Source of the DNA: Streptomyces sp. SID12488
Lineage (GTDB): Bacteria; Actinomycetota; Actinomycetes; Streptomycetales; Streptomycetaceae
Direction: 5' to 3'
NCBI RefSeq assembly: GCF_010548275.1
Contig: NZ_JAAGLT010000001.1
Span: 62,001 to 126,000 of the forward strand
DNA length: 64,000 nt
Shown here: piece after piece, positions 1 to 64,000 of the stretch
Layout of the letters: each line of letters starts with the position of its first letter
How positions within the stretch are numbered: the first letter of the stretch is position 1
The notes under the pieces: model-generated
What the model saw: only the letters and a program-made list of their open reading frames with translations
Databases searched by the model: none
Told to the model about the DNA's origin: nothing
Program-made: the position numbers and the translations under genes

Positions 1-404
1 GCGAACTCGTTGAGCGCCTGTTCGCCGTTGTGCCCGAAGGGCGGGTGGCCCAGGTCGTGCGAGAGACAGGCCGCCTCGACGAGGTCGGGGTCGCAGCCGA
101 GGGCGGCGCCCAGTTCGCGGCCGACCTGGGCGCATTCCAGGGAGTGCGTGAGGCGGGTGCGGGGGCTGGCGTCCCAGACCCGGCTGCGGGTGCCGGGCGT
201 GACCACCTGGGTCTTGCCGGCCAGCCGTCGCAGCGCGGAGGAGTGCAGTACGCGGGCGCGGTCGCGCTGGAAGGCGGTGCGGCCTGGGCGTTTGTCGGGT
301 TCGGCGGCCCAGCGCGCGGCTGCCGCCGGGGCGTAGCCGGTGGGGGTGGGGTCATTCTCCGGGGGTTGGGGGGTGGGGGTCGTGTTGGTGCGTGTGCCTT
401 CCAT
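1..404 (-). CDS. dgt: deoxyguanosinetriphosphate triphosphohydrolase (dGTPase), 3' end outside window
   Basis: This is the N-terminal ~134 residues of a dGTPase, the HD-domain enzyme that hydrolyses dNTPs to deoxynucleosides and triphosphate. The translation shows [20 protein letters not shown] and then the HD-domain core [20 protein letters not shown], both hallmarks of the family. The ATG at 402-404 is the only reasonable start; its upstream lacks a clear Shine-Dalgarno. The rest of the gene lies to the left of the window. It is followed upstream, on the same strand, by the sirohydrochlorin chelatase gene across a ~150 bp gap holding a dispersed repeat. Family assignment is firm; substrate preference among dNTPs cannot be judged here. 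Confidence 0.93.
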
Positions 405-482
405 GGTTCGACAGTAAGGGCAGGTACTGACAATTTGGGCGTGAGTGTGCGCCTGCGCGTCTGCCGGGGGCTGTTTCGTTGG

Positions 483-553
483 CGGGTGCGGCTCCGTTGT
501 GGCTTGTCGCGCCCACGCGGCGGAGCCGCAAATCGATACAGCCCCGCGCCCCT
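483..553 (-). repeat. dispersed Streptomyces 3'-end repeat, copy A
   Basis: A 71-bp element abutting the stop codon of the chelatase gene. Read on the minus strand it begins AGGGGCGCGGGGCTGTATCG and contains the short hairpin GCGGCTCCGCCGC. A second copy at 49825-49895 differs at four positions (94 % identity), and a shorter relative sits at 55297-55330. All three lie just after stop codons. Such elements are, from general knowledge, abundant in Streptomyces genomes; a transcription-termination or RNA 3'-end role is an inference. Confidence 0.75.
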
Positions 554-1460
554 ATACGGCCGGCGCCAGTTCTCGGGTCAGGGATGTTGCGGGGGCCGCT
601 ACCGTCTCGTCGTAGCGGTGGAGGATCAGGTGGGCCATTGACGGGTGGGCGCCCAGGGGGGCCGCGGCGATCCAGGGGGCGGCCTCGGCGCACTCCGTGG
701 CGAAGCGGCCCGGGGCGGTGAAGTACGAGGCCACGGCGACCCGGTGGCGGCCTCGGGCGGCCAGGGCGCGTACGGCTGCGGGGACGGTCGGCGCGGCGGT
801 GGTCGCGTACGCCGGTACGACGGGCACGCCCAGGCGTTCGGCGAGGAGCTGGGCGGTGCGGCGGGTGTCGACGTCCGAGTCGGGGTCCCGGGAACCCGCG
901 GCGGCAAGGACGACCGCGCTCGACCGGCGCTGCTCGTCGGTCATCCGGGTGCGCCAGCCGGCCTCGACAAGGCGGGCGTGCAGGGTGTCCACGAGCAGGC
1001 GGTGCGGGCCGAGCGGGGCGGCCACGCGCGTGCGTGCCTTTGCCGCCGCGGCCATCTCCGGGATGTCCTGCTTGACGTGGTAGCCGCGGCTGAGCAGCAG
1101 CGGTACGAGGACGGCCTCGGCCGTGCCCAGTCCCGCGAGCGTGTCCGGGAGCAGGGGTGCGTTCAGCTCGATGTGCCCCAGGTGCACGGGCAGGTCGGGG
1201 CGCAGTGCGCGGACACGTTCGGCGAGCGCGCCGACGGTGCTCAGGGCGCGCGGGTCGCGGCTGCCGTGGCCCACGAGGACGAGTGCGGGCGGGGCGGGGT
1301 GACGGCTGCCGTCGAGCGAGATGAGGCTGAGCTGGCTGCCGAGCTGGCTGGTGATCCGGTCCATGATGTGCGCCGTACTGTCGAGGTGGGCGCCTCCGGG
1401 CGGCCGGGGGCTCTGCGGGTGCTGTGCGGACTCGTCGTAAGAACGGGGCGACGGCGTCAT
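552..1460 (-). CDS. sirohydrochlorin chelatase (CbiX/SirB family)
   Basis: Predicted chelatase that inserts Fe2+ (siroheme route) or Co2+ into sirohydrochlorin. The ~300-residue protein has two homologous CbiX halves: the first carries LVLVGHGSRDPRAL and the metal-site region PLLLSRGYHVKQDIP, the second carries VVLAAAGSRDPDS and ASYFTAPGRFA, where the second half keeps the fold but less of the active-site motif. I take the ATG at 1458-1460 (MTPSPRSY); an in-frame GTG at 1490 would add ten residues. Siroheme is the cofactor of the nitrite reductase encoded at 30.5-33.5 kb, and nasA lies 1 kb away, so a role in nitrate/nitrite assimilation is the simplest reading. Cobalamin synthesis is the alternative; no other cob genes are present. 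Confidence 0.85.
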   Translation of the reverse strand: MTPSPRSYDESAQHPQSPRPPGGAHLDSTAHIMDRITSQLGSQLSLISLDGSRHPAPPALVLVGHGSRDPRALSTVGALAERVRALRPDLPVHLGHIELNAPLLPDTLAGLGTAEAVLVPLLLSRGYHVKQDIPEMAAAAKARTRVAAPLGPHRLLVDTLHARLVEAGWRTRMTDEQRRSSAVVLAAAGSRDPDSDVDTRRTAQLLAERLGVPVVPAYATTAAPTVPAAVRALAARGRHRVAVASYFTAPGRFATECAEAAPWIAAAPLGAHPSMAHLILHRYDETVAAPATSLTRELAPAV

Positions 1461-1691
1461 GTACCGATCGTGACGGTACGAGGTTGCCACGCCGTTGCGG
1501 CTTGGTCACGGGTCTTTTCCGGGGGTTCACGGTGGGGGCAAGGGGTGTGTGAGTTTGCCTGACCTGCGGCTTCCTGGGGCCGAGTGAAGCTGGTCACGTC
1601 GAGGGCGGCGAACCGGGGCGGTGCCGGGGGCGTCTTCCTTGATCGAAGGCCACCGTGGGCCGCCGAAGGCCACCTGGGAGGGACCCGTCCG

Positions 1692-2414
1692 ATGAGCAGT
1701 CCGAAGGCGCGTGGATCGTGGGCGTCTTTGGCGTCTTTGCGTTCGCGGGTGCGTCTGCCTCGTACTCGGGCCGGGCAGCGGCGGGCCGTGCAGGTCGTGA
1801 TGGCGCTGTGCGTGCTGGCCTTGTTGCCGGCCACGTGGATGTTCGTCGCCACGGGTGACCGGCTGCGCGATGTGTCGGACGCGCCGCGTACCGACGTCGC
1901 CGTCGTCTTCGGCGCCGGGTTGTGGGGCGGGGAGCCGTCTCCGTACCTCGCGCACCGGTTGGACGCGGCGGCGAAACTGTACCGGGCGGGGCGGGTGAAG
2001 GTGGTGCTCGTCACCGGGGACAACAGCCGCGAGGACTACGACGAGCCGGATGCGATGCGGGCGTATCTGACGCGGCACGGGGTGCCCGACGGGCGGATCG
2101 TGAGTGACTACGCCGGGTTCGACACCTGGGACTCGTGTGTCCGGGCGAAGAAGATATTCGGGGTCGACCGGGCGGTGCTGATCAGCCAGGGGTTCCATAT
2201 CCGTCGTGCTGTCGCGTTGTGCGAGGCGGTGGGGGTGGAGTCGTACGGCGTCGGGGTCGAGGCCAAGCATGATGTGACGTGGTACTACGGCGGTGTGCGG
2301 GAGATCTTCGCGGCGGGCAAGGCGGCGATGGACGCGGTGTTCAAGCCTGATCCGCGGTTCCTGGGGCCGGTGGAGGTAGGGGTTCAGCGGGCGTTGCGGG
2401 AGAACGGGGAGTGA
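1692..2414 (+). CDS. SanA/YdcF-like DUF218 membrane protein
   Basis: 240-residue protein of the DUF218/SanA family. A basic N-terminus (residues 1-34) precedes one membrane segment (about 38-53, VVMALCVLALLPATWMFVAT), then the DUF218 domain starts with DVAVVFGAGLW and continues with VVLVTGDNS, EPDAMRAYL and the AVLISQGFHIRRAV block. SanA relatives affect envelope permeability (vancomycin exclusion) in enterobacteria; the biochemical activity is not established. The ATG at 1692 is chosen because GGGAGGGA lies 8 nt upstream; an in-frame extension to 1584 lacks a ribosome-binding site. The gene is divergent from the chelatase and co-directional with nasA. Confidence 0.8.
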   Translation: MSSPKARGSWASLASLRSRVRLPRTRAGQRRAVQVVMALCVLALLPATWMFVATGDRLRDVSDAPRTDVAVVFGAGLWGGEPSPYLAHRLDAAAKLYRAGRVKVVLVTGDNSREDYDEPDAMRAYLTRHGVPDGRIVSDYAGFDTWDSCVRAKKIFGVDRAVLISQGFHIRRAVALCEAVGVESYGVGVEAKHDVTWYYGGVREIFAAGKAAMDAVFKPDPRFLGPVEVGVQRALRENGE

Positions 2415-2463
2415 GAACCTCACCGGCGGCATCGCTCTCCCGGGAGGTCCCCGTGCCTGGTGT

Positions 2464-2501
2464 GTAACGGGGGGCGTTCCGGGGTGTAACACCGGCGCCG
2501 C
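2464..2501 (+). promoter_or_regulatory. GlnR-like tandem box upstream of nasA
   Basis: Two GTAAC pentamers lie exactly 22 bp apart (2464-2468 and 2486-2490), fitting the published streptomycete GlnR layout gTnAc-n6-GaAAc-n6-gTnAc-n6-GaAAc; the intervening boxes (CGTTC at 2475, GCCGC at 2497) match poorly. The block GTAACACCGGC followed by CGCACGCTG recurs upstream of the nir operon, in both cases with GTAAC starting 28 bp before the ATG. Binding by GlnR, or by another nitrate regulator, is inferred from motif and context only. Confidence 0.5.
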
Positions 2502-2513
2502 ACGCTGGGCGGT

Positions 2514-4670
2514 ATGGAGAACTCCGTGACGCCCACGCACTGCCCGTACTGCGCCCTGCAGTGCGGTATGAACCTCACGCCGGCAGCAGGCGGGGGCGTC
2601 ACGGTCACCGAGCGCGTCGATTTCCCGGTCAACCGGGGCGCCCTGTGCGGCAAGGGGCGCACCGCACCCGCCCTGCTGTCACCGGCGCTGCGGCTGACCG
2701 AGCCGCTCGTCCGGCGTGACGGGGTTCTCGTGCCCGCCTCCTGGGAGGAGGCGCTGGACCGGGTCGCCGAGGGACTGACCCGCACGCGTACGGAGCATGG
2801 CCCGGACGCGTGCGGTGTCTTCGGCGGGGGTGGGCTGACGAACGAGAAGGCCTACGCGCTGGGGAAGTTCGCGCGGGTCGTTCTCGGGACCTCGCAGATC
2901 GACTACAACGGGCGTTTCTGCATGTCGTCCGCCGCCGCTGCCGGGAACAAGGCCTTCGGGATGGACCGGGGGCTGCCCTTCCCGATGGAGGACATTCCCA
3001 AGACCGGGTGCGTCATCCTCGTCGGCTCCAATCTCGCAGAGACGATGCCGCCCGCCCTCCGCTATCTCACCGAACTCAGGGAGAACGGGGGAACGTTGAT
3101 CGTCATCGATCCGCGTCGGACCCGTACCGCCGAGCAGGCCGATCTGCATCTCGCGCCGCGTCCCGGCACCGATCTCGCCCTCGCCCTGGGCCTGTTGCAC
3201 CTGGTCGTGTCCCAGGGGCGCACCGACGAGGCGTTCATCGAGGAGCGGACGAGCGGCTGGGAGGAGACCCGGGCGGCGGCGATGGCCCACTGGCCGGAGT
3301 ACGTGGAGCGGATCACCGGGGTGCCCGTGCCGCAGCTCCGGGAGGCCGTGCGGATGTTCTGCGAGCCGGCCAACGCGATGGTGCTCACCGCGCGTGGACC
3401 CGAGCAGCAGTCCAAGGGGACCGACACGGTGAGCGCGTGGATCAACCTGTGCCTGGCTACCGGGCGTTCGGGGCGGCCGTACTCCGGATACGGGTGTCTG
3501 ACCGGGCAGGGCAACGGGCAGGGCGGGCGGGAACACGGCCAGAAGGCCGACCAGTTGCCCGGCTACCGCAAACTGACCGACCCGGAGGCGCGGCGCCATG
3601 TGGCCGGCGTGTGGGGCGTCGACCCGGACTCGTTGCCCGGACCCGGGCTGAGCGCGTACGAGCTCCTCGACGCGCTGGGCTCCGACATCCACTCCCTGCT
3701 GCTGATGGGGTCCAACCCGGTGGTGTCCGCGCCTCGCGCCGGGCACATCCAACAGCGCCTGGAATCCCTGGACTTCCTCGCCGTCGCGGATGTCGTGCTG
3801 TCCGAGACGGCCGCGCTTGCCGATGTCGTCCTGCCCGTGACCCAGTGGGCGGAGGAGACCGGTACGACCACCAATCTGGAAGGCCGGGTGCTGCTGCGCC
3901 GGCAGGCCGTCGCTCCCCCGGACGGGGTCCGCAGCGATCTGTACGTTCTGCATCAACTCGCCGCGCGCGCAGGGGTGGAGAAGGGGTTTCCGGTCGACCC
4001 CGAGGAGGTCTTCGAGGAGTTGCGCCGGGCCAGCGCGGGCGGGATCGCCGACTACTCGGGGATCACCTACCGGCGGCTCGCCGAGGAGAACGGCGTCTTC
4101 TGGCCCTGCCCGGCGCAGGACGACCAGTCGGACGAGCAGCAGCACGATCCGCGGCACCCGCAACGACACGAGCACGGGCACGACGACCAGGCGTTGGCAG
4201 CGCCGCATCCCGGTTCCCCCCGACTGTTCCTCGACCGATTCGCGACCGAGGACGGGCGGGCCCGGTTCGCGCCGGTGACGTACCGGCCGATCGCCGAGGA
4301 GCCGGACGCCGAGTACCCGGTGCTGCTGACCACCGGACGGGTCGTGGCCCAGTACCAGTCCGGGGCCCAGACCCGGCGGGTCGACGAGCTGAACGCCGCC
4401 GCGCCCGGGCCGTTCGTGGAGCTGCATCCCCGGCTGGCCGCGCGGCTGGGAGCCGAGGAAGGGGATGTCATCGCCGTCGTGTCCCGGCGCGGGCGGGCGG
4501 TGGCGCCGGCGCGGATCACGACCTCGATCCGCCCCGACACCGTCTTCATGCCCTTCCACTGGCCGGGCGAGGGCCGGGCCAACACGCTGACGAATCCGGC
4601 GCTCGACCCGACCTCACGGATGCCGGAGTTCAAGGCGTGCGCGGTACGGCTGGAGACCGTACGCCCTTGA
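2514..4670 (+). CDS. nasA: assimilatory nitrate reductase catalytic subunit
   Basis: 718-residue molybdopterin oxidoreductase reducing nitrate to nitrite in the cytoplasm. The N-terminus holds the [4Fe-4S] ligands Cys10, Cys13, Cys17 and Cys45 (HCPYCALQCGM...GALCGKG). Mo-bis-MGD domain motifs follow, including NGRFCMSSAAAAGNKAFGMD and GYGCLTGQGNGQGGREHGQK, and the C-terminal dinucleotide-binding domain contains TTGRVVAQYQSGAQTRR. There is no Tat signal and no fused FAD or BFD domain, so a separate electron donor is needed. Residues ~531-562 form a His/Asp/Gln-rich linker that I do not associate with the core fold. The start is the ATG at 2514, 28 bp after a GlnR-like box; no Shine-Dalgarno is evident, which fits a very short leader or leaderless mRNA. 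Functional partner: the nirB-nirD operon at 29.3-33.5 kb. Confidence 0.95.
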   Translation: MENSVTPTHCPYCALQCGMNLTPAAGGGVTVTERVDFPVNRGALCGKGRTAPALLSPALRLTEPLVRRDGVLVPASWEEALDRVAEGLTRTRTEHGPDACGVFGGGGLTNEKAYALGKFARVVLGTSQIDYNGRFCMSSAAAAGNKAFGMDRGLPFPMEDIPKTGCVILVGSNLAETMPPALRYLTELRENGGTLIVIDPRRTRTAEQADLHLAPRPGTDLALALGLLHLVVSQGRTDEAFIEERTSGWEETRAAAMAHWPEYVERITGVPVPQLREAVRMFCEPANAMVLTARGPEQQSKGTDTVSAWINLCLATGRSGRPYSGYGCLTGQGNGQGGREHGQKADQLPGYRKLTDPEARRHVAGVWGVDPDSLPGPGLSAYELLDALGSDIHSLLLMGSNPVVSAPRAGHIQQRLESLDFLAVADVVLSETAALADVVLPVTQWAEETGTTTNLEGRVLLRRQAVAPPDGVRSDLYVLHQLAARAGVEKGFPVDPEEVFEELRRASAGGIADYSGITYRRLAEENGVFWPCPAQDDQSDEQQHDPRHPQRHEHGHDDQALAAPHPGSPRLFLDRFATEDGRARFAPVTYRPIAEEPDAEYPVLLTTGRVVAQYQSGAQTRRVDELNAAAPGPFVELHPRLAARLGAEEGDVIAVVSRRGRAVAPARITTSIRPDTVFMPFHWPGEGRANTLTNPALDPTSRMPEFKACAVRLETVRP

Positions 4671-4697
4671 GGGGAAGGCGAGTTGGGGTACGCAGTA

Positions 4698-5888
4698 CTA
4701 CCAGGTGACCGGGAGGGTGCGTACGCCGTGGACCGCGCGGCCCTCGTGGGCGTTCACCTCGGCCGGGGCCGTCAGTCGTAGGCCCGGCAGGCGGCGGAAC
4801 AGGGTGGGCAGGGCGATCTGGAGTTCGGCGCGGGCGAGGGACTGGCCGAGGCAGTTGTGCAGGCCGTGGCTGAACGTCAGGTGGTGCTGGGTCTCCCGGG
4901 TGATGTCGAAGGTGTCCGGGTCCGTGAACACGCTGGGGTCCCGGTTGGCGGCCTGGAGCGCGACGACGACACCTTCTCCGGCCCGTACGGTGACGCCGCC
5001 GATCTCCACGTCCTGCGTGGCGATGCGCCGCATCCCGACGTGAACGACCGTGAGATAGCGCAGGAGTTCCTCGACTGCTCCTGGCACCAGCTCCGGATCG
5101 GCCTGCAGCTCCGCCAGTTGGGCGGGGTGGGACAGCAGAGTCACCACGCCGAGCGACAGCATGCTCGCCGTCGTCTCGTGCCCCGCGATGAGCAGCATCA
5201 CGGCAAGTCCGGCCGCCTCGGGGGCGGTTGCCTCCCCGGTGGCCACCCGTTCGGCCGTGAGCCTGCTCAGCAGGTCGTCGCCGGGGTCGGCGGTCTTGGC
5301 GGCTAGCAGCTCCATGAGGTACCCGAACAGCGCTCCCCAGCCCGCCCGCATCGCCTCGGGCCCGTCGGTCACCGTGGCGAACGCGGCGGCGTGGCGATGG
5401 ATGAACTCCCGGTCCGCGTAGGGCACTCCGAGGAGTTCGCAGATGACGAGCAGCGGCAGCGGCAGGGTGAATTGCTCCACGAGATCGGCGTCGGGCCCCT
5501 TGGCCACCAGGTCGTCGATGAGGCGGTCGGTCAACTGCTGGATGGACGGGCGCAGTTCTTCGGCGCGTCGGAAGGTGAAGTCCGGGATCAGCATCCGGCG
5601 CAGCCGGGTGTGCTCGGGCGCGTCCATGGCGAAGAGCTGGCCGGGGGTGGGTGGTGGCGGGGTCGGCTGGAGGCCGGGGAATCCCTCCCGGCGGTTCTCG
5701 GCCCTGAAGCGGGCGTCCGCCAGGACGGCACGGGCGTCCTCGTGCCGGGTGACCAGCCAGGGGGTGTTGCCGCCCCAGAGCGCGATACGGCTGATCCGGC
5801 CCTGCTCACGCAGCGGCGTGAACTCGGCGGGCGGGTCGAGCAGGGCGGTGCGCCGCATGGGCAGCGGGGGGAACGTGGTCTCGGACAT
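4698..5888 (-). CDS. cytochrome P450
   Basis: 396-residue soluble bacterial P450 monooxygenase. Diagnostic segments: the I-helix oxygen-activation motif AGHETTASM, the K-helix ExxR in EELLRYL, and the haem-binding loop FSHGLHNCLGQSLARAE with the axial thiolate Cys346. The size and N-terminus (MSETTFPPLPMRR) resemble CYP105-type actinobacterial P450s, but the family is not assigned. The ATG at 5886-5888 is chosen over a longer frame to 5990, which would read through the intergenic repeats. It is the last gene of the minus-strand Ebo-like run and is separated from eboF by 135 bp containing a hairpin and tandem repeats. A tailoring oxidation of the Ebo product is an attractive inference; no ferredoxin gene is adjacent. 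Confidence 0.93.
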   Translation of the reverse strand: MSETTFPPLPMRRTALLDPPAEFTPLREQGRISRIALWGGNTPWLVTRHEDARAVLADARFRAENRREGFPGLQPTPPPPTPGQLFAMDAPEHTRLRRMLIPDFTFRRAEELRPSIQQLTDRLIDDLVAKGPDADLVEQFTLPLPLLVICELLGVPYADREFIHRHAAAFATVTDGPEAMRAGWGALFGYLMELLAAKTADPGDDLLSRLTAERVATGEATAPEAAGLAVMLLIAGHETTASMLSLGVVTLLSHPAQLAELQADPELVPGAVEELLRYLTVVHVGMRRIATQDVEIGGVTVRAGEGVVVALQAANRDPSVFTDPDTFDITRETQHHLTFSHGLHNCLGQSLARAELQIALPTLFRRLPGLRLTAPAEVNAHEGRAVHGVRTLPVTW

Positions 5889-5944
5889 GGTCGGTGTCTC
5901 CGCGTGGTGGGGGGCGGGGGCGTGGTCGGTTCCTGCGGCACGGT

Positions 5945-5979
5945 CGGTACCCAGGCGCAGGCGGTGTGCCTGGGTACCG
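5945..5979. terminator. hairpin between eboF-like gene and P450
   Basis: Perfect 12-bp arms CGGTACCCAGGC (5945-5956) and GCCTGGGTACCG (5968-5979) enclose an 11-nt loop. It lies just past the eboF stop codon and 57 bp before the P450 start. It could terminate or attenuate transcription entering the P450 gene. Confidence 0.55.
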
Positions 5980-5982
5980 GCC

Positions 5983-6036
5983 GGTGCCAAGGCACGGTCG
6001 GGTGCCTAGGCTTGGTCGGGTGCCTAGGCTTGGTCG
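5983..6036. repeat. three tandem 18-bp repeats overlapping the eboF stop codon
   Basis: Three 18-bp units in tandem: GGTGCCAAGGCACGGTCG (5983-6000), then two identical GGTGCCTAGGCTTGGTCG units (6001-6018, 6019-6036). The third unit contains the eboF stop codon (6024-6026), so the gene's last codons are part of the repeat. Confidence 0.85.
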
Positions 6037-7436
6037 GTGGGCGGGGTTGCGGACAGGCCGGCGAGTTTCAGGAGCAGGCCCTTGACGTCGGTGGCGGCGA
6101 TGGCCTCGCTGCTGTGCTCCGGTTCCGAGCACAGCAGTACAGGGCCGTGGTCGGGGTCGCCCGGGAGGCGGCCGTGGCTGCCGCGGACGCCCGAGGGGTC
6201 CAGCGGGACTGTCTGCATGCGGTAGCGGAACCCCAGCTTTTTGCGGGCGAGTTGACCGGCCGCATGCAGTTTCACCGACGGGTTGGTGTCGTCCCACAGC
6301 AGTTCGGCGGGGTCGTAGCCGGGCTTGCGGTGGATCTCGACCTGGCGGGCGAAGTCGGGGGCGCGGTCGTCGTCGAGCCAGTAGTAGTACGTGAACCAGG
6401 CGTCGGCGTCCGCCACCGCGACCAGCTCTCCCGAACGCTCGTGGTCCAGGCCCTGGACCGCCTTGCCCATCTCGCCCAACACCTGTTCCACACCGTCGAG
6501 TTCCCCGAGGATCTTGGCGACCTCGCGTACGTCGGCCGGGTCCCGGACGTAGACGTGCGCCACCTGGTGGTCGGCGACGGCGAAGGCGCGGGAGGTCCAG
6601 GGGTCGAGGTACTCCATGCCGTCCTGGGTGTACACCTCCAGCAGTCCGGCCCGGCGCAGGGCCCGGTTGATGTCCACGGGGCGGGAGACCGGGGTGATGC
6701 CGTACTCGCTCAGCGCCACCACAGTGGCGCCGGCGGCGAGGAAGTGGTCGATCAACGGGCGCAGGGCGTCGTCGAGTTGGCGGGCTGCGCGGATCGACGC
6801 GTCGGACTGCGGGCCGGAGCGCTGGGGTTCGTAGTCCATCTCCGGGATGTAGACCAGGGTCAGGTCGGGGTCGTGTTCGTCGAAGATCTGGCGGGCGGCG
6901 CCCAGGATCCACTGGGTGGAGGGCATGCCGGCGTTCGGGCCCCAGTAGGTGAACAGGGGGAAGGGGCCGAGGCGTTCGGTGAGTTCGTCGTGCAGGGAGG
7001 GCGGCCAGGTGTAGCAGTCGGGTTCCTTGCGGCCGTCGGAGTAGTAGATCGGGCGCGGGGTCACCGTCCAGTCGACGTCGGCGCCCATGGCGTACCACCA
7101 GCAGATGTTGGCGACCGTGTAGCCGGGGAGCCGCTTTCGGGCCGCGTCCCAGATCTTCTCGCCGCCGACGAGGGCGTTGTGCTGCCGCCAGAGGAGTACC
7201 TCACCGAGGTCGCGGAAGTACCAGCCGTTGGCCACCGCGCCGTGCGTGGAGGGGAGTTCGCCGGTGAGGAAGGTCGACTGGGCGGTGCAGGTGACGGCGG
7301 GGAGCGTGGTGCCGAGGGTGGCCCGGAATCCGCGGTCGCCGAGGGCGGCGACGGCGGGCATGTGGCGCAGGAGGGCGGGGGTGAGACCGACGATGTCAAG
7401 GACGACGAGTCGGTTGCTGTTCGGGGTTTCGGTCAT
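6024..7436 (-). CDS. alkaline-phosphatase-superfamily phosphodiesterase (EboF-like)
   Basis: 470-residue member of the nucleotide pyrophosphatase/phosphodiesterase branch of the alkaline phosphatase superfamily. It opens with RLVVLDIVGLTPALL, holding the first metal-site Asp (D14), then LPAVTCTAQSTFLTGELPS with the likely nucleophilic Thr49; later VYIPEMDYEPQR and VVALSEYGITPV supply further metal-site candidates. No signal peptide is seen, so it is probably cytoplasmic. I prefer the ATG at 7436, which has AAGGAA 6 nt upstream; an ATG at 7460 overlaps the EboE stop in an ATGA and is possible. In Ebo clusters the sixth gene is of this family; its substrate is unknown. Confidence 0.82.
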   Translation of the reverse strand: MTETPNSNRLVVLDIVGLTPALLRHMPAVAALGDRGFRATLGTTLPAVTCTAQSTFLTGELPSTHGAVANGWYFRDLGEVLLWRQHNALVGGEKIWDAARKRLPGYTVANICWWYAMGADVDWTVTPRPIYYSDGRKEPDCYTWPPSLHDELTERLGPFPLFTYWGPNAGMPSTQWILGAARQIFDEHDPDLTLVYIPEMDYEPQRSGPQSDASIRAARQLDDALRPLIDHFLAAGATVVALSEYGITPVSRPVDINRALRRAGLLEVYTQDGMEYLDPWTSRAFAVADHQVAHVYVRDPADVREVAKILGELDGVEQVLGEMGKAVQGLDHERSGELVAVADADAWFTYYYWLDDDRAPDFARQVEIHRKPGYDPAELLWDDTNPSVKLHAAGQLARKKLGFRYRMQTVPLDPSGVRGSHGRLPGDPDHGPVLLCSEPEHSSEAIAATDVKGLLLKLAGLSATPPTDQA

Positions 7437-7456
7437 GAGGGGTTCCTTGCGGCCGG

Positions 7457-8626
7457 TCATGAGTGGTCTTCTTTGAGGCCCAGGCCGGTCAACCGGTCGC
7501 GGGCCCAGGTGAGTTCGGCGGCTATGCCGGCGGCGAGGTCGGCGGGCGGGCGGGGCAGGACGGACCAGGTGTAGGTCTCGACCTCGATGTGGTCGCAGAC
7601 GGCGCTCGGGCCGCCGAGAAGTCCGGCGAGGACGGTGGTGAGTTGGTCGGCGGTGGTGCGGAGGGGTGGTTCCGGCTCGGCGTGCAGCGGGGCGTGGAAG
7701 TGTGTGCGCCAGGGTCTGTCGACGCCGGCCGCCGGAAGCCCGCCGCCGTCCAGGGCGTCCGGCAGGTCGTCCACGCCGACCACCGTGCCGTCGTCGTTGA
7801 CCGTTCGCGCCTGGTGCAGGAACCGTCGTTCGGCCAGTTCGCGCAGGGCTGTGCGGGCGCGCGGGTCGGTCGGGTCGGGGGCCTCGACCGCGCAGGACGC
7901 CTGGAGCTTGACGATCGGCAGACCCGCGTCGGCGAGCCGTCCGAGGGCCTCGCCGGGCTCCTCGAACTGGACGGCGAGATGGCAGGCGTCCAGACAGACG
8001 CCGAGATAGTCGCGGTCCACGTCGGCGAACTCCCGCACCGCCTGGGTGGTGGTCTCCACGACGCACCCCGGTTCCGGTTCGAAGCCGACTCGGATACGGC
8101 GGCCGGTGTCCGACTCCAACTCTGCCAACCCTGAGGCCAGTTGGTCCAGGGCGCGGCGGGCGGTGTCCGCGCGCTCCGTCGGCCAGGGGGTGCGCCAGGC
8201 GAGCGGGAGGGTGGAGACGCTGCCGCGTCGGGCGTCGTCGGGGAGGAGGGCGGCGAGGACGCGGGCGCAGTCGAGGGTGTAGTCGAGGCGGGCCGGGTCG
8301 GCCCAGTCCGGGAGGTAGACGTCCTTCTTGACGACCTCCCGGTGGAACCCCTCGTACGGGAAGGCGTTGAGGGTGACGGTCTCCAGGCCGCGCGCCGCGA
8401 GTTCGCGCTTGAGTGTCGTCAACGCCCTTTCGTCGGCGGCGAGTTCGGTGACGGCGGTGCGGGCCAGCCAGAGGCCGATCCCGAGCCTGCCGACGCCGAG
8501 CCGTTGCCGTACGGGTTCGGCGTGGGCGCCGAGCTGGGCGATGACCCCGGCGAGGTCCTCGGCCTGGTGGACGTTGCTGCAGTACGCGAGGTGGACGGGG
8601 GTGCCGTCGGGGTGGAGAAAGCGCAC
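7457..8626 (-). CDS. EboE-like TIM-barrel protein
   Basis: 389-residue protein of the xylose isomerase/AP-endonuclease-like TIM-barrel superfamily, matching EboE by its N-terminal HLAYCSNVHQAEDLAGVIAQ and the following GIGLWLARTA segment. Candidate metal ligands are in GFEPEPGCVVET, LDACHLAVQFE and KLQASC. A lone catalytic assignment is not possible. The GTG at 8626 is used because GGGGGAGAGTGA precedes it and it starts 8 bp after the EboB stop. Ebo proteins were described, from memory, as needed for export or traffic of secondary metabolites such as scytonemin monomers; a chemical role has not been shown. Tight spacing with eboB and eboF marks one operon. Confidence 0.8.
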   Translation of the reverse strand: MRFLHPDGTPVHLAYCSNVHQAEDLAGVIAQLGAHAEPVRQRLGVGRLGIGLWLARTAVTELAADERALTTLKRELAARGLETVTLNAFPYEGFHREVVKKDVYLPDWADPARLDYTLDCARVLAALLPDDARRGSVSTLPLAWRTPWPTERADTARRALDQLASGLAELESDTGRRIRVGFEPEPGCVVETTTQAVREFADVDRDYLGVCLDACHLAVQFEEPGEALGRLADAGLPIVKLQASCAVEAPDPTDPRARTALRELAERRFLHQARTVNDDGTVVGVDDLPDALDGGGLPAAGVDRPWRTHFHAPLHAEPEPPLRTTADQLTTVLAGLLGGPSAVCDHIEVETYTWSVLPRPPADLAAGIAAELTWARDRLTGLGLKEDHS

Positions 8627-8633
8627 GGTCGGT

Positions 8634-9500
8634 TCACTCTCCCCCGCGCCGGATGGAGTTGCCCTCGAACGACGAGGCCTCGTCGGGCTTCGGCTCACCG
8701 TCCGTGTCGTCCAGGTCGAGGCGCCCGCTCTGGCCGTAGAAGGCGACGGGGTTGCGCCACAGGACGCGGTCGACGTCGTCGTCCGTGAAGCCGTCGGCGA
8801 GCATGGCGTCACCGGTCTTGCGGGTTTTCAGGGGGTCCGAACTGCCCCAGTCCGCCGCCGAGTTGATCAGCACGCGGTCAAGGCCGTGCTCCTGGAGGAT
8901 GCGGACCATCCGGTCCTCGCTCATCTTCGTCTTCGGGTAGACGGAGAACCCGGCCCAGCAGCCGCTGTCGAGGACCATGCCGACCGTCAGCTCGTTCAGG
9001 TGGTCCAGGACGACGAGTTCGGGGGCGATGCCCGACTCACGTACGACGTCCAGGGTGCGCCTGGTCCCGGCCACCTTGTCGCGGTGCGGGGTGTGGACGA
9101 GGGCGGGCAGGCCGTGTTCGACGGCGAGTTGGAGCTGACGGGCGAGCACCTCGTCCTCCGCCTTGGTCATCGAGTCGTAGCCGATCTCGCCGACGGCGAC
9201 GACCCGGTCCTTGGCGAGGTAGCGGGGCAGTTCGTCGAGGACGGGGAGGCAGCGCGGGTCGTTGGCCTCCTTCGGGTTGAGGGCGATCGTGCAGAAGTGC
9301 TGGATACCGAACTGGGCTGCCCGGTAGGGCTCCCAGCCGAGCAGCGAGTCGAAGTAGTCGTAGAAGGTGTCGGGCGAGGTGCGGGGCTGGCCGAGCCAGA
9401 AGGCGGGCTCGACGACGGCCCGGACTCCGGCCTCGTACATCGCCTCGTAGTCGTCGGTGGTGCGGGAGGACATGTGGATGTGGGGGTCGAAGATGCGCAT
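8634..9500 (-). CDS. TatD-like metal-dependent hydrolase (EboB-like)
   Basis: 288-residue amidohydrolase-superfamily protein of TatD type. The N-terminal RIFDPHIHMSSRT gives the HxH metal motif, followed by VVAVGEIGYDS (bridging Glu), ALVHTPHRDK and VVLDHLNE (His ligands) and a C-terminal LINSAADWGSSD (catalytic Asp). The ATG at 9498-9500 begins 2 bp after the EboA stop codon, indicating translational coupling, and excludes the longer Arg-rich frame upstream. Substrate unknown; although TatD proteins are often annotated as DNases, the Ebo context argues for a small-molecule or protein-metabolite role. Confidence 0.84.
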   Translation of the reverse strand: MRIFDPHIHMSSRTTDDYEAMYEAGVRAVVEPAFWLGQPRTSPDTFYDYFDSLLGWEPYRAAQFGIQHFCTIALNPKEANDPRCLPVLDELPRYLAKDRVVAVGEIGYDSMTKAEDEVLARQLQLAVEHGLPALVHTPHRDKVAGTRRTLDVVRESGIAPELVVLDHLNELTVGMVLDSGCWAGFSVYPKTKMSEDRMVRILQEHGLDRVLINSAADWGSSDPLKTRKTGDAMLADGFTDDDVDRVLWRNPVAFYGQSGRLDLDDTDGEPKPDEASSFEGNSIRRGGE

Positions 9501-9502
9501 GA

Positions 9503-10141
9503 TCACCCGGTTTCGTCGGTGCCGGAGGTGGGGGCGGCGGAAGTGGTGAAGGGGTGTACGAGGGGGGCGATGTCCTCGGGTATGGGGCGTCCGGCCGCCG
9601 TCCGCTCGTGGGCGAAGTCGCCGAGCATGCCGGCGAGTTCGGCGTCGGCACGGTCGTCGAGTCCGGCGACTCGGGCGAGCGGGATCTCGCAGAACACGCA
9701 CTTCAGGACGGCCTGGCGGTACTCGTCGGCCGGCAGGTGGGCCGCCGCGTACGGGCCGAGGGCGGCCTCGATCAGCGTGTTGTCGTTACCGCGCAGGGTC
9801 TGGCGTACGAGGTCCAGGAACCGGCCGGTCCCCTCCCGGTCGAGCTGTGGCAACGCCCTTAGGACGGCCCGCTGTTCGGCGGGGTCGCCGTAGCGGTGCA
9901 GCGCTGCCACCTCGTCGGCGAGGGCCTTGTCGCGCAGGGGCAGCGCGGCGAGGAGCAGCACGCGGGCCGCTTCGTCGACGGTCCGGCCGTCGGGCAGCGG
10001 GGCGCGTCCGCAGTGGCGGCGGACAGCCGGGAAGAGGGTGCGGATCGTGGTGGGGGCGGCGGCGACCTCGGCCAGGGCGGTGTCGAGCCAGGCGCGGGCT
10101 TCGGGGGTGAGGGGCAGGGGGGATGTATCGGAAAGCGGCAT
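9503..10141 (-). CDS. EboA-like protein of unknown function
   Basis: 212-residue helical protein without a recognised catalytic motif. The middle is rich in Leu/Ala helices (ARVLLLAALPLRDKALADEV), and the C-terminal third holds QAVLKCVFCEIPLARVAGL and FAHERTAAGRPI, which I associate with the EboA family. It is the first of four closely spaced genes (eboA, eboB, eboE, eboF) and starts at an ATG at 10139-10141 with a weak ribosome-binding site. No function is proposed in the literature I recall beyond membership of the cluster. Confidence 0.75.
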   Translation of the reverse strand: MPLSDTSPLPLTPEARAWLDTALAEVAAAPTTIRTLFPAVRRHCGRAPLPDGRTVDEAARVLLLAALPLRDKALADEVAALHRYGDPAEQRAVLRALPQLDREGTGRFLDLVRQTLRGNDNTLIEAALGPYAAAHLPADEYRQAVLKCVFCEIPLARVAGLDDRADAELAGMLGDFAHERTAAGRPIPEDIAPLVHPFTTSAAPTSGTDETG

Positions 10142-10262
10142 GGCGCGGTTCCAGAAAGGGAGTTGGAGAGGAAGAAAAAAGGGGGCGCGGCAGAGGTTGG
10201 AGAGCGCCGGAAATAGGGATCGCGACGCGAAATTCTCGTGAACGAATGGTGGGGCGGCAGGC

Positions 10263-11111
10263 TCAGGAGGCGAGCAGGCTCCGGGCCTCGGCTCGGCACA
10301 GGAACTCCAGGGAGCTGCGGGCGATGTCGGGGGCGTCCAGAGCGCCGCCCTGGATCTCGACGGACACCAGGCCGCGATGGCCGAGGTCGGTCAGCGCCGC
10401 CAGTACCGGCGGGAAGTCGATCTCACCGGCGCCGAACTCCAGATGCCGGTGGACGCCGCGGACCATGTCCTCGATCTGGACGTTCAGCAGGTGCGGCGCG
10501 GCCAGGTCGACACAGTCGAGCAGCGTCGGCTCCTCCACGCAGTGGGCGTGTCCGATGTCCAGGGTGACGCCGAACAGTTCGTGCCCGCCGACCAGTTCGC
10601 GCAGTCTCAGGCACTTCGCGACCGTGTCGACGAACATGTGCGGCTCGGGTTCGAAGGCCAGCGCGACCCCGTATGCCTCCGCCGTTTCCAGCGCGGCACC
10701 GACGCCTGCGGCCAGCCGCCGCCATGCCTCTGTCTCCGGGATGTCGTCCGGGGCCGGTCCGCTGCACAACTGGACGCTGGGCGAGCCGAGTTCCGCGGCG
10801 ATGCGTACGGCACGCCGCAACAGGTCGACGCGGCGTTCCGGTTGGCCTGACATCAGCGTCGGCTGATGCTTGCCCCAGGGGTCGAGGAAGTAGGGCGCTC
10901 CGGTCTCGACCGTGACGGTCAGCCCGAGCCGCGTCAACTGCTGTCGGACGCGGTCGACCTGGCGGTCCAGGTCGTCGGCGTACGGGTCGAGGTGGTTGTG
11001 GTCGAGGGTGAGGGCCACGCCGTCGTAGCCGAGGTCGGCAAGGATGCCGAGGACGTCGGAGAGGCGGTGGTGGGTGAACCCGTTGGTGCCGTAGCCGAAT
11101 CTCAGGCCCAT
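10263..11111 (-). CDS. sugar phosphate isomerase/epimerase-like TIM barrel in the Ebo-like cluster
   Basis: 282-residue TIM-barrel protein of the xylose isomerase-like AP_endonuc_2 superfamily. Motifs in order: LRFGYGTNGFTHHRL, YDGVALTLDHNH, VQLCSGPAP, LAFEPEPHMFVDT (metal Glu), GVTLDIGHAHC (Asp/His), LLNVQIEDM and LVSVEIQGG (Glu). All ligand positions expected for a divalent-metal isomerase look present. It occupies the place between the prenyltransferase and eboA where I would expect a cyclase (EboD) in the canonical cluster. The ATG at 11111 has GGAGGG upstream. It could supply or rearrange a sugar or cyclitol precursor; this is inference. Confidence 0.8.
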   Translation of the reverse strand: MGLRFGYGTNGFTHHRLSDVLGILADLGYDGVALTLDHNHLDPYADDLDRQVDRVRQQLTRLGLTVTVETGAPYFLDPWGKHQPTLMSGQPERRVDLLRRAVRIAAELGSPSVQLCSGPAPDDIPETEAWRRLAAGVGAALETAEAYGVALAFEPEPHMFVDTVAKCLRLRELVGGHELFGVTLDIGHAHCVEEPTLLDCVDLAAPHLLNVQIEDMVRGVHRHLEFGAGEIDFPPVLAALTDLGHRGLVSVEIQGGALDAPDIARSSLEFLCRAEARSLLAS

Positions 11112-11193
11112 GGCCCGCCCTCCGTCACGTAGTTCACGAGAGGGCTCGACGCACAGCTCGAAGTAGATCTCGAAGCAGGGCTCATGGCATTGC

Positions 11194-12207
11194 TCATGTC
11201 GGGGACACCCGCCTCGCCAGGCGCTGCGCCACCGGGTGCAGGGCACCCAGGAGTGCGGCGGCGACGGGTGCTCCGGCGCGCGCCGTGAGCGCCGCCTGCA
11301 GGGGGACCATGGCGAGGATGCCCGCCCCCACCGCACGCCGTACGGAACTCGCTCCTGGATCGCGTACGGCCCGCGCCTGGGCCCAGCCGTACGTCCCCAG
11401 GTAGGCGAGAACTCCGGCGGAGGCAACGGCTGTTCGGGCGACCTCCGCCCGGGGCAGGGAGCGCCGGGGCGGGAGAACGGCCGGGAGTACGGAAGGCAGC
11501 ACCGTCGACAGCGCCGTGGCCGACGACACGGCGAGCGTCGTGGCCGGCAGCCGCGAGGGCGCGCCGGAGATCTCGTGGCGGCTGAGGGCGGTGATCGTGT
11601 AGGTGTGCACCCCGGTGAGGAGGGCGGGGACGGCGCCTCGAGCGAGCGCGCCTGCCGTGCCACCCCCACCGGCGTGCCACGGGGGGTTGCCGCCGCCGGC
11701 CACCGCGCCCGCCAGTACGTCGAGCGCACGCGCGCCCGCCATCGCCGCCGGGCCGGCCGGAGTCGACTTCAACTTCAGGTCGTACGCCCATATGAGGGCT
11801 GTCAGCGGCAGGGCGACGGCGAGTCCGCGTCGGCCGCCCGACACGGCGGCGAGACCGAGGCCCGCGCCGGTCAGGCTGGTTGCGACGGCCAGCGCGGTCC
11901 GGCGCGGCACCCGGCCGGAGGGCACCGGACGGGCGGGCCGCTCGACCGAGTCGACGGCTGCGTCGGCGTAGTCGTTGAGGGCCATGCCGGCCCAGTAGAG
12001 ACAGACGGAGGACGCCATCGCGCCGGCCGTCCGGGGACCGAGAGGACGGCCCGCCGCGGTCGCGCCCGCCAGGATGTCGCCGGGGACGCTCAGCGCGGCC
12101 GGGGCTCTGACAAGGCTCACCAGATCCGAAAGTGGGGGTAGTTGAAAATTGGTGTGCTGCAGGGGTTGTCGGGAACCGGCGGGGGGAAATGATTTCCGGT
12201 CACTCAT
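11194..12207 (-). CDS. UbiA-type membrane prenyltransferase (EboC-like)
   Basis: 337-residue polytopic protein of the UbiA superfamily, transferring a prenyl chain to an acceptor at the membrane. The first aspartate-rich motif is in YWAGMALNDYADAAVDSVER, followed by RPVPSGRV as in many UbiA members; the second region is YDLKLKSTPAG with a later Asp in ARALDVLAG. About eight hydrophobic segments can be traced. It is the first gene of the Ebo-like run. I recall Streptomyces members labelled SCO3242-family prenyltransferases, found near an inositol-phosphate synthase in the CDA cluster; no such synthase is here. The ATG at 12207 has no good ribosome-binding site. A partly symmetric AT-rich motif (CAATC at 12211, GATTG at 12225) lies just upstream. 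Confidence 0.82.
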   Translation of the reverse strand: MSDRKSFPPAGSRQPLQHTNFQLPPLSDLVSLVRAPAALSVPGDILAGATAAGRPLGPRTAGAMASSVCLYWAGMALNDYADAAVDSVERPARPVPSGRVPRRTALAVATSLTGAGLGLAAVSGGRRGLAVALPLTALIWAYDLKLKSTPAGPAAMAGARALDVLAGAVAGGGNPPWHAGGGGTAGALARGAVPALLTGVHTYTITALSRHEISGAPSRLPATTLAVSSATALSTVLPSVLPAVLPPRRSLPRAEVARTAVASAGVLAYLGTYGWAQARAVRDPGASSVRRAVGAGILAMVPLQAALTARAGAPVAAALLGALHPVAQRLARRVSPT

Positions 12208-12325
12208 GTGCCAATCATTACTGAAGATTGTTGAAAGCTAATGCTCTTGCCCCATGTTGCTTCTTGTGAGGAACGCGACAACTGGACCTTGTTGACATTT
12301 CCTTCGTGTGACTATTTCACCGTCT

Positions 12326-12754
12326 TCAGTAACGCGCCCGCCAGTCCCCGCCCTTGATCAGCCTCCCGTGCGCCCGCATCCGTGCGGCGACGATCGGGCC
12401 GGCGACGTACACCCAGGCACGTACGGCGCCCCCATCGGCGTCGAGGGTCACCTGCCGCGCCACCCGCTCGTACAGGCTGTGCGGGTCACCCGGTACGCAC
12501 TCCTCCAACTCGTCCAGTTCGGCCAGCAGTTCGTCGTAGGCATCCGGCAGCGCCACGACCAGCTCCCCGTGCACGACTCCGCCGGGTTCCGTCACGGCGT
12601 ACGGGTAGCCGGGCCCGTCGTACAGCACCGCGTCCGCGAGCCGTCCCGGCCGCTCCGACTGCGTACGGCCGCGCAGGAAGTGGTCGTGGTTGGGCTCGCC
12701 TGGACGGAGGGTGCCGTAGACGAAGAACGGGAGTCTCACGTGTCGGTCTCGCAT
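12326..12754 (-). CDS. gamma-glutamylcyclotransferase-fold (GGCT/AIG2) protein
   Basis: 142-residue protein with the GGCT-fold signature PFFVYGTLRPGEPNHDHF at the N-terminus and a central LPDAYDELLAELDELE, where the conserved acidic residue of the family resides. Members either cyclise gamma-glutamyl dipeptides or act on gamma-glutamylamines; which applies is unknown. It follows on the minus strand but is convergent with nothing and is probably monocistronic. An internal GTG seven codons downstream is an alternative start; neither has a strong ribosome-binding site. Confidence 0.8.
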   Translation of the reverse strand: MRDRHVRLPFFVYGTLRPGEPNHDHFLRGRTQSERPGRLADAVLYDGPGYPYAVTEPGGVVHGELVVALPDAYDELLAELDELEECVPGDPHSLYERVARQVTLDADGGAVRAWVYVAGPIVAARMRAHGRLIKGGDWRARY

Positions 12755-12927
12755 TCGTGAGGGCGGGGCTCATGAGGCGGGGCTGATGAGGGCGGGGACG
12801 GGGTTCGTGGGGATGGGGAAACGATTCTCGCCACAAGTCGAGGTGAAAGTGCATGCGCTCTGGACACGACATGTCATGAACCCTTAAATCTGAGCGATCC
12901 CCACCGTCTTCACCCCCAAGGAGACCG

Positions 12928-14550
12928 ATGACCTCCCGTCTCGCCGCGGCCGGTACAGCCGCCACCACCGCCGTCCTGCTGGCCGCCGCACTCTCCCCCA
13001 GCGCAGGCGCGGCCGACAGACCGACCCGCGACACCGCCATCAGGAACTCGGTCACAGCGCTCGTGGACCAGGCCGCCCAGCTGGGCCTGACCTCCGTACA
13101 GGGCACCACAGTCCGGGATGTCGTCATCGACAAGGACGGCAGTCAGCACGTCCGCTATGACCGCACGTACCGCCAACTCCCGGTGCTCGGCGGCGACTTC
13201 GTCGTCCATCTGGCGCCGAGTGGCACCTACCGGAGCGCGAGCCGTGCCACGACCCGCCCGATATCCCTGTCCACGATCAGCCCGTCGGTGTCGGCCCCGA
13301 AGGCAGCCGACCTGGCGGCCTCGGCGCTGCGCGCGGCGAACCGGGGCGAGGCGCTGAAGAAGACAACCTCCAAGCCGCAGCTGGTGGTTGACGCCCTGCA
13401 CGGCGCCCCCAGACTCGCCTGGCAGACAAACGCGGTGGCCCTGGACTCGGTCGGCAACCCCGTCGCCCGGACCGTGCTGACCGACGCGCGCACGGGCGCC
13501 CAGATCGACGCCTGGGACAGCATCGAGACGGCGACGGGCGACGGCCGGTCCCTGTACGGCGGCACAGTCCCGCTGGAGACGACGGTCTCCGGATCGACGT
13601 ACCAGCTGAAGGACCCTACGCGCGGCAACACGTACACGGGCGACGCCGCCAACGGCACTGACCTGTGCATCTTCGGTATCTGCATCGTCCGCGCCCCTGC
13701 CACGCTCTTCACGGACGCGGACAACCACTGGGGCACGGGTGTGACAACGGACCGCTCCTCGGCGGCGGTTGACGCGCAGTACGGCACCGACGAGACCTGG
13801 GACTACTACAAGGACACGTTCGGGCGCAGCGGCATCAAGGGCAACGGGGTCGGCTCGTACAACCGCGTGCACTACGGCAACAGCTACAACAACGCCTTCT
13901 GGGACAACAGTTGCTTCTGCATGACGTACGGCGACGGTGACGGGACGACGTTCGGTCCGCTGGTCTCACTGGACGTGGCCGGCCACGAGATGACGCACGG
14001 CGTGACGTCGTCGACGGCCAACCTGACGTACTCGGGCGAGCCGGGCGGTCTCAACGAGGCGACGTCCGACATCTTCGGCACGTTGGTGGAGTTCAACGCG
14101 GCCAACTCCACCGACCTCGGTGACTACTTGATCGGCGAGAAGATCGTCAAGCCGGGCTTCGGCCGGTCGGCGCTTCGCTACATGGACCAGCCGTCGAAGG
14201 ACAACAACTCGGCCAACTGCTGGAGTTCGGGCGTCGGGAACCTGGACGTGCACTACTCCTCGGGCGTGGCGAACCACTTCGCGTACCTGCTGGCGGAGGG
14301 CAGCGGCGCCAAGATACTCAACGGCGTCAGCTACAACTCCCCCACGTGCAACAACTCGACGGTCGCGGGCATCGGCCGGGCCAAGCTGGGCGCGATCTGG
14401 TACAAGGCGCTGACCACGTACATGACGTCGTCGACGAACTACGCGGGCGCGCGCACCGCCACGCTGAACGCGGCGCGTGATCTGTACGGGACGAGCAGCA
14501 CGGAGTACGCGGCGGTCGGCGCCGCCTGGAGTGCGGTGTCGGTGGGCTGA
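12928..14550 (+). CDS. secreted thermolysin-like neutral metalloprotease (M4)
   Basis: 540-residue preproenzyme. Residues 1-29 are a Sec signal peptide ending near AGAADR; an FTP/PepSY-type propeptide follows (HVRYDRTYRQLPVLGGDFV), then the mature M4 domain. Zinc ligands are in HEMTH (His353, catalytic Glu354, His357) with the third ligand Glu377 in GGLNEATSD. The C-terminal domain includes DVHYSSGVANHFAYLLAEG with the conserved transition-state His. The length is normal for the family and there is no extra C-terminal domain. The ATG at 12928 has AAGGAG 6 nt upstream. A strong hairpin 24 bp after the stop suggests a monocistronic message. Role: extracellular protein degradation. Confidence 0.95.
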   Translation: MTSRLAAAGTAATTAVLLAAALSPSAGAADRPTRDTAIRNSVTALVDQAAQLGLTSVQGTTVRDVVIDKDGSQHVRYDRTYRQLPVLGGDFVVHLAPSGTYRSASRATTRPISLSTISPSVSAPKAADLAASALRAANRGEALKKTTSKPQLVVDALHGAPRLAWQTNAVALDSVGNPVARTVLTDARTGAQIDAWDSIETATGDGRSLYGGTVPLETTVSGSTYQLKDPTRGNTYTGDAANGTDLCIFGICIVRAPATLFTDADNHWGTGVTTDRSSAAVDAQYGTDETWDYYKDTFGRSGIKGNGVGSYNRVHYGNSYNNAFWDNSCFCMTYGDGDGTTFGPLVSLDVAGHEMTHGVTSSTANLTYSGEPGGLNEATSDIFGTLVEFNAANSTDLGDYLIGEKIVKPGFGRSALRYMDQPSKDNNSANCWSSGVGNLDVHYSSGVANHFAYLLAEGSGAKILNGVSYNSPTCNNSTVAGIGRAKLGAIWYKALTTYMTSSTNYAGARTATLNAARDLYGTSSTEYAAVGAAWSAVSVG

Positions 14551-14574
14551 TCCGGAGATCGGAGACGTGCCGCT

Positions 14575-14610
14575 GGTGGCCATCCCGGGAATTTCGCCGG
14601 GGTGGCCACC
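14575..14610 (+). terminator. hairpin after metalloprotease gene
   Basis: Arms GGTGGCCATCCCGG and CCGGGGTGGCCACC pair over 14 bp (one G-U) around the 8-nt loop GAATTTCG. It lies 24 bp past the M4 protease stop codon; no U-tract follows, as is common in Streptomyces. Confidence 0.75.
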
Positions 14611-14715
14611 GGGTCGCGTGCTGACTCGGGCAAGTGGCATACGTATGGTTGACCTTGGGCCTTAAGTTGAACCCTGCACCAACGCGTCCGCTGCGACCGA
14701 GGAGACGATGCCGGC

Positions 14716-15513
14716 ATGCCTGAACCCGAACAGAGGATCGATACCTCGGTACCGCATTCCGCCCGCATCTGGAACTACTGGCTCGGCGGCAAGGACAACT
14801 ACCCCGTCGACGAGGCGGCCGGCGACGCGTACACCGCGGTCTTCCCCGGCATCGTCACGATCGCGCGCAGCAGCCGCGCGTTCCTGGGCCGTACGATCCG
14901 CCATCTGGCCGGAGAGGCGGGCATCCGCCAGTTCCTGGACGTCGGCACGGGCCTGCCGACGGTGGACAACACGCACGAGGTGGCCCAGTCGGTCGCTCCC
15001 GACGCACGCATCGTGTACGTGGACCACGACCCGCTGGTCCTGACCCACGCCCGAGCGCTCCTCACGTCGACTCCCGAGGGGGCGACGGACTATGTCGACG
15101 CCGAGCTGTACGACACGGACCGCATCCTGGAGGCGGCGGCCAGGACGCTCGACCTCTCCCGCCCGACAGCCCTGATCCTGAGCGGCATCCTGGGTCACGT
15201 GGCGGACCACGAGGTGGCGTGCGGAATCGTCCGCGACCTGATGGCGGGCCTGCCGTCGGGCAGTTACCTGTCGTTGAACGAGGGCTCGCGGGGTACGGAT
15301 CCGGCTTACGAGGCAGCGCAGGACGCCTACAACGAGACGGGCGCGGTGCCGTATTTCCTGCGGCCGGTGGACCAGATCGAGGCGTACTTCGAGGGGCTCG
15401 AACTGGTCGCGCCCGGGGTGGTCTCGGTGCCGCTGTGGCGGCCGGAGCCGAGCGCGTCCGGGGTGGCGGCGCCGGCTATCGGGCAGCATGGGGGGCTGGG
15501 GCGGAAGCCCTGA
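14716..15513 (+). CDS. SAM-dependent methyltransferase-like protein (DUF574 family)
   Basis: 265-residue protein of the actinobacterial S-adenosyl methyltransferase family once called DUF574. Motifs: SVPHSARIWNYWLGGKDNYP at the N-terminus, the SAM-binding RQFLDVGTGLPTVDNTHEVA, then IVYVDHDPLVLTHA, and a post-motif block LILSGILGHVADHEV. No specific substrate is known for the family. The ATG at 14716 follows GAGGAG by 13 nt; a nearer out-of-frame ATG sits at 14708. A close paralogue is encoded at 34681-35541, sharing the N-terminal and SAM-binding motifs nearly word for word. In Streptomyces these genes are numerous and scattered. Confidence 0.85.
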   Translation: MPEPEQRIDTSVPHSARIWNYWLGGKDNYPVDEAAGDAYTAVFPGIVTIARSSRAFLGRTIRHLAGEAGIRQFLDVGTGLPTVDNTHEVAQSVAPDARIVYVDHDPLVLTHARALLTSTPEGATDYVDAELYDTDRILEAAARTLDLSRPTALILSGILGHVADHEVACGIVRDLMAGLPSGSYLSLNEGSRGTDPAYEAAQDAYNETGAVPYFLRPVDQIEAYFEGLELVAPGVVSVPLWRPEPSASGVAAPAIGQHGGLGRKP

Positions 15514-15740
15514 CCGGATCGATCGCCCTCCAGCACCGAGCCGGGGTTCGGTACTGGTGGTGCGATCGTGGAGTCCGGCGATGGTCAGGGCACGGGTGAG
15601 GGGGCGCGCCGCGGTGTGTTCGGCGGTGGTCGGTGGGCAGGTGCCCACGGGACGCGGAACTTCGATGAGCAAGTGGTTCTCAGGTCTTCCTGTTCCGCGC
15701 CCCTGCTCAGTGCCCTTGCTCAGCGCCGACCCGGCGAGAA

Positions 15741-16268
15741 CTACTTGCGGACTCGGCCCCACGGCTTGAAGACCGAGAGCACCATCGCGAAACTCAGGAA
15801 CACCATGGCGGTGGCGCCGAGGAACGCGACGAACCAGATGTCCCGCAACGGTTGTTCGCCCGAGGCGAGTTCGGTGATCGGACCCAGGAACGCCAGCAGC
15901 ATCACACAGGCGATGACGTTGAGGACCAGTTTCACCGCGACCCACCGGTAGCGAACGAGTCCCCACTTGGTCGCCAGCCCCAGCAGGACACCCGTGACAA
16001 GGCAGACCACCCCCGCCACGAGAGCCGACAGCAGTAGCGGAACGACGAAGAAGTCCGCCAGTGCCCGGTATACGGCGGTGCGGTCGTCGCCCGCGCGTAC
16101 CCAGCCGATCGCCACCATGACGGTGGCGATGACATCTATGCCGATCCAGGCTCCCGCCGACACGACATGCGTGACCAGGATGCTCTTGCGCAGCCGGGCC
16201 GAGATGCGCCAGCGGACCAGGTTCCCCCGTGCCGGCGGGGTGGTTCGGGGTGTGGTGAGGGTACTCAT
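15741..16268 (-). CDS. four-helix membrane protein (DUF2269-like)
   Basis: 175-residue integral membrane protein with four hydrophobic segments: ILVTHVVSAGAWIGIDVIAT (about 30-55), PLLLSALVAGVVCLVTGVLL (about 77-97), WVAVKLVLNVIACVMLLAFL and IWFVAFLGATAMVFLSFAMV. The first helix begins with a His in LVTHVVSAGAWIG, which resembles DUF2269/CopD-like proteins with a possible haem- or metal-related His. Function unknown. It is transcribed away from the IMPase-like gene, with 134 bp between them on the same strand. Confidence 0.65.
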   Translation of the reverse strand: MSTLTTPRTTPPARGNLVRWRISARLRKSILVTHVVSAGAWIGIDVIATVMVAIGWVRAGDDRTAVYRALADFFVVPLLLSALVAGVVCLVTGVLLGLATKWGLVRYRWVAVKLVLNVIACVMLLAFLGPITELASGEQPLRDIWFVAFLGATAMVFLSFAMVLSVFKPWGRVRK

Positions 16269-16403
16269 GGTCGTCCTTGTCCGCGGAGTGCGTGGGGTAC
16301 GGGTCAGGTGCGGCGGTCGATCGGTCGATCAACCGCGGGGGGACCTGTGGAAGTGGCTGAGGCCGTCTGACGGGCCACCACGGAAGGTGGATCCGGACTC
16401 CCC

Positions 16404-17183
16404 TCAGGCGTTGAGTACTTCCAGCGCGGCGGCGTGCACACCCGGCGCGGCGGCGAGGTAGCTCTGGCCGGCCAGTTCCCACGGTTTGCCCTCGAAATCG
16501 GTGACGACGCCGCCGGCCTCCTGGACAAGGAGCACACCTGCCGCGTGGGACCGGACGTTGTCGAACTGCCAGTGCAGGTCCATCCGGCCTGCGGCGACTT
16601 GGGCGAGATGTTGGGTCACCGGTACGGAGATCCGCACATAAAGGGCGGCGTTCGTCATCGCGCTGAAGGCGGAGCCCATCCGCTTGGCGAGCTCGGGGTC
16701 ATGACCCGGCTTGGCCTGGCCGGTCCCGGCCAGTGCGCCGTCCAACGACGTCTTGACCGAGACCCGCAGCCGTACACCGTTGAGAAACGCCCCGCCGCCC
16801 TCGGTCGCGGTGAACATCTCGTCCAGGGCCGGGAAGTAGACCACCGCCAGCACCGGGCGGCCGTCACGGACGAGGCTCACGCCGATGTTCCAGTCGGGCA
16901 TGCCGTGCACGGCGTTGACGTTGCCACCGACCGGGTCGATGAGCCACCACTCGCCCATGGCCAGCGGTCCCGATCCGTGTTCGTCGTTGAGCCAGCCCGC
17001 GCTCGGCAGGGCCTCGGTCAACGCCGGGCGCAACGTGTCGACAACGGCCGCGTCATTGGCCTGGAGGTTCGCGAGCAGTTCGGAGAGCCCGGGCTGACGG
17101 GACTCGGTGGAATAGCGCGTCATCATCCGGGCGCCGGCGTGGCGGACGGCGGCGACGGTGGCGGCAAGCAGTTCCTGACTCAT
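16404..17183 (-). CDS. inositol-monophosphatase-fold protein with substituted metal ligands
   Basis: 259-residue protein clearly of IMPase fold, but key metal-binding residues differ from the family. The canonical WxIDPLDGTxNF motif reads WWLIDPVGGNVNAVHG here (residues 79-94), with Gly86 where the second Asp should be; the C-terminal WDxAAG motif reads RSHAAGVLLVQEAGG, with Ser212 replacing the Asp; GEE is replaced by DEH (67-69). A normal phosphatase mechanism therefore looks impaired. It could be a non-catalytic or re-purposed member. The ATG at 17183 has CAGGAG upstream. It is divergent from a LysR-type gene with a T-N11-A motif in the 55-bp gap, so it is probably that regulator's target. 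Confidence 0.8.
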   Translation of the reverse strand: MSQELLAATVAAVRHAGARMMTRYSTESRQPGLSELLANLQANDAAVVDTLRPALTEALPSAGWLNDEHGSGPLAMGEWWLIDPVGGNVNAVHGMPDWNIGVSLVRDGRPVLAVVYFPALDEMFTATEGGGAFLNGVRLRVSVKTSLDGALAGTGQAKPGHDPELAKRMGSAFSAMTNAALYVRISVPVTQHLAQVAAGRMDLHWQFDNVRSHAAGVLLVQEAGGVVTDFEGKPWELAGQSYLAAAPGVHAAALEVLNA

Positions 17184-17210
17184 GGGACGCTCCTGGAGTT
17201 GATCGAAATG

Positions 17211-17231
17211 AATCTATGTCTTGTTAAGATT
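17211..17231. promoter_or_regulatory. LysR-type T-N11-A box
   Basis: Perfect dyad AATCT-N11-AGATT between the divergent IMPase-like (start 17183) and LysR (start 17239) genes, matching the general T-N11-A consensus of LysR-type regulators. Its centre is 37 bp from one start codon and 18 bp from the other. Confidence 0.6.
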
Positions 17232-17238
17232 TACTCTT

Positions 17239-18138
17239 ATGCAATTGGACTTGAATCTGCTGACCGTGCTGAACGCCCTGCTCGAAGAAGGCAGCGTGAT
17301 GGGCGCGGCCGAGCGGCTGCACCTGTCCTCGCCTGCGGTCAGCCGCACCCTCGGCCGGCTTCGTACCGTCACCGGGGACGACATCCTGGTGCGCACCGGC
17401 CACTCGATGACCCCCACCCCGTACGCGCTGTCGGTACGGGAGGACGTGCACCGGCTGGTCAGGCAAGCGCAGGAAGTGCTCTCGCCGACCCGCGAGTTGG
17501 ACCTGGCCGAACTGGATCGCACCTTCACGATCCAGTGTCACGACGCGGCAGCCGCGTCACTGGTACCGGTACTGGTCGAGAGGATCCAGCAGCGGGCTTC
17601 CGGGGTGCAGTTGCGGGTGCTGGCGGAGAACTCCGTCGACACCGACGACCTGCGACACGGCCGCGTCGATCTGGAAATCGGCGGCGGGAGGCCCCGTCTG
17701 CCCGAGTTCCGGTCCGAGCCGCTCGGTGACGATCGGCTCGTCGTGGCGATGCGCGCGGGCCACCCCTGTGCCGCCGGACTCGACCTGGCGTCCTACGCGG
17801 CGCAGCCACATGTGGTGATCTCCCGGCGTGGCCGCCTCACCGCCCCGATCGACGAGATGCTGGCCGCCGAAGGCCTGCGGCGCCGGGTGGTCGCGGCGGT
17901 GGCAACGGTGTCCGCCGCTCTGCAGATCGCCGCCCGCGGCGACGCACTGGTCACCTGCACGGCGATCCTCGGCCGCCCGCTCATCGAGGCGTTCGGGCTC
18001 CTCGCCCGGCCGATGCCGATCGAGTCCCCGGCAGCGACGATCAGTTGCAACTGGCACCAGCGCTACGATTCCGACCCCGCCCACGCCTGGCTCCGCGAGC
18101 AGGTCCGGGCGTCGTTCGAGGAGATCGCCGCCGGCTGA
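17239..18138 (+). CDS. LysR-family transcriptional regulator
   Basis: 299-residue LTTR. Residues 1-62 form the winged HTH, with LDLNLLTVLNALLEEGSVMG and AAERLHLSSPAVSRTLGRLR as the recognition region; the remainder is the periplasmic-binding-like effector domain starting near RTFTIQCHDAAAA. The ATG at 17239 matches the conserved MxLDLNLL start; a longer frame from 17221 would overlap the operator. Divergent arrangement with the IMPase-like gene suggests it controls that gene and itself. The inducer is unknown. Confidence 0.92.
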   Translation: MQLDLNLLTVLNALLEEGSVMGAAERLHLSSPAVSRTLGRLRTVTGDDILVRTGHSMTPTPYALSVREDVHRLVRQAQEVLSPTRELDLAELDRTFTIQCHDAAAASLVPVLVERIQQRASGVQLRVLAENSVDTDDLRHGRVDLEIGGGRPRLPEFRSEPLGDDRLVVAMRAGHPCAAGLDLASYAAQPHVVISRRGRLTAPIDEMLAAEGLRRRVVAAVATVSAALQIAARGDALVTCTAILGRPLIEAFGLLARPMPIESPAATISCNWHQRYDSDPAHAWLREQVRASFEEIAAG

Positions 18139-18162
18139 CCACTCCCCTGCTCCTCTACTCCC

Positions 18163-18771
18163 CTACTCCGCCAACGGCAGGGCCACGGCACCGGGAAAGC
18201 CGGGCGCCTCGGCTTCGTCGAGCATCGCCGCGGCGACGGTTTCCCGGCTGACCTTCGCACCGAGGTCGAAGGGAGGCCCGGCCTCCAGACCGACCGTGCG
18301 CCGACGGGGGCTTTCCGCCCCGTCAGCGAGCATCCCGGCGTGGAAGACCGTGCCTCCGGCCGCGAGAACGGTGCCGTCGGCTTCGACCTTGTCCGCGAGC
18401 CGGTCGCCCAGCACCTTGGCGAGCACGCCCGCACCCTCCCCCGCCGCTTCGGCCGACTTGCCCGTGCCGTAGGCACCGAGCCAGATGACGCGCCGCGGGC
18501 CGGCGGCGACGACGGCCCGGGCGCCGGTCAGGAGAATCCCGGCCCGGTCCGTGCCGAGCGCGGAAAGGACCACGGAATCCCCGTCCACGACGGCGGCGAT
18601 ACTGGCCGCGTCGTTCACGTCGCCCGCCACCTTCCGCAGGTTCGGGGAGTCGGGCAGGGCGATCCGCTCGGGATCACGCGCGATGGCGGTCACGGTGTGA
18701 CCACGTCGTAGCGCCTGTCGGGTGAGGGCGATTCCGGTCCGGCCGGAGGCCGCGAGGACGGTGAGGTTCAT
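18163..18771 (-). CDS. NmrA/NAD(P)H-binding Rossmann protein
   Basis: 202-residue atypical short-chain dehydrogenase. The N-terminal MNLTVLAASGRTGIALTRQA holds the Gly-rich nucleotide loop (ASGRTG), followed by VTAIARDPER, KVAGDVNDAASIAAVV and VVLSALGTD. The catalytic Tyr/Lys of classical SDRs is not evident, as in NmrA/HSCARG-like sensors. The ATG at 18769-18771 is chosen because the protein starts directly with the beta-strand; the upstream frame would run through an operator-like dyad. It is convergent with the LysR gene (24 bp between the stops). Confidence 0.82.
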   Translation of the reverse strand: MNLTVLAASGRTGIALTRQALRRGHTVTAIARDPERIALPDSPNLRKVAGDVNDAASIAAVVDGDSVVLSALGTDRAGILLTGARAVVAAGPRRVIWLGAYGTGKSAEAAGEGAGVLAKVLGDRLADKVEADGTVLAAGGTVFHAGMLADGAESPRRRTVGLEAGPPFDLGAKVSRETVAAAMLDEAEAPGFPGAVALPLAE

Positions 18772-18801
18772 GCCGAGAACGCTAGGGAGTTCAACACTTA
18801 A

Positions 18802-18828
18802 CATCAAGTGCAAGTATCTGACTTGATG
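18802..18828. promoter_or_regulatory. inverted repeat upstream of the NmrA-like gene
   Basis: Perfect 8-bp arms CATCAAGT (18802-18809) and ACTTGATG (18821-18828) with an 11-bp spacer, 31 bp upstream of the NmrA-like start. It has the look of a dimeric MarR/HxlR-type operator, but no regulator gene is divergently encoded next to it. Confidence 0.5.
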
Positions 18829-18994
18829 AGTTACCCAAACGCAATCGGCTGCGCGGCGCTCGCCCTGACCGACGGCCGACGGCGCCGCAAGCTGAGATTC
18901 TTCAGGGCAACGTCGATCGGGCCCCCGCTGAAACGCGGTCCATTACGGCGCGCCGAAGACGGCTACTGCGGCTCGGCGCGCCGCAATGGCGGGC

Positions 18995-19321
18995 TCAGCC
19001 CTGCTTGGGTGCTGCCTGCTGGACGACCTCGAAGGACCAGAGCGTCGACCCGGACGCGGCGGGCTTGGGCTGCTCCCCGCCCGGGGACGCGGGGCGGTGC
19101 GCCGACTGCATCGGGCCCGCCATCCAGGCCTGGAAGTCCTCTTCGCTGCGCCACCGCGTGTACACCAGGTAGCTGTCGGTGCCCTCGACCGGCCGCAGCA
19201 GCTCGAACCACTCGAACCCGTCCGACCCCTCGACAGCACCGACCCGCGACGCGAACCGCTTCTCCAGCACCTCGCGCTGCTCTTCGGGAACGGTGAGTAC
19301 GTTGATCTTTACGATGCTCAT
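18995..19321 (-). CDS. antibiotic biosynthesis monooxygenase (ABM) domain protein
   Basis: 108-residue ferredoxin-fold protein with a single ABM domain: VKINVLTVPEEQREVLEKRF, FEWFELLRPVEG and SYLVYTRWRSEEDFQAWMAG are typical strands and helix of the family. Members act as cofactor-free or haem-degrading monooxygenases, usually as dimers; the substrate here is unknown. Its ATG (19319-19321) overlaps the stop of the upstream ATPase gene in an ATGA, so the two are translationally coupled. An alternative start three codons upstream (MGFM) is possible. Confidence 0.82.
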   Translation of the reverse strand: MSIVKINVLTVPEEQREVLEKRFASRVGAVEGSDGFEWFELLRPVEGTDSYLVYTRWRSEEDFQAWMAGPMQSAHRPASPGGEQPKPAASGSTLWSFEVVQQAAPKQG

Positions 19322-19845
19322 GAAACCCATCTTGCCGCAGGGTGTCGCTGACGGTTTCGTGCGGGGGCGGTGGCGGATACAGGGGCAGCGGCAGTGACAG
19401 GCAGAGGGTGCGATTCCTGCTGGTTCGTCGCCTGATCCGCGCCGCGTACGACGTCCAGCTCGCACCAGACGAGCTTGCCGACGGTCAGTTCGGTCACGCC
19501 CCAGCGGTCGGCGACGGCATCGACGATCAGCAGTCCCCGTCCGAACATCTCGTCGGGCGTGGCTTTGCGTTGGCGTGGCAGTAACTCACCTCGCGGGTCG
19601 GAGACGCCGACTCGCACGGCGCGGTCCGTGAGGGCGAGCTCGACCCGGAAGAGACGGTCGCGGAGACACCCGTGCAGTACGGCGTTTCCGCCGAGCTCGG
19701 AGACCAACAGGGCGGTGTCGGGGGCGAGTTCGGGGTGCCCCCAGTGGGTGAGGAGACGGTGGGCTCGGTGACGGGCGAGGGTGACGCTCTTGGGGAGGGG
19801 CGTGTAGTCGAGGCGGTCGTATCGGAGGGGGTCTTCCTTGGTCAT
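19318..19845 (-). CDS. RsbW-like ATP-binding protein (HATPase_c_2)
   Basis: 175-residue single-domain ATPase of the anti-sigma/HATPase_c_2 group common in Streptomyces. The nucleotide site is marked by DTALLVSELGGNAVLHG (N box) and FGRGLLIVDAVADRWGV (G box). The C-terminal ~30 residues are low complexity. The ATG at 19843-19845 is preferred to a longer frame. It lies divergent from an XRE/DUF397 pair, the arrangement seen at whiJ-like loci, where such ATPases are thought to act in the same regulatory set. It overlaps the ABM gene by four bases. Confidence 0.82.
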   Translation of the reverse strand: MTKEDPLRYDRLDYTPLPKSVTLARHRAHRLLTHWGHPELAPDTALLVSELGGNAVLHGCLRDRLFRVELALTDRAVRVGVSDPRGELLPRQRKATPDEMFGRGLLIVDAVADRWGVTELTVGKLVWCELDVVRGADQATNQQESHPLPVTAAAPVSATAPARNRQRHPAARWVS

Positions 19846-19954
19846 GGGGGTCGCTTTCGGGCAGGGGGGAGCTGCGCCGTGGATTAACTGGCGCCACTCT
19901 GCGGTCGGTTCGTCACCGACGGTAGAGACGGCTCGATGAGTCCGCAAGTTACTC

Positions 19955-19972
19955 TCGGAGGAATTCCTCCGA
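19955..19972. promoter_or_regulatory. perfect 18-bp palindrome upstream of WhiJ-like gene
   Basis: TCGGAGGAATTCCTCCGA is a gapless perfect palindrome. It sits 68 bp upstream of the XRE gene start and 109 bp upstream of the divergent ATPase gene, placed well to serve as an operator for the XRE protein. Confidence 0.45.
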
Positions 19973-20040
19973 TCGAGTTTGCGATGCCTTGTGACAGCAC
20001 GTCAGACTGGCCGCGCACAAACGCCAGGAGGAGCACCGAC

Positions 20041-20934
20041 GTGACCGCACGCCAGCCGACGCAGGGCTACAGCACATCCACCGTCCTGGGACGCCGACTC
20101 GGCGGCGAACTCACGAAGTTGCGCATAGCAGCCGGCCTCAACCAGACCCAGGCGGGCAAGGCACTCACCGCGTCCACGACCAAGGTCGCGAAGATGGAGG
20201 GCGGTTGGGTTCCCGTTCGCGACCCGGACATCCGGGCGCTGTGCGAGTTGTATGGGGTCCATGACCTCAAGACCGTGGGCGGCCTGTTGGAGCTGGCGAG
20301 GATCGACCGCGAGCGACGCAAGGCAAGCGGCTGGTGGGACGACTACGTCACGCTCGGCACCATGCAGGAGTACGTTGCACTGGAGAACGCGGCAACGACC
20401 ATCAGGGCATGGCAGCCCGCCTACATCCCTGGCCTACTGCAAACACCCGAATACGTACGCGCGTTGAGAGCCACTCAGGTCAGCGCCTCGCGAGCAGCCG
20501 AACGCAGGGACCCCGACGAGGAGTTCATTGCCTCACGGCTCGCGCGGCAGCAGCGTCTGACCCATGAACCACCGCTCAGGCTAAGGGTGGTGCTCTACGA
20601 AGCCGTGCTGCGCAACTTTCCCGGCGGAGTCGAAACGGCCCGTGGACAACTCGACCATCTGGCGAAGATGACCGACCGGCAGAACGTCATCATCCAGGTC
20701 TTCCCGTTCGGCGGGGGTACACACCAAGGCCTGAACGGCGCGTTCAACATCATCTCCTTCGCCGAACCGGGAGCCATGGATGTCGTCTACTCCGAAGCCG
20801 CCTTCGGGCAGACGTGGGTCGAGGGCGGAGAAGGAGCCACAGCCCACCATGAACTGTTCGAGCTGATCTCTGCTCGCTCGCTGAACGAACGAGAATCCCT
20901 TCGCTTTCTCCACAACCTCAGCAAGGAACTCTGA
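20041..20934 (+). CDS. XRE-family regulator with DUF5753 domain (WhiJ-like)
   Basis: 297-residue protein. The N-terminal HTH_31 domain spans about residues 15-70 (LRIAAGLNQTQAGKALTAST), and the rest is a DUF5753 domain with the signature WQPAYIPGLLQTPEYVRAL and LRVVLYEAVLRNFPGG. WhiJ-like proteins are DNA-binding regulators of development and antibiotic production that work with a small DUF397 partner. The GTG at 20041 is chosen for the strong AGGAGG upstream; a frame from 19936 would include the palindrome. The DUF397 gene follows after 3 bp. Confidence 0.9.
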   Translation: MTARQPTQGYSTSTVLGRRLGGELTKLRIAAGLNQTQAGKALTASTTKVAKMEGGWVPVRDPDIRALCELYGVHDLKTVGGLLELARIDRERRKASGWWDDYVTLGTMQEYVALENAATTIRAWQPAYIPGLLQTPEYVRALRATQVSASRAAERRDPDEEFIASRLARQQRLTHEPPLRLRVVLYEAVLRNFPGGVETARGQLDHLAKMTDRQNVIIQVFPFGGGTHQGLNGAFNIISFAEPGAMDVVYSEAAFGQTWVEGGEGATAHHELFELISARSLNERESLRFLHNLSKEL

Positions 20935-20937
20935 GCC

Positions 20938-21126
20938 GTGCCCGATTTCCAGTACCTCAAGTCCAGCTACAGCGACGCCAAGGACGAGTGCGTCGAGGTA
21001 GCCACCAACATCCCCGCCACCATCGCGATACGCGACTCCAAGACCCCGACGAGCCCGTCCCTCCGCCTCCACCCCACCGCCTGGGAGACGTTCCAAGCCG
21101 CCGTCGCAGACGACCGAATTCGTTAA
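20938..21126 (+). CDS. DUF397 small protein, partner of the WhiJ-like regulator
   Basis: 62-residue DUF397 protein: FQYLKSSYSDAKDECVEVAT at the start, IAIRDSKTP in the middle and TAWETFQAAVADDRI at the end are the family's three conserved segments. It starts at a GTG 3 bp after the XRE stop and is clearly co-transcribed. DUF397 proteins are thought to modulate their XRE partner. Its stop codon overlaps, tail to tail, the stop codon of the convergent lipoprotein gene (21123-21126). Confidence 0.9.
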   Translation: MPDFQYLKSSYSDAKDECVEVATNIPATIAIRDSKTPTSPSLRLHPTAWETFQAAVADDRIR

Positions 21127-21638
21127 CTGTCCTCGCAGGCACTGGTCTTGAACTCCGCCACCGGGACGGTGACCACGGATTCGGCGCCCTCGTAGCGGAC
21201 CATTCCCGATGTGAGCCCGTCCCGGTCGGTCAGGGTGAAGTCGACGCTGCTTGCCGACGACGAGTTGTCCTTGGTCCAGCCGTAGAGCGTGTAACTGGTC
21301 TTGGCCGTGAGCGGTTTGAGAGATGTGGTCGCGGTCCAGTCGGCGGCGGGCGCGTCGAGGGTCCAGGTGGCGAGGCCGGACTTGAGGGGCCGGGCTGCGG
21401 TCCATGAACCGACGGTCACCTCGCTGTCGGCGTCGCCGCCGTCCACGTAGAGCGTCGCACCGTCGATGTGATGTCCGCAGACCATGATGACGCCGACCAG
21501 CTGACCGCCGTCGGTCACCGAGATGCCGGTGACGGCGTCAACGGCAGTCGTGCACCCCGAGGTTGTGGCCAGGGCGACGCAGGCAGCGGAAGCGGCGACG
21601 ATGCGCCGGACCAACAGCCACGAAACTGTCGACTTCAC
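21123..21638 (-). CDS. putative lipoprotein of unknown function
   Basis: 171-residue protein with a lipoprotein signal: basic start, hydrophobic RRIVAASAACVALAT and the lipobox-like TTSGC, giving a mature N-terminal Cys near residue 29. The mature part has no recognised domain; it is rich in Ser/Thr/Asp and beta-prone, with DGATLYVDGGDADSEVTVG and TSYTLYGWTKDNSSSASSV. I choose the GTG at 21638, preceded by a GGGGG purine run, over a start at 21680. The 3' end overlaps the convergent DUF397 gene. Confidence 0.65.
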   Translation of the reverse strand: MKSTVSWLLVRRIVAASAACVALATTSGCTTAVDAVTGISVTDGGQLVGVIMVCGHHIDGATLYVDGGDADSEVTVGSWTAARPLKSGLATWTLDAPAADWTATTSLKPLTAKTSYTLYGWTKDNSSSASSVDFTLTDRDGLTSGMVRYEGAESVVTVPVAEFKTSACEDS

Positions 21639-21760
21639 AGCGCCCCCTGACCCGGGGTCGCTATTCGTACCCCTGTACACCGGATGGTAGGGACGATCCG
21701 AGTCGAACCGCGTCGCCGCCGCCGACCCGTTGCGGGCTCGTTGCGGCCCTGTGGCCGGAG

Positions 21761-21800
21761 GACCCGAGGACCCGAGGACCCGAGGACCCGAGGACCCGAG
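21761..21800. repeat. five perfect tandem GACCCGAG octamers
   Basis: The 8-bp unit GACCCGAG is repeated five times without error, in the gap between the lipoprotein gene start and the SDR terminator. Such short perfect arrays can vary in copy number. Confidence 0.9.
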
Positions 21801-21823
21801 TGTCCTCCGTACCGAAAGGCTGT

Positions 21824-21864
21824 GTCCGGCTACGCGGTGGGCGGATCCCGCCGCGTAGCCGGAC
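21824..21864 (-). terminator. long hairpin after SDR gene
   Basis: Perfect 14-bp arms GTCCGGCTACGCGG (21824-21837) and CCGCGTAGCCGGAC (21851-21864) with a 13-nt loop, 9 bp beyond the stop codon of the minus-strand SDR gene. A strong factor-independent terminator candidate. Confidence 0.8.
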
Positions 21865-21872
21865 GCAGTTCG

Positions 21873-22616
21873 TCAGTGGCTGGACAGCATGTGCAGCACG
21901 TCGGCGTACTGGCCGCGAGCCTCGGCGAATCGCAGGGGCTCGACCGCCTTGACGAGGATCTCGTTCGGTCGGTCGTTGGAGCCGAGGATGTCCATGACCT
22001 CGTCGAGGAAGGCGTCGAGGGGCATGGCGTTGTCCGACTCCTCCTGTCCCATCAAGGCGGTGCGCACCGCCGGGGGCACCAGTTCCAGGACCTCGATGGC
22101 CGTGTCGGCCAGCTGGACGCGCAGGCTTTCGGTGAAGGAGTGGATGGCGGCCTTGGTCGCGTTGTAGGTCGGGGCGATCGGCAGGGGGACGAATGCCAGC
22201 CCGGAGGAGACTGTCATGATCGTCGCCTGCGGCCGGGTGGCGAGGTGCTCGGTCAGGGCTGCGATGAGGCGGACGGGGCCGAGGAAGTTGGTTGCCACGG
22301 TCGCTTCCGCCGTGGCGAGGAAGCCACTGTTGTGCAGGTCCTCCGGCAGCATGATGCCGGCCATCGCGACCAGGACGTTCAGGTCGGGAAAGCGTTGCAC
22401 CAGTTGCGCGGTGACGTCCTGGACGGCGACCGGGTCGGTGGTGTCGAGCACGACGGACTCGACGCCGGGGTTCTCCGCGACGATCTGCGCCAGCCTGTCC
22501 TCGCGGCGTCCGGAGACGATGACCCGGTTGCCTGCCGTGTGCAGCCGCAGCGCGAGGCCGAGGCCGATGCCGGAGGTCGCTCCGGCGACGAGGACGGTGT
22601 TGCCTGTGGGATTCAT
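21873..22616 (-). CDS. short-chain dehydrogenase/reductase (DltE-like)
   Basis: 247-residue classical SDR. Cofactor loop TVLVAGATSGIGLGLALRL near residues 7-25, NAG-like VAMAGI, and the catalytic triad Ser in MTVSSGLAF with YxxxK as YNATKAAIHSF. The family includes DltE-type oxidoreductases; the substrate is not predictable. The ATG at 22616 has GGAGAA upstream. It is divergent from an MmyB-type regulator across 406 bp holding a 31-bp near-perfect palindrome, suggesting it is the regulator's target. Confidence 0.9.
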   Translation of the reverse strand: MNPTGNTVLVAGATSGIGLGLALRLHTAGNRVIVSGRREDRLAQIVAENPGVESVVLDTTDPVAVQDVTAQLVQRFPDLNVLVAMAGIMLPEDLHNSGFLATAEATVATNFLGPVRLIAALTEHLATRPQATIMTVSSGLAFVPLPIAPTYNATKAAIHSFTESLRVQLADTAIEVLELVPPAVRTALMGQEESDNAMPLDAFLDEVMDILGSNDRPNEILVKAVEPLRFAEARGQYADVLHMLSSH

Positions 22617-22910
22617 GGGGTTTCTCCGGCTGCGGTTGGTGGTGAGGTGAGGTGAAGGGTCAGTGGAGGGAGGGGAGGTCGGCCTGCCAGTCGGCGGGCG
22701 TCATGACGCAGCCGGCCAGGTCGTGGCCGTGCGTCGAGTGCGGCAAGGTCGGGAAGGGACACGCTGGGTGAAGGAGTTCCCGGCGCCCTTCCCGGTCGTG
22801 GCGGAACGCGTTGCGCCGTCGCGGAGTGCGTTGTCGCGTCTTCGCGGAACGCGTTGCGTCGTTCCACAACGACCAGTGGACGGCACCCGGCCGCGCGGAT
22901 GAAGGGCCCG
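22617..22910. other. non-coding stretch with degenerate ~21-bp repeats
   Basis: No gene is convincing between the SDR and MmyB genes. From 22801 to about 22866 a unit like GCGGAACGCGTTGCGYCGT occurs three times (starts near 22801, 22821 and 22844), the middle copy being the most diverged. The remaining sequence is featureless; short minus-strand frames here have no start signal or recognised motif. Confidence 0.5.
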
Positions 22911-22941
22911 CTCAACCACTGACTCGCAGTCAGTGGTTGAG
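22911..22941. promoter_or_regulatory. 14-bp-arm operator-like dyad upstream of MmyB regulator
   Basis: Arm CTCAACCACTGACT (22911-22924), loop CGC, then its exact reverse complement (22928-22941). It lies 81 bp before the MmyB-type start and ~295 bp before the divergent SDR start. Most likely the operator of the MmyB-type protein. Confidence 0.65.
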
Positions 22942-23022
22942 GCCGCTCGCGGCTGCGACGATGGCGGTGTACGGCGGCCCCGACCGGAGTCCGGACCGCA
23001 CGTGACCTCTGGAGGGAGGCCC

Positions 23023-23877
23023 ATGGAGCAGACGGTGGACCGCGCGTCGCTGGGCGCCTTCCTGCGTGCCCGGCGGGAGGCGCTGCAACCGGAGGATGTG
23101 GGACTGCGCCGCGGATCGCGTCGGCGTGCCAGCGGGCTGCGACGGGAGGAAGTGGCCGAACTGTGCGACATGTCGGCCGACTACTTCGCCCGCCTGGAAC
23201 GTGGCAGCGGGCCGCAGCCCTCACAGCAGATGGCGGCAGCCATCGCCCGTGGGCTGCGCTTCACCCCGGACGAGCGCGATCACCTGTTTCTCCTGTGCGG
23301 GCACCGCACACCGAGTCGGCACCTGCACACCGAGCACGTCAACCCAGGGCTGATGCGCATCCTGGACCGGCTGCAGGACACCCCGGCACAGGTCATGGGT
23401 CCCCTCGGCGAGACACTGCTGCAGACGCCTCCTGCCGTGGCCCTGCTCGGCGAACAGACCCACTACACCGGGGAAGCCCGCAGTGCCTCCTACCGCTGGT
23501 TCACCGATCCGACCGCCCGCAGGCTGTACCTCCCCGACGACCACCGTCTCAGCAGCCGTGTGCACGTCGCGATCCTGCGGGCAGCGTCCACGCGAGAAGG
23601 GCCCCGGTCGCAGGCCGCCCGTCTCGTGGCGATCCTGCTGCGCCAAAGCACGGAGTTCGCGTCGCTGTGGGACCAGCAGGAGGTCGGCCTGTCCTGGAGC
23701 CACGCCAAACGGTTTGTCCACCCCCAGGTCGGGCGTCTCGACCTGTTCTGCCAGAACCTGCATGATCCCGACCAGTCGCAGTCCCTGCTCGTCTTCACCG
23801 CGACGCCCGGCACCGACAGCTACGACAAGCTGGCCCTGCTGAACGTCCTCGGCGCGGACAGTTTCCCTACCGGCTGA
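23023..23877 (+). CDS. MmyB-type XRE regulator
   Basis: 284-residue regulator. Residues 8-80 form an XRE HTH (LGAFLRARREALQPEDVGL, SGLRREEVAELCDMSADYFA), followed by the MmyB-like ligand-binding domain, with RILDRLQDTPAQVMG and SYRWFTDPTARRLYLPDDH as typical features. Many family members bind fatty acids and repress an adjacent dehydrogenase gene. The ATG at 23023 has GGAGGGAGG upstream. The divergent SDR gene and the dyad at 22911 fit that model. A second member occurs at 52742-53677. Confidence 0.9.
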   Translation: MEQTVDRASLGAFLRARREALQPEDVGLRRGSRRRASGLRREEVAELCDMSADYFARLERGSGPQPSQQMAAAIARGLRFTPDERDHLFLLCGHRTPSRHLHTEHVNPGLMRILDRLQDTPAQVMGPLGETLLQTPPAVALLGEQTHYTGEARSASYRWFTDPTARRLYLPDDHRLSSRVHVAILRAASTREGPRSQAARLVAILLRQSTEFASLWDQQEVGLSWSHAKRFVHPQVGRLDLFCQNLHDPDQSQSLLVFTATPGTDSYDKLALLNVLGADSFPTG

Positions 23878-23954
23878 CGCCCATGGGGGCGGCGAAAGCA
23901 GGTCCGTTGGTCAGCCGCTCATAAATCGCACCCCTGAATGAGCCACGCCATTTC

Positions 23955-24317
23955 CTATGCGGCGCCGGGACCGTCGAGGAAGCGAAGCAGTACGGCGGCC
24001 TCCGCGCGGAGTCGCGCGGCCCGGTCGGCGTGCGCGGGTGCGGTCAACTGCGCCGCGACGTCCAGCCGTTCGGCGACCTCTGCGCGTACGACATCCTCCG
24101 CGTCGCGCTCGCTCAGTTCGCGCCGCGCCGCTTCGGTGGTGCCGGCGCCGACCGGTGACAACTCAAGGGCCACCCCGCGGAGTTCGGCTTCGCCCACGGG
24201 CACCGCCTCCGCGTTGTCCAGTGCACCGAGTGTTGCCCGCAGGGCGCTCACCGCGACCTTGTCACGGGCGCGCATCGCTTCCGGAAGTGCCTGCCGCATA
24301 CGAAGACGTAAAGACAT
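23955..24317 (-). CDS. GatB/YqeY domain protein
   Basis: 120-residue protein resembling the GatB/YqeY tail domain: LRLRMRQALPEAMRARDKVA and VSALRATLGALDNAEAV at the N-terminus, and RRELSERDAEDVVRAEVAER in the middle. It is shorter than the ~150 residues usual for free-standing YqeY. The domain is linked to tRNA-dependent amidotransferase, but the role of the isolated protein is not established. ATG at 24315-24317; neighbours are unrelated. Confidence 0.75.
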   Translation of the reverse strand: MSLRLRMRQALPEAMRARDKVAVSALRATLGALDNAEAVPVGEAELRGVALELSPVGAGTTEAARRELSERDAEDVVRAEVAERLDVAAQLTAPAHADRAARLRAEAAVLLRFLDGPGAA

Positions 24318-24421
24318 GCAGGTGACCTTATGGCGGCGTTCCCTGGACCCACAACGCCGGCTGGACCTTGGCCTTGGCCTTGAAGAGCCCGTTCACCCGC
24401 CCCGGGAGCTCTTCACGGGCT

Positions 24422-25300
24422 TCACGCCGGTGATTCTGTGACGGTCGTCAGGAACCCGCGAATGTACCCGGCCACTGTGTCCAGGTGGCTTTCGAGGAGG
24501 AAGTGTCCACCTCCGGGAACCAGGTGGATCTCCGCGTCCGGCAGGTCCCTTGCGAAGGCGCGTGCTCCGTCCGGGCCGAAGATCTCGTCGCCCGCGCCCC
24601 AGACCGCGAGGAGAGGAACCTGGCGTTCCCGGAAGTAGGCGTGCACCTGGGGGTAGAGCGGTGGATTGCTGGCGTAGTCGCGAAACAGCGCGAGTTGCAC
24701 GAGGTCGAGGCCCGGCCGGTTGACCTCGCGGTGGTCGGCGGCCCAGGTGTCGGGGTCGACCAGCTCGGGCCGGTCCACTCCGTTCAGGTACTGCCAGCGG
24801 ATGGCGTCGAGGGAGAGGGCGGCGCGGGCGGCGGGTTCGGTCTCGGGGCCCGGATTCTCGCAGTACGCCCATACGTGCTTCCAGAAATCCGGTACGAAGC
24901 CGTCCTTGTAGGCGTTGCCGTTCTGCGTGATCACCGCGGTGACCGCGTCCGGCGTGCGCAGGGCCAGCCGCCAGCCGATGGGCGCGCCGTAGTCCTGGAC
25001 GTACACGGCGTAGCGGGTGATGTCGAGCTGGGCCAGGAGGGCTTCGGTGACGTCGGTCAGGGAGTCGAAGGTGTAGGTGAACGCGTCCACGGGCGGGACG
25101 TCGGAGTTGCCGAAGCCCAGGTGGTCGGGGGCGATGACGTGGAATCGATCGGCCAGCGCCGGAATCAGGTGACGGAACATGCGCGAGCTGGAGGGGAATC
25201 CGTGCAGGAGTACGAGCGTGGGCGCCTCGCGGGATCCTGCCTCGCGGTAGAAGACGCGATGTCCCCGCACGGTCGCGTACTGGTGGCGGACCTCAACCAT
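24422..25300 (-). CDS. alpha/beta hydrolase (epoxide hydrolase / haloalkane dehalogenase-like)
   Basis: 292-residue alpha/beta hydrolase. Oxyanion HGxP motif in LVLLHGFPSSSRMF; nucleophile elbow region YAVYVQDYGAPIGWR with Asp as nucleophile (VQDYG), which points to epoxide hydrolase or dehalogenase chemistry rather than esterase; catalytic His in LVPGGGHFLLESH. No signal peptide. The ATG at 25300 is preferred (AAGGGG 7 nt upstream) over 25318. It is divergent from a CGNR regulator gene, probably its controller. Confidence 0.87.
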   Translation of the reverse strand: MVEVRHQYATVRGHRVFYREAGSREAPTLVLLHGFPSSSRMFRHLIPALADRFHVIAPDHLGFGNSDVPPVDAFTYTFDSLTDVTEALLAQLDITRYAVYVQDYGAPIGWRLALRTPDAVTAVITQNGNAYKDGFVPDFWKHVWAYCENPGPETEPAARAALSLDAIRWQYLNGVDRPELVDPDTWAADHREVNRPGLDLVQLALFRDYASNPPLYPQVHAYFRERQVPLLAVWGAGDEIFGPDGARAFARDLPDAEIHLVPGGGHFLLESHLDTVAGYIRGFLTTVTESPA

Positions 25301-25318
25301 GACTAACCCCTTCAACAT

Positions 25319-25410
25319 CTTTTGATGGTTACCTGTCGTCGTCGTTCAGTAGACCGCCTCTGGAGTAACCTGTCAAACCACTTGATGGAGTTAGATGGGA
25401 GGCAGGGTTC
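25319..25410. promoter_or_regulatory. divergent promoter region with paired direct repeats
   Basis: Between the hydrolase and CGNR genes the motifs TTGATGG (25322 and 25383) and TACCTGTC/AACCTGTC (25330 and 25367) each occur twice in the same orientation, 61 and 37 bp apart. They could be binding sites for the CGNR protein; this is suggestive only. Confidence 0.3.
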
Positions 25411-25920
25411 GTGCTGAACGACCAAGCCCTGATGCAGGCCCTCAACAGCACCCCCGTTGCGGATGGCCGACGCCAGGACCTGTGGCGTGACGACCACGAG
25501 GTGGACAGGTGGGCGCGGGAGCACGGGGGTCTCGGCGGCGACGAGGAGCGCGGGTGGCTGCGCACCACCCGGGACGCGCTCCAGGCGGTGGAGACGGGCA
25601 CGGCGGCGGAGCCCCGTCTGAGCCGGGTCCTCGCGGGCGTTCACAAGGTCCCGCAGCCCAGCGCGTCGGGCATCGAGTGGCACTTGGAGGTGCCACCGGA
25701 GCGCAGGCTCGCCGTCGAACTCGTGCTCGCGTGGGCGGACGTGAAAGAGCGCATGCCCGGCCGTCTGCGACCGTGCGAGAACCCCGACTGCCGCCTCTTC
25801 CTTCTGGACCGCAGTCGCGCCAACACCGCACGGTGGTGCTCGATGAAGACCTGCGGGAACCGGCTCAAGGCCCGCCGACACCAGGCCCGGACACGGGAGG
25901 AGCCCTCACGGCCCGAGTAA
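25411..25920 (+). CDS. CGNR zinc-finger regulator (ABATE-type)
   Basis: 169-residue protein of the CGNR zinc-finger family. The C-terminal domain is diagnostic: LRPCENPDCRLFLLDRSRAN followed by ARWCSMKTCGNRLKARRH, with the CGNR tetrapeptide and a Cys4-type zinc site. The N-terminal half matches the ABATE region (LNSTPVADGRRQDLWRD). These proteins are putative transcription regulators. GTG at 25411. Divergent to the alpha/beta hydrolase gene. Confidence 0.88.
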   Translation: MLNDQALMQALNSTPVADGRRQDLWRDDHEVDRWAREHGGLGGDEERGWLRTTRDALQAVETGTAAEPRLSRVLAGVHKVPQPSASGIEWHLEVPPERRLAVELVLAWADVKERMPGRLRPCENPDCRLFLLDRSRANTARWCSMKTCGNRLKARRHQARTREEPSRPE

Positions 25921-25950
25921 GAGCGCCGGCGAGTCGGGTCCCCGTGCGCG

Positions 25951-26562
25951 CTACCCCCCGTACGCCCGAGTCGCCCGTCCCTCCCTCAACGTCCGTCCCC
26001 ACCAAACCACTTGGCCCAGCATCGTCATCGCCGCCGCGTCCGGTCCCGACGGGTCCCTCAGTTGCCCCTCCTCGTCGAACGACGCGCCCGCGTTGTGGAA
26101 CGACACCGTGTCCCGGACCGTCGTCGCGTGGAGTTCCGCGAAGACCTGGCGGAGGTGTTCGACCGCGCGGAGGCCTCCCGAGACTCCGCCGTACGAGACG
26201 AAGGCGACCGGCTTGGCCTGCCACTCCGTGTAGTGCCAGTCGATGAGGTTCTTGAGGCCGGCCGGGTAGGAGTGGTTGTACTCGGGGGTCAGGACGATGA
26301 ACGCGTCCGCCGACGCCAGCTTCGGGGTGACCGTCGCCAGCTGGGCCTTCGCGTCCTCGTCGGTCGCGAACGTCGTCGGGAGTGCCGTGGCCGCGACGTC
26401 CACGACCTCCGCCACCAGGTCGTCGCGCTTCGCCATCCGGTTCAGCAGCCAGTCGGCCACCACCGGCCCGAAACGGCCCTCCCGGTTGCTCCCGACGACG
26501 ACGGTCACCCGTACGGGCTCGACAGAGTCGCTGCGTTCACTGGATTCAGTGTGTGTCTGCAT
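25951..26562 (-). CDS. NADPH-dependent FMN reductase, SoxR-box controlled
   Basis: 203-residue flavodoxin-fold reductase. FMN-phosphate loop VVVGSNREGRFGPVV near residues 20-34, then TPEYNHSYPAGLKNLIDW and VSYGGVSGGLRA, all typical of NADPH-dependent FMN reductases. Immediately upstream is a SoxR-type box overlapping a TTGACC -35 element; the inferred transcription start falls at or next to the ATG at 26562, so a leaderless mRNA is likely and this ATG is preferred to the one at 26577. In S. coelicolor, SoxR regulates a gene of this type in response to redox-active metabolites; soxR itself is not in this window. Confidence 0.9.
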   Translation of the reverse strand: MQTHTESSERSDSVEPVRVTVVVGSNREGRFGPVVADWLLNRMAKRDDLVAEVVDVAATALPTTFATDEDAKAQLATVTPKLASADAFIVLTPEYNHSYPAGLKNLIDWHYTEWQAKPVAFVSYGGVSGGLRAVEHLRQVFAELHATTVRDTVSFHNAGASFDEEGQLRDPSGPDAAAMTMLGQVVWWGRTLREGRATRAYGG

Positions 26563-26577
26563 GCGGTACAGCCTCAT

Positions 26578-26597
26578 ACCTCAAGCTTCCTTGAGGT
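26578..26597 (-). promoter_or_regulatory. SoxR box
   Basis: Perfect dyad ACCTCAAG-CTTC-CTTGAGGT. The inner 18 bp, CCTCAAGCTTCCTTGAGG, matches the known SoxR box (CCTCAAGTTAACTTGAGG in E. coli) in both arms. A minus-strand -35 TTGACC (26600-26595) overlaps it, and a 19-bp spacer places a weak -10 (GAGGCT) at 26575-26570, the lengthened spacer typical of SoxR promoters. Confidence 0.85.
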
Positions 26598-26847
26598 CAA
26601 GCCCTTCATTCGCCTCCGCCCCGGTCACCCGTTCACACCCCCGGTCCCCATCCATCCGGTTCTTTTCGCGACACGCCAGTCGTACGTCGATGACCTGCCC
26701 GAATGTCGACGCGCCGGTCGTTTCCCGCAGCCTCCGGCCACCCGTTCACCGTATTTCTGACGGGTCCTCAGAGAGCGCGTCCGGGTCCCTGCCACTTACC
26801 TCGGTACCAGACCACCCCGTTCGCGAGCTCTCGGAGGAGCAAGCCCG

Positions 26848-27387
26848 ATGCGACGTACCGCCGCCGCCCGTCTGCTGACCGGTACCGCGCTCGCCGTCGC
26901 CCTCGCCGGGCCCGCTCACGCGGGCACCGGCGGTTCCCTTGAGGTGTACCCGGCGACCGTCACCCCCGGCTCCCAGGTCACCGTCAACACCACGGCCTGC
27001 GGAGCGGGCGGTACCGCCGCCGGGGATGCCAGTGCGGTGGGCGCCGGGGCCTTCGTTCTCGCGCCCGGGACGCACAAGGAGGTCGCCGTCGGGCGGTTCC
27101 GGGTGCCGCCGGGCGCGCAGCCGGGGACGTACGAGATCGTCGCCCAGTGTGACGGGCACGGGAAAGGGAACGGTCGGCGGGTCAGTGGCGATCTGGTTGT
27201 CACGCTCACCTCGACCCGGCCGCCCGTGCGTCCCCCGGTGCAGCCCAGGGGGAGTGTGAAGACGGGGGTCGGTGGCGCGCTCGGTCCCGACCCCGTGCGG
27301 ACCGCGGCCGGCGTGGCGGCTCTCGCCGTCGCCGCCGCGGGCGGTACCTGGCTCCTGCATCGCCGGGCGAGAGGCGACAGGATCTGA
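26848..27387 (+). CDS. small secreted, C-terminally membrane-anchored protein
   Basis: 179-residue protein with a Sec signal peptide (LTGTALAVALAGPAHA, cleavage near residue 25), a short beta-rich extracellular domain (YPATVTPGSQVTVNTTACG, GAFVLAPGTHKEVAVGRFRV) with two Cys (about 51 and 101) that may form a disulfide, a Pro/Arg linker, and a C-terminal membrane helix (VAALAVAAAGGTWLL) followed by RRARGDR. There is no obvious LPXTG motif. RBS GGAGGAG precedes the ATG. It is followed by a class F sortase gene, with which it may work. Function unknown. Confidence 0.72.
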   Translation: MRRTAAARLLTGTALAVALAGPAHAGTGGSLEVYPATVTPGSQVTVNTTACGAGGTAAGDASAVGAGAFVLAPGTHKEVAVGRFRVPPGAQPGTYEIVAQCDGHGKGNGRRVSGDLVVTLTSTRPPVRPPVQPRGSVKTGVGGALGPDPVRTAAGVAALAVAAAGGTWLLHRRARGDRI

Positions 27388-27595
27388 CGGACGTCCTCCG
27401 CCGTCCGTCCGCCGGTACCGCACGTCCCCTCCCCTCCGGGCCCGACGCCCCTCGTGGCCCGGAGGGGGGCCAGGACAAACCATCAGAAACACAGGAATGA
27501 AAAGGGACACAAGAGCACAAGGACGCAAGGACACAAGGCACTTCAGGGTGAGACATCAGGGTGGAACAGGGGCGTCCAGGAGGTCGGAGGTCCTC

Positions 27596-28246
27596 GTGCG
27601 CAGATTCACCAATCTCGTCATAGCCGTCGCCACCGTCACCGCCCTCTGCTCCGGCGCCTGGCTGGTGCGCAGCGGCGGCGAGACCCATGCCCCGCCGCAG
27701 CCGTCCGCCGCCCAGGCCCGAACGCGGCCCACCCACCCGGAGTCCGCCGTACCGGTGTCCCCCGCACTCCCGGCCTCCCCGCCCCTCCGCATCCGCATCC
27801 CCGACATCCGCGTGGACGCCCCGCTGATGGGCCTCGGCCTCACCCCCACCGGCAGCCTGGACGTACCGCCCGCCGAGCGTGAGGACCTGGCCGGCTGGTA
27901 CGAGGCCGGTACGGCGCCCGGCGAGACGGGCACCGCCATCGTTGCCGGGCATGTCGACAACGCCGACGGGCCCTCCGTCTTCTACCGCCTCGGCGCCCTG
28001 GAGAAGGGCGGCGCGATCGAGGTCGAGCGGCTCGACGGGAGCACCGCTCGCTTCACCGTCGACGCCGTCGAGGTGTACGACAAGGACCACTTCCCGGACG
28101 AGAAGGTGTACGGCGCCGCGCCCCGCCCCGAGCTGCGCGTCATCACCTGCGGCGGCGGCTACTCACCCCGGACCGGGTACGAGGGCAACGTGGTTGTCTT
28201 CGCCCACCTCAGCGGCAGCGACCGCCACCCATCGGGCACCGCTTGA
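27596..28246 (+). CDS. class F sortase
   Basis: 216-residue membrane-anchored transpeptidase. A single N-terminal helix (LVIAVATVTALCSGAWLV) is followed by a Pro/Ala linker and the sortase domain starting at LRIRIPDIRVDAPLMGLG. Catalytic residues are His119 (AIVAGHVDN), Cys185 (RVITCGGGY) and Arg192 (SPRTGY). The GTG at 27596 is chosen for GGAGG just upstream. Class F sortases are typical of actinobacteria and their substrates are poorly defined. The preceding gene encodes the nearest candidate surface partner. Confidence 0.88.
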   Translation: MRRFTNLVIAVATVTALCSGAWLVRSGGETHAPPQPSAAQARTRPTHPESAVPVSPALPASPPLRIRIPDIRVDAPLMGLGLTPTGSLDVPPAEREDLAGWYEAGTAPGETGTAIVAGHVDNADGPSVFYRLGALEKGGAIEVERLDGSTARFTVDAVEVYDKDHFPDEKVYGAAPRPELRVITCGGGYSPRTGYEGNVVVFAHLSGSDRHPSGTA

Positions 28247-28274
28247 GCACCCGTTGGGCACCGCCCGAGCGCCA

Positions 28275-29060
28275 CTACGCCAGCCACTGCTGGTACGCCA
28301 GATTCGCCACCAGCGTGAACACCACCACCAGCAGCACCACCCGTACGAACCCGCTCCCCTTCTTCAGTGCCGTATGCGCCCCCACCATCCCCCCGGCCAG
28401 GTTGAACGCGGCCAGGAGCGCGCCCAGCTGCCAGTACACCGTGCCCTGCCAGGCGAAGATCGCGAGGGCGCCCGCGTTGGTGCAGCAGTTGACGATCTTG
28501 GCGGTGGCGGAGGCGGTCACCAGGTCGAGGTGGAGCAGCGCGGTCAGCGCGAGGACGAGGAACGTGCCCGTGCCGGGGCCGATGAGGCCGTCGTAGAAGC
28601 CGATGCCCAGACCCGCGAGTCCGATCGCGGCCAGGACGCGGCGCGCGGAGACCGGGGTGGTCGCCGGAGCCGTACCGAAGGCGGGCTTGAAGATCACGAA
28701 GGCGCCCACGCCGAGCAGGACGACCATGATGACCGGCTTCAGCGTGTCCGTGCTCATGCCTGCCGCGACGAACGCCCCGGCCGTCGAGCCGGCGACCGCC
28801 GCCAGCCCGATGCGTACCGCCAGACGTACGTCCACCGGCGCCTTGCGTGTATACGTCACTGCCGCGCCCGTGGTGCCGACGATCGCCATGGCCTTGTTGG
28901 TGCCGAGCGCGTACTGCGCCACCGAGGACGTGTCCGGGAGCCCCAGCAGCAGTACGGGCATCATGAGCAGGCCGCCGCCGCCCACGACGGCGTCGATCCA
29001 GCCGGCCGCGAGGGCGGCGACACAGAGGGCGACGATCATGGGCAGCGATATGTCGGGCAT
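28275..29060 (-). CDS. TauE/SafE-family membrane transporter
   Basis: 261-residue polytopic permease of the sulfite exporter TauE/SafE family. It begins MIVALCVAALAAGWIDAVVG, with the family's GxxDAVVGGGG motif, and repeats a related motif later (GIGFYDGLIGPGTGTFLVLA). About eight helices. Family members move sulfite, sulfonates or related anions; the substrate here is unknown. It is divergent from the nitrite reductase operon by 194 bp, so nitrite or sulfite traffic is conceivable but unproven. Confidence 0.87.
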   Translation of the reverse strand: MPDISLPMIVALCVAALAAGWIDAVVGGGGLLMMPVLLLGLPDTSSVAQYALGTNKAMAIVGTTGAAVTYTRKAPVDVRLAVRIGLAAVAGSTAGAFVAAGMSTDTLKPVIMVVLLGVGAFVIFKPAFGTAPATTPVSARRVLAAIGLAGLGIGFYDGLIGPGTGTFLVLALTALLHLDLVTASATAKIVNCCTNAGALAIFAWQGTVYWQLGALLAAFNLAGGMVGAHTALKKGSGFVRVVLLVVVFTLVANLAYQQWLA

Positions 29061-29204
29061 GATCGCGATTTTAGGTGGCGCATCCGCAGGCCCAGGACAC
29101 GGGGAAGCTTCCGGCCGGGACCCGCACCTCACAGCCGCCCGCCTCGCCCCTCCGGAACCCTCACACCCTCTTCCGGCTTCCGCTGAGGGAAGCGTGCCTC
29201 CCGG

Positions 29205-29242
29205 GAAACAGACGTGATGCCGCCGGGTAACACCGGCAACGC
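29205..29242 (+). promoter_or_regulatory. GlnR-like box upstream of nitrite reductase operon
   Basis: GAAAC (29205-29209) and GTAAC (29227-29231) are spaced 22 bp, with weaker boxes GATGC (29216) and AACGC (29238) at n6 intervals, again a gTnAc-n6-GaAAc layout. The segment from GTAACACCGGC through CGCACGCTG is almost identical to that before nasA and is also 28 bp from the start codon. Confidence 0.5.
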
Positions 29243-29254
29243 ACGCTGCAGTAC

Positions 29255-30520
29255 ATGACCTCGAATACGCGTGTGGTGGTGATCGGCGCCGGGCTCGCGG
29301 GCGTCCGGCTCGCCCGGCGGCTCGGCGAGCTCGGCCTGTCCGCGTCGGACGTCGTGCTCGTCGGCGAGGAGGAGCACCGCCCGTACAACAGGGTGCTGCT
29401 CGCCGAGGTTCTCGCCGGGCGGTACGGCCCCGACGTGATCGCCCTGCCGACGCCGGACCGGCTGGTCCGGGCCCGCGCCGAGCACATCGACCGCGCCGAC
29501 CGGACCGTGCACTGCTCCGACGGGTCGGTGATCGCATACGACACGCTGGTGCTGGCGACGGGCTCCAACCCCGTACTCCCGCCCCTGCGTGGGCTGTTCA
29601 CCGCGGATCACGAACTCCCCTCGGGCGTCCACGCGTTCCGCACGATGGACGACTGTCTCGGGCTGTCCAAGGACGTACGTCCGGGGGCGCGGGTCGTCGT
29701 CATCGGTGGCGGGCTCCTCGGTGTGTCCGCCGCCCGCGCCCTCGCCGTACGCGGGGCGCAGGTCGTTCTCGCCCAACAGGCCGAACGGCTGATGGAACGC
29801 CAACTAGACCCGGGCGCCTCGGCGTTGGTGTTGCGGCACCTCACCGATCTGGGTGTCGAGGTGCACACCGAGTGCCGCGTACGGAACGTGCGCTGCGTGG
29901 GCGGCAGGGTCCGCTCGGTCGAACTGGCCGACCACTACGCTCTCGACGCCGACCTCGTCGTACTGGCCTGCGGAGTCCACCCCCGGGTAGGGCTCGCGCG
30001 TGACGCGGGACTCGCCGTGCACAAGGGCATCCTCGTCGACGACGAACTGCGTACCTCCGACCCGCACATCCGGGCCCTCGGGGACTGCGCACAGCACCAG
30101 GGAACGATCTACGGGCTTGCCACCCCCGCCCTCGAACAGGCCGAAGTCCTGGCCGAGTTGATTGCGAGCGAGTCGGGCGAGCCGGGCGCGTCGGGTGATT
30201 CCGGCGCCCGTTACACCGGCACCCGTGCCCTCACCCGGCTCACCCTCACCGACTTCACCGCCGACACCGGCAACCCCTTCGATCTCGCCGCCTTCGGCGA
30301 GCCGACCCCCCGCCCCGGCGACGACGTCATCCAGCTCGCCGACGCCACCCGGGGCACGTATCGCAAGGTCGTCGTCCGCGACGACCGGCTGGTCGGCGGG
30401 GTGCTCGTCGGCGAACTCGGCACCGTCGGCGCCCTCGCGCGCGCCTGGGAGGGAGCAGAGCCGCTCCCCACTGACGGCGGCCCGTTGCTCCACCTGCTCA
30501 CCAACGATGGAGGCTCCTAA
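29255..30520 (+). CDS. NirB-like FAD/NAD(P)-binding subunit of nitrite reductase operon
   Basis: 421-residue pyridine nucleotide-disulfide oxidoreductase. FAD loop VVVIGAGLAGVRLARRL at the N-terminus, RPYNRVLLAEVLAGRYGPD, the NAD-binding VVVIGGGLLGVSAARALAV, and the second FAD motif LGDCAQHQGTIYGLA. The C-terminal ~90 residues resemble the region after the FAD domain of NirB (TLTDFTADTGNPFDL). It is thus a paralogue of the N-terminal half of the next gene product without the [2Fe-2S] and sirohaem parts. Its stop overlaps the nirB start by one base (TAATG). It may pass electrons to NirB or to NasA; that is inference. Confidence 0.85.
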   Translation: MTSNTRVVVIGAGLAGVRLARRLGELGLSASDVVLVGEEEHRPYNRVLLAEVLAGRYGPDVIALPTPDRLVRARAEHIDRADRTVHCSDGSVIAYDTLVLATGSNPVLPPLRGLFTADHELPSGVHAFRTMDDCLGLSKDVRPGARVVVIGGGLLGVSAARALAVRGAQVVLAQQAERLMERQLDPGASALVLRHLTDLGVEVHTECRVRNVRCVGGRVRSVELADHYALDADLVVLACGVHPRVGLARDAGLAVHKGILVDDELRTSDPHIRALGDCAQHQGTIYGLATPALEQAEVLAELIASESGEPGASGDSGARYTGTRALTRLTLTDFTADTGNPFDLAAFGEPTPRPGDDVIQLADATRGTYRKVVVRDDRLVGGVLVGELGTVGALARAWEGAEPLPTDGGPLLHLLTNDGGS

Positions 30521-33147
30521 TGACCGCCGCTGATGGGGCCACCCCCACGACCACCCCCACGATCGTCCTCGTCGGCCACGGAATGGTCGGCCAGCGCTTC
30601 CTCGAAGCCCTCGCCGAGCGCAACCTGACCGCCGCGCACCGCGTGGTCGTGCTGTGCGAGGAGCCGCGTCCGGCATACGACCGCGTGGCGCTGACCTCGT
30701 ACTTCTCGGGCAAGACGCCCGAGGACCTCTCGATGACCGACATGGCGTTCATCGAGAAGGAGGGCATCGAGCTGCACATCGGCGACCCGGCGGAGACCAT
30801 CGACCGCGAGGCGAAGCGGGTGACCTCCCGCTCGGGTCTGGTCGTCGACTACGACGTCCTGGTCCTCGCCACCGGCTCCTACCCCTTCGTGCCGCCGGTC
30901 CCCAACAAGGACGCCAAGGGCTGCTTCGTCTACCGCACCATCGAGGACCTCCTCGCGATCGAGGAGTACGCGAGTACCCGTACGACCGGTGCCGTGGTCG
31001 GCGGTGGTCTGCTCGGACTAGAGGCGGCCGGCGCGCTGAAGGGTCTCGGACTCACCTCCCACATCGTCGAGTTCGCGCCGCGTCTGATGCCGGTGCAGGT
31101 CGACGACGGCGGCGGCGCGGCCCTGCTGCGCACCATCGAGGACATGGGCCTGTCCGTCCACACGGGCGTCGGCACCCAGGAGATCGTCGTCGACGAGGAC
31201 GGCGCGGTCACCGGCATGAAGCTGTCCGACGGTTCCGAACTCGCCGCCGACCTGGTGGTGTTCAGCGCCGGTGTCCGGCCGAGGGACCAACTCGCCCGGG
31301 ACTGCGGCCTTTCCGTCGGCGAGCGGGGCGGCATCGCGGTCGACGAGCGGTGCCGTACGGTCAACGACCCGCACGTCTTCGCGATCGGCGAGTGCGCGCT
31401 GGCCTCCGACGGCCGGGTGTACGGCCTGGTCGCCCCCGGTTACGAGCAGGCGGAGACCGCCGCCGCCGCCATCGCCGCGGACGAGGCCGAGCAGTTGACG
31501 TTCACCGGCGCCGACCTCTCCACCAAGCTGAAGCTGCTCGGCGTCGACGTGGCGTCCTTCGGCGACGCGCACGGCGCCACCGAGGACTGCCTGGACGTCG
31601 TCTACTCCGACTCCCGCTCGGGTCTGTACAAGAAGCTCGTCATCGGCCGCGACGGCACCCTGCTCGGCGGCATCCTCGTCGGCGACGCGGAGGCCTACGG
31701 CACCCTGCGCGCGTTCACCGGTACGGTCCCGCCGGTCTCCCCCGAGTCCCTTGTGCTCCCGGCCGGTGCCGGCGGCCAGGTCCAGCTCGGCCCGACCGCG
31801 TTGCCGGACAGCGCGATCATCTGCTCCTGCAACAACGTCACCAAGGGCACGATCCGTGGCGCGGTCACCGAGCACAACTGCACCACCGTGCCCGAGGTCA
31901 AGAAGTGCACGAAGGCCGGTACGACGTGCGGCAGTTGCGTCAAGGTCCTCGGCCAGCTCGTCACCGCCGAGCTGGAGGCGAGCGGTGTCGTCGTCGACAA
32001 GGGCCTGTGCGGCTGCTTCTCGCAGACCCGCGAGGAGCTGTACGAGATCGTCCTCGCCCTGCGCGTCAACACCTACCAGGACCTGCTCGACCGCTACGGC
32101 CGCGACAACGCCAGGGGCGGTGACGGCTGCGACGTCTGCAAGCCGGCGGTCGCCTCGATCATCGCCTCCCTCGCCCCGACCATCGGCGCGAGCGGCTACG
32201 TCCTCGACGGCGAGCAGGCGGCACTGCAGGAGACCAACGACCACTTCCTCGCCAACCTGCAGAAGAACGGCTCGTACTCGGTCGTCCCGCGCATCCCCGG
32301 CGGTGAGATCACCCCGGAGGGCCTGATCGTCATCGGCGAGATCGCCCGCGACTTCGGCCTCTACACGAAGATCACCGGCGGTCAGCGGATCGACATGTTC
32401 GGCGCGCGCGTCGAACAACTCCCGCTGATCTGGACCCGGTTGGTGGACGCCGGCTTCGAGTCCGGGCACGCCTACGGCAAGTCCCTCCGCACGGTGAAGT
32501 CCTGCGTCGGTCAGACCTGGTGCCGTTACGGCGTCCAGGACTCGGTCCGGATGGCGATCGACCTGGAGTTGCGCTACCGGGGCCTCAGGTCGCCGCACAA
32601 GCTGAAGTCGGCGGTGTCGGGCTGTGCGCGTGAGTGCGCCGAGGCCCAGTCCAAGGACTTCGGCATCATCGCCACCTCGGGCGGCTGGAACCTGTACGTC
32701 GGCGGCAACGGCGGCGCCACTCCGCGCCACGCGGACCTGCTGGCCCAGGATCTGAACGACGCCGAACTGATCAAGCTGATCGACCGGTTCCTGATGTTCT
32801 ACATCCGCACGGCGGACCGGCTGGAGCGTACGTCGACCTGGCTGGAGCGGATCCCCGGCGGCCTGGACCACGTACGGGACGTGGTCGTGGAGGACTCCCT
32901 CGGTATCTGCGAGGAGCTGGAGTCGCTGATGACCGCGCATGTCGCCCACTACCGCGACGAGTGGGCCGACACCATCAACGACCCCGAGAAACTCGCCCGG
33001 TTCGTGTCCTTCGTGAACGCGCCGGACACCCCCGACCCGGTCGTCGGCTTCGTCCCCGAGCGCGACCAGATCAAGCCCGACCTGCCGCTGCTGTCCATCG
33101 GCCTGCGCCCCGCCGATGACGTCCTGGAAGGAAGCGCCCAGCGATGA
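30520..33147 (+). CDS. nirB: nitrite reductase [NAD(P)H] large subunit
   Basis: 875-residue enzyme reducing nitrite to ammonium. Domains: FAD/NAD(P) oxidoreductase (1-400; VLVGHGMVGQRFLEAL, AVVGGGLLGLEAAGAL), BFD-like [2Fe-2S] domain with Cys435, Cys437, Cys470 and Cys473, then the ferredoxin-like and sirohaem/[4Fe-4S] domain with Cys662-X5-Cys668 (CVGQTWC) and Cys702-X3-Cys706 (GCAREC). All cofactor ligands are present. Length is normal (about 850). The ATG at 30520 overlaps the preceding stop, and its own stop overlaps nirD in ATGA. The sirohaem could be made with the chelatase at 552-1460. Confidence 0.97.
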   Translation: MTAADGATPTTTPTIVLVGHGMVGQRFLEALAERNLTAAHRVVVLCEEPRPAYDRVALTSYFSGKTPEDLSMTDMAFIEKEGIELHIGDPAETIDREAKRVTSRSGLVVDYDVLVLATGSYPFVPPVPNKDAKGCFVYRTIEDLLAIEEYASTRTTGAVVGGGLLGLEAAGALKGLGLTSHIVEFAPRLMPVQVDDGGGAALLRTIEDMGLSVHTGVGTQEIVVDEDGAVTGMKLSDGSELAADLVVFSAGVRPRDQLARDCGLSVGERGGIAVDERCRTVNDPHVFAIGECALASDGRVYGLVAPGYEQAETAAAAIAADEAEQLTFTGADLSTKLKLLGVDVASFGDAHGATEDCLDVVYSDSRSGLYKKLVIGRDGTLLGGILVGDAEAYGTLRAFTGTVPPVSPESLVLPAGAGGQVQLGPTALPDSAIICSCNNVTKGTIRGAVTEHNCTTVPEVKKCTKAGTTCGSCVKVLGQLVTAELEASGVVVDKGLCGCFSQTREELYEIVLALRVNTYQDLLDRYGRDNARGGDGCDVCKPAVASIIASLAPTIGASGYVLDGEQAALQETNDHFLANLQKNGSYSVVPRIPGGEITPEGLIVIGEIARDFGLYTKITGGQRIDMFGARVEQLPLIWTRLVDAGFESGHAYGKSLRTVKSCVGQTWCRYGVQDSVRMAIDLELRYRGLRSPHKLKSAVSGCARECAEAQSKDFGIIATSGGWNLYVGGNGGATPRHADLLAQDLNDAELIKLIDRFLMFYIRTADRLERTSTWLERIPGGLDHVRDVVVEDSLGICEELESLMTAHVAHYRDEWADTINDPEKLARFVSFVNAPDTPDPVVGFVPERDQIKPDLPLLSIGLRPADDVLEGSAQR

Positions 33148-33515
33148 CCCTGGCACCCGAGACGACCGACCTGAAGATCCAACTTCGCCTCGCCGACAGC
33201 GCCGACAGCGCCGACGACTGGTTCACGGTCTGCGACCTGAGCCTCCTGCTGCCAGGCCGCGGCGTGGCGGCCCTGCTGCCCGACGGCCGGCAGGCGGCCA
33301 TCTTCCGCGACCGCGCGGGCAGTCTCTACGCCATCGACAACCGTGACCCGTTCGGCGGCGCGGCGGTCCTCTCCCGCGGCCTGACCGGCACCCACCAGGG
33401 CCGCCCGTACGTCGCCTCCCCGCTCCTGAAGCAGCGCTTCGACCTGGAGTCGGGCCGCTGCCTCGACGACGAGACGGTGGCCGTGCAGGCGTACGAGGTG
33501 CGCGCCGCCGCCTGA
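33144..33515 (+). CDS. nirD: nitrite reductase [NAD(P)H] small subunit
   Basis: 123-residue NirD, a Rieske-fold subunit. The core is DDWFTVCDLSLLLPGRGVAA, AIFRDRAGSLYAIDNRDPFG and YVASPLLKQRFDLESGRCLD. As usual for NirD, the Cys/His ligands of a true Rieske cluster are absent. Four-base overlap with nirB marks translational coupling. A strong hairpin lies 24 bp downstream. Confidence 0.95.
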   Translation: MTLAPETTDLKIQLRLADSADSADDWFTVCDLSLLLPGRGVAALLPDGRQAAIFRDRAGSLYAIDNRDPFGGAAVLSRGLTGTHQGRPYVASPLLKQRFDLESGRCLDDETVAVQAYEVRAAA

Positions 33516-33538
33516 CCCACCCCCGACCGATGCTGCTC

Positions 33539-33581
33539 GTGAGCGGCGCCCCAGCCCACTACCGGCCGGGGCGCCGCTCAC
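33539..33581. terminator. bidirectional hairpin between nirD and convergent SDR gene
   Basis: Perfect 14-bp arms GTGAGCGGCGCCCC (33539-33552) and GGGGCGCCGCTCAC (33568-33581) around a 15-nt loop, in the 71-bp gap between two convergent stop codons. It can serve both genes. Confidence 0.88.
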
Positions 33582-33586
33582 GTTCT

Positions 33587-34513
33587 TCATGACTTCAGGC
33601 CCTCGTACGTCACCCCGGTGAGCTGCTCGGAGGCGACCCAAAGCCGGTCCCCCGCACGGTCGTTGAGCGTCCAGGAAGCCCGCCAGGACTTGGCGGGCGA
33701 GCCACGCCAGCCCAGGAAGGACGGCCCGACGAACGCGTCGGGCCGTACGTCCGGTGCGGTGGCCGCGTAGAGCGTGGGCAGGGCGCCCGCCTCGGCGGAC
33801 TGGGCGAAGACCCGGTTGCCGAACTCCATGAACCGCTCGGCACCCTTGCGGCCCTGCATCTTCGGCGCGGCCGTCTGGAGGTTGGTGGCGGCGTACCCGG
33901 GGTGCGCGGCGGCGACCACGACCCCGGAACGGGTCGCGGCCAGCTTGCGCGCCAGCTCGTGGGTGAAGAGCAGGTTGGCCGTCTTGGAACGCCCGTACGC
34001 GGTCCAACGCCGGTATTTGCACTCGCTGTTGAGGTCGTCGATGTCGATGTTGCCGAGTGCGTGGGCACCGCTGGAGAGGTTCACGATCCGGGCGCCGGGC
34101 GTGCCGAGCAGGGTCGGGAACAGCAGCCCGGTGAGCGCGAAGTGCCCGAGGTGGTTGACCCCGAACTGCGTCTCGAACCCGTCCGCCGTCGTCCCGTACG
34201 GCAGCGCCATCACACCCGCGTTGTTGACGAGGAGATCGAGCCGCTCGTACGGAAGCTCGTCCGCGAACTCCCGTACGGAGCCCAGGTCTCCGAGGTCGAG
34301 CGGCCAGAACTCGGCGATGGCGTCCGGCACTTCGGCCAGCAGCCGCCCGACCGCCTCGTTCCCGCGTGCCTCGCTCCGGCACGCGAGCACCACCCGCGCC
34401 CCCTTGCGCGCCAACTCCCGCGCGGTGACGTACCCGAGACCACTGTTGGCACCGGTGACGACGGCGATGCGACCGCTCTGGTCGGGGATGTCCTGCGTGT
34501 TCCAGCCCGGCAT
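33587..34513 (-). CDS. short-chain dehydrogenase (retinol dehydrogenase-like)
   Basis: 308-residue SDR. IAVVTGANSGLGYVTARELA gives the cofactor loop, LDLLVNNAGVMALPYG the NNAG motif, NLSSGAHALG the catalytic Ser, and YGRSKTANLLFTHEL the YxxxK pair. The C-terminal part (GPSFLGWRGSPAKSWRA) matches the WWOX/retinol dehydrogenase-like group common in actinobacteria. The ATG at 34513 has GGAGGT 9 nt upstream. Substrate unknown. Confidence 0.92.
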   Translation of the reverse strand: MPGWNTQDIPDQSGRIAVVTGANSGLGYVTARELARKGARVVLACRSEARGNEAVGRLLAEVPDAIAEFWPLDLGDLGSVREFADELPYERLDLLVNNAGVMALPYGTTADGFETQFGVNHLGHFALTGLLFPTLLGTPGARIVNLSSGAHALGNIDIDDLNSECKYRRWTAYGRSKTANLLFTHELARKLAATRSGVVVAAAHPGYAATNLQTAAPKMQGRKGAERFMEFGNRVFAQSAEAGALPTLYAATAPDVRPDAFVGPSFLGWRGSPAKSWRASWTLNDRAGDRLWVASEQLTGVTYEGLKS

Positions 34514-34560
34514 GTTCGGGTTACCTCCATGAGCGACGAGTCCGGCGGTTCCGGCGGACA

Positions 34561-34586
34561 CGGGTACGCGTCCGGACGCGTACCCG
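34561..34586. repeat. 26-bp perfect palindrome in an iterated CGTCCGG/GGATACG region
   Basis: Arm CGGGTACGCGTCC (34561-34573) is followed without a loop by its exact reverse complement. Downstream, TCCGGATCCGGA (34598-34609) is a second palindrome, and GATACG/GTCCGG motifs recur to ~34620. The site lies 48 bp upstream of the SDR start and ~95 bp after the SAM methyltransferase stop (both minus strand). It may act as operator, terminator or cruciform. Confidence 0.7.
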
Positions 34587-34680
34587 GATACGTGTCCGGA
34601 TCCGGATACGCGTCCCAGGCTGCGCCGGATCGGCCCTCATGGCCAGTTCCAGGCTCTGGTTCTGTATCTGCATCGGCACG

Positions 34681-35541
34681 TCAGGGCTTGCGGCCCACTC
34701 CACAGTAGGCGTCGACGGACGCGGCGGAACCGGCCGGGCCCCGGAGGTCAGGGCGCCACTCGGGTACCTGGACCACGCCCGGCTCCACCAGGTCGAGGCC
34801 GTCGAAGAAGGCGGCGATCTCCGCGACGCTCCGCACGTAGTACGGCACGGCGCCGCTCGCGTTGTAGGCCTTCGACGCGGCGATCATGCCCTCGCTGGTG
34901 GCGGTGGAGTCGCTGACCACCAGATGGCTGCCCGACGGCAGGCCCGCCATCAGCCGGCTCACCAGGTCACGCGCCTGGTCGTGGTCGGCGACGTGGCCGA
35001 GCGTGTTGAGGATCATCAGGGCGACCGGCCGGGAGAGGTCGAGGGTGTCGGCCGCCGCTTCGAGGATGGCCTCGGGGGTGTACAGATCGGCGTTCAGATA
35101 GACGGTCCGGCCCTCGGGGGTGCTGCCGAGCAGGGCGTCCGCGTGGGCGAGCACGACGGGGTCGTTGTCGACGTACACGATCCGGGCGTCCGGGGCGGCG
35201 CGCTGTGCGACCTCGTGGGTGTTGTCGGCGGTCGGCAGCCCGGTGCCGACGTCCAGGAACTGACGTACGCCCTGCTCGTCGGCCAGGTAGCGGACGGCGC
35301 GTCCCAGGAAGTGCCGGCTGGTGACGGCGACATCGACGAGACCGGGGAAGATCCCCTTGATCTGGTCCCCGATCTCCCGGTCGACCTCGTAGTTGTCCTT
35401 GCCGCCGACGAAGTAGTTCCAGAAGCGGGCCGAGTGCGGCTTGGAGGTGTCGATGTGCGCTCGTGCCCGTGCGCCGGTGCCGGTGCCGGTGCTGACCGAG
35501 GGGATGGGTTCGACCGAAGGGGTGGGGTCGTCGTCTAACAC
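34681..35541 (-). CDS. SAM-dependent methyltransferase-like protein (DUF574 family), paralogue 2
   Basis: 286-residue member of the same family as 14716-15513. A ~35-residue variable Thr/Ser/Pro/Gly-rich N-terminus precedes HIDTSKPHSARFWNYFVGGK; the SAM site is RQFLDVGTGLPTADNTHEVA, then IVYVDNDPVVLAHADALL and LMILNTLGHVADHDQA. The GTG at 35541 is chosen because AGGAGG lies 8 nt upstream. A plausible promoter lies ~40 bp further upstream. Function unknown. Confidence 0.87.
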   Translation of the reverse strand: MLDDDPTPSVEPIPSVSTGTGTGARARAHIDTSKPHSARFWNYFVGGKDNYEVDREIGDQIKGIFPGLVDVAVTSRHFLGRAVRYLADEQGVRQFLDVGTGLPTADNTHEVAQRAAPDARIVYVDNDPVVLAHADALLGSTPEGRTVYLNADLYTPEAILEAAADTLDLSRPVALMILNTLGHVADHDQARDLVSRLMAGLPSGSHLVVSDSTATSEGMIAASKAYNASGAVPYYVRSVAEIAAFFDGLDLVEPGVVQVPEWRPDLRGPAGSAASVDAYCGVGRKP

Positions 35542-35581
35542 AGCAGAGCCTCCTGTGACGTGATGGTGATCATCAGGCACC

Positions 35582-35609
35582 AACGTAGGTGAACTCGCTT
35601 TCTCCACAA
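35582..35609 (-). promoter_or_regulatory. vegetative-type promoter for methyltransferase gene
   Basis: On the minus strand TTGTGG (35609-35604) and TACGTT (35587-35582) are spaced 16 bp, a fair match to the housekeeping consensus, ~40 bp before the GTG start. A short dyad CACAAC-AGA-GTTGTG (35605-35619) overlaps the -35. Confidence 0.4.
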
Positions 35610-35690
35610 CAGAGTTGTGAAGATCCGCGCCCACGCACCGCAGGGTTCCGGCCATCCGGCGCCGACTGCTCGTAGGCATGCGCGTCGGGG

Positions 35691-35868
35691 TCAGTCGCCA
35701 CCGGTGGGGCCCGGATACTCCATGCGGGAGAGCCACGCCGTCAGCAGCGTTTCGAGCGCCGAGGCCTCGGCGGGCGGCAGGAGATCCAGCAGCCGCCGCT
35801 CGTTGCGCGTGTGGTCGGTGAACGCCCGGTCGATGAGTTCCCGTCCGGGTCCGGTGAGGGCGGTCACG
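35691..35868 (-). pseudogene. C-terminal remnant of a MarR-family regulator
   Basis: The reading frame ending at 35691 encodes HVTALTGPGRELIDRAFTDH, then TRNERRLLDLLPPAEASALE and TLLTAWL, which match the last third of MarR regulators (after the wing, into the dimerisation helices). Sequence upstream of ~35868 in the same frame is unrelated and lacks the HTH. No start codon with a ribosome-binding site serves it. It is read as a 5'-truncated relic. Confidence 0.65.
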
Positions 35869-35871
35869 TGC

Positions 35872-35970
35872 GTGCTGTTCGGCACGGTACTCGCCGGCGA
35901 AGTACTGACAAACCAGCAACTGTGCGGCCTGGCCCTGGTGCTGGCGGGCGTCACCCTCGGGCGCCCAGGC
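35872..35970 (+). pseudogene. C-terminal remnant of an EamA/DMT-family transporter
   Basis: On the plus strand VLFGTVLAGEVLTNQQLCGL followed by ALVLAGVTLGRPG matches the last membrane segment of EamA-type permeases (typically ...LxGExLTxxQLxGxALVLAGVxL). Everything N-terminal to it is missing: directly upstream, on the other strand, is the MarR remnant. The reading frame then runs open into unrelated sequence. Confidence 0.65.
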
Positions 35971-36172
35971 GTGCCGACGCACACGTGGACCGCGATGCCG
36001 ACCGACATTCCGAACGACATGTCGACAATCCGGCACCCGACCACCTCGCGGTACGGCAACGAACGACCGCCAAGGCTACATCGCGCGTACATGACAATTC
36101 CATTCCGCCGCCCTAGGGTCCCAGACGTCACCGCACGCCACACGCCACCCCCTTTGGACCCTTGGAGCGAGA

Positions 36173-37357
36173 GTGGACGCACGAGTGAACGCACACATGG
36201 AACGCCGCACCCTTCTGCGCGCCGCCGTCATCGGCGGCTCGGCTGCCGTCTTCGGCGGCACCCTGTGGCGCGGCGCCGCCCACGCGGCCCCCGCCCAGCC
36301 GGGCACCGGCCCGTACGGAGCCCTCGCCGCGCCCGACGCCAACGGCATCAGACTCCCCGCCGGCTTCACCAGCCGGGTCGTCGCCCGCTCGGGCCAGACG
36401 GTCACCGGAACGTCGTACACCTGGCACAACGCCCCTGACGGCGGGGCCTGTTACGCCGACGGCACGGGCTGGATCTATGTCTCCAACTCGGAGATCAACC
36501 CGTCGGGCGGTGCGAGCGCGGTGAAGTTCTCGTCGACGGGCGCCATCACCTCCGCGTACCGCATCCTGTCGGGCACGCGCCAGAACTGCGCGGGTGGACG
36601 CACCCCTTGGAACACGTGGCTGTCCTGCGAGGAGGTGTCGCTGGGGTACGTCTACGAGACGGACCCGTGGGGCACGAACGCGGCGACGCAGCGCCCCGCG
36701 ATGGGCCGCTTCAAGCACGAGGCGGCGGCAGCGGACCCGGTCCGCAAGGTCGTCTACCTGACGGAGGACGAGACGAACGGCCGCTTCTACCGCTTCGTTC
36801 CCACGACTTGGGGCAACCTGGCGGCAGGCACCCTCCAGGTTCTGGTGGCCGGCACGGCGACCTCGGGCTCCTACACCTGGACGACGATCCCCGACCCGGA
36901 CGGCTCCCCGACCACCACGCGCACCCAGGTCTCCGGCTCCAAGTCCTTCAACGGCGGCGAGGGTTGCTACTACGCCGACGACAAGGTCTGGTTCACCACC
37001 AAGGGCGACAACAGGGTCTGGCAGCTCAACCTGCTGACGAACACTTACGAGTTGGCGTACGACGACTCCCTGGTCACCTCGGGCACGGCCCCGCTGACCG
37101 GCGTCGACAACATCACCGGCACGTCATCGGGCGACCTGTTCGTGGCGGAGGACGGCGGCAACATGGAGATCTGCCTGATCACTCCGGACGACCTGGTCGC
37201 CCCGTTCCTGCGCATCGACGGCCAGTCGGGCTCGGAGATCACGGGCCCGGCGTTCTCCCCCAACGGCAGCCGCCTGTACTTCTCCAGCCAGCGCGGCACG
37301 AGCGGCAGCTCCTCGGGCGGGATCACGTACGAGGTGACGGGCCCGTTCCGCTCGTAG
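36173..37357 (+). CDS. secreted PhoX-family (DUF839) protein
   Basis: 394-residue exported protein. A Tat-type signal is visible as MERRTLLRAAVIGGSAAVFG (from residue 9), with cleavage after AHA. The mature part is a beta-propeller of PhoX/DUF839 type: GACYADGTGWIYVSNSEINP, TPWNTWLSCEE, GRFKHEAAAADPVRKVVYL, EDETNGRFYRFVP and a later FVAEDGGNMEICLI. PhoX enzymes are Ca2+/Fe3+-dependent alkaline phosphatases; TWLSCEE and the KHEAA/EDETNGRFYRF blocks include family metal-site regions, so activity is plausible. I use the GTG at 36173 (GGAG 5 nt upstream); the ATG at 36197 is an alternative. A phosphate-starvation (PHO) box was not found. Confidence 0.87.
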   Translation: MDARVNAHMERRTLLRAAVIGGSAAVFGGTLWRGAAHAAPAQPGTGPYGALAAPDANGIRLPAGFTSRVVARSGQTVTGTSYTWHNAPDGGACYADGTGWIYVSNSEINPSGGASAVKFSSTGAITSAYRILSGTRQNCAGGRTPWNTWLSCEEVSLGYVYETDPWGTNAATQRPAMGRFKHEAAAADPVRKVVYLTEDETNGRFYRFVPTTWGNLAAGTLQVLVAGTATSGSYTWTTIPDPDGSPTTTRTQVSGSKSFNGGEGCYYADDKVWFTTKGDNRVWQLNLLTNTYELAYDDSLVTSGTAPLTGVDNITGTSSGDLFVAEDGGNMEICLITPDDLVAPFLRIDGQSGSEITGPAFSPNGSRLYFSSQRGTSGSSSGGITYEVTGPFRS

Positions 37358-37389
37358 GCGTAAGCACCGCCGCCGTACGTCCGTACGCC

Positions 37390-37430
37390 CGTACTGCGCA
37401 CCGGCGTCGATGTCAGTGGTGCGCAGTACG
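37390..37430. promoter_or_regulatory. 12-bp-arm inverted repeat before hypothetical gene
   Basis: Arms CGTACTGCGCAC (37390-37401) and GTGCGCAGTACG (37419-37430) with a 17-bp spacer, 32 bp after the PhoX stop and 8 bp before the next start codon. It could be a terminator for PhoX or an operator/leader hairpin of the downstream gene. Confidence 0.5.
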
Positions 37431-37438
37431 TTGCGGTG

Positions 37439-38032
37439 ATGGGCGTATACGTGGTCGATGTCGGTGCGGAGGAGTGGTTCGGTGAGGACGAGGACGAGGG
37501 TGGGCGCGCGAAGATCGCCTCGGGCCTGAACGCGGAGCTGGTCCGACGAGGCCTGCCCCGGTACGACTCCGTACCCGCGGCAGCGGAATTCGTCCGCGGC
37601 TCGGGCCGGTCCTTCGAGGAGAAACTGGTCCCGTCCATGAACAGCTTCCTCACGCTGTGCGGGGCGCATCTCTCGGAGGCGGAAACGGATCTGCTCTGCG
37701 GCTGGAACGTCCTGGTGCCGGTGTCCCTGGAGGAGGAGATCGAGCTGCGGGTCGGGTCCTCGTACTCCGACTCGACGGTGATCGTGGGCGCCCCGCAAGT
37801 CCTGGCAGTCGCCGAGAAGTTGGCGGCGGCGGTCGAACTGCCGCCCGAGGCCCCGGAGATGTGCGACAACCTGGACCTGACCAGCTGGTTCCTGGACGGC
37901 GAGGCGAGGGAACTGTCAGAGGCCCGACCGGGGCCGTGGGGCGAAGATCTGGACGCCGCCTTCTATGTCGCCCTGTACCTGCGCGCGGCACAGCACTCGC
38001 TCAGACGGGGGTGTCCGATGGTGTACTCCTGA
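37439..38032 (+). CDS. hypothetical protein
   Basis: 197-residue soluble acidic protein (MGVYVVDVGAEEWFGEDEDE at the start) with no signal or membrane segment and no domain I recognise. Segments such as LPRYDSVPAAAEFVRGSG, NSFLTLCGAHLSEAETDLLC and LYLRAAQHSLRRGCPMVYS look conserved-type rather than random, and codon use is that of the neighbours. The start could be this ATG or the adjacent GTG at 37436; no ribosome-binding site is visible, and a long inverted repeat ends 8 bp upstream. Confidence 0.7.
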   Translation: MGVYVVDVGAEEWFGEDEDEGGRAKIASGLNAELVRRGLPRYDSVPAAAEFVRGSGRSFEEKLVPSMNSFLTLCGAHLSEAETDLLCGWNVLVPVSLEEEIELRVGSSYSDSTVIVGAPQVLAVAEKLAAAVELPPEAPEMCDNLDLTSWFLDGEARELSEARPGPWGEDLDAAFYVALYLRAAQHSLRRGCPMVYS

Positions 38033-38188
38033 CGATTCCTTCGGGTCAGTCCTTGCAGTCGGGGGCGACACGGTCGACCAGCCGGGTCCCCAGGTCTGCC
38101 CCGGCGCAGCCGTACGCGCGGGCGCGGCAGCGCGATCCACCGCCTCACGAGGTCAGCGGGACCGTCGGCGATTGCCGGGCCGGACGAT

Positions 38189-38827
38189 TCACTGTTGCGG
38201 AAGCCCGCAGAGGTGGTGGCCGAGGACGAGGTGGGCGGGGATGAGCGTGAGCCAGAACCACATGGCCGCGTCCGTGCTGACGAAGGCCAGGGGAATGGAC
38301 AGGCCGAAGATCAGAACGCTGGAACCGAGTTGGGCGGTGAAGCGGCGGCGGGCCGCCGCGCCGGAGGACGCGGGCGAGGGGTGCACTTCGCGTTGCGTGA
38401 GCAGCAGCAGGGTCGCGTGCACCGCGTGGATCGCGGCCATGGCACCCGCGTAGAGGGCGACGGCTTCGGGCTGGGAGGCGTACGCGGCCAGGAGCGCGGT
38501 GGGGAAGGGCGACAGGGCGACCAGGCCGAGGCCGAGGAGGATCAGCCGGGTGACCAGGGCCGTCTCGATGGGCAGTGCGGTGAGAATGCGGCGGTGATCA
38601 CGCCAGAACCCGGCGATGAGGGCGAAGCTGAGGACGAAGGCACCGAGGTTGGGAAGCGCGTCGCCCAGGGCACGGTGGAACGCGGCGTCTTCCAGATGCG
38701 CGGGAACGGCCACGTTGATGACCAGCAGTGTCATCGCGATGGCGTAGACGCCGTCGGACAGAACGATCAAGCGTGCCGTGCCCGGGTCGTTCTCGTGCGA
38801 GTGCGTCTCTGCCACTGGCTTCGTCAT
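38189..38827 (-). CDS. TMEM175-family (DUF1211) membrane protein
   Basis: 212-residue protein. The diagnostic first helix is ARLIVLSDGVYAIAMTLLVI, with the FSD-like motif (here LSDGVYAIAMTLL) that forms the selectivity filter in bacterial TMEM175 potassium channels. Five further helices follow (e.g. LGAFVLSFALIAGFWRDHRR, ILLGLGLVALSPFPTALLA). A K+ leak-channel role is inferred from the family. It is 40 bp downstream of a short GntR-type gene on the same strand and may be controlled by it. Confidence 0.85.
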   Translation of the reverse strand: MTKPVAETHSHENDPGTARLIVLSDGVYAIAMTLLVINVAVPAHLEDAAFHRALGDALPNLGAFVLSFALIAGFWRDHRRILTALPIETALVTRLILLGLGLVALSPFPTALLAAYASQPEAVALYAGAMAAIHAVHATLLLLTQREVHPSPASSGAAARRRFTAQLGSSVLIFGLSIPLAFVSTDAAMWFWLTLIPAHLVLGHHLCGLPQQ

Positions 38828-38867
38828 GTCGACGACAGTAGGGCGCTCACTGGACGGTCGGGGCGAG

Positions 38868-39236
38868 TCACGCCCCACCTCTGCAGGGGATCAGGAACAG
38901 CGCGGCCCGATTGGTCTGATCAAGGGGAAAGCGCGCGAGCACCTGCTTGCCGTCCGGTGTCGCGGTCAGCGACCCACGGAAGTTGGCCCCAGTCGTCCGC
39001 AACCGCACGCTGGGCTGCGAACGTACGAGAACACCCCTGCCCTGTTCGCTGATCAGCAGACCGTCCGCCTTGAGCAGGGACAATGCCTTGCGCACCGTAA
39101 CCCGGGTCGTGCCGTACTGATCCTTGAGTTCGTTCTCCGACTTCAGCTTCTCGCCCGGAACCAGTTTCCCCGTGGCGATCGCCGCCCGCAGGTCGTCGGC
39201 GATCCGGCGGTACGGAGGAAGATCTCGGTCCGGCAT
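38868..39236 (-). CDS. short GntR-family regulator
   Basis: 122-residue protein. Residues 7-72 are a GntR winged HTH: YRRIADDLRAAIATGKLVPG, EKLKSENELKDQYGTTRVTV, RKALSLLKADGLL. Only ~50 residues follow, too few for a FCD or UTRA effector domain; the tail (DGKQVLARFPLDQTNRAALF) has no match I recognise. Either a naturally short regulator or one truncated at the C-terminus. ATG at 39236 with GGTGACG upstream. It lies between an F420-type oxidoreductase and a TMEM175 gene, all co-directional with gaps near 40 bp. Confidence 0.8.
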   Translation of the reverse strand: MPDRDLPPYRRIADDLRAAIATGKLVPGEKLKSENELKDQYGTTRVTVRKALSLLKADGLLISEQGRGVLVRSQPSVRLRTTGANFRGSLTATPDGKQVLARFPLDQTNRAALFLIPCRGGA

Positions 39237-39271
39237 CTACGTCACCTCGGGTTCGGCTGTACCGGGCAAGG

Positions 39272-39688
39272 CTATGCAAACGCCCACCCGCTCCACCGCT
39301 CGACCCGAATGGCAACCACGGGACCCTGAGGAGGAGAGCCCCGGTACTGGTCGTACTTGTCACGCAGCAACTCCACCGCACGGTGCCGCTCTTGGCCGTC
39401 CTCCAGCACTTCCCCGCGACCATCGGCACGAGCCCACCACAGGGTCGACCAGTCCTCGGCGTAGTGGTCGACCAGGACCGTAACCGAGGAATTCTCCCGA
39501 ATGTTGCTGAGCCTCCGCAGCTGCCACGTGCTCTTGGGCTTGTGGTCCACCGCGAAGTACACGACGTCGCCCAGGACGGCGAAGGTCACCGGCACTGCGT
39601 GGGGCACCCCATTGGCATCGGCCGTCGCCAGCCGTGCGACAGGCGAACCCACGAAGCGTTCCCGGGCGACGAACGGGGAGATTTTCAT
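39272..39688 (-). CDS. PPOX-class F420-dependent oxidoreductase family protein
   Basis: 138-residue split-barrel flavin/F420-binding protein: FVARERFVGSPVARLATADA, GVPHAVPVTFAVLGDVVYFA, VDHKPKSTWQLRRLSNIREN and TLWWARADGRGEVLEDG are the strands and phosphate-contact region of the actinobacterial PPOX-class F420 group (TIGR03668-like). It may use F420 or FMN; the substrate is unknown. ATG at 39688 with GGAG upstream. Likely first gene of a small operon with the GntR and TMEM175 genes. Confidence 0.85.
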   Translation of the reverse strand: MKISPFVARERFVGSPVARLATADANGVPHAVPVTFAVLGDVVYFAVDHKPKSTWQLRRLSNIRENSSVTVLVDHYAEDWSTLWWARADGRGEVLEDGQERHRAVELLRDKYDQYRGSPPQGPVVAIRVERWSGWAFA

Positions 39689-39853
39689 GCACTCCACGGT
39701 AGAGGGCGGCACTCCCCGCACAGGGGTGCCGCCCTCTTTCGTGCTCCGGAACCGCTGCCGTGTCGCTGAGGGTCGGGGTGACAGGGCGACGGTTCCGGCG
39801 TCTTCAGGGCCCTTCAGGGCCTCCTGGAGCCGTTGGTGCTCCTGGCGCGCCCC

Positions 39854-42601
39854 CTACCGGTGATCGCTCCCCGCCGAGGACGAAGCCGCCCGCCCCGCCT
39901 CCAGCCGGGCCACCGGGATCCGGAACGGTGAGCAGCTGACGTAGTCCAGGCCGACCTCGTGGAAGAAGTGGACCGACTCCGGGTCGCCGCCGTGTTCGCC
40001 GCACACGCCCAGTTTCAGGTCGGGGCGGGTCGCGCGGCCCGCCTCGACCGCCAGCTTGACCAGCGCGCCGACGCCGTCACGGTCGATCGTCTCGAACGGG
40101 GAGACTCCGAAGATGCCCTTCTCCAGGTACGCCGTGAAGAACGAGGCCTCCACGTCGTCCCGGCTGAAGCCCCACACCGTCTGCGTCAGGTCGTTCGTGC
40201 CGAAGCTGAAGAACTCCGCCGCCTCGGCGATCTGGCCGGCCGTGAGCGCGGCCCGCGGCAGCTCGATCATCGTGCCGATCGCGAGCTTCAACTGCATACC
40301 TGTCGCCGCCTCGACCTCGGCGATGACCTGGTCGGCCTCGTCGCGCACGATCTCCAGCTCCTGGACGGTGCCCACCAGCGGGATCATGATCTCGGCGCGC
40401 GGGTCGCCCTTGGCGTTCTTGCGCTCGGCGACCGCCTCCGCGATCGCCCGTACCTGCATGGTGAACAGGCCGGGGATCACCAGGCCAAGACGTACGCCCC
40501 GCAGGCCCAGCATCGGGTTCTGCTCGTGCAGCCGGTGCACCGCCTGGAGCAGGCGCAGGTCGTTCTCGTGCGGGTCCTTGCGGGACTCGGCGAGGGCGAC
40601 GCGTACCGACAACTCCGTGATGTCCGGCAGGAATTCGTGCAGCGGCGGGTCGAGGAGACGGACCGTCACCGGGAGGCCGTCCATCGCCGAGAACAGTTCG
40701 ACGAAGTCCTGCTTCTGGAGCGGGAGAAGCGCCTTCAGGGACTCCTCGCGCTCGACGTCCGTGTCGGCCAGGATCAGGCGTTCCACCAGCTCGCGCCGGT
40801 CACCGAGGAACATGTGCTCCGTACGGCAGAGGCCGATGCCCTGGGCGCCGAACCGCCGCGCCCGCATCGCGTCCTCGGCGTTGTCCGCGTTGGCCCGGAC
40901 ACGCAGGCGACGCTTCCTGTCCGCGAAGGCCATGATCCGGTGGACCGCCTCGACCAGTTCGTCGGCGTCGTGGGCGCCCGCGTGCATCCGGCCCTCGAAG
41001 TACTCCACCACCGGGGACGGGACCACCGGGACCTCGCCCAGGTACACCTTGCCGCTCGAACCGTCGATGGAGATGAGGTCGCCCTCCTCCACGACGTGAC
41101 CGCCGGGGACCGTCATCCGGCGGCGTTTGGTGTCGACCTCCAGCTCCTCCGCGCCGCACACGCACGTCTTGCCCATGCCACGTGCCACAACGGCCGCGTG
41201 GGACGTCTTGCCGCCACGGCTGGTCAGGATGCCCTCGGCCGCGATCATCCCGTCGAGGTCGTCGGGGTTGGTCTCCCTGCGCACCAGGATGACCTTCTCG
41301 CCCGAACGCGACCACTTCACCGCGGTGTACGAGTCGAACACCGCCTTGCCGACCGCCGCACCCGGCGACGCCGCGATGCCCCGGCCGACCTGCTTGACCT
41401 TCGCCTCGTCGTCGAAGCGCGGGAACATCAGCTGGGCCAACTGGGCGCCGGTGACGCGCTGGAGCGCCTCCGCCTCGTCGATGAGGCCCTGGTCGACGAG
41501 CTGCGTGGCGATGCGGAAGGCCGCGCCCGCCGTGCGCTTGCCGACGCGCGTCTGGAGCATCCACAACTGGCCGCGCTCGATGGTGAACTCGATGTCGCAG
41601 AGATCCTTGTAGTGGTTCTCCAGGGTCCCCATGATCTGCATCAGCTGGTCGTACGACTTCTTGTCGATCTGCTCCAGCTCCGCGAGCGGGACCGTGTTGC
41701 GGATGCCCGCCACGACGTCCTCGCCCTGCGCGTTCTGCAGGTAGTCGCCGTACACGCCCGCGTGGCCGCTGGCCGGGTCGCGGGTGAACGCGACGCCCGT
41801 GCCCGAGTCGGGACCCAGGTTGCCGAAGACCATCGAGCAGATGTTGACCGCCGTGCCGAGGTCGCCCGGGATGCGCTCCTGGCGGCGGTAGAGCTTCGCG
41901 CGGTCCGTGTTCCAGGAGTCGAAGACCGCGTGGATCGCGAGGTCCATCTGCTCGCGCGGGTCCTGCGGGAAGTCGCGGCCCGCCTCGGTCTTGACGATCT
42001 TCTTGAACCTGGTGACCAGCTTCTTGAGGTCCGCGGCCTCCAACTCCGTGTCGACCGCGACCTTCTTGGCCTTCTTCGCCGCGTCCAGCGCGTCCTCGAA
42101 CAGCTCGCCCTCGACGCCGAGGACCGTCTTGCCGAACATCTGGATGAGGCGGCGGTAGGAGTCCCACGCGAAGCGCTCGTCGCCGGACTGCTTGGCGAGG
42201 CCCTGGACCGACTTGTCGGAGAGGCCGATGTTCAGCACCGTGTCCATCATGCCGGGCATCGAGAACTTCGCCCCGGAACGGACGGACACGAGGAGGGGGT
42301 CGTCGGCCTGGCCGAGCTTCTTGCCCATAGCCGTTTCGAGAGCCGTGAGGTGCGCGCTCACCTCGTCACGCAGTGCCGCCGGCTCGTCGCCGCTGTCGAG
42401 GTACGTCTTGCAGGCCTCGGTGGTGATCGTGAAACCCGGAGGCACCGGAAGGCCCAGGTTGGTCATCTCGGCGAGGTTGGCACCCTTACCGCCGAGAAGG
42501 TCCTTGAGGTCCCTGTTGCCCTCGGTGAAGTCGTAGACGAACTTCACGTCCTCAACACTGTTGGCCGGCCGAGCTACGTGGGGATCTTTGTTTTCCGACA
42601 C
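39854..42601 (-). CDS. ppdK: pyruvate, phosphate dikinase
   Basis: 915-residue PPDK, interconverting pyruvate, ATP and Pi with phosphoenolpyruvate, AMP and PPi. N-terminal ATP-binding domain begins FVYDFTEGNRDLKDLLGGKG; the phospho-carrier His is His468 in TSRGGKTSHAAVVARGMGK; the C-terminal TIM barrel holds the PEP site with GLCRTEHMFLGDRR, EIMIPLVGT, FSFGTNDLTQTVWG and the proton-donor Cys in GVCGEHGGDP. The GTG at 42601 is chosen for AAGGAG 9 nt upstream and the MSENKD-like start; the frame stays open to 42766 through the leader. Length is about 30 residues above the minimum, normal for actinobacteria. The 412-bp upstream region is unusually rich in palindromes. Confidence 0.96.
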   Translation of the reverse strand: MSENKDPHVARPANSVEDVKFVYDFTEGNRDLKDLLGGKGANLAEMTNLGLPVPPGFTITTEACKTYLDSGDEPAALRDEVSAHLTALETAMGKKLGQADDPLLVSVRSGAKFSMPGMMDTVLNIGLSDKSVQGLAKQSGDERFAWDSYRRLIQMFGKTVLGVEGELFEDALDAAKKAKKVAVDTELEAADLKKLVTRFKKIVKTEAGRDFPQDPREQMDLAIHAVFDSWNTDRAKLYRRQERIPGDLGTAVNICSMVFGNLGPDSGTGVAFTRDPASGHAGVYGDYLQNAQGEDVVAGIRNTVPLAELEQIDKKSYDQLMQIMGTLENHYKDLCDIEFTIERGQLWMLQTRVGKRTAGAAFRIATQLVDQGLIDEAEALQRVTGAQLAQLMFPRFDDEAKVKQVGRGIAASPGAAVGKAVFDSYTAVKWSRSGEKVILVRRETNPDDLDGMIAAEGILTSRGGKTSHAAVVARGMGKTCVCGAEELEVDTKRRRMTVPGGHVVEEGDLISIDGSSGKVYLGEVPVVPSPVVEYFEGRMHAGAHDADELVEAVHRIMAFADRKRRLRVRANADNAEDAMRARRFGAQGIGLCRTEHMFLGDRRELVERLILADTDVEREESLKALLPLQKQDFVELFSAMDGLPVTVRLLDPPLHEFLPDITELSVRVALAESRKDPHENDLRLLQAVHRLHEQNPMLGLRGVRLGLVIPGLFTMQVRAIAEAVAERKNAKGDPRAEIMIPLVGTVQELEIVRDEADQVIAEVEAATGMQLKLAIGTMIELPRAALTAGQIAEAAEFFSFGTNDLTQTVWGFSRDDVEASFFTAYLEKGIFGVSPFETIDRDGVGALVKLAVEAGRATRPDLKLGVCGEHGGDPESVHFFHEVGLDYVSCSPFRIPVARLEAGRAASSSAGSDHR

Positions 42602-43013
42602 GGGTCCCAACTCCTTGAGGACGCGGTGGCTGCCCTGACGGCCAGGAACATACCCAGATCGAAGGCGTCTGGGTACGTCCACTTGCGCGTCATGTGCCTG
42701 TAACCAGCCGTCAGCCAGTAGATCCAAAGTCGCAGCTTGCAAGCTGTGCGAGCGGCGTGTTTTCACTTCTTGAAGGCAACCATGACCTCATGCCCATTTT
42801 GTCGCTCAAGTGAGCGGATCGCGACACGTCTGAGTTCTATCGATGAACGATCAAAGGGTGGCACTGAGTGCCACCCTTTGAGAAGTGCAGTCGCCCGCGA
42901 TCTGCTCATCTGAGCGCAACCCCTATCAAGGGTGGCGAGAATCACGCACACACGGGCACCGGAATTTCACCATGCGGACGCCGACAAGAGAGGGAAACAC
43001 CCTTGTCACAAGG
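42602..43013. other. palindrome-rich intergenic region between ppdK and ROK gene
   Basis: This 412-bp gap has no credible gene. It contains the 14-bp perfect palindrome CAGCTTGCAAGCTG (42733-42746), two GCTCA-N2-TGAGC dyads exactly 100 bp apart (42804-42815, 42904-42915), and a 13-bp-arm hairpin between those (42852-42880). Local GC is lower than in the neighbours. The ppdK promoter must lie here; no confident -35/-10 pair was identified. Confidence 0.7.
42852..42880. terminator. hairpin with 13-bp perfect arms
   Basis: CAAAGGGTGGCAC (42852-42864), loop TGA, and GTGCCACCCTTTG (42868-42880). It is ~135 bp past the ROK gene stop and ~250 bp before the ppdK start, both minus strand, so it may terminate ROK transcription or regulate ppdK. 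Confidence 0.6.
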
Positions 43014-44225
43014 TCACACCCCGAGCGCAGCCAACCGCTCCTCCACCCGCTCCGGCGCGTACAGGTACTCCACGACCATCGCCCCGGCCCCCACCAGCCC
43101 CGCCCGCTCCCCCAGCCTCGACGTCACCACGTCCAGATGAGCGGTCGAGCGCGGCAGCGCCCGCTGGTAGAGGAGTTCCCGTACGCCGGTCAGGAACGGT
43201 GTGCCGGCCAGGTCGCCCGCGATCATCAGCACGCCGGGGTTGAGCAGCGTCACCACCGTCGCCAGTACGTCCCCCACGCTCCGGCCCGCCTCCCGCGCGA
43301 GCGCGAGCGCCCCCGGGTGCCCGGCGGCGAGCAGGTCCCGCACGTCCGAGCCCGACGCCGCCGGCACCCCGGTCTCGGCGAGCCGGCGGGCGACGGCGCC
43401 ACCGCTCGCGATGGCCGCCAGGCAGCCGTACGACCCGCACCGGCACAGCGTCTCGGCGCCCTGCGGGACGCGGATGTGCCCGATGTCCCCGGCGCCGCCG
43501 TCGATGCCCCGGAACACCGAACCGCCGACCACCACGCCCGCGCCGATGCCCGTCGAGACCTTGACCAGGACGAAGGCCGAGCAGTCGGGGTAGCCGGTGC
43601 GCTGTTCGCCGTACGCCATGAGGTTGGCGTCGTTGTCGACCAGTACCGGGACCCTCGCGGCGGCTGGCTCGTCCGTGTGTTCGGCGAAGGCGCGGGCGAG
43701 ACGGGCTCTGATGTCGTAGCCGTCCCAGCCGGGCATGATCGGCGGCTGGACGACTCGACCGGAGTCCATGTCGACCGGGCCCGGTACCGCGAGGCCGATG
43801 CCGCAGACCTCGGACGGGCGGTGGCCGGCTTTCGTCAGGAGTTCCGCGAACCAGCGGCCGAGTTCGCCGAGTACGGCTTCGGGGCCGTCGTCGACGGCCA
43901 GCGTGCCCGAGTGTTCCGCGAGAAGTTCACCCGTGAGGGTGAGAACGGCGGCGCGGGCGTGACGGGTGTCGAGGTCCGCGGCGAGGACGACGGCGTGCGC
44001 GTCGTCGAACTCCAGGGTGATCGACGGGCGACCGCCGAGCGGTGAGTCGACCGGGCCCGAGGCGCCCTCGCGCAGCCAGCCCGCGCGGAACAGCCGGTCC
44101 AGCCGGTGGCCGACCGTCGCGCGTGAGAGACCCGTCACCTGTTGCAGGGCACCGCGAGTCGTGGCGCGTCCACTGCGTACCAGTTCGAGCAGATCGCCGG
44201 CGCTCGCCTGAGCACGACCACTCAT
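43014..44225 (-). CDS. ROK-family sugar-responsive regulator
   Basis: 403-residue ROK protein (repressor, ORF, kinase). The N-terminal winged HTH spans about residues 5-65 (GDLLELVRSGRATTRGALQQ, TGLSRATVGHRLDRL), followed by the actin-like ROK fold with VCGIGLAVPGPVDMDSGRVV, PVLVDNDANLMAYGE and the zinc motif around HIRVPQGAETLCRCGSYGCL (Cys-rich, CxCGxxGC). The ATG at 44225 is preferred because AAGGGG lies 6 nt upstream; a GTG at 44231 is directly adjacent to that sequence. Divergent from two glycoside hydrolase genes, so it probably represses their expression in response to a sugar. Confidence 0.9.
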   Translation of the reverse strand: MSGRAQASAGDLLELVRSGRATTRGALQQVTGLSRATVGHRLDRLFRAGWLREGASGPVDSPLGGRPSITLEFDDAHAVVLAADLDTRHARAAVLTLTGELLAEHSGTLAVDDGPEAVLGELGRWFAELLTKAGHRPSEVCGIGLAVPGPVDMDSGRVVQPPIMPGWDGYDIRARLARAFAEHTDEPAAARVPVLVDNDANLMAYGEQRTGYPDCSAFVLVKVSTGIGAGVVVGGSVFRGIDGGAGDIGHIRVPQGAETLCRCGSYGCLAAIASGGAVARRLAETGVPAASGSDVRDLLAAGHPGALALAREAGRSVGDVLATVVTLLNPGVLMIAGDLAGTPFLTGVRELLYQRALPRSTAHLDVVTSRLGERAGLVGAGAMVVEYLYAPERVEERLAALGV

Positions 44226-44264
44226 GCGCACCCCCTTGTGTTTCTCAAGCCTGCATTACATATT

Positions 44265-44293
44265 GAGTTATGCGTGTTAAATAGACGTAACTC
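44265..44293. promoter_or_regulatory. inverted repeat between ROK and glycoside hydrolase genes
   Basis: GAGTTA-N17-TAACTC, with partial symmetry continuing inward (GCGT and ACG). It is AT-rich against its surroundings and lies 40 bp from the ROK start and 52 bp from the hydrolase start; candidate ROK operator. Confidence 0.5.
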
Positions 44294-44344
44294 TATGGTG
44301 GCCCAACCGAACCGGTCGGGCCGAACGTCTTCGGGGAGCCCCGA

Positions 44345-45829
44345 GTGGATCGCACTGCCCAGCTGACCTCCCGTGCCCGCACCACGGGTCGCTCCTTCGT
44401 ATACGAAGCGGACGTTACGACACATGGCCGGCGCACCCTGCACATCAGGGCGGCCGAGGTGCTGGAGGGCAACTGGACCGGCACCTCGACGGTGCCCTCG
44501 CGCGGCCTGTATCCGCACCAGTGGTCCTGGGACTCCGCGTTCATCGCGATCGGCCTGCGTCATCTGTCGCCCCTGCGCGCGCAGACCGAGCTGGAGACGC
44601 TGCTCTCGGCCCAGTGGGGCGACGGGCGGATCCCGCACATCGTCTTCAACCCTTCCGTCCCGCTCGACGCGTACTTCCCGAGCCCCGACTTCTGGCGCTC
44701 CTCGACCGCGGGGCGCGCTGCGGGCGCCCCGCGCACCGTACAGACGTCCGGCATCGTGCAGCCACCGGTGCACGCGCTGGCCGTCTGGCTGGTGCACCAG
44801 GCCGACCCCGGGCTGTCCCGGTCGCGCGGCTTCCTCGCCCGCGCCTACCCGGCACTCGCCGCCTGGCACCGCTATCTGCTGCACCGCCGCGACCTGGGCG
44901 GGGGCGGCCTCGCGTCGGTCGTGCACCCCTGGGAACAGGGTATGGACAACAGCCCTTGCTGGGACGCCCCGTTGAGCCGCGTCACCCCGGCTCCGGCCCG
45001 CTCCTTCCGCCGCGCCGACCTCGACCACGGAGCCGCCGAGGACCGGCCGACCGACCTGGACTACGGGCGGTACGTGCGGCTGGCCACGGACTACCGGGAC
45101 GCCGGATATACGGACGGTACCGGCGAGTTCGCCGTCGAGGACCCCTCCTTCAACGCGCTGCTGATCGCGTCGGAGCACGCGCTGGCCCGTATCGCCCGCG
45201 AGCTGGGCGCCACGGGGACGGCCCGGCACGCCCGCGCGGAACGCCTGACGGCGGCCCTGGTGGAGCGGCTGTGGGACCCGGCGGAGGGGATGTTCTTCTG
45301 CCGGGATGTGCGGGACGGTGCTCTCATCCCCGAACGCAGCGTCTCCGGGCTCATCCCGCTCCTCCTGCCCACGCTCCCCCGGGACATCGCCGCCACCCTC
45401 GTGCGTACCGCGTGCGGGCCGCACTTCGAGGTCGGCGGCGCCGCCCGCCTCGTCCCGTCCTACGACCTGCTCGGCGAGGCCTTCGACCCGCACCGCTACT
45501 GGCGCGGGCCGGCCTGGTTCAACACGGGGTGGCTGGTGGAGCGCGGGCTGCGGCAGCACGGCGAGCAGGCGCACGCCGACGGGCTGCGCACGGCGCTGCT
45601 GGAGACCGCCGACACCACGGAGTTCGCGGAGTACGTGGACCCGTACACCGGCGAGGCCTGTGGGGCGCTCGGCTTCGGCTGGACCGCCGCCCTCACCCTC
45701 GACCTGCTCCACCAACAGCCCTTCGGCGACAGCGACATCAACACCGTATTCGGCATGAGTGACGTAAGTGGCATCAGTGATGTAAGTGGCATGAGTGGCA
45801 TGGATGACAAGGGAGGCGAACGGGCATGA
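44345..45829 (+). CDS. MGH1-like / trehalase-superfamily (alpha/alpha)6-barrel glycoside hydrolase
   Basis: 494-residue protein with an (alpha/alpha)6-barrel of the GH37/GH63/MGH1-like group. Recognisable segments: NWTGTSTVPSRGLYPHQWSW with DSAFIAIGLRHL (WxWDSAF motif), GRIPHIVFNP, HPWEQGMDNSPCWDAPLS (catalytic Asp region), and YWRGPAWFNTGWLVERGL. Substrate is likely an alpha-linked glucoside or mannosylglycerate-type compound; not resolved. GTG at 44345 with GGGGAG upstream. The C-terminal ~20 residues (SDVSGISDVSGMSGM) are encoded by imperfect 18-bp repeats (45752-45805) and look like a recent extension. Its stop overlaps the next start (ATGA). Confidence 0.82.
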   Translation: MDRTAQLTSRARTTGRSFVYEADVTTHGRRTLHIRAAEVLEGNWTGTSTVPSRGLYPHQWSWDSAFIAIGLRHLSPLRAQTELETLLSAQWGDGRIPHIVFNPSVPLDAYFPSPDFWRSSTAGRAAGAPRTVQTSGIVQPPVHALAVWLVHQADPGLSRSRGFLARAYPALAAWHRYLLHRRDLGGGGLASVVHPWEQGMDNSPCWDAPLSRVTPAPARSFRRADLDHGAAEDRPTDLDYGRYVRLATDYRDAGYTDGTGEFAVEDPSFNALLIASEHALARIARELGATGTARHARAERLTAALVERLWDPAEGMFFCRDVRDGALIPERSVSGLIPLLLPTLPRDIAATLVRTACGPHFEVGGAARLVPSYDLLGEAFDPHRYWRGPAWFNTGWLVERGLRQHGEQAHADGLRTALLETADTTEFAEYVDPYTGEACGALGFGWTAALTLDLLHQQPFGDSDINTVFGMSDVSGISDVSGMSGMDDKGGERA

Positions 45830-47763
45830 CGGACCGGCATCATCTGCTCGTGCACGGCGGGACGTTCGCGGCAGTGGGCGACGGCGGGGACATCAGCGGC
45901 GTACGCGGGAGCAGCCAGCCCGACGGGTTATTCGTACGCGACGCACGGCACTTGAGCCGCTGGCAGCTCACCGTCGACGGCGCCGTGCCCGAGACGCTCA
46001 GCCCGGTCGCCGACGGGGACACCGCGCGCTGTGTCCTCGTACCGCGCGGGGGCCGTCAGGAGCCGCCCGCCTACACGCTCTTCCGTGAACAGGCCGTCGC
46101 GGACGGCGCGTTCGTCGAGTCGCTGCGGGTGACCAGCAACCGTCCGGTGCCGGTGACGGTCCGGATCGCGGTCACCGCCGACGCCGACTTCACCGACCAG
46201 TTCGAGCTGCGCTCCGACTACCGGACGTACGTCAAGTCCGGCGCCGTCCGGGGGCGTGAAGTGCTCGACGACGGCGTCGAGTTCAGCTACCGGCGCGGTG
46301 AGTGGCTGTCCTGTACGACGGTCACCGCCGAGCCCGCCCCCGACGGTGTCGAGGAGACCGGCACCGGCGCCCGGCGCCTCGTCTGGACCCTGGAGCTGGA
46401 ACCGCACGGTTCGGCGGAACTGGCCCTGCGCGTCGCCGCTCGCCCCCACGGTGCGGCCAGGGAGCCACTGGTCCCCGCCTCTCCCGCGGCCGCCACTGAT
46501 CAACTCCTCGCTCTGGAAGGGGAGTTCGTCGAAGGCATCGCCTTCCCCACCGGCTGGCCGGAACTGGCGGCGGCCTGCGCACGCGGCCTCTCCGACCTGG
46601 CGTCGATGCAGGTCCCCGCGACCGGGCCCGACGGTGAGGAACTGCGCGTACCGGCCGCCGGTGCACCCTGGTTCCTCACCCTCCTCGGTCGCGACGCGCT
46701 CCTCACCTCCCTCTTCGCCCTCCCCTACCGTCCCCAACTCGCCGCCGCCACCCTCCCGGCACTCGCCGCGACCCAGGCGACCGAGGTCGGCCCCGACTCC
46801 GTGGCCCAGCCGGGCAAGATCGTGCACGAGGTGCGGCACGGCGAGCTGGCGCACTTCGGGCAGGTGCCGTACGGCCGTTACTACGGCTCGGTCGACGCGA
46901 CACCCCTCTTCCTGGTACTCCTCGGGGCGTACGTCGAGCAGACCGGCGACACGGCTCTGGCGCGCCGTCTGGAGGCCAACGCCCGTGCGGCGATCGGCTG
47001 GATGCTGGACCACGGCGGCCTGACGTCCCGTGGCTATCTGGTCTACCGGGCCGACCAGGGCGGCCTCGCCAACCAGAACTGGAAGGACTCCCCCGGCGCC
47101 ATCTGCTCGGCCGACGGCACCCGCGCGAGCGGCCCGGTGATGGCGGCGGGGGCCCAGGGCTACGCGTACGACGCCCTGCGCCGTACCGCCCAACTCTCCC
47201 GCACGGTATGGGGCGACGAGGTGTACGCGGCTCTCCTCGAACAGGCGGCGGCCGACCTCCGGGACCGTTTCCAGCGGGACTTCTGGATGCCCCAGCACTC
47301 CTTCCCGGCCCTCGCGCTCGACGGCGAGGGCAAGCAGGTCGACGCGCTGGCCTCCGACGCGGGCCATCTGCTCTGGTCGGGGCTGCTCGACAAGGAGTAC
47401 GGCGAGAAGGTCGGCCGGCGTCTGGTCGAGCCGGACTTCTTCTCCGGCTGGGGCGTACGGACGCTGGCGTCGGGCCAGGCCGCCTACCATCCCCTCTCCT
47501 ACCACCGGGGCTCGGTCTGGCCGCACGACAACGCCCTGATCACGTTGGGCCTCTCCCGGTACGGCCTGCACGACGAGGCCCGTACGGTCGCCCACGCCCT
47601 CGTCGACGCGGCGACCGCCACCGGCCACCGCCTCCCCGAGGTCCTCGCCGGTTACGGCCGCGACACCCACGGTGAACCGGTGCCCTACCCGCACGCGTGC
47701 GTACGTGAATCCCGGTCGGCGGCGGCACCGTTGGCGCTGCTCACGGCGGTCGGGGGCGCCTGA
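45826..47763 (+). CDS. glycogen-debranching-type amylo-alpha-1,6-glucosidase
   Basis: 645-residue protein with an N-terminal beta-sandwich domain of the GDE_N_bis type (HHLLVHGGTFAAVGDGGDIS, GLFVRDARHLSRWQLTVDG) and a C-terminal (alpha/alpha)6 catalytic barrel (WFLTLLGRDALLTSLFALPY, VHEVRHGELAHFGQVPYGRY, NQNWKDSPGAICSADG, YHRGSVWPHDNALITLGLS). Such actinobacterial proteins are annotated as amylo-alpha-1,6-glucosidases; true debranching activity is not always shown. It is translationally coupled to the preceding hydrolase and under the same probable ROK control. Confidence 0.88.
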   Translation: MTDRHHLLVHGGTFAAVGDGGDISGVRGSSQPDGLFVRDARHLSRWQLTVDGAVPETLSPVADGDTARCVLVPRGGRQEPPAYTLFREQAVADGAFVESLRVTSNRPVPVTVRIAVTADADFTDQFELRSDYRTYVKSGAVRGREVLDDGVEFSYRRGEWLSCTTVTAEPAPDGVEETGTGARRLVWTLELEPHGSAELALRVAARPHGAAREPLVPASPAAATDQLLALEGEFVEGIAFPTGWPELAAACARGLSDLASMQVPATGPDGEELRVPAAGAPWFLTLLGRDALLTSLFALPYRPQLAAATLPALAATQATEVGPDSVAQPGKIVHEVRHGELAHFGQVPYGRYYGSVDATPLFLVLLGAYVEQTGDTALARRLEANARAAIGWMLDHGGLTSRGYLVYRADQGGLANQNWKDSPGAICSADGTRASGPVMAAGAQGYAYDALRRTAQLSRTVWGDEVYAALLEQAAADLRDRFQRDFWMPQHSFPALALDGEGKQVDALASDAGHLLWSGLLDKEYGEKVGRRLVEPDFFSGWGVRTLASGQAAYHPLSYHRGSVWPHDNALITLGLSRYGLHDEARTVAHALVDAATATGHRLPEVLAGYGRDTHGEPVPYPHACVRESRSAAAPLALLTAVGGA

Positions 47764-47946
47764 GGGGACGTACGGCGAGGGGTGTGGCCGGTCGGGCTTG
47801 GTGAGGCGTTTGCCCGGTGTTTGCCGGGTGCTTGGGGGCGAAGGCTGAACGGAGGCTGAGGGCCCGCCGTACGGGATGGTGGCGGACCTCGGCTCCCGCG
47901 CCGGGTCCGCCGCCTCCTGCACGGGCTACACGGAAGGACCCTCGGG

Positions 47947-49806
47947 GTGCCTCTGTTCACGCGCATGACCCCATCGACGGACGCCACCACGGACGCCACC
48001 ACCGAGGCACCTTCGGCCGAGACCCCATCCCCTGAGACGGACAACAGCGCCACGGAGGCTCAGGCGGTCACTGAAGCAACCGATGCCACCGACGGAGTCG
48101 ACGCCGACACGGACGCCAACTCCGACGCCGACGCCGACGCCGAGAAAACCCCCAAGCCCGACTGGCGCACCCGTCGTCCCACCGCCGCCCGGAACCTCAG
48201 CTGGGCGATCACCGCCCTCTCCGCGCTCCTCGTTCTCGTCGCCCTGCAGTTGCCGGCCACCGCCGACCAGCTCAGGCTCTCGGAGTTCCTGCGGCTCCCG
48301 GCGGAGGCGATCGTCGCGGCCGTCGTGCTGCTCGCGATGCCGCGCCGGCCGCGAGTGATCACGGCGGCGTCCATGGGCGTCTTCCTCGGCGCGCTGACCG
48401 TGGTGAACCTGCTGGACATGGGATACGTCGAGTTCCTGGGCCGGCACTTCAACGTGATGGTCGACTGGGCGCTGCTGGGCGACGCGCAGTCGTACCTCAC
48501 GGACTCCATAGGCACGGTGGGTTCGATCGTCACCACCATCGGGGTCATCGTGCTCGTGCTGCTCCTGCTCGTCGGGACAGGGCTCGCAACCGTGCGGCTC
48601 AGCAACCTGCTCGCTCGCCACAACGCCGGCGCCACCAAGGCGACGCTCATCGCCGGCACCGTCTGGATCACTTCCATGTCCCTCGGCCTCACGAACTTCG
48701 CCGGGGCGCCGATGGCCTCGAACCACGCCACCGCGATCGTCGAGGCGCATGTGCAACGGGTGGGCGACACCATTCGCGACGAGGCCGTGTTCAGGAAGCT
48801 GGCGAAGAACGACCCGTTCGCGAAGACGCCCCCTGACCAGCTGGTGCCGGACCTGCGCGGCAAGGACGTCATCTTCACGTTCATCGAGAGCTACGGCCGC
48901 AGCGCGATCGAGGACCCGATCATGTCGCCCGGTGTAGACAAGACACTCGCCGACCAGACCCAGGCCCTGACCGATGCCGGATTCGCCGCGAAGAGCGGCT
49001 GGCTGACCTCGGCGACGTACGGCGGCAGCAGCTGGCTCGGCCACTCCACGTTCCTGTCGGGCCTGTGGATCAGCACCCAGCAGCGCTACCGCACCCTCGT
49101 CGACAGCGACCGCCTCACCCTCCCCGAGGTGTTCCGGCGCACCGGCGACTACCGGGTCGTCGGCGTGATGCCGGGCGTGCAGAAGAGCTGGCCCGAGGCG
49201 AAGTTCTACGGCCTGGAGAAGAACTACGCGGCGAAGGATCTCGGGTACAAGGGACCGAAGTTCAGCTGGTCGACCATGCCGGACCAGTACACGCTGGAGG
49301 CCTACCAGCGCCTGGAGCACGGCAGGAAGCAGGCCAAGCCGCTGATGTCGGAGATCATCCTGACGTCGAGCCACCAGCCCTGGGCGCCGCTTCCCAAGAC
49401 GGTCCCGCAGGACGAACTCGGCGACGGCACGGTGTTCAACGCGATCCAGAAGGCCGGCAAGGACCCGAAGGACGTCCTCTACAACGGCCCCGAGGCCAAG
49501 GCGGAGTACGGCAAGTCGATCCAGTACTCGGTCACCAGCCTCATCGACTGGCTGACCCGGTACGGCACCGACAACACCGTCCTCGTCTTCCTCGGCGACC
49601 ACCAGCCCATGTCCCGGGTCAGCGGCAGCAACGCCAGCCGTGACGTGCCGGTGTCGGTCGTGGCCAAGGACCCGAAGATCCTCGACAAGATCGCCGACTG
49701 GAACTGGACGGACGGCCTGCGCCCCGCCCACGACGCCCCCGTCTGGAAGATGGACGCGTTCCGCGACAAATTCCTCACGGCATACGGCTCGACCCCGCAC
49801 CCGTAA
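47947..49806 (+). CDS. LTA-synthase-like membrane sulfatase/phosphotransferase
   Basis: 619-residue membrane protein. Residues 1-75 are a Thr/Asp/Glu/Ala-rich cytoplasmic tail; about five helices follow (e.g. LSWAITALSALLVLVALQLP, IVAAVVLLAMPRR, VTTIGVIVLVLLLLVGTGLA); then an extracellular sulfatase-fold domain begins DVIFTFIESYGRSAIEDPIM, with later TYGGSSWLGHSTFLSGLW (nucleophile Ser/Thr region), SEIILTSSHQPWAPLP and VLVFLGDHQPMS (metal site). This is the alkaline phosphatase-superfamily layout of lipoteichoic acid synthases and related cell-envelope transferases. GTG at 47947 with GGAAGG upstream. A dispersed repeat follows the stop by 18 bp. Confidence 0.85.
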   Translation: MPLFTRMTPSTDATTDATTEAPSAETPSPETDNSATEAQAVTEATDATDGVDADTDANSDADADAEKTPKPDWRTRRPTAARNLSWAITALSALLVLVALQLPATADQLRLSEFLRLPAEAIVAAVVLLAMPRRPRVITAASMGVFLGALTVVNLLDMGYVEFLGRHFNVMVDWALLGDAQSYLTDSIGTVGSIVTTIGVIVLVLLLLVGTGLATVRLSNLLARHNAGATKATLIAGTVWITSMSLGLTNFAGAPMASNHATAIVEAHVQRVGDTIRDEAVFRKLAKNDPFAKTPPDQLVPDLRGKDVIFTFIESYGRSAIEDPIMSPGVDKTLADQTQALTDAGFAAKSGWLTSATYGGSSWLGHSTFLSGLWISTQQRYRTLVDSDRLTLPEVFRRTGDYRVVGVMPGVQKSWPEAKFYGLEKNYAAKDLGYKGPKFSWSTMPDQYTLEAYQRLEHGRKQAKPLMSEIILTSSHQPWAPLPKTVPQDELGDGTVFNAIQKAGKDPKDVLYNGPEAKAEYGKSIQYSVTSLIDWLTRYGTDNTVLVFLGDHQPMSRVSGSNASRDVPVSVVAKDPKILDKIADWNWTDGLRPAHDAPVWKMDAFRDKFLTAYGSTPHP

Positions 49807-49824
49807 ACGCCCGAAGGGGCGTGA

Positions 49825-49895
49825 AGGGGCGCGGGGCTGTATCGATGTGCGGCTCCGCCGCGTGGGCGCGACCAGCCACAACGGACCCGCAGCCG
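49825..49895 (+). repeat. dispersed Streptomyces 3'-end repeat, copy B
   Basis: 71 bp beginning AGGGGCGCGGGGCTGTATCG, 67/71 identical to copy A at 483-553. It sits between the convergent stops of the sulfatase-like and dusB genes. Confidence 0.8.
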
Positions 49896-49901
49896 AACAA
49901 C

Positions 49902-51056
49902 TCACCCCCCGGACGTGTCCAACTCCGCGTCCTCGCTCACGCCCGCGCAGTCGTACGGGTCCTTCAGCCAGCCCTCCGGCAACACCACCCGGTTGTTGCC
50001 GGACGTACGCCCACGGGGCCCGTCGGCGCCGAGCGGCCAGGCCTGGTCGAGGTCCAACTCGTCGAGGCCGGAACGGAGTTCCTCCAGGGACGACGTGATC
50101 GCGAGACGCTTGCGCATCTCCGAGCCAACCGCGAAGCCCTTCAGGTACCAGGCGACGTGCTTGCGGAAGTCGATGACCCCGCGGGGCTCGTCCCCGATCC
50201 ACTCACCGAGCAGCGTGGCGTGCCGGACCATGATGTCGGCGACCTCGCGGAGGGACGGGCGCGCGATGGCCTCCGTACGCCCCTCGAAGGCCGCCACCAG
50301 GTCGGCGAACAGCCACGGCCGACCGAGGCAGCCACGGCCGACCACGACTCCGTCGCACCCGGTCTCCCGGACCATCCGCAGCGCGTCCTCGGCCGACCAG
50401 ATGTCGCCGTTGCCGAGGACGGGGATCTCCGGCACATGCTCCTTGAGGCGGGCGATGGCTTCCCAGTCCGCGGTGCCGCCGTAGTGCTGGGCGGCGGTGC
50501 GGCCGTGCAGGGCGATGGCTGTCACGCCCTCCTCGACCGCGATACGGCCGGCGTCGAGGTAGGTGATGTGGTCGTCGTCGATGCCCTTGCGCATCTTCAT
50601 CGTGACGGGGATGTCCCCGGCGCCGGACACCGCCTCGCGCAGGATCGCGCGCAGCAGGTGCCGCTTGTACGGGAGGGCCGAGCCGCCGCCCTTCCTCGTC
50701 ACCTTCGGGACGGGGCAGCCGAAGTTGAGGTCGATGTGGTCGGCGCGGTCCTCCTCCGCGATCATGCGGACGGCCTTGCCGACTGTCGCCGGGTCGACGC
50801 CGTACAGCTGGATCGAGCGCGGCTTCTCGGTCGCGTCGAAATGGATCAGCTGCATGGTCTTCTCGTTGCGCTCGACCAGCGCCCGGGTCGTGATCATCTC
50901 GCTGACGAACAGACCCTTGCCGCCACTGAACTCCCGGCACAGGGTGCGGAAGGGCGCGTTCGTGATCCCGGCCATGGGCGCGAGGACGACAGGCGGCTGC
51001 ACGGTGTGCGGGCCGATCCGGAGGAGACTTGCGGGGGCGGTCACGGGCGTGGACAT
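49902..51056 (-). CDS. dusB: tRNA-dihydrouridine synthase B
   Basis: 384-residue FMN-dependent Dus enzyme reducing uridines in the tRNA D-loop. Motifs: VVLAPMAGITNAPFRTLCRE, FVSEMITTRALVER, IDLNFGCPVPKVTRKGGGSA with the catalytic Cys, and GDIWSAEDALRMVRETGCDG followed by VVVGRGCLGRPWLF. The ATG at 51056 is chosen over a longer frame. Divergent from an MFS transporter with 56 bp between the start codons. Confidence 0.95.
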   Translation of the reverse strand: MSTPVTAPASLLRIGPHTVQPPVVLAPMAGITNAPFRTLCREFSGGKGLFVSEMITTRALVERNEKTMQLIHFDATEKPRSIQLYGVDPATVGKAVRMIAEEDRADHIDLNFGCPVPKVTRKGGGSALPYKRHLLRAILREAVSGAGDIPVTMKMRKGIDDDHITYLDAGRIAVEEGVTAIALHGRTAAQHYGGTADWEAIARLKEHVPEIPVLGNGDIWSAEDALRMVRETGCDGVVVGRGCLGRPWLFADLVAAFEGRTEAIARPSLREVADIMVRHATLLGEWIGDEPRGVIDFRKHVAWYLKGFAVGSEMRKRLAITSSLEELRSGLDELDLDQAWPLGADGPRGRTSGNNRVVLPEGWLKDPYDCAGVSEDAELDTSGG

Positions 51057-51112
51057 CGGGCCATTCTCGCGCACCGAACGGAGTACAGCCAAAGTCGTTA
51101 GTTAGCCGTACT

Positions 51113-52621
51113 ATGGACCGCATGTCCGAGCTGAGTTCCCGCCGCCGCATGCTGGTGCTCGCGATCTGCTGCATGAGCCTGCTGATCGTGAGCCTCGACG
51201 TCACCGTGCTCAACGTCGCGCTGCCCTCCATGGAGAGAGACCTGGGCGCGAGCGTGGCCGGTATGCAGTGGGCGCTCGACGCGTACACGCTGGTGCTGGC
51301 GTCGCTGCTGATGCTGGCGGGGTCGACCGCCGACCGGATCGGCCGCCGCCGGGTCTTCCTGACGGGGCTGGTGCTGTTCACGCTCGGCTCGGTGCTCTGT
51401 TCGCTCGCCCCGAGTCTCGACTGGCTCATCGTGTTCCGCATGATCCAGGCGATCGGCGGCTCGATGCTCAACCCGGTCGCCATGTCGATCATCACCAACA
51501 CGTTCACCGACCCGCGCGAGCGGGCCAGGGCCATCGGGGTGTGGGGCGGGGTCGTCGGCATCTCCATGGCCGCCGGCCCGATCATCGGCGGCCTGCTCGT
51601 GGACACCGTCGGCTGGCGCTCGATCTTCTGGATCAACCTGCCGGTGGGCCTCGCCGCGCTCCTGCTGACCTGGCGGTACGTCCCCGAGTCCCGGGCGCCG
51701 AAGGCCCGCCGCCCGGACCCGGTCGGCCAGGTCCTGGTCATCGCACTGCTCGGCTCGCTGACGTACGCGATCATCGAGGCCCCCGGTTCGCCGGTCACGC
51801 ACACGCTCGCCTTCGGGGCGGTCGCCCTGGCCGCGCTGCTCGGGCTGCTGTACTACGAGCGTCGGCGCACCGAACCTCTCATCGACCTGCGGTTCTTCCG
51901 GTCAGTGCCGTTCAGCGGGGCGACCGTGATCGCGGTCAGCGCGTTCGCGGCGCTGAGCGGGTTCCTGTTCCTGTCGACGCTGTACCTGCAGAACGTGCGG
52001 GGGCTGTCCGCGCTGGACGCGGGTCTGTGGATGCTGCCGATGGCGGTGATGTGCTTCGTGTGCGCGCCGATCTCGGGGCGGCTGGTCGGCAGCCGGGGTC
52101 CACGGTTCTCGCTGCTCATGGCAGGGGTCGCGATGACGGCGAGCGGGGTCCTGTTCGCCGGGTTCGACGCGGAGTCGTCGAACGCGACGCTGGTCATCGG
52201 GTACTTCGTGTTCGGCCTCGGCTTCGGCTTCGTCAACGCGCCCATCACCAACACGGCCGTCTCGGGCATGCCCCGCTCCCAGGCCGGAGTGGCCGCAGCA
52301 GTTGCCTCCACGAGCCGCCAGACCGGCGGCACGCTGGGGGTCGCGGTGATCGGCGCGGTGCTGGCGTCGGGGATCGGGGCGGGCCCGTACAAGGAGGTGT
52401 TCGCCGCTGCGGCGCGGCCCGGCTGGTGGATCATCGCGGGCTGCGGTCTGGCCGTTCTGGTCCTGGGCGCCGTCACGACCGGCGGCTGGGCCCGGCGGAC
52501 GGCGGAGCGGGCGGCGGGGCGCTTGGAGGACGGAGAGGGCGCTTCGCGTGAGGACGGGAGCGAGGGCAAGGACGGGGATGCGGGCGTGCGGGGCGCCGCG
52601 GGGGCACGCACCGCGGGGTGA
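51113..52621 (+). CDS. MFS drug exporter, DHA2 (EmrB/QacA) family
   Basis: 502-residue 14-helix exporter. Motif A-like region GSTADRIGRRRVFLTGLVLF, motif C-like WGGVVGISMAAGPIIGGLLV, and DHA2 N-terminus LVSLDVTVLNVALPSMERDL are evident. The C-terminal ~45 residues are cytoplasmic, Glu/Gly/Ala-rich and of low complexity (EGASREDGSEGKDGDAG). The ATG at 51113 is 56 bp from the divergent dusB start; no ribosome-binding site is seen, so the mRNA may be leaderless. Substrate unknown. Confidence 0.9.
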   Translation: MDRMSELSSRRRMLVLAICCMSLLIVSLDVTVLNVALPSMERDLGASVAGMQWALDAYTLVLASLLMLAGSTADRIGRRRVFLTGLVLFTLGSVLCSLAPSLDWLIVFRMIQAIGGSMLNPVAMSIITNTFTDPRERARAIGVWGGVVGISMAAGPIIGGLLVDTVGWRSIFWINLPVGLAALLLTWRYVPESRAPKARRPDPVGQVLVIALLGSLTYAIIEAPGSPVTHTLAFGAVALAALLGLLYYERRRTEPLIDLRFFRSVPFSGATVIAVSAFAALSGFLFLSTLYLQNVRGLSALDAGLWMLPMAVMCFVCAPISGRLVGSRGPRFSLLMAGVAMTASGVLFAGFDAESSNATLVIGYFVFGLGFGFVNAPITNTAVSGMPRSQAGVAAAVASTSRQTGGTLGVAVIGAVLASGIGAGPYKEVFAAAARPGWWIIAGCGLAVLVLGAVTTGGWARRTAERAAGRLEDGEGASREDGSEGKDGDAGVRGAAGARTAG

Positions 52622-52741
52622 GTCGTCGCCGCGACACATCGCGGTGCCGGAGGGTGCCGCACACGCCCGGCAACCCTCAGCCACCTCCCTCGACCCCTCT
52701 CCCAGCCCACTCACCCCTTTCCCGACCAGCCCCGCCCCGCC

Positions 52742-53677
52742 TCAGCCTCCGCTGTCAACTCCCCACTCGCCGGCCAAGACCATCGCGTACAGCTTCTCCA
52801 GGCGTTCGCGCGTGTCCTCGTCCGTCGGGACCAGTGTCACCAGGCGGGTGCCCAGTTCCGGGGCGAGCCAGAGGTCGGTGTGGTCGACGGTGAGCAGGCC
52901 GACGTACGGATTGCGGAACTGCTTGGTCTTGCCGCGGGCGCTGATCACCTCGTACCGCTCCCAGATCGCGCAGAACTCCGGGGACTGCGTGCGCAGCCGC
53001 TTCAGCATCAACTTCCAGGCGGGGTCGCCGAGATGGGCGGTCTGCTGAACCCGGAGCTTGGCCGCCATCATGCGCATCGTCTCTTCGAGCAGGACGACCG
53101 ACGAGCGCCACTCCTCGTTCGTGTAGACGAGCAGCATGAGGTTTCGGTCCTCGGGTGGTACGGCGTCCAGGTCGCCCATGAGACGGCTGTACGTGCGGTT
53201 GTACGCCTGGATGTCGTACCGGCTGTTCTGGATGCAGGCCGGGATGGGGTCGAGGGCGCGCAGGAGTTCGCGCAGGGCCGGGGTGATCGTCGGGCAGCTC
53301 GCGGCGGGGGTGGGATCGACGGCTCCGGCCAGCTGGAAGAGGTGGGCGCGTTCGCTCGCGTCGAGGAGGAGGGTGCGGGCGAGGGCGTCGAGCACCTGTT
53401 CGGAGACCTGGATCGCGCGCGCCTGTTCGAGCCAGGTGTACCAGGTGACGCCCACCGCTGAGAGCTGGGCGACCTCCTCACGGCGCAGGCCCGGTGTACG
53501 GCGGCGCCGGCCGCGCGGAAGGCCGACCTGCTCGGGGGTGATGCGCTCGCGGCGGCTGCGCAGGAAGACGGCGAGTTCGTGGCGCCGGATCTCCGAGCCG
53601 CGCCCGCCGGGCCGCTCCCGCTCCCGCTCCCGTTGAGCCGTGGATTCCTGGGCGGTGGCGATGCTCGTCGTGGTCAC
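52742..53677 (-). CDS. MmyB-type XRE regulator, second copy
   Basis: 311-residue regulator of the same family as 23023-23877. After an Arg/Glu-rich N-terminus the XRE HTH runs from about 28 to 100 (ELAVFLRSRRERITPEQVGL, PGLRREEVAQLSAVGVTWYT), followed by the MmyB ligand-binding domain with NLMLLVYTNEEWRSSVVLLE and NPYVGLLTVDHTDLWLAPEL. Divergent from an MFS exporter with a TACCAG/CTGGTA dyad between them, so it likely regulates that exporter. Start at GTG 53677; a GTG at 53686 is an alternative. Confidence 0.9.
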   Translation of the reverse strand: MTTTSIATAQESTAQRERERERPGGRGSEIRRHELAVFLRSRRERITPEQVGLPRGRRRRTPGLRREEVAQLSAVGVTWYTWLEQARAIQVSEQVLDALARTLLLDASERAHLFQLAGAVDPTPAASCPTITPALRELLRALDPIPACIQNSRYDIQAYNRTYSRLMGDLDAVPPEDRNLMLLVYTNEEWRSSVVLLEETMRMMAAKLRVQQTAHLGDPAWKLMLKRLRTQSPEFCAIWERYEVISARGKTKQFRNPYVGLLTVDHTDLWLAPELGTRLVTLVPTDEDTRERLEKLYAMVLAGEWGVDSGG

Positions 53678-53735
53678 GGTTCCCACTTTCCCTCCCCTTC
53701 CCATCTCTTCGGACCCTGTTTCCAGGTACTCCTAC

Positions 53736-53759
53736 TACCAGGATAAAGACACTCTGGTA
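53736..53759. promoter_or_regulatory. operator-like dyad TACCAG-N12-CTGGTA
   Basis: Six-base arms with a 12-bp AT-richer spacer in the 102-bp gap between the MmyB-type gene and the divergent MFS gene, 20 bp before the latter's start codon. Confidence 0.5.
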
Positions 53760-53779
53760 CCACCCTCGGGAGGAGGCAG

Positions 53780-55225
53780 ATGCTGTCCGATGTGACCGAA
53801 ACCAGCACCTCACCCACCGCCGCTGTCCGTTCTCCGGCCGGGCCACCCGTACTCGGCGGGCTCGGGCTGTTCACCGTGCTCCTCGGCGCGGCCCTCCCTC
53901 TCATCGACTTCTTCATCGTCAACGTCGCCCTGCCCACCATCGGCCGGGACCTCTCGGCGAGCGAGGCCGTCCTCGAACTGGTGGTCGCCGGATACGGGGT
54001 CTCGTACGCCGTCCTGCTCGTCCTCGGTGGGCGGCTCGGCGACCTCTTCGGCAGGCGCCGGCTGTTCCTGGGCGGTATGGCGGCCTTCGCCGTCACCTCG
54101 CTGGCCTGCGGTCTGGCACCTACCGCCTGGACCCTGGTGGCGGCCCGGATCGCACAGGGCGCGGCGTCGGCCGCGATGCTGCCGCAGGTGCTCGCCACGA
54201 TCCAGTCGGCGACGGCCGGCCCGCGCCGCGCGAGGGCGATGGGCCTGTACGGCGCGACGGCCGGACTCTCGATGGTGGCGGGCCAGATCCTCGGCGGCGT
54301 ACTCGTGGCCGCCGACATAGCGGGCACGGGCTGGCGCTCGGTGTTCCTGGTGAACGTACCGGTGGTGCTCCTCGGGCTGATCCTTGCCGCCCGGTCGGTC
54401 CCGGAGACCCGCTCGCAGCACCCCGAACCGGTGGACGTCCCCGGCACGCTCCTTCTCGGGGTCTCCCTGATCACGCTGCTGGCCCCGCTCACCGAGGGCC
54501 GGGCGTCGGGCTGGCCGCTGTGGACGTGGCTGTCGCTGGCCGCGTTCCCGTTCGCCGCGTGGGCGTTCCTCGCGATCGAGCGCGGCGCGGACCGCAAGGG
54601 CCGCACGCCCCTCGTGCCGCCGACCCTCTTCGCGCTGACGTCGCTGCGCCGGGGCCTGCTGATGATCGTGCCGTTCGCGATCGGTTTCAGCGGCTTCATG
54701 TTCGTGATCGCGGTGGCCCTGCAACGGGGCGCGGGCCTGGGTCCGGTGCGGGCGGGGCTGGCGCTGGCCCCGATGGCGGTGACGTTCTTCGCCGTCTCCC
54801 TCGCCGGGCCGCGTCTGGTCGCCCGGTACGGCACCCGGGTCGTCACGGTCGGCGGCCTGATCCAGGGGGTGGGCGTGGCTCTCATCACCGTCGCGGTGTG
54901 GCGTTCCTGGCCGGACCTGGGGCTGGTGGAGCTGCTGCCGGGTGCGGCTGTCGCGGGTGCGGGACAGGCGCTCCAGCTCCCTGTTCTCTTCCGGATCATC
55001 CTCTCGGAGGTCGAGCCGGCCCGGGCGGGTGTCGGCAGCGGTGTCATGGTCACGACCCAGCAGGCCGCCCTGGCGCTGGGTGTGGCGACCCTGGGCACGC
55101 TGTTCCTCTCCCTGGCCCCGGGAATGGGCATGCGGGATGCGTTGGTCACGACGCTGGTGGTGCAGGTGGGTGGTATCGCGCTGACGACGCTTCTCAGCCT
55201 GCGGCTGCCGCGGAAGATCGGGTGA
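53780..55225 (+). CDS. MFS drug exporter, DHA2 family
   Basis: 481-residue 14-helix exporter. N-terminal GAALPLIDFFIVNVALPTIG, motif A-like GGRLGDLFGRRRLFLGGMAA, motif C-like LYGATAGLSMVAGQILGGVL. It ends with a short basic RLPRKIG tail. GGGAGGAGG precedes the ATG. Regulation by the divergent MmyB-type protein is inferred from the intervening dyad. Substrate unknown; it is a separate subgroup from the exporter at 51113. Confidence 0.91.
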   Translation: MLSDVTETSTSPTAAVRSPAGPPVLGGLGLFTVLLGAALPLIDFFIVNVALPTIGRDLSASEAVLELVVAGYGVSYAVLLVLGGRLGDLFGRRRLFLGGMAAFAVTSLACGLAPTAWTLVAARIAQGAASAAMLPQVLATIQSATAGPRRARAMGLYGATAGLSMVAGQILGGVLVAADIAGTGWRSVFLVNVPVVLLGLILAARSVPETRSQHPEPVDVPGTLLLGVSLITLLAPLTEGRASGWPLWTWLSLAAFPFAAWAFLAIERGADRKGRTPLVPPTLFALTSLRRGLLMIVPFAIGFSGFMFVIAVALQRGAGLGPVRAGLALAPMAVTFFAVSLAGPRLVARYGTRVVTVGGLIQGVGVALITVAVWRSWPDLGLVELLPGAAVAGAGQALQLPVLFRIILSEVEPARAGVGSGVMVTTQQAALALGVATLGTLFLSLAPGMGMRDALVTTLVVQVGGIALTTLLSLRLPRKIG

Positions 55226-55296
55226 GCGCTTTGGCCTCCGGCCCGGTGCGGTTGGGAGCTCGGGGCACTCGGCTCGCTTCTGGGTGCGGGTGCGCT

Positions 55297-55330
55297 GTGG
55301 CTGGTCTCGCAGTTCCCCGCGCCCCTGACC
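55297..55330 (-). repeat. dispersed Streptomyces 3'-end repeat, short variant (copy C)
   Basis: On the minus strand it starts GGTCAGGGGCGCGGGGAACT and then has GCGAGACCAGCCAC, the other common form of the 3'-end repeat. It lies ~70 bp after the MFS stop and shares the AGGGGCGCGGGG and GACCAGCCAC blocks with copies A and B. Confidence 0.65.
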
Positions 55331-55437
55331 GGGGCCGGGAGGGCCCCTGCGGGGCTGCCCCCGGCCCCGTCTCCGCGCCCGGCCCCGCCCGCAGCCCGCC
55401 ACGAGCACCAGCACCAGCCTTACCCCCTCCTCCTCCT

Positions 55438-57813
55438 TCACTCCGTGCGCAAGGCCGTTGCCGTACGCACTTTCGCCGCCCAGCCTGCCGGGAGCAGGGC
55501 GCCCAGTAGCGCGATGGCGATGCCTGCCAGGCCCAGGAGCAGTAGCTGCCAGGGGTCGTACACGTCGAGGACCGACGGTGGTAGCTCGGTGCCCGCCGCA
55601 TGGCCCATCACCGGGAGTACGAAGCCGTGGAGTGCGAATCCGGCCGGTACGCCGATCAGGCCGCCGAGGACACCGATCCCGGCCACCGAGGCGAGGACGA
55701 GGCTGACGGTCTGGCGTGGTGACATGCCGAGCGCCTTGCAGACGCCGAGGTCGTGGACGCGCTCCCTGGTGTCCAGGACGACGGAGTTGAGGACGCCGAG
55801 GCCGGCCACGGAGACCAGCATGAGGGTGAGGAGTGCCGCCATCGACTCCAGGATGATGATGAAGTTGTCGTTCTCGGAGGCGGCGTTGGCCATGGCGTCA
55901 CCGCCCAGCGGCCGCACCACCGCGGCGAGCTTCGTGGCGTACTCGAAGGGAGAGACGCCCGGCTTCACCTCGACGAGGAACATCCGGGGCTGGGCCGTGG
56001 GGAAGTCGGCGATGTTCCCGTGGATCTGCAGGCCGCCGTCCGACGTGTCGAAGGCCTCGCCGACGATCCGCAGGGTCCGGGTGGCCCCGTCGTAGGTCAC
56101 CCGCACCGTGTCACCGAGCTCCGTGCCGGTCCGTTCCAGGAAACCCGAGCCCACCACGGCCTGCCCGGCACCGTCGAGCCAGTGCCCGGAGTTCATCTCG
56201 TAGCTGCCGGCTCGGGAGTCCCCCTGGTAGAGGCTGACCGGTACCGAGCCGGTGATCCCGGCCACGGCGGCGTCGCTCCGGGTCATGGCGTAGTACGAGG
56301 CGGTGCCTTTCTGCGCCTCGATGGCAGCGCGGATGCGGGCCGGATCGGCGGCCGGGGCCTCGGACCCGCCCTCTGCCTGCACGGGTCCGCCGGGGGCGGG
56401 CCCCGGTCCGCCGCCGCCGAACACGGTGACCGCGGCGCTCTCCTCGGGATCGGCCGTGGCGCCGACCGCCGTCAGGGACGCGGTCAGCCCCACCGCGAAA
56501 GTCGCCGCGACGGTGCCGAAGGCCACCGCGAGCAGCATCGCGACCATGCGGACAGGGTGCGCGAAGGGGCTCGCGAGGCCGTATGTCACCGCCCTGGGCA
56601 GCGGTAGCCGTCCCGCCACCCGGTGCGCCCACTGGCCGCGTCCGGGGCGCGGGGCCCGGCCCACGGCGATGGCCTCGACCGTGCTCAGCCGCCCGGCGCG
56701 CAGCGCGGGCACCAGCGCGGCGAGCCCGACGACCAGCAGCGCGGCGGCCGGCACCACGACGTCCACCCACCACGTCACGCTGAGCGTGGCGGTGCCGTAC
56801 GCCTGCTCGGTGTCGTCGAGGAGGGGTACGGCCAGCAGGTTGCCGAGGACGACACCGAGCCCGATGCCGACGGCGGCCGGGATCAACGCCTGGGCCACAT
56901 AGGCGCGTACGACCTCGCGCGGGGTGAAGCCGATGGCCTTGAGGATGCCGATCCTGCGCAGACTCGAACCGACCGCGCCGCTGGTGACACTGCCGACGAT
57001 GATCACCGACATCACGATGCCGAGGACACCGAAGGCGACGAGGAAGGGGATGGTCGGCGCCGCGCCCTGGTCGGCGTCACGCTTGGTCTCCAGATAGGAC
57101 TGGCTGCCCAGCAGTGCACCGGACGGCACGGCCGCGGCGAGCTGCTTGCGGTCGGCGGTGAGTTGTTTCTCCGTGCCGGCCGAGTCGAAGCGGTACAGCA
57201 TCTGGCTCGTGAGCGGAGTCTCCTTCGACGCCAGCGCCCTGGCCTGGGCGGGGGTCGTCCAGACGTCGGCGGTCCTGCTGACCGACAGGGCGAAGCCGAC
57301 GATCGTCAGAGTGGGGCTGCCGGCGGCGTCCGAGGCCTGGAGTGTGGAGCCGAGCCCGAGATCGGGTCCCGAGAACGACGAGTTCAGCACGATCTCGCCC
57401 GGCTTCGCCGCCCACCGGCCGGACTTGAGGTCCAGATCGTCCACGTCGGCCTGCGGACCGGACCGTCCGACGAGCGTCAGCGTCGGCAGATGGCCGCCCC
57501 TCGAGTCCACCGGCCGAATCGTCGTGACGGGGTACGGTCCCGCGCTCGCGGTGACGCCTGTCTCCTCCCCCGTGGCCACGAGCTGCGCCGTACTCGCTCT
57601 GCCCGGATCGAACTGGACGGTCAGATGGGCGCCGTGCTGCTGCGCGAAGGCGTGGTCGAAGGGCGCGTTCGAGGCGACGATCAGCGACCCGGCGACCACC
57701 GCCGAGGCCACGGCCATCATCGTGGCGACGGCGATCACCACGGTCTGCACCCGGCGCCGCCCCACCCCGGACCGTACGACCCTGCCCAGCGCACCACCCA
57801 TGCCCATGCTCAT
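55438..57813 (-). CDS. FtsX-like ABC transporter permease (MacB type)
   Basis: 791-residue permease with duplicated architecture: helix 1 near the N-terminus (QTVVIAVATMMAVASAVVAG), a large extracellular MacB-PCD domain, then three helices (FGVLGIVMSVIIVGSVTSGA, ALIPAAVGIGLGVVLGNLLA, VVVPAAALLVVGLAALVPAL), followed by a second extracellular domain and final three helices (AALLTLMLVSVAGLGVLNSV, VAGIGVLGGLIGVPAGFALH, LLLLGLAGIAIALLGALLPA). It pairs with the ATPase gene 11 bp upstream. Such exporters usually confer peptide-antibiotic or stress resistance. The start is one of three close ATGs (57813, 57807, 57801); none has a strong ribosome-binding site, so coupling to the ATPase gene is likely. 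Confidence 0.92.
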   Translation of the reverse strand: MSMGMGGALGRVVRSGVGRRRVQTVVIAVATMMAVASAVVAGSLIVASNAPFDHAFAQQHGAHLTVQFDPGRASTAQLVATGEETGVTASAGPYPVTTIRPVDSRGGHLPTLTLVGRSGPQADVDDLDLKSGRWAAKPGEIVLNSSFSGPDLGLGSTLQASDAAGSPTLTIVGFALSVSRTADVWTTPAQARALASKETPLTSQMLYRFDSAGTEKQLTADRKQLAAAVPSGALLGSQSYLETKRDADQGAAPTIPFLVAFGVLGIVMSVIIVGSVTSGAVGSSLRRIGILKAIGFTPREVVRAYVAQALIPAAVGIGLGVVLGNLLAVPLLDDTEQAYGTATLSVTWWVDVVVPAAALLVVGLAALVPALRAGRLSTVEAIAVGRAPRPGRGQWAHRVAGRLPLPRAVTYGLASPFAHPVRMVAMLLAVAFGTVAATFAVGLTASLTAVGATADPEESAAVTVFGGGGPGPAPGGPVQAEGGSEAPAADPARIRAAIEAQKGTASYYAMTRSDAAVAGITGSVPVSLYQGDSRAGSYEMNSGHWLDGAGQAVVGSGFLERTGTELGDTVRVTYDGATRTLRIVGEAFDTSDGGLQIHGNIADFPTAQPRMFLVEVKPGVSPFEYATKLAAVVRPLGGDAMANAASENDNFIIILESMAALLTLMLVSVAGLGVLNSVVLDTRERVHDLGVCKALGMSPRQTVSLVLASVAGIGVLGGLIGVPAGFALHGFVLPVMGHAAGTELPPSVLDVYDPWQLLLLGLAGIAIALLGALLPAGWAAKVRTATALRTE

Positions 57814-57824
57814 GCCGAAGCGGT

Positions 57825-58517
57825 TCAACGGGCCGCCCCCGCCCGGGTGTCGAGGGCGAGGTGGCCGTCGACGAGCTGGATGGTCCGGCTCGCGCACGCC
57901 TCGGCGAGTGCCAGGTCGTGCGTGACCAGCACGATGGTCTGCCCGCCTCGGTGCAGCTCGACCAGCAGCTCCCGTACGTCCTCGCCCGAGGCGGTGTCGA
58001 GGGCGCCGGTCGGCTCGTCGGCGAGCAGCAGGGCGGGGCGGTTGACCAGGGCCCTGGCTACCGCGACCCGCTGGCGTTCGCCGCCGGAGAGCCGGCCCGG
58101 ATAGGCGCGGGCGTGCTTCTGGATGCCGAGCACCTCCATGAGTTCCCCGGCTCGGGCCGCCGTCTCGCGCCGTGCGGTGCCGGTCAGTTGGGCGGGGAGC
58201 TGGATGTTGTCGGTGACGGTGAGATCGTCGAGCAGGTTGAAGAACTGGAAGACCATGCCGATCTGTTCGCGGCGGAACCGGGCCAGCGCGTGCTCGGTCA
58301 GGCCGTCGAGCCTCCGGCCGGCCACGGACACAGTGCCCTCGGTCGCCCGGTCCAAGCCCGCGACGAGGTTCAGCAGGGTGGACTTGCCGCTGCCGGAGGG
58401 GCCGGTCACGGCGAGCGCCTCGCCCTGTTCGACGGTGAGCGTGAGGGGCCCGAGCGCGGGCCTGCCCGCGCTGTCGTAGCGCTTGGCCACGTCCTCCAGT
58501 TGGATCACCTGAGTCAT
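57825..58517 (-). CDS. ABC transporter ATP-binding protein (MacB/LolD type)
   Basis: 230-residue ATPase. Walker A in TGPSGSGKSTLLNLVAGLD, Q-loop MVFQFFNLLDDLTV, signature LSGGERQRVAVARAL, Walker B LLLADEPTGALD and switch His in VLVTHD. ATG at 58517. It forms an operon with the FtsX permease and is divergent from a histidine kinase/response regulator pair, the usual layout where the two-component system controls the exporter. Confidence 0.95.
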   Translation of the reverse strand: MTQVIQLEDVAKRYDSAGRPALGPLTLTVEQGEALAVTGPSGSGKSTLLNLVAGLDRATEGTVSVAGRRLDGLTEHALARFRREQIGMVFQFFNLLDDLTVTDNIQLPAQLTGTARRETAARAGELMEVLGIQKHARAYPGRLSGGERQRVAVARALVNRPALLLADEPTGALDTASGEDVRELLVELHRGGQTIVLVTHDLALAEACASRTIQLVDGHLALDTRAGAAR

Positions 58518-58741
58518 GAACTCGCCTGTCCCTACGGTTGGTTCGAGCGGGAAGTTGTCGGACTCGGTGAACGTAGGGCCGGGCGCCGTCGCGGCGCGTC
58601 GGCCGCGGCACCGACGTCCGACCCTCCCCGCGGAGGACCCGGCCGTGGGGTCATCCCTGCGAAGTAGGCCTGAGGAACGGCTTGTCGGGCCGTTCGGCGC
58701 GGAGGGGCGCGGGGCGGGGCGACCGGCCGCACAATGTGCCG

Positions 58742-60214
58742 ATGGAGACGACGCCGATGGAAACGACGCCGGTGGGGGCGCCGGTGGGGGCGGAGTACCG
58801 GCATCGGCGCTCATGGCTCTGGCGTCAGCAACTGCGGGACGCGCTGCGGCCGGAGCCCAAGCCCGCTCCGCTGTCCCGACGGGCGGTACTCGTCGATCTG
58901 GCGCTGGCGGTCGTCCTGACCGTCGTCGCGCTGATCGTCGCGGCGAGCTATCCCGGCGACGGCCCGGTGCGCTTCTTCCCGAAGACCGTTTACGAGAGCG
59001 GCGGCGTGAGCGTGCGTGTGCCGGGGGCCGAGGTCATGCAGCCGAGCCCGCCGCCCGTCCCGCCGGTCCCGCCCGAACCCCGTCCAGGGTTCGTGGAGGA
59101 GGACGCCCCGCTCGCGCCCTGGCCCCTGGTCGTCCTGTCGGCGCTGCCGCTGCTGGCAAGGCGCCGGTATCCGCTGGCGGTGTTCGGGGTGGTACTGGGC
59201 GCCGCTGTGACCATCGGTGACGAAGCCTCCTGGATCACCGTGCTGACCTGCGTCATCGGCGCCTACAGCGCGGTCATGCACAGCCGTTACCGGGTGGGCG
59301 CCATCGCCGCGATGGTCGTCGGCGCCGTGCTGGCCGGCCTCGCATTCCAGCGGGCGGAGCCCCTGCTCCCCGGCTGGTCGAGTCCCGGGGTCGTGCTGTT
59401 GATCGCCGGGGTGCTGGCCGGCCTGGTCCGTTTCTGGCGGCGACGGCTCGCGGTCGGCCGGGACCGGTTCACGCGGTTGCAGCGGACCCAGGAGGAGGCC
59501 ATGCGGCGGGCCGTGGCGGAGGAACGCGCGCGAATCGCCGCCGAGTTGCACGACGTCGTGACCCACAATGTGAGCGTGATGGTGATCCAGGCCGGCGCGG
59601 CACGCAAGGTGATGGACACGGCGCCCGACCGGTCGAAGGAGGCGCTGCTCGCCGTAGAGGCCGGGGGCCGGGCCGCGATGGCCGAACTCCGGCATGTGAT
59701 GGGCCTGTTGGCCGCCCCGGACACCGGTGGCCCGCAGGAGACTCCCGCCGACGGCCTTGAGCCGCAGCCCGGTCTGGACCGGCTCGACGCCCTGACGGAG
59801 CGGGTGCGCGGCGCCGGGACCCCGGTCGTCGTCGCCGTGTCGCTGCCGCCCGCCCCCTTGCCGCCCGGGGTGGACCTGACGGCGTACCGCGTGGTCCAGG
59901 AGGCGCTGACCAACACGATCAGGCACGCGCCCGGCGCCAAGGCCTCCGTCCTGATCGGCTGGACCGACGACTGCCTCCAGATCGAGGTCGGCAACACGCG
60001 CGGGACCACCGGAGCCGCAGGAACCACCGGAACCACGGGAACCACGGGAGCCACCGGAACCACCGGAACCACCGGAACCACCGGAACCGGCAACGGCCGC
60101 GGTCTGATCGGACTGCGTGAACGGCTCGCGGTCTACGGCGGCGACCTGACCGCCGGTCCGACCCTCGCCGGCGGCTACCGCATCACGGCCAGAGTCCCGT
60201 GGCGGACCCCGTGA
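58742..60214 (+). CDS. NarL-type sensor histidine kinase with collagen-like insert in ATP lid
   Basis: 490-residue kinase. N-terminal membrane part (first helix LALAVVLTVVALIVAASYPG, then a Pro-rich external loop and four more helices), HisKA_3 domain with phospho-acceptor His270 in AAELHDVVTHNVSVMVIQAG, and HATPase with N box VVQEALTNTIRHAPG and G2 box NGRGLIGLRERL. Between the ATPase boxes, residues 421-450 consist of ten Gly-X-Y triplets, mostly GTT, encoded by 9-bp repeats (60002-60091). This is where the ATP lid should be, and is normally far shorter. ATG at 58742 without clear ribosome-binding site. Overlaps the response regulator by 4 bp. Confidence 0.92.
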   Translation: METTPMETTPVGAPVGAEYRHRRSWLWRQQLRDALRPEPKPAPLSRRAVLVDLALAVVLTVVALIVAASYPGDGPVRFFPKTVYESGGVSVRVPGAEVMQPSPPPVPPVPPEPRPGFVEEDAPLAPWPLVVLSALPLLARRRYPLAVFGVVLGAAVTIGDEASWITVLTCVIGAYSAVMHSRYRVGAIAAMVVGAVLAGLAFQRAEPLLPGWSSPGVVLLIAGVLAGLVRFWRRRLAVGRDRFTRLQRTQEEAMRRAVAEERARIAAELHDVVTHNVSVMVIQAGAARKVMDTAPDRSKEALLAVEAGGRAAMAELRHVMGLLAAPDTGGPQETPADGLEPQPGLDRLDALTERVRGAGTPVVVAVSLPPAPLPPGVDLTAYRVVQEALTNTIRHAPGAKASVLIGWTDDCLQIEVGNTRGTTGAAGTTGTTGTTGATGTTGTTGTTGTGNGRGLIGLRERLAVYGGDLTAGPTLAGGYRITARVPWRTP

Positions 60215-60906
60215 CCCACAACCAGCCACCTCTCCGCGCCGTCATCGCCGACGACCAGGCGCTGGTCCGCACGGGCTTCGGGATGATCCTGGCCGCCGAC
60301 GGCATCGAGGTGACCGCCGAGGCCGCCGACGGGGCCGAGGCGGTGGCCGCCGTGCGCCGTACCCGGCCCGATGTGGTCCTGATGGACATCCGGATGCCGG
60401 GCATGGACGGTATCGAGGCCACGCGGCGGATCCTCGCCGACGACGCCCCGGAGGCCGGGGGAACCCGCGTCGTCATCCTCACCACCTACGACCTCGACCA
60501 CTACGTCTACGCAGCCCTGACCGCCGGCGCCTGCGGTTTCCTCCTCAAGGACGTCACCCCCGAGCACCTGGTCGCCTCCGTACGCCTGGTCCAGGCCGGC
60601 GACGCCCTGCTCGCCCCCGCGATCACCCGCCGCCTGATCGAACGCTTCGCCCACCGCCAGGAACCCCCGAAAGCTCCCGCCCGCCACGCCGACCTGTCGG
60701 GTCTGACACCCCGTGAGCTGGAGGTCCTGCGCCTGATGGCGACGGGCCTGAGCAACGCCGAGTTGGCGGAACGGCTGTTCCTGAGCCCCACCACGGTCAA
60801 GACGCACGTCGGCCGCATCCTGTCGAAACTGGAGCTGCGCGACCGGGTCCAAGCGGTCGTACTGGCCTACGAGACGGGCCTGATCGCCCCCGGTACCGAG
60901 CCCTGA
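60211..60906 (+). CDS. NarL/LuxR-family response regulator
   Basis: 231-residue regulator. Receiver domain with phospho-acceptor Asp59 (VVLMDIRMPGMDG), acidic pocket in VIADDQALVR, Thr in VVILTTYD and Lys in FLLKDVTPE; C-terminal LuxR HTH LTPRELEVLRLMATGLSNAE followed by LSPTTVKTHVGRILSKL. I choose the GTG at 60211, which overlaps the kinase stop in GTGA; a GTG at 60199 is possible. Partner of the upstream kinase; target probably the divergent ABC/FtsX operon. Confidence 0.93.
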   Translation: MTHNQPPLRAVIADDQALVRTGFGMILAADGIEVTAEAADGAEAVAAVRRTRPDVVLMDIRMPGMDGIEATRRILADDAPEAGGTRVVILTTYDLDHYVYAALTAGACGFLLKDVTPEHLVASVRLVQAGDALLAPAITRRLIERFAHRQEPPKAPARHADLSGLTPRELEVLRLMATGLSNAELAERLFLSPTTVKTHVGRILSKLELRDRVQAVVLAYETGLIAPGTEP

Positions 60907-61022
60907 GCGTCCATGACGTATCAGACGCATCAACTGTCAACTCTTCACACAGCCGCCCCCTGTTGATGTTGCTCTTGCTGCACACTCACACCTGCACGCA
61001 TCCCCTGGACAGCGGAGAGGTC

Positions 61023-61229
61023 ATGTTGCAGACCAACACGAGCAAGGTGAGCCGCTGGGACCAGCACGGGCGGGAGCACATAGTCCACGTCACGCGCACC
61101 GGGGCGCAGCGCCTCATGAGCTGTGACACGTGCGGCTGGCGCAAGAAGGTGCAGTTCCTGCCCTGGCTGAAGGCGGAGGAACACCTCGCCGAGGAGCATC
61201 AGGCAACGGTGGACCCAACGGCGGGCTAG
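61023..61229 (+). CDS. small C2H2-like zinc-finger protein of unknown function
   Basis: 68-residue basic protein. Cys34-X2-Cys37 (MSCDTCGW) and His54-X4-His59 (EEHLAEEH) give a C-X2-C-X16-H-X4-H pattern like a zinc finger; RRTGAQRL-type basic residues flank it. No known domain name is recalled. The ATG at 61023 has GAGAGG 3 nt upstream. A long hairpin 8 bp after the stop supports it as a real, singly transcribed gene. It is convergent with glyS. Confidence 0.72.
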   Translation: MLQTNTSKVSRWDQHGREHIVHVTRTGAQRLMSCDTCGWRKKVQFLPWLKAEEHLAEEHQATVDPTAG

Positions 61230-61236
61230 AACGTCA

Positions 61237-61270
61237 AGTGGCCCCGGAGTCAATGGACTCCGGGGCCACT
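61237..61270 (+). terminator. 15-bp-arm hairpin after the small zinc-finger gene
   Basis: AGTGGCCCCGGAGTC (61237-61251), loop AATG, and GACTCCGGGGCCACT (61256-61270). Very stable; 8 bp past the stop codon. Confidence 0.88.
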
Positions 61271-61382
61271 CTCAGCTTTCACCCGTCCGACGCTTGAGGA
61301 CTCCGGGGCCACCCTCAGCCCGTCCGGGCGTTTGAGGGCTCCGGGCCACCCTCAGCCCGTCCGGCGTTTGAGGACGAGGCCG
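61271..61382. repeat. three imperfect ~38-bp tandem repeats
   Basis: A unit of the form CTCAGCCCGTCCGGCGTTTGAGG plus CTCCGGGCCAC is repeated three times with mismatches; the last passes into GACGAGGCCGTTCAGGCC and a small hairpin CTGGGGGCGGCAGCCCCCAG near 61404. The CCCGTCCGGCGTTTGAGGAC core is, from memory, a very common intergenic element in Streptomyces. Confidence 0.65.
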
Positions 61383-61439
61383 TTCAGGCCGAAGCGGGGG
61401 CCTGGGGGCGGCAGCCCCCAGAACAGCAGGGCATCAGGC

Positions 61440-62822
61440 CTAGCAGCCGATCAGACGCTGAGCCAAGTACCCCTCGATCTGGTCCAGCGACACGCGCTCC
61501 TGCTTCATCGTGTCCCGCTCGCGAACCGTCACCGCGTTGTCGTCCAGCGTGTCGAAGTCGACCGTGACGCAGAACGGCGTACCGATCTCGTCCTGGCGGC
61601 GGTAACGGCGGCCGATCGCGCCCGCGTCGTCGAACTCGATGTTCCAGTTCTGGCGCAGGGCGGTGGCAAGTCCCTTGGCCTTCGGGGACAGTTCGGGGTT
61701 GCGGGACAGCGGCAGGACCGCGACCTTGACCGGCGCCAGGCGCGGGTCGAGGCGAAGCACCGTGCGCTTCTCCATCTTGCCCTTGGCGTTGGGCGCCTCG
61801 TCCTCGAAGTACGCATCGAGCAGGAACGCCAGCATCGCGCGGCCGACACCGGCCGCGGGCTCGATGACGAACGGCGTGTAGCGCTCGCCGGCCTCCTGGT
61901 CGAAGAAGGAGAGGTCCTGGCCGGAGGCCTTGGAGTGGGCCGTGAGGTCGTAGTCGGTGCGGTTGGCGACGCCCTCCAGCTCACCCCACTCGTTGCCGCC
62001 GAACTGGAAGCGGTACTCGATGTCGGCGGTGCGCTTGGAGTAGTGCGAGAGCTTCTCGGCCGGGTGGTCGAACCAGCGCATGTTCTCCTCGCGGAGACCG
62101 AGGCCGGTGTACCAGTTCCAGCGCTCCGCCATCCAGTACTCCTGCCACTTCTCGTCCTCGCCCGGCTTGACGAAGAACTCCATCTCCATCTGCTCGAACT
62201 CGCGGGTGCGGAAGATGAAGTTGCCGGGCGTGATCTCGTTGCGGAACGACTTGCCCATCTGGGCGATGCCGAACGGCGGCTTGCGGCGCGAAGTGGTCTG
62301 CACCTGGGAGAAGTTGGTGAAGATGCCCTGGGCGGTCTCGGGGCGCAGGTAGGCGACCGAGCCGGAGTCCTGGGTCGGGCCGAGGTGCGTCGACAGCAGA
62401 CCCGAGAACTGCTTGGGCTCGGTGAACTGGCCCTTGTTGCCGCAGTTGGGGCAGTTGATGTCCGCGAGGCCGTTCTCCGGGAGGCGGTGATGCTTCGCCT
62501 CGTAGGCCTCCTCCAGGTGGTCGGCGCGGTAGCGCTTGTGACAGGAGGTGCACTCGGTGAGCGGGTCGGAGAAGGTGGCGACGTGACCGGACGCCACCCA
62601 GACCTCGGAGGCCAGGATGACGGACGAGTCGATACCGACGACGTCCTCGCGCGACGTCACCATGTAGCGCCACCACTGACGCTTGAGGTTCTCCTTGAGC
62701 TCGACACCCAGCGGTCCGTAGTCCCAGGCGGCCTTCTGGCCGCCGTAGATCTCGCTGCAGGGGAATACGAAGCCTCGGCGCTTGCTCAGGCTGACGATGG
62801 TGTCGATCTTGTCGGCGGCCAC
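61440..62822 (-). CDS. glyS: glycyl-tRNA synthetase (alpha2 type)
   Basis: 460-residue class II synthetase. Starts at GTG 62822 ([20 protein letters not shown]). Motif 1-3 regions include [20 protein letters not shown], the zinc-binding pair CTSCHKRY and [49 protein letters not shown] with [10 protein letters not shown], and the anticodon-binding domain ending RLIGC. Single-chain eukaryote/archaeal-like type usual for actinobacteria. Essential. Divergent from the zinc lipoprotein gene; convergent with the small zinc-finger gene. Confidence 0.97.
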
Positions 62823-63042
62823 GGTGCTCTCTTCATTACGACGATTTACGACGACGGGCGATGAAGCGGACGCGCTCCGGACGGGCGGAAGCGGGCGCGC
62901 TTCAGAGCGAATGCTTCAGGTTACCGGCGGGGCCCGCCCCCCAATCAAATCGGTTCCGGCCACGGGCCTTGCGAGGGCCTCGTCCGCACCCCGTTTCGCG
63001 CCCCGTTTCGCGCTCCGATCCGCGCCCCAAAAGCCCCCTTGT

Positions 63043-63079
63043 TGACAATCGTTTCCAGAATCATTGAAAATGACTGTCA
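63043..63079 (+). promoter_or_regulatory. two Zur-like boxes overlapping a TTGACA promoter
   Basis: TGACAATCGTTTCCA (63043-63057) and TGAAAATGACTGTCA (63065-63079) each resemble the actinobacterial Zur core TGAAAATGATTTTCA (the first matches 12/15 of the variant with TCA in the middle). The -35 TTGACA (63042-63047) overlaps the first box and the second covers the -10 and start codon region, ideal for repression. Confidence 0.65.
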
Positions 63080-64000
63080 TGAACGTACGACGACTCATAT
63101 CGGGCACCGCGATCGCGGCGGCCACCGCGCTCGGCCTCGGCGCCCTGTCCGCCTGTTCCTCGGATTCGAGCGCCGCCGACCGGAACATCACCGGGCAGCT
63201 CGACGTCGTGGCGTCGTTCTATCCGATGCAGTACCTCGCCGAGCAGATAGGCGGCAGGCATGTCTCCATCAGCACGCTGACCGAGCCCGGCCAGGAGCCG
63301 CACGACCTGGAGATCAGCGCCAAGCAGACCGTCGACCTGCAGAAGGCCGACGCGGTCCTGTACCTCAAGGGCCTCCAGCCCGCCGTCGACGAGGCGGTGT
63401 CGCAGTCCGAGGCGAAGACGAAGATCGACGCGGCGACCCTCACCACCCTTGAGAAGCACGGCAGCACCACGCACAGCCACGAGGGTGAGGAAGCCCACTC
63501 CGAGGAGTCCGGGGCGTCCGACGAGGATGCCTCCGCCCTCGATCCGCACGTCTGGCTCGACCCGGTGAAGTACGCCGAGATCGCCGACGGTGTGTCCGCC
63601 GCCTTCCAGAAGGCCGACCCGACCAACGCGGCGGAATACAGGAAGAACACCGAGGCGTTGACCGCGAAGCTGACCTCGCTCAACACCGCGTTCGAGGACG
63701 GCCTGAAGAACACCAGGACCAAGGTGTTCTTCACCAACCACGCGGCCTTCGGCTACCTCGCCGAGCGCTACGGCCTGACCCAGGAAGCCATCGCCGGTGT
63801 GGACCCGGAGAGCGAGCCGAGTGCCGCGCGGATGAAGGAGCTCCAGCAGGAGGCGAAGACGGACGGAGTGACCACCGTCTTCTACGAGACACTGGTCTCC
63901 GACAAGACCGCGAAGACCCTCGCCGAGGACGCGAACCTCACGACGGACGTCCTGGATCCGCTCGAGGGCATCACCGAGAAGTCCCGGGGCGACGACTACA
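63079..64000 (+). CDS. zinc ABC transporter substrate-binding lipoprotein (ZnuA-like), 3' end outside window
   Basis: The first ~307 residues of a cluster 9 metal-binding lipoprotein. Signal with lipobox LSACSS (Cys near residue 26), then VVASFYPMQYLAEQIGGRHV, TEPGQEPHDLEISAKQTVDL (first His ligand), a His/Glu-rich loop typical of zinc binders (SHEGEEAHSEESG), DPHVWLDPVKYAEIADG, KVFFTNHAAFGYLAERYGL (His) and a C-terminal VFYETLVSDKTAKTLAED. The ATG at 63079 is chosen because promoter spacing predicts transcription starting there; an ATG at 63070 is in frame. Zinc uptake is indicated by the His-rich loop and Zur-like boxes. The permease and ATPase genes should follow beyond the window. Confidence 0.93.
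   Translation, partial: MNVRRLISGTAIAAATALGLGALSACSSDSSAADRNITGQLDVVASFYPMQYLAEQIGGRHVSISTLTEPGQEPHDLEISAKQTVDLQKADAVLYLKGLQPAVDEAVSQSEAKTKIDAATLTTLEKHGSTTHSHEGEEAHSEESGASDEDASALDPHVWLDPVKYAEIADGVSAAFQKADPTNAAEYRKNTEALTAKLTSLNTAFEDGLKNTRTKVFFTNHAAFGYLAERYGLTQEAIAGVDPESEPSAARMKELQQEAKTDGVTTVFYETLVSDKTAKTLAEDANLTTDVLDPLEGITEKSRGDDY

Follow-up and report, generated by a model that had tools for sequence, protein, structure and literature searches.

The ebo-type gene cluster in the window (the whole 64,000-nucleotide stretch of Streptomyces sp. SID12488 DNA analyzed here) belongs to a Streptomyces subtype that lacks a cyclase gene and carries a cytochrome P450. The part absent here, compared to its Ino1-type relatives, is Ino1, a cyclase of the inositol-1-phosphate synthase family. 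Seven open genes, all on the minus strand, run from 12207 to 4698, with the same coordinates as in a preliminary description of this DNA. They are given below together with the gene that precedes them.

12326..12739, minus strand: gamma-glutamyl cyclotransferase-like gene, membership uncertain (PF06094, 96.1 bits)
11194..12207, minus strand: UbiA-family prenyltransferase, SCO3242 type, an EboC analogue (NF045897, PF01040)
10263..11111, minus strand: TIM2, a xylose-isomerase-like TIM barrel, standard in actinobacterial ebo clusters (PF01261, 139.4 bits)
9503..10141, minus strand: EboA (NF035938, 166.9 bits)
8634..9500, minus strand: EboB, a TatD-like metallohydrolase (PF01026, 56.0 bits, cut-off 27)
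7457..8626, minus strand: EboE TIM barrel (NF035939, 436.3 bits)
6024..7460, minus strand: EboF, PF01663 family, metal ligands replaced (PF01663, 189.7 bits)
4698..5888, minus strand: cytochrome P450 with a heme-Cys motif, C346 (PF00067, 112.3 bits)

Cluster members and their conserved residues

Profile matches to EboA, EboB, EboE, EboF, and a UbiA prenyltransferase bear out the earlier assignment of these genes to an ebo-type cluster. As first proposed, 9503-10141 is EboA and 7457-8626 is EboE; they exceed the cut-offs of the EboA_domain (50 bits) and TIM_EboE (250 bits) profiles, respectively. The genes are not adjacent by chance: dozens of Streptomyces loci show this gene order, and dN/dS values range from 0.06 to 0.38 across the seven genes (compared to loci L168, L170, and L174). 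Compared to L090, the dN/dS of the P450 was 0.52, the L090 P450 being a different one. The prenyltransferase starts at ATG 12207, with GTG 12120 also possible, and eboF and eboE overlap by 4 bases.

The prenyltransferase was best matched by NF045897, "SCO3242 family prenyltransferase" (357.9 bits, cut-off 260), and scored 58.8 bits with PF01040. It had been called an EboC-like UbiA protein; it is a prenyltransferase, but it falls below the cut-off of the EboC profile NF035940 (97.2 versus 250 bits). Residues N49, D50, D53, and D57 (NDxxDxxxD) are conserved in both cluster types. The same is true of H9, H11, E107, H138, H169, and D219 of EboB, which we take to be its metal site. EboA was under the cut-off of the narrower profile NF035937 (72.3 of 320 bits). 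Its model is all-helical (mean pLDDT, 93.5); Foldseek returned no match to the fold at an E value of 0.001, and the best VIA-align matches were HEAT-like solenoids, with a Z score (9.8) below the tool's level for helical proteins.

EboF had been described as phosphodiesterase-like. Its PF01663 family membership stands, but its activity as a working two-metal phosphodiesterase appears doubtful because four of the seven expected ligands are replaced. Aligned by sequence to 2gsn, EboF keeps T, D, and the last H and has V, Q, E, and Y at the other four positions; we take the seven metal ligands of Xanthomonas NPP to be D54, T90, D210, H214, D257, H258, and H363. The four replacements are found in every cluster type compared. 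Q213, E252, and Y253 are present in 155/155 actinobacterial rows and in 6/6 EboD-bearing clusters, and an Asp lies two residues before the V in 137/155 rows. These replacements question the usual phosphodiesterase/pyrophosphatase annotation.

By profile-type scores against PDB chains, the closest solved relatives of the P450 include pentalenic acid synthase (4ubs), P450-SU1 (2zby), and CYP105 enzymes; membership in CYP105 is defined by more than 40 percent identity to named members, and we refer to the window P450 as CYP105-like.

In L168, L170, and L173, the gene immediately preceding the prenyltransferase encodes 137 amino acids. In L172 (176 amino acids) and L174 (138 amino acids), a further gene separates the two. 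Homology of the upstream gene was compared for one locus, listed both as L090 and as L172. An intradiol-dioxygenase-like gene upstream in L090 had at most 25 percent identity to that of G014 and was not counted. We also rejected the window IMPase gene (16404-17183) as a cluster member, as it has about 31 percent identity to the IMPases beside sister clusters. Regarding control and origin, there was no TTA codon for bldA control in the eight genes from 12739 to 4698, promoter and terminator scans gave nothing above chance, and no plasmid record covered 80 percent of the cluster by megablast.

A P450-bearing subtype and its Ino1 partner cluster

The usual cyclase of actinobacterial ebo clusters is Ino1-like and was found at 83 of the 90 other EboE loci. 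Ino1 was present in 0/57 subtype loci with upstream sequence. It is also absent from the window cluster, and the two PF01658 matches of the genome are both on other contigs. A P450 of the window's family adjoins the cluster, after eboF, in 43/53 subtype loci versus 0/90 of the others. The P450, which the preliminary description had counted with the cluster, is a recurrent part of the subtype, although 10 of the 53 loci are without it. The window EboE groups in a separate clade, and in a quick tree the subtype and the G063 cassette formed one clade (SH-aLRT, 100).

The window cluster shares the prenyltransferase family and the order C-TIM2-A-B-E-F with the SCO3242-type Ino1 cluster but differs from it in the absence of Ino1, the presence of the P450, and the separate clade of its EboE. 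A portion of PMC3610822 counts the S. coelicolor transferase SCO3242 and myo-inositol phosphate synthase SCO3243 with the CDA genes. The canonical operon (eboABCDEF), as outlined in passages of PMC5133447 and PMC6282210, has EboA, EboB, EboE, EboF, and a UbiA prenyltransferase in common with the window. In contrast to that operon, the window has no EboD, has an extra TIM barrel and a P450, and has a prenyltransferase of another NCBIfam family. A passage of PMC5133447 mentions an EboA from actinobacteria that is fused to a domain resembling xylose isomerase. In the open-access literature, we found no description of actinobacterial ebo clusters of the Ino1 or P450 type.

Within the genus, at least two Ino1 matches were found in 62/65 EboE-bearing genomes versus 1/26 EboE-less genomes. 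The second cluster of the window genome has Ino1 on contig C101 beside TIM2-A-B-E; it lacks a prenyltransferase, and its eboF is truncated. The window prenyltransferase is the sole match over the cut-off in its genome, and the only intact prenyltransferase and full EboF found there are those of the window. Because a third prenyltransferase piece runs off the contig end (C101:7-249), a further copy could still lie in an assembly gap. In an alignment of the cluster Ino1 with its A. fulgidus counterpart (1u1i; 199 bits), lysines match K274, K278, K306, and K367, whose numbering and roles in Ino1 we presume. Five subtype genomes have an Ino1-xylose-isomerase-GSDH operon with no ebo core in the stretch read.

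The prenyltransferase is missing or broken in 21/40 Ino1-type clusters of subtype genomes versus 0/59 elsewhere, 47 of these 59 being from the same genus. This loss is structured by kinship, with nine changes on the best tree, only two of them forced by well-supported branches, and an independent-pairs test of the loss was not significant. One of the three prenyltransferase-less (C-less) cases of the first survey, G079, comes from a genome that is 78 percent complete. In 13 of the 42 named subtype genomes, the Ino1 clusters keep their own prenyltransferase. EboF fell below 80 percent profile coverage in 8/21 C-less clusters, the partner cluster of the window genome among those without a full eboF, versus 0/77 other Ino1-type clusters. 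Profile coverage of TIM2, EboA, EboB, EboE, and Ino1 is 80 percent or more in 98/98 Ino1-type clusters; as loci were found via EboE or Ino1, retention of these two is partly due to the choice of sample. Genes of C-less clusters retain low dN/dS, for instance 0.16-0.41 for Ino1 and 0.08-0.26 for EboE in nine pairs, with weaker constraint on their TIM2 (0.14-0.57) and EboA (0.28-0.59).

Shared or independent pathways

We tentatively prefer, at somewhat short of an even chance, one ebo-type pathway that is split over two clusters, with the prenyltransferase and EboF common to both. The Ino1-family cyclase of the partner cluster elsewhere in the genome would make a cyclitol phosphate. The window membrane prenyltransferase, helped by EboF, would attach a prenyl chain to this compound or a derivative, while the EboA, EboB, EboE, and TIM2 of each cluster would act in processing or as complex partners for their own pathway. 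The CYP105-like P450 would then oxidize the prenyl or ring part to give a variant lipid, which may be a secondary metabolite or a carrier that moves a metabolite across the membrane. An oxidized prenylated cyclitol, close to the product first suggested, is a possible product and would fit the Ino1 context, and the accompanying phrase "synthesis or trafficking" agrees with proposals in parts of PMC5133447 and PMC6282210. A fuller version is unlikely to be right in all its parts: the Ino1 cluster would drop its own prenyltransferase and EboF when a window-type cluster is present, EboF would be a catalytically altered prenyltransferase partner instead of a two-metal phosphodiesterase, and the P450 would diversify a prenylated cyclitol lipid.

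Two independent ebo pathways are a serious competitor, although on balance we consider them less likely than not. Here, the substrate of the window subtype would need no cyclase of its own, an aromatic acid being one example, and the C-less Ino1 clusters would be decaying. Passages of PMC9235831 describe Ubi-297, an EboC relative that, as in the window, is a UbiA enzyme among ebo genes (including Saccharomonospora) and that farnesylates 8-hydroxyquinoline-2-carboxylic acid in vitro. It differs from the window case in that it is described there with an EboA-E set, and the acceptors assayed were aromatic. Independent pathways would also suit the genomes without any cluster-type Ino1 (6/42 named subtype genomes and 2/8 subtype genomes of the first survey), whose existence means that the partner is not indispensable, as well as the short or missing eboF of the eight C-less clusters. 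The C-less clusters could indeed be on their way out. Against this, TIM2, EboA, EboB, EboE, and Ino1 are near full length in 21/21 of them with dN/dS below 0.6, and no prenyltransferase loss turned up among the 59 clusters outside subtype genomes.

Alternatively, the cluster may be a metabolite-export device, like that put forward for the scytonemin monomer in Nostoc, in which EboC would make a lipid carrier and the P450 would tailor a cargo encoded elsewhere. This analogy overlaps with the split-pathway reading, and we likewise regard it as less likely than not. In Nostoc, five single ebo deletion mutants keep the scytonemin monomer in the cytoplasm, according to a section of PMC6282210, where the role was shown for the cyanobacterial cluster only. 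A GSDH-type gene is found in many Ino1-type clusters, and the gene preceding Ino1 on an S. camelliae plasmid has a ScyD/ScyE family annotation; against an export device, no cargo pathway was recognized among the few neighbors examined beside the window cluster.

EboD, TIM2, and the ring-forming step

The absence of a visible EboD, noted from the start, was upheld: a whole-genome profile search for a hidden EboD gave nothing beyond a single PF01761 (DHQ_synthase) match on another contig, which is taken to be AroB. Extra DHQ_synthase matches occurred in some of 12 genomes. The match close to a cluster of the subtype (G014, L153) was not taken as EboD because the gene is iron alcohol dehydrogenase-like (PF00465). 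Stronger extra matches came from G014, G049, G063, G068, and G075, and the pieces of three that were scanned gave AroB-like or no matches. In six plasmid clusters, a gene annotated as 3-dehydroquinate synthase adjoins eboE (four clusters) or lies one or two genes away.

TIM2 had been proposed to take the place of EboD, but it normally belongs to actinobacterial ebo clusters and, in nearly all of those surveyed, occurs alongside an Ino1-like cyclase. Although a TIM barrel is present and EboD is absent, functional replacement is therefore very improbable, as TIM2 co-occurs with Ino1 in 98/98 Ino1-type clusters; to our knowledge, no sugar-phosphate cyclases are known from its fold family.

The ebo gene set is present in algal plastids as well as in many bacterial phyla, as stated in a passage of PMC5133447. 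Our data suggest that in actinobacterial ebo clusters the ring-forming step can be carried out by an Ino1-like cyclase that is unrelated to EboD, and we therefore argue that what these clusters have in common is a cyclitol and not one particular cyclase chemistry. The gene-loss pattern further predicts which parts of the system are shareable, namely, the prenyltransferase and EboF, and which are not, namely, TIM2, EboA, EboB, and EboE.

The seven-gene cluster and its Ino1-less subtype

The preliminary description had placed seven genes on one strand of the window, and all were borne out, coordinates included, on the minus strand. In transcription order, followed by the two flanking genes, these are:

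12207-11194, minus strand, UbiA prenyltransferase (first)
11111-10263, minus strand, xylose-isomerase-like TIM barrel, TIM2 (second)
10141-9503, minus strand, EboA (third)
9500-8634, minus strand, EboB (fourth)
8626-7457, minus strand, EboE (fifth)
7460-6024, minus strand, EboF (sixth)
5888-4698, minus strand, cytochrome P450 (last)
12928-14550, flanking M4 metallopeptidase gene, common to L090
2514-4670, flanking nitrate-reductase-like molybdopterin oxidoreductase gene, common to L090

Profile searches put both EboA (by its domain model) and EboE above curated cut-offs, as the preliminary description had assigned them. The prenyltransferase belongs to the NCBIfam SCO3242 family and falls below the cut-off of the NCBIfam EboC family. 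EboE and EboF overlap by 4 bases, and 135 bases separate EboF from the P450; in five sister loci (L055, L067, L078, L086, and L090) these last two genes overlap by 4 bases. Compared with L168, L170, and L174, all seven window genes gave dN/dS values of 0.06 to 0.38. L090, a close relative at the same chromosomal site, carries another P450 and, unlike the window, intradiol-dioxygenase-like and GAF-domain genes (L090:4479-5462 and 12996-13466).

The order TIM2-A-B-E-F-P450 without Ino1, the inositol-1-phosphate-synthase-family cyclase, was found in eight first-survey loci (the window, L055, L067, L074, L078, L081, L086, and L090). By tblastn, all eight have the prenyltransferase upstream of TIM2, even L078, L081, and L086, where its gene call was short or lacking. 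A quick EboE tree, made with no bootstrap, united these loci and an A-B-E-F cassette of genome G063 in one clade (SH-aLRT 100). This cassette sits within an Ino1-type cluster (L036:4234-14417 and L161), giving A-B-E-A-B-E-F-F, with a putative transposase-like gene nearby.

Scanning named genomes with the subtype EboE returned 80 loci, 58 of which were counted as subtype at 68% or more EboE identity to the window, the next loci being at 63% or less; L235 (58%, its contig beginning inside the cluster) and L247 (the G063 strain) were excluded. Pooled with the first-survey loci and freed of duplicates (L055, L067, L086, and L090 each coincide with a named locus), the set came to 62 subtype loci. 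Ino1 occurred in 0 of the 57 subtype loci with at least 1.5 kb of upstream sequence and in 83 of 90 other EboE loci (L034, L035, and L036 outside this count). Upstream of 24 of the 57 is a gamma-glutamyltransferase or FAD-oxidoreductase gene, mostly with an IMPase-like gene; L055:283-5119 and sister loci have gamma-glutamyltransferase, IMPase-like, and CrtO-like FAD oxidoreductase genes, where the window has a gamma-glutamyl cyclotransferase-like gene. The inositol-monophosphatase-family gene at window positions 16404-17183 was rejected as a cluster member, differing from the IMPase gene of the sister clusters.

The cyclase of actinobacterial ebo clusters

Of 150 related genomes, 77 contained EboE, with 75 of these above the cut-off. 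We fetched 80 stretches around EboE matches, including both stretches of contig C101 of the window's own genome (matches in G008, G017, G041, G056, G073, G081, and G086 lie outside this set), and called genes with a codon-usage script. The usual Streptomyces order is GSDH-type, often ThuA-like, Ino1-like, SCO3242 prenyltransferase, TIM2, A, B, E, F, and xylose-isomerase-like. TIM2 is therefore a normal cluster member, and the idea that it stands in for the EboD cyclase was not borne out: the usual cyclase of actinobacterial clusters is Ino1-like. The preliminary description stands as an observation, while its interpretation was right only in part.

The Ino1-like protein of C101 aligned to the A. 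fulgidus Ino1 structure 1u1i with 199 bits in two stretches, retaining lysines at the positions important in that enzyme. Six plasmid ebo clusters of other phyla have a 3-dehydroquinate synthase-annotated gene in place of Ino1, and clusters on two Streptomyces plasmids have an inositol-3-phosphate synthase-annotated gene. One Ino1-type cluster on a linear plasmid of S. camelliae (L255:3221-12541) adjoins ScyD/ScyE family- and aromatic prenyltransferase-annotated genes. Within the window's genus, at least two Ino1 matches were found in 62 of 65 EboE-bearing genomes (two of the 65 having only a partial EboE below the cut-off) versus 1 of 26 EboE-less genomes.

Partner Ino1 clusters and prenyltransferase loss

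The window's genome (9.6 Mb in 183 contigs) has a single DHQ_synthase match, on a contig other than the window's, and two Ino1 matches, on C128 and C101. There are three EboE matches: one in the window, a full one beside the second Ino1 on C101, and a partial one near the C101 start. The last belongs to a third, partial ebo-type cluster (L035:1-3367, closest to L235). At the contig edge it has the end of a prenyltransferase; TIM2, A, and B are also there, and its EboE loses homology after about 131 residues. Only the window prenyltransferase exceeds the NF045897 cut-off; the further matches are the C101 edge piece (58 bits) and a weak UbiA match (22 bits). In the C101 Ino1 cluster, Ino1 is followed directly by TIM2 with no prenyltransferase between, and eboF is cut to about 120 codons (28% of the profile). 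G079 and G049 likewise pair the subtype with Ino1 clusters lacking the prenyltransferase, G049 retaining a 30-bit remnant.

L034:5551-12283 (C101), partner Ino1-type cluster of the window's genome, without prenyltransferase
L263, L265, L272, L273, and L284, Ino1-xylose-isomerase-like-GSDH operons without the ebo core, with the subtype elsewhere in the same genomes

Of the 58 named subtype genomes, 42 were taken further; four of the 16 left out are first-survey genomes, and the rest mostly have short or cut contigs. Ino1 was present in all 42, in at least two copies in 38, and, judged by its surroundings, was ebo-type in 36. In 19 genomes, the ebo-type Ino1 lies in a cluster with a missing or broken prenyltransferase (G159 assigned from Ino1 then TIM2 at a contig end); three of these carry an additional, intact cluster from a different lineage. 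Thirteen have it solely in prenyltransferase-containing clusters (one, G162, assembled from two contig ends). Four have the Ino1-xylose-isomerase-GSDH operon, the stretch read showing no ebo core, and one of these also has an intact other-lineage cluster; a fifth such operon accompanies a prenyltransferase-less cluster in G183. The remaining six have only the housekeeping Ino1 (matching at around 127 bits and presumed to be the mycothiol enzyme) or else an unrelated second Ino1.

Among 99 Ino1-type clusters with usable EboE, an intact prenyltransferase was missing from 21 of 40 in subtype genomes versus 0 of 59 elsewhere (47 of the 59 from the window's genus; Fisher 8e-11, which ignores kinship). 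On the tree, nine changes are needed, only two of them forced by well-supported branches, and an independent-pairs test was nonsignificant (five pairs, one or two informative, all pointing the expected way). TIM2, A, B, E, and Ino1 reached at least 80% profile coverage in 98 of 98 clusters, although retention of E and Ino1 is partly due to sample choice, since loci were found through them. EboF failed this coverage in 8 of 21 prenyltransferase-less clusters versus 0 of 77 others; L286, counted among the 21, has its prenyltransferase in broken pieces. In nine pairs of prenyltransferase-less clusters, dN/dS was 0.16 to 0.41 for Ino1, 0.10 to 0.20 for EboB, and 0.08 to 0.26 for EboE, reaching 0.57 for TIM2, 0.59 for EboA, and 0.68 for an EboF remnant.

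P450, EboF, EboA, and a proposed two-locus arrangement

The window-type P450 was found in 43 of 53 subtype loci having 1.3 kb or more of sequence beyond eboF (absent from L181, L187, L189, L200, L204, L206, L209, L211, L215, and L243) and in 0 of 90 other EboE loci (L034, L035, and L036 again uncounted); named loci were scored at 48% or more identity to the eight reference P450s, a threshold that would miss more divergent ones. Subtype P450s form two main groups. The L090 P450 is only 56% identical to that of the window, although the rest of the cluster is 89 to 96% identical, while the window P450 and its counterpart in the more distant L074 share 75% identity; these comparisons suggest that the P450 has been exchanged.

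EboF is described in passages of PMC5133447 and PMC6282210 as a putative phosphate hydrolase or pyrophosphatase homologue; the terms "active site" and "residues" were absent from a search of the PMC5133447 main text. We aligned a 22-EboF profile to the Xanthomonas NPP structure 2gsn by sequence, in short stretches. Three of the expected ligands (the nucleophile T, one D, and the final H) are retained, and the remaining four positions hold V, Q, E, and Y. All 155 actinobacterial EboF rows have Q213, E252, and Y253, and 150 have V24 (otherwise two Ala and three gaps); the same four residues recur in all six EboD-bearing clusters compared. Four of seven expected phosphodiesterase-family metal ligands appear replaced across all cluster types compared, window 6024-7460 included. 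An Asp two residues ahead of V, present in 137 of the 155 rows, might be a substitute ligand, which would count against ligand loss. We looked for a solved EboF structure and found none.

The EboA model is confidently all-helical (mean pLDDT 93.5), and its structural matches were no better than helical-repeat noise. The predicted fold is compatible with the TPR-like fold suggested in a passage of PMC6282210.

The simplest account of the paired clusters is that the prenyltransferase and EboF would be exchangeable between window-type and Ino1-type clusters, that TIM2, A, B, and E would each be bound to the pathway or complex of the cluster that encodes them, and that the partner Ino1 cluster would supply the window cluster with its cyclase. 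The partner is not essential, because cluster-type Ino1 is absent from 6 of the 42 named subtype genomes and from G014 and G068 among the eight first-survey genomes; there, the housekeeping Ino1 could be the cyclase source. The chemistry of this two-locus pathway is something we infer. By our account, the two-locus arrangement around the window cluster is interesting and testable.
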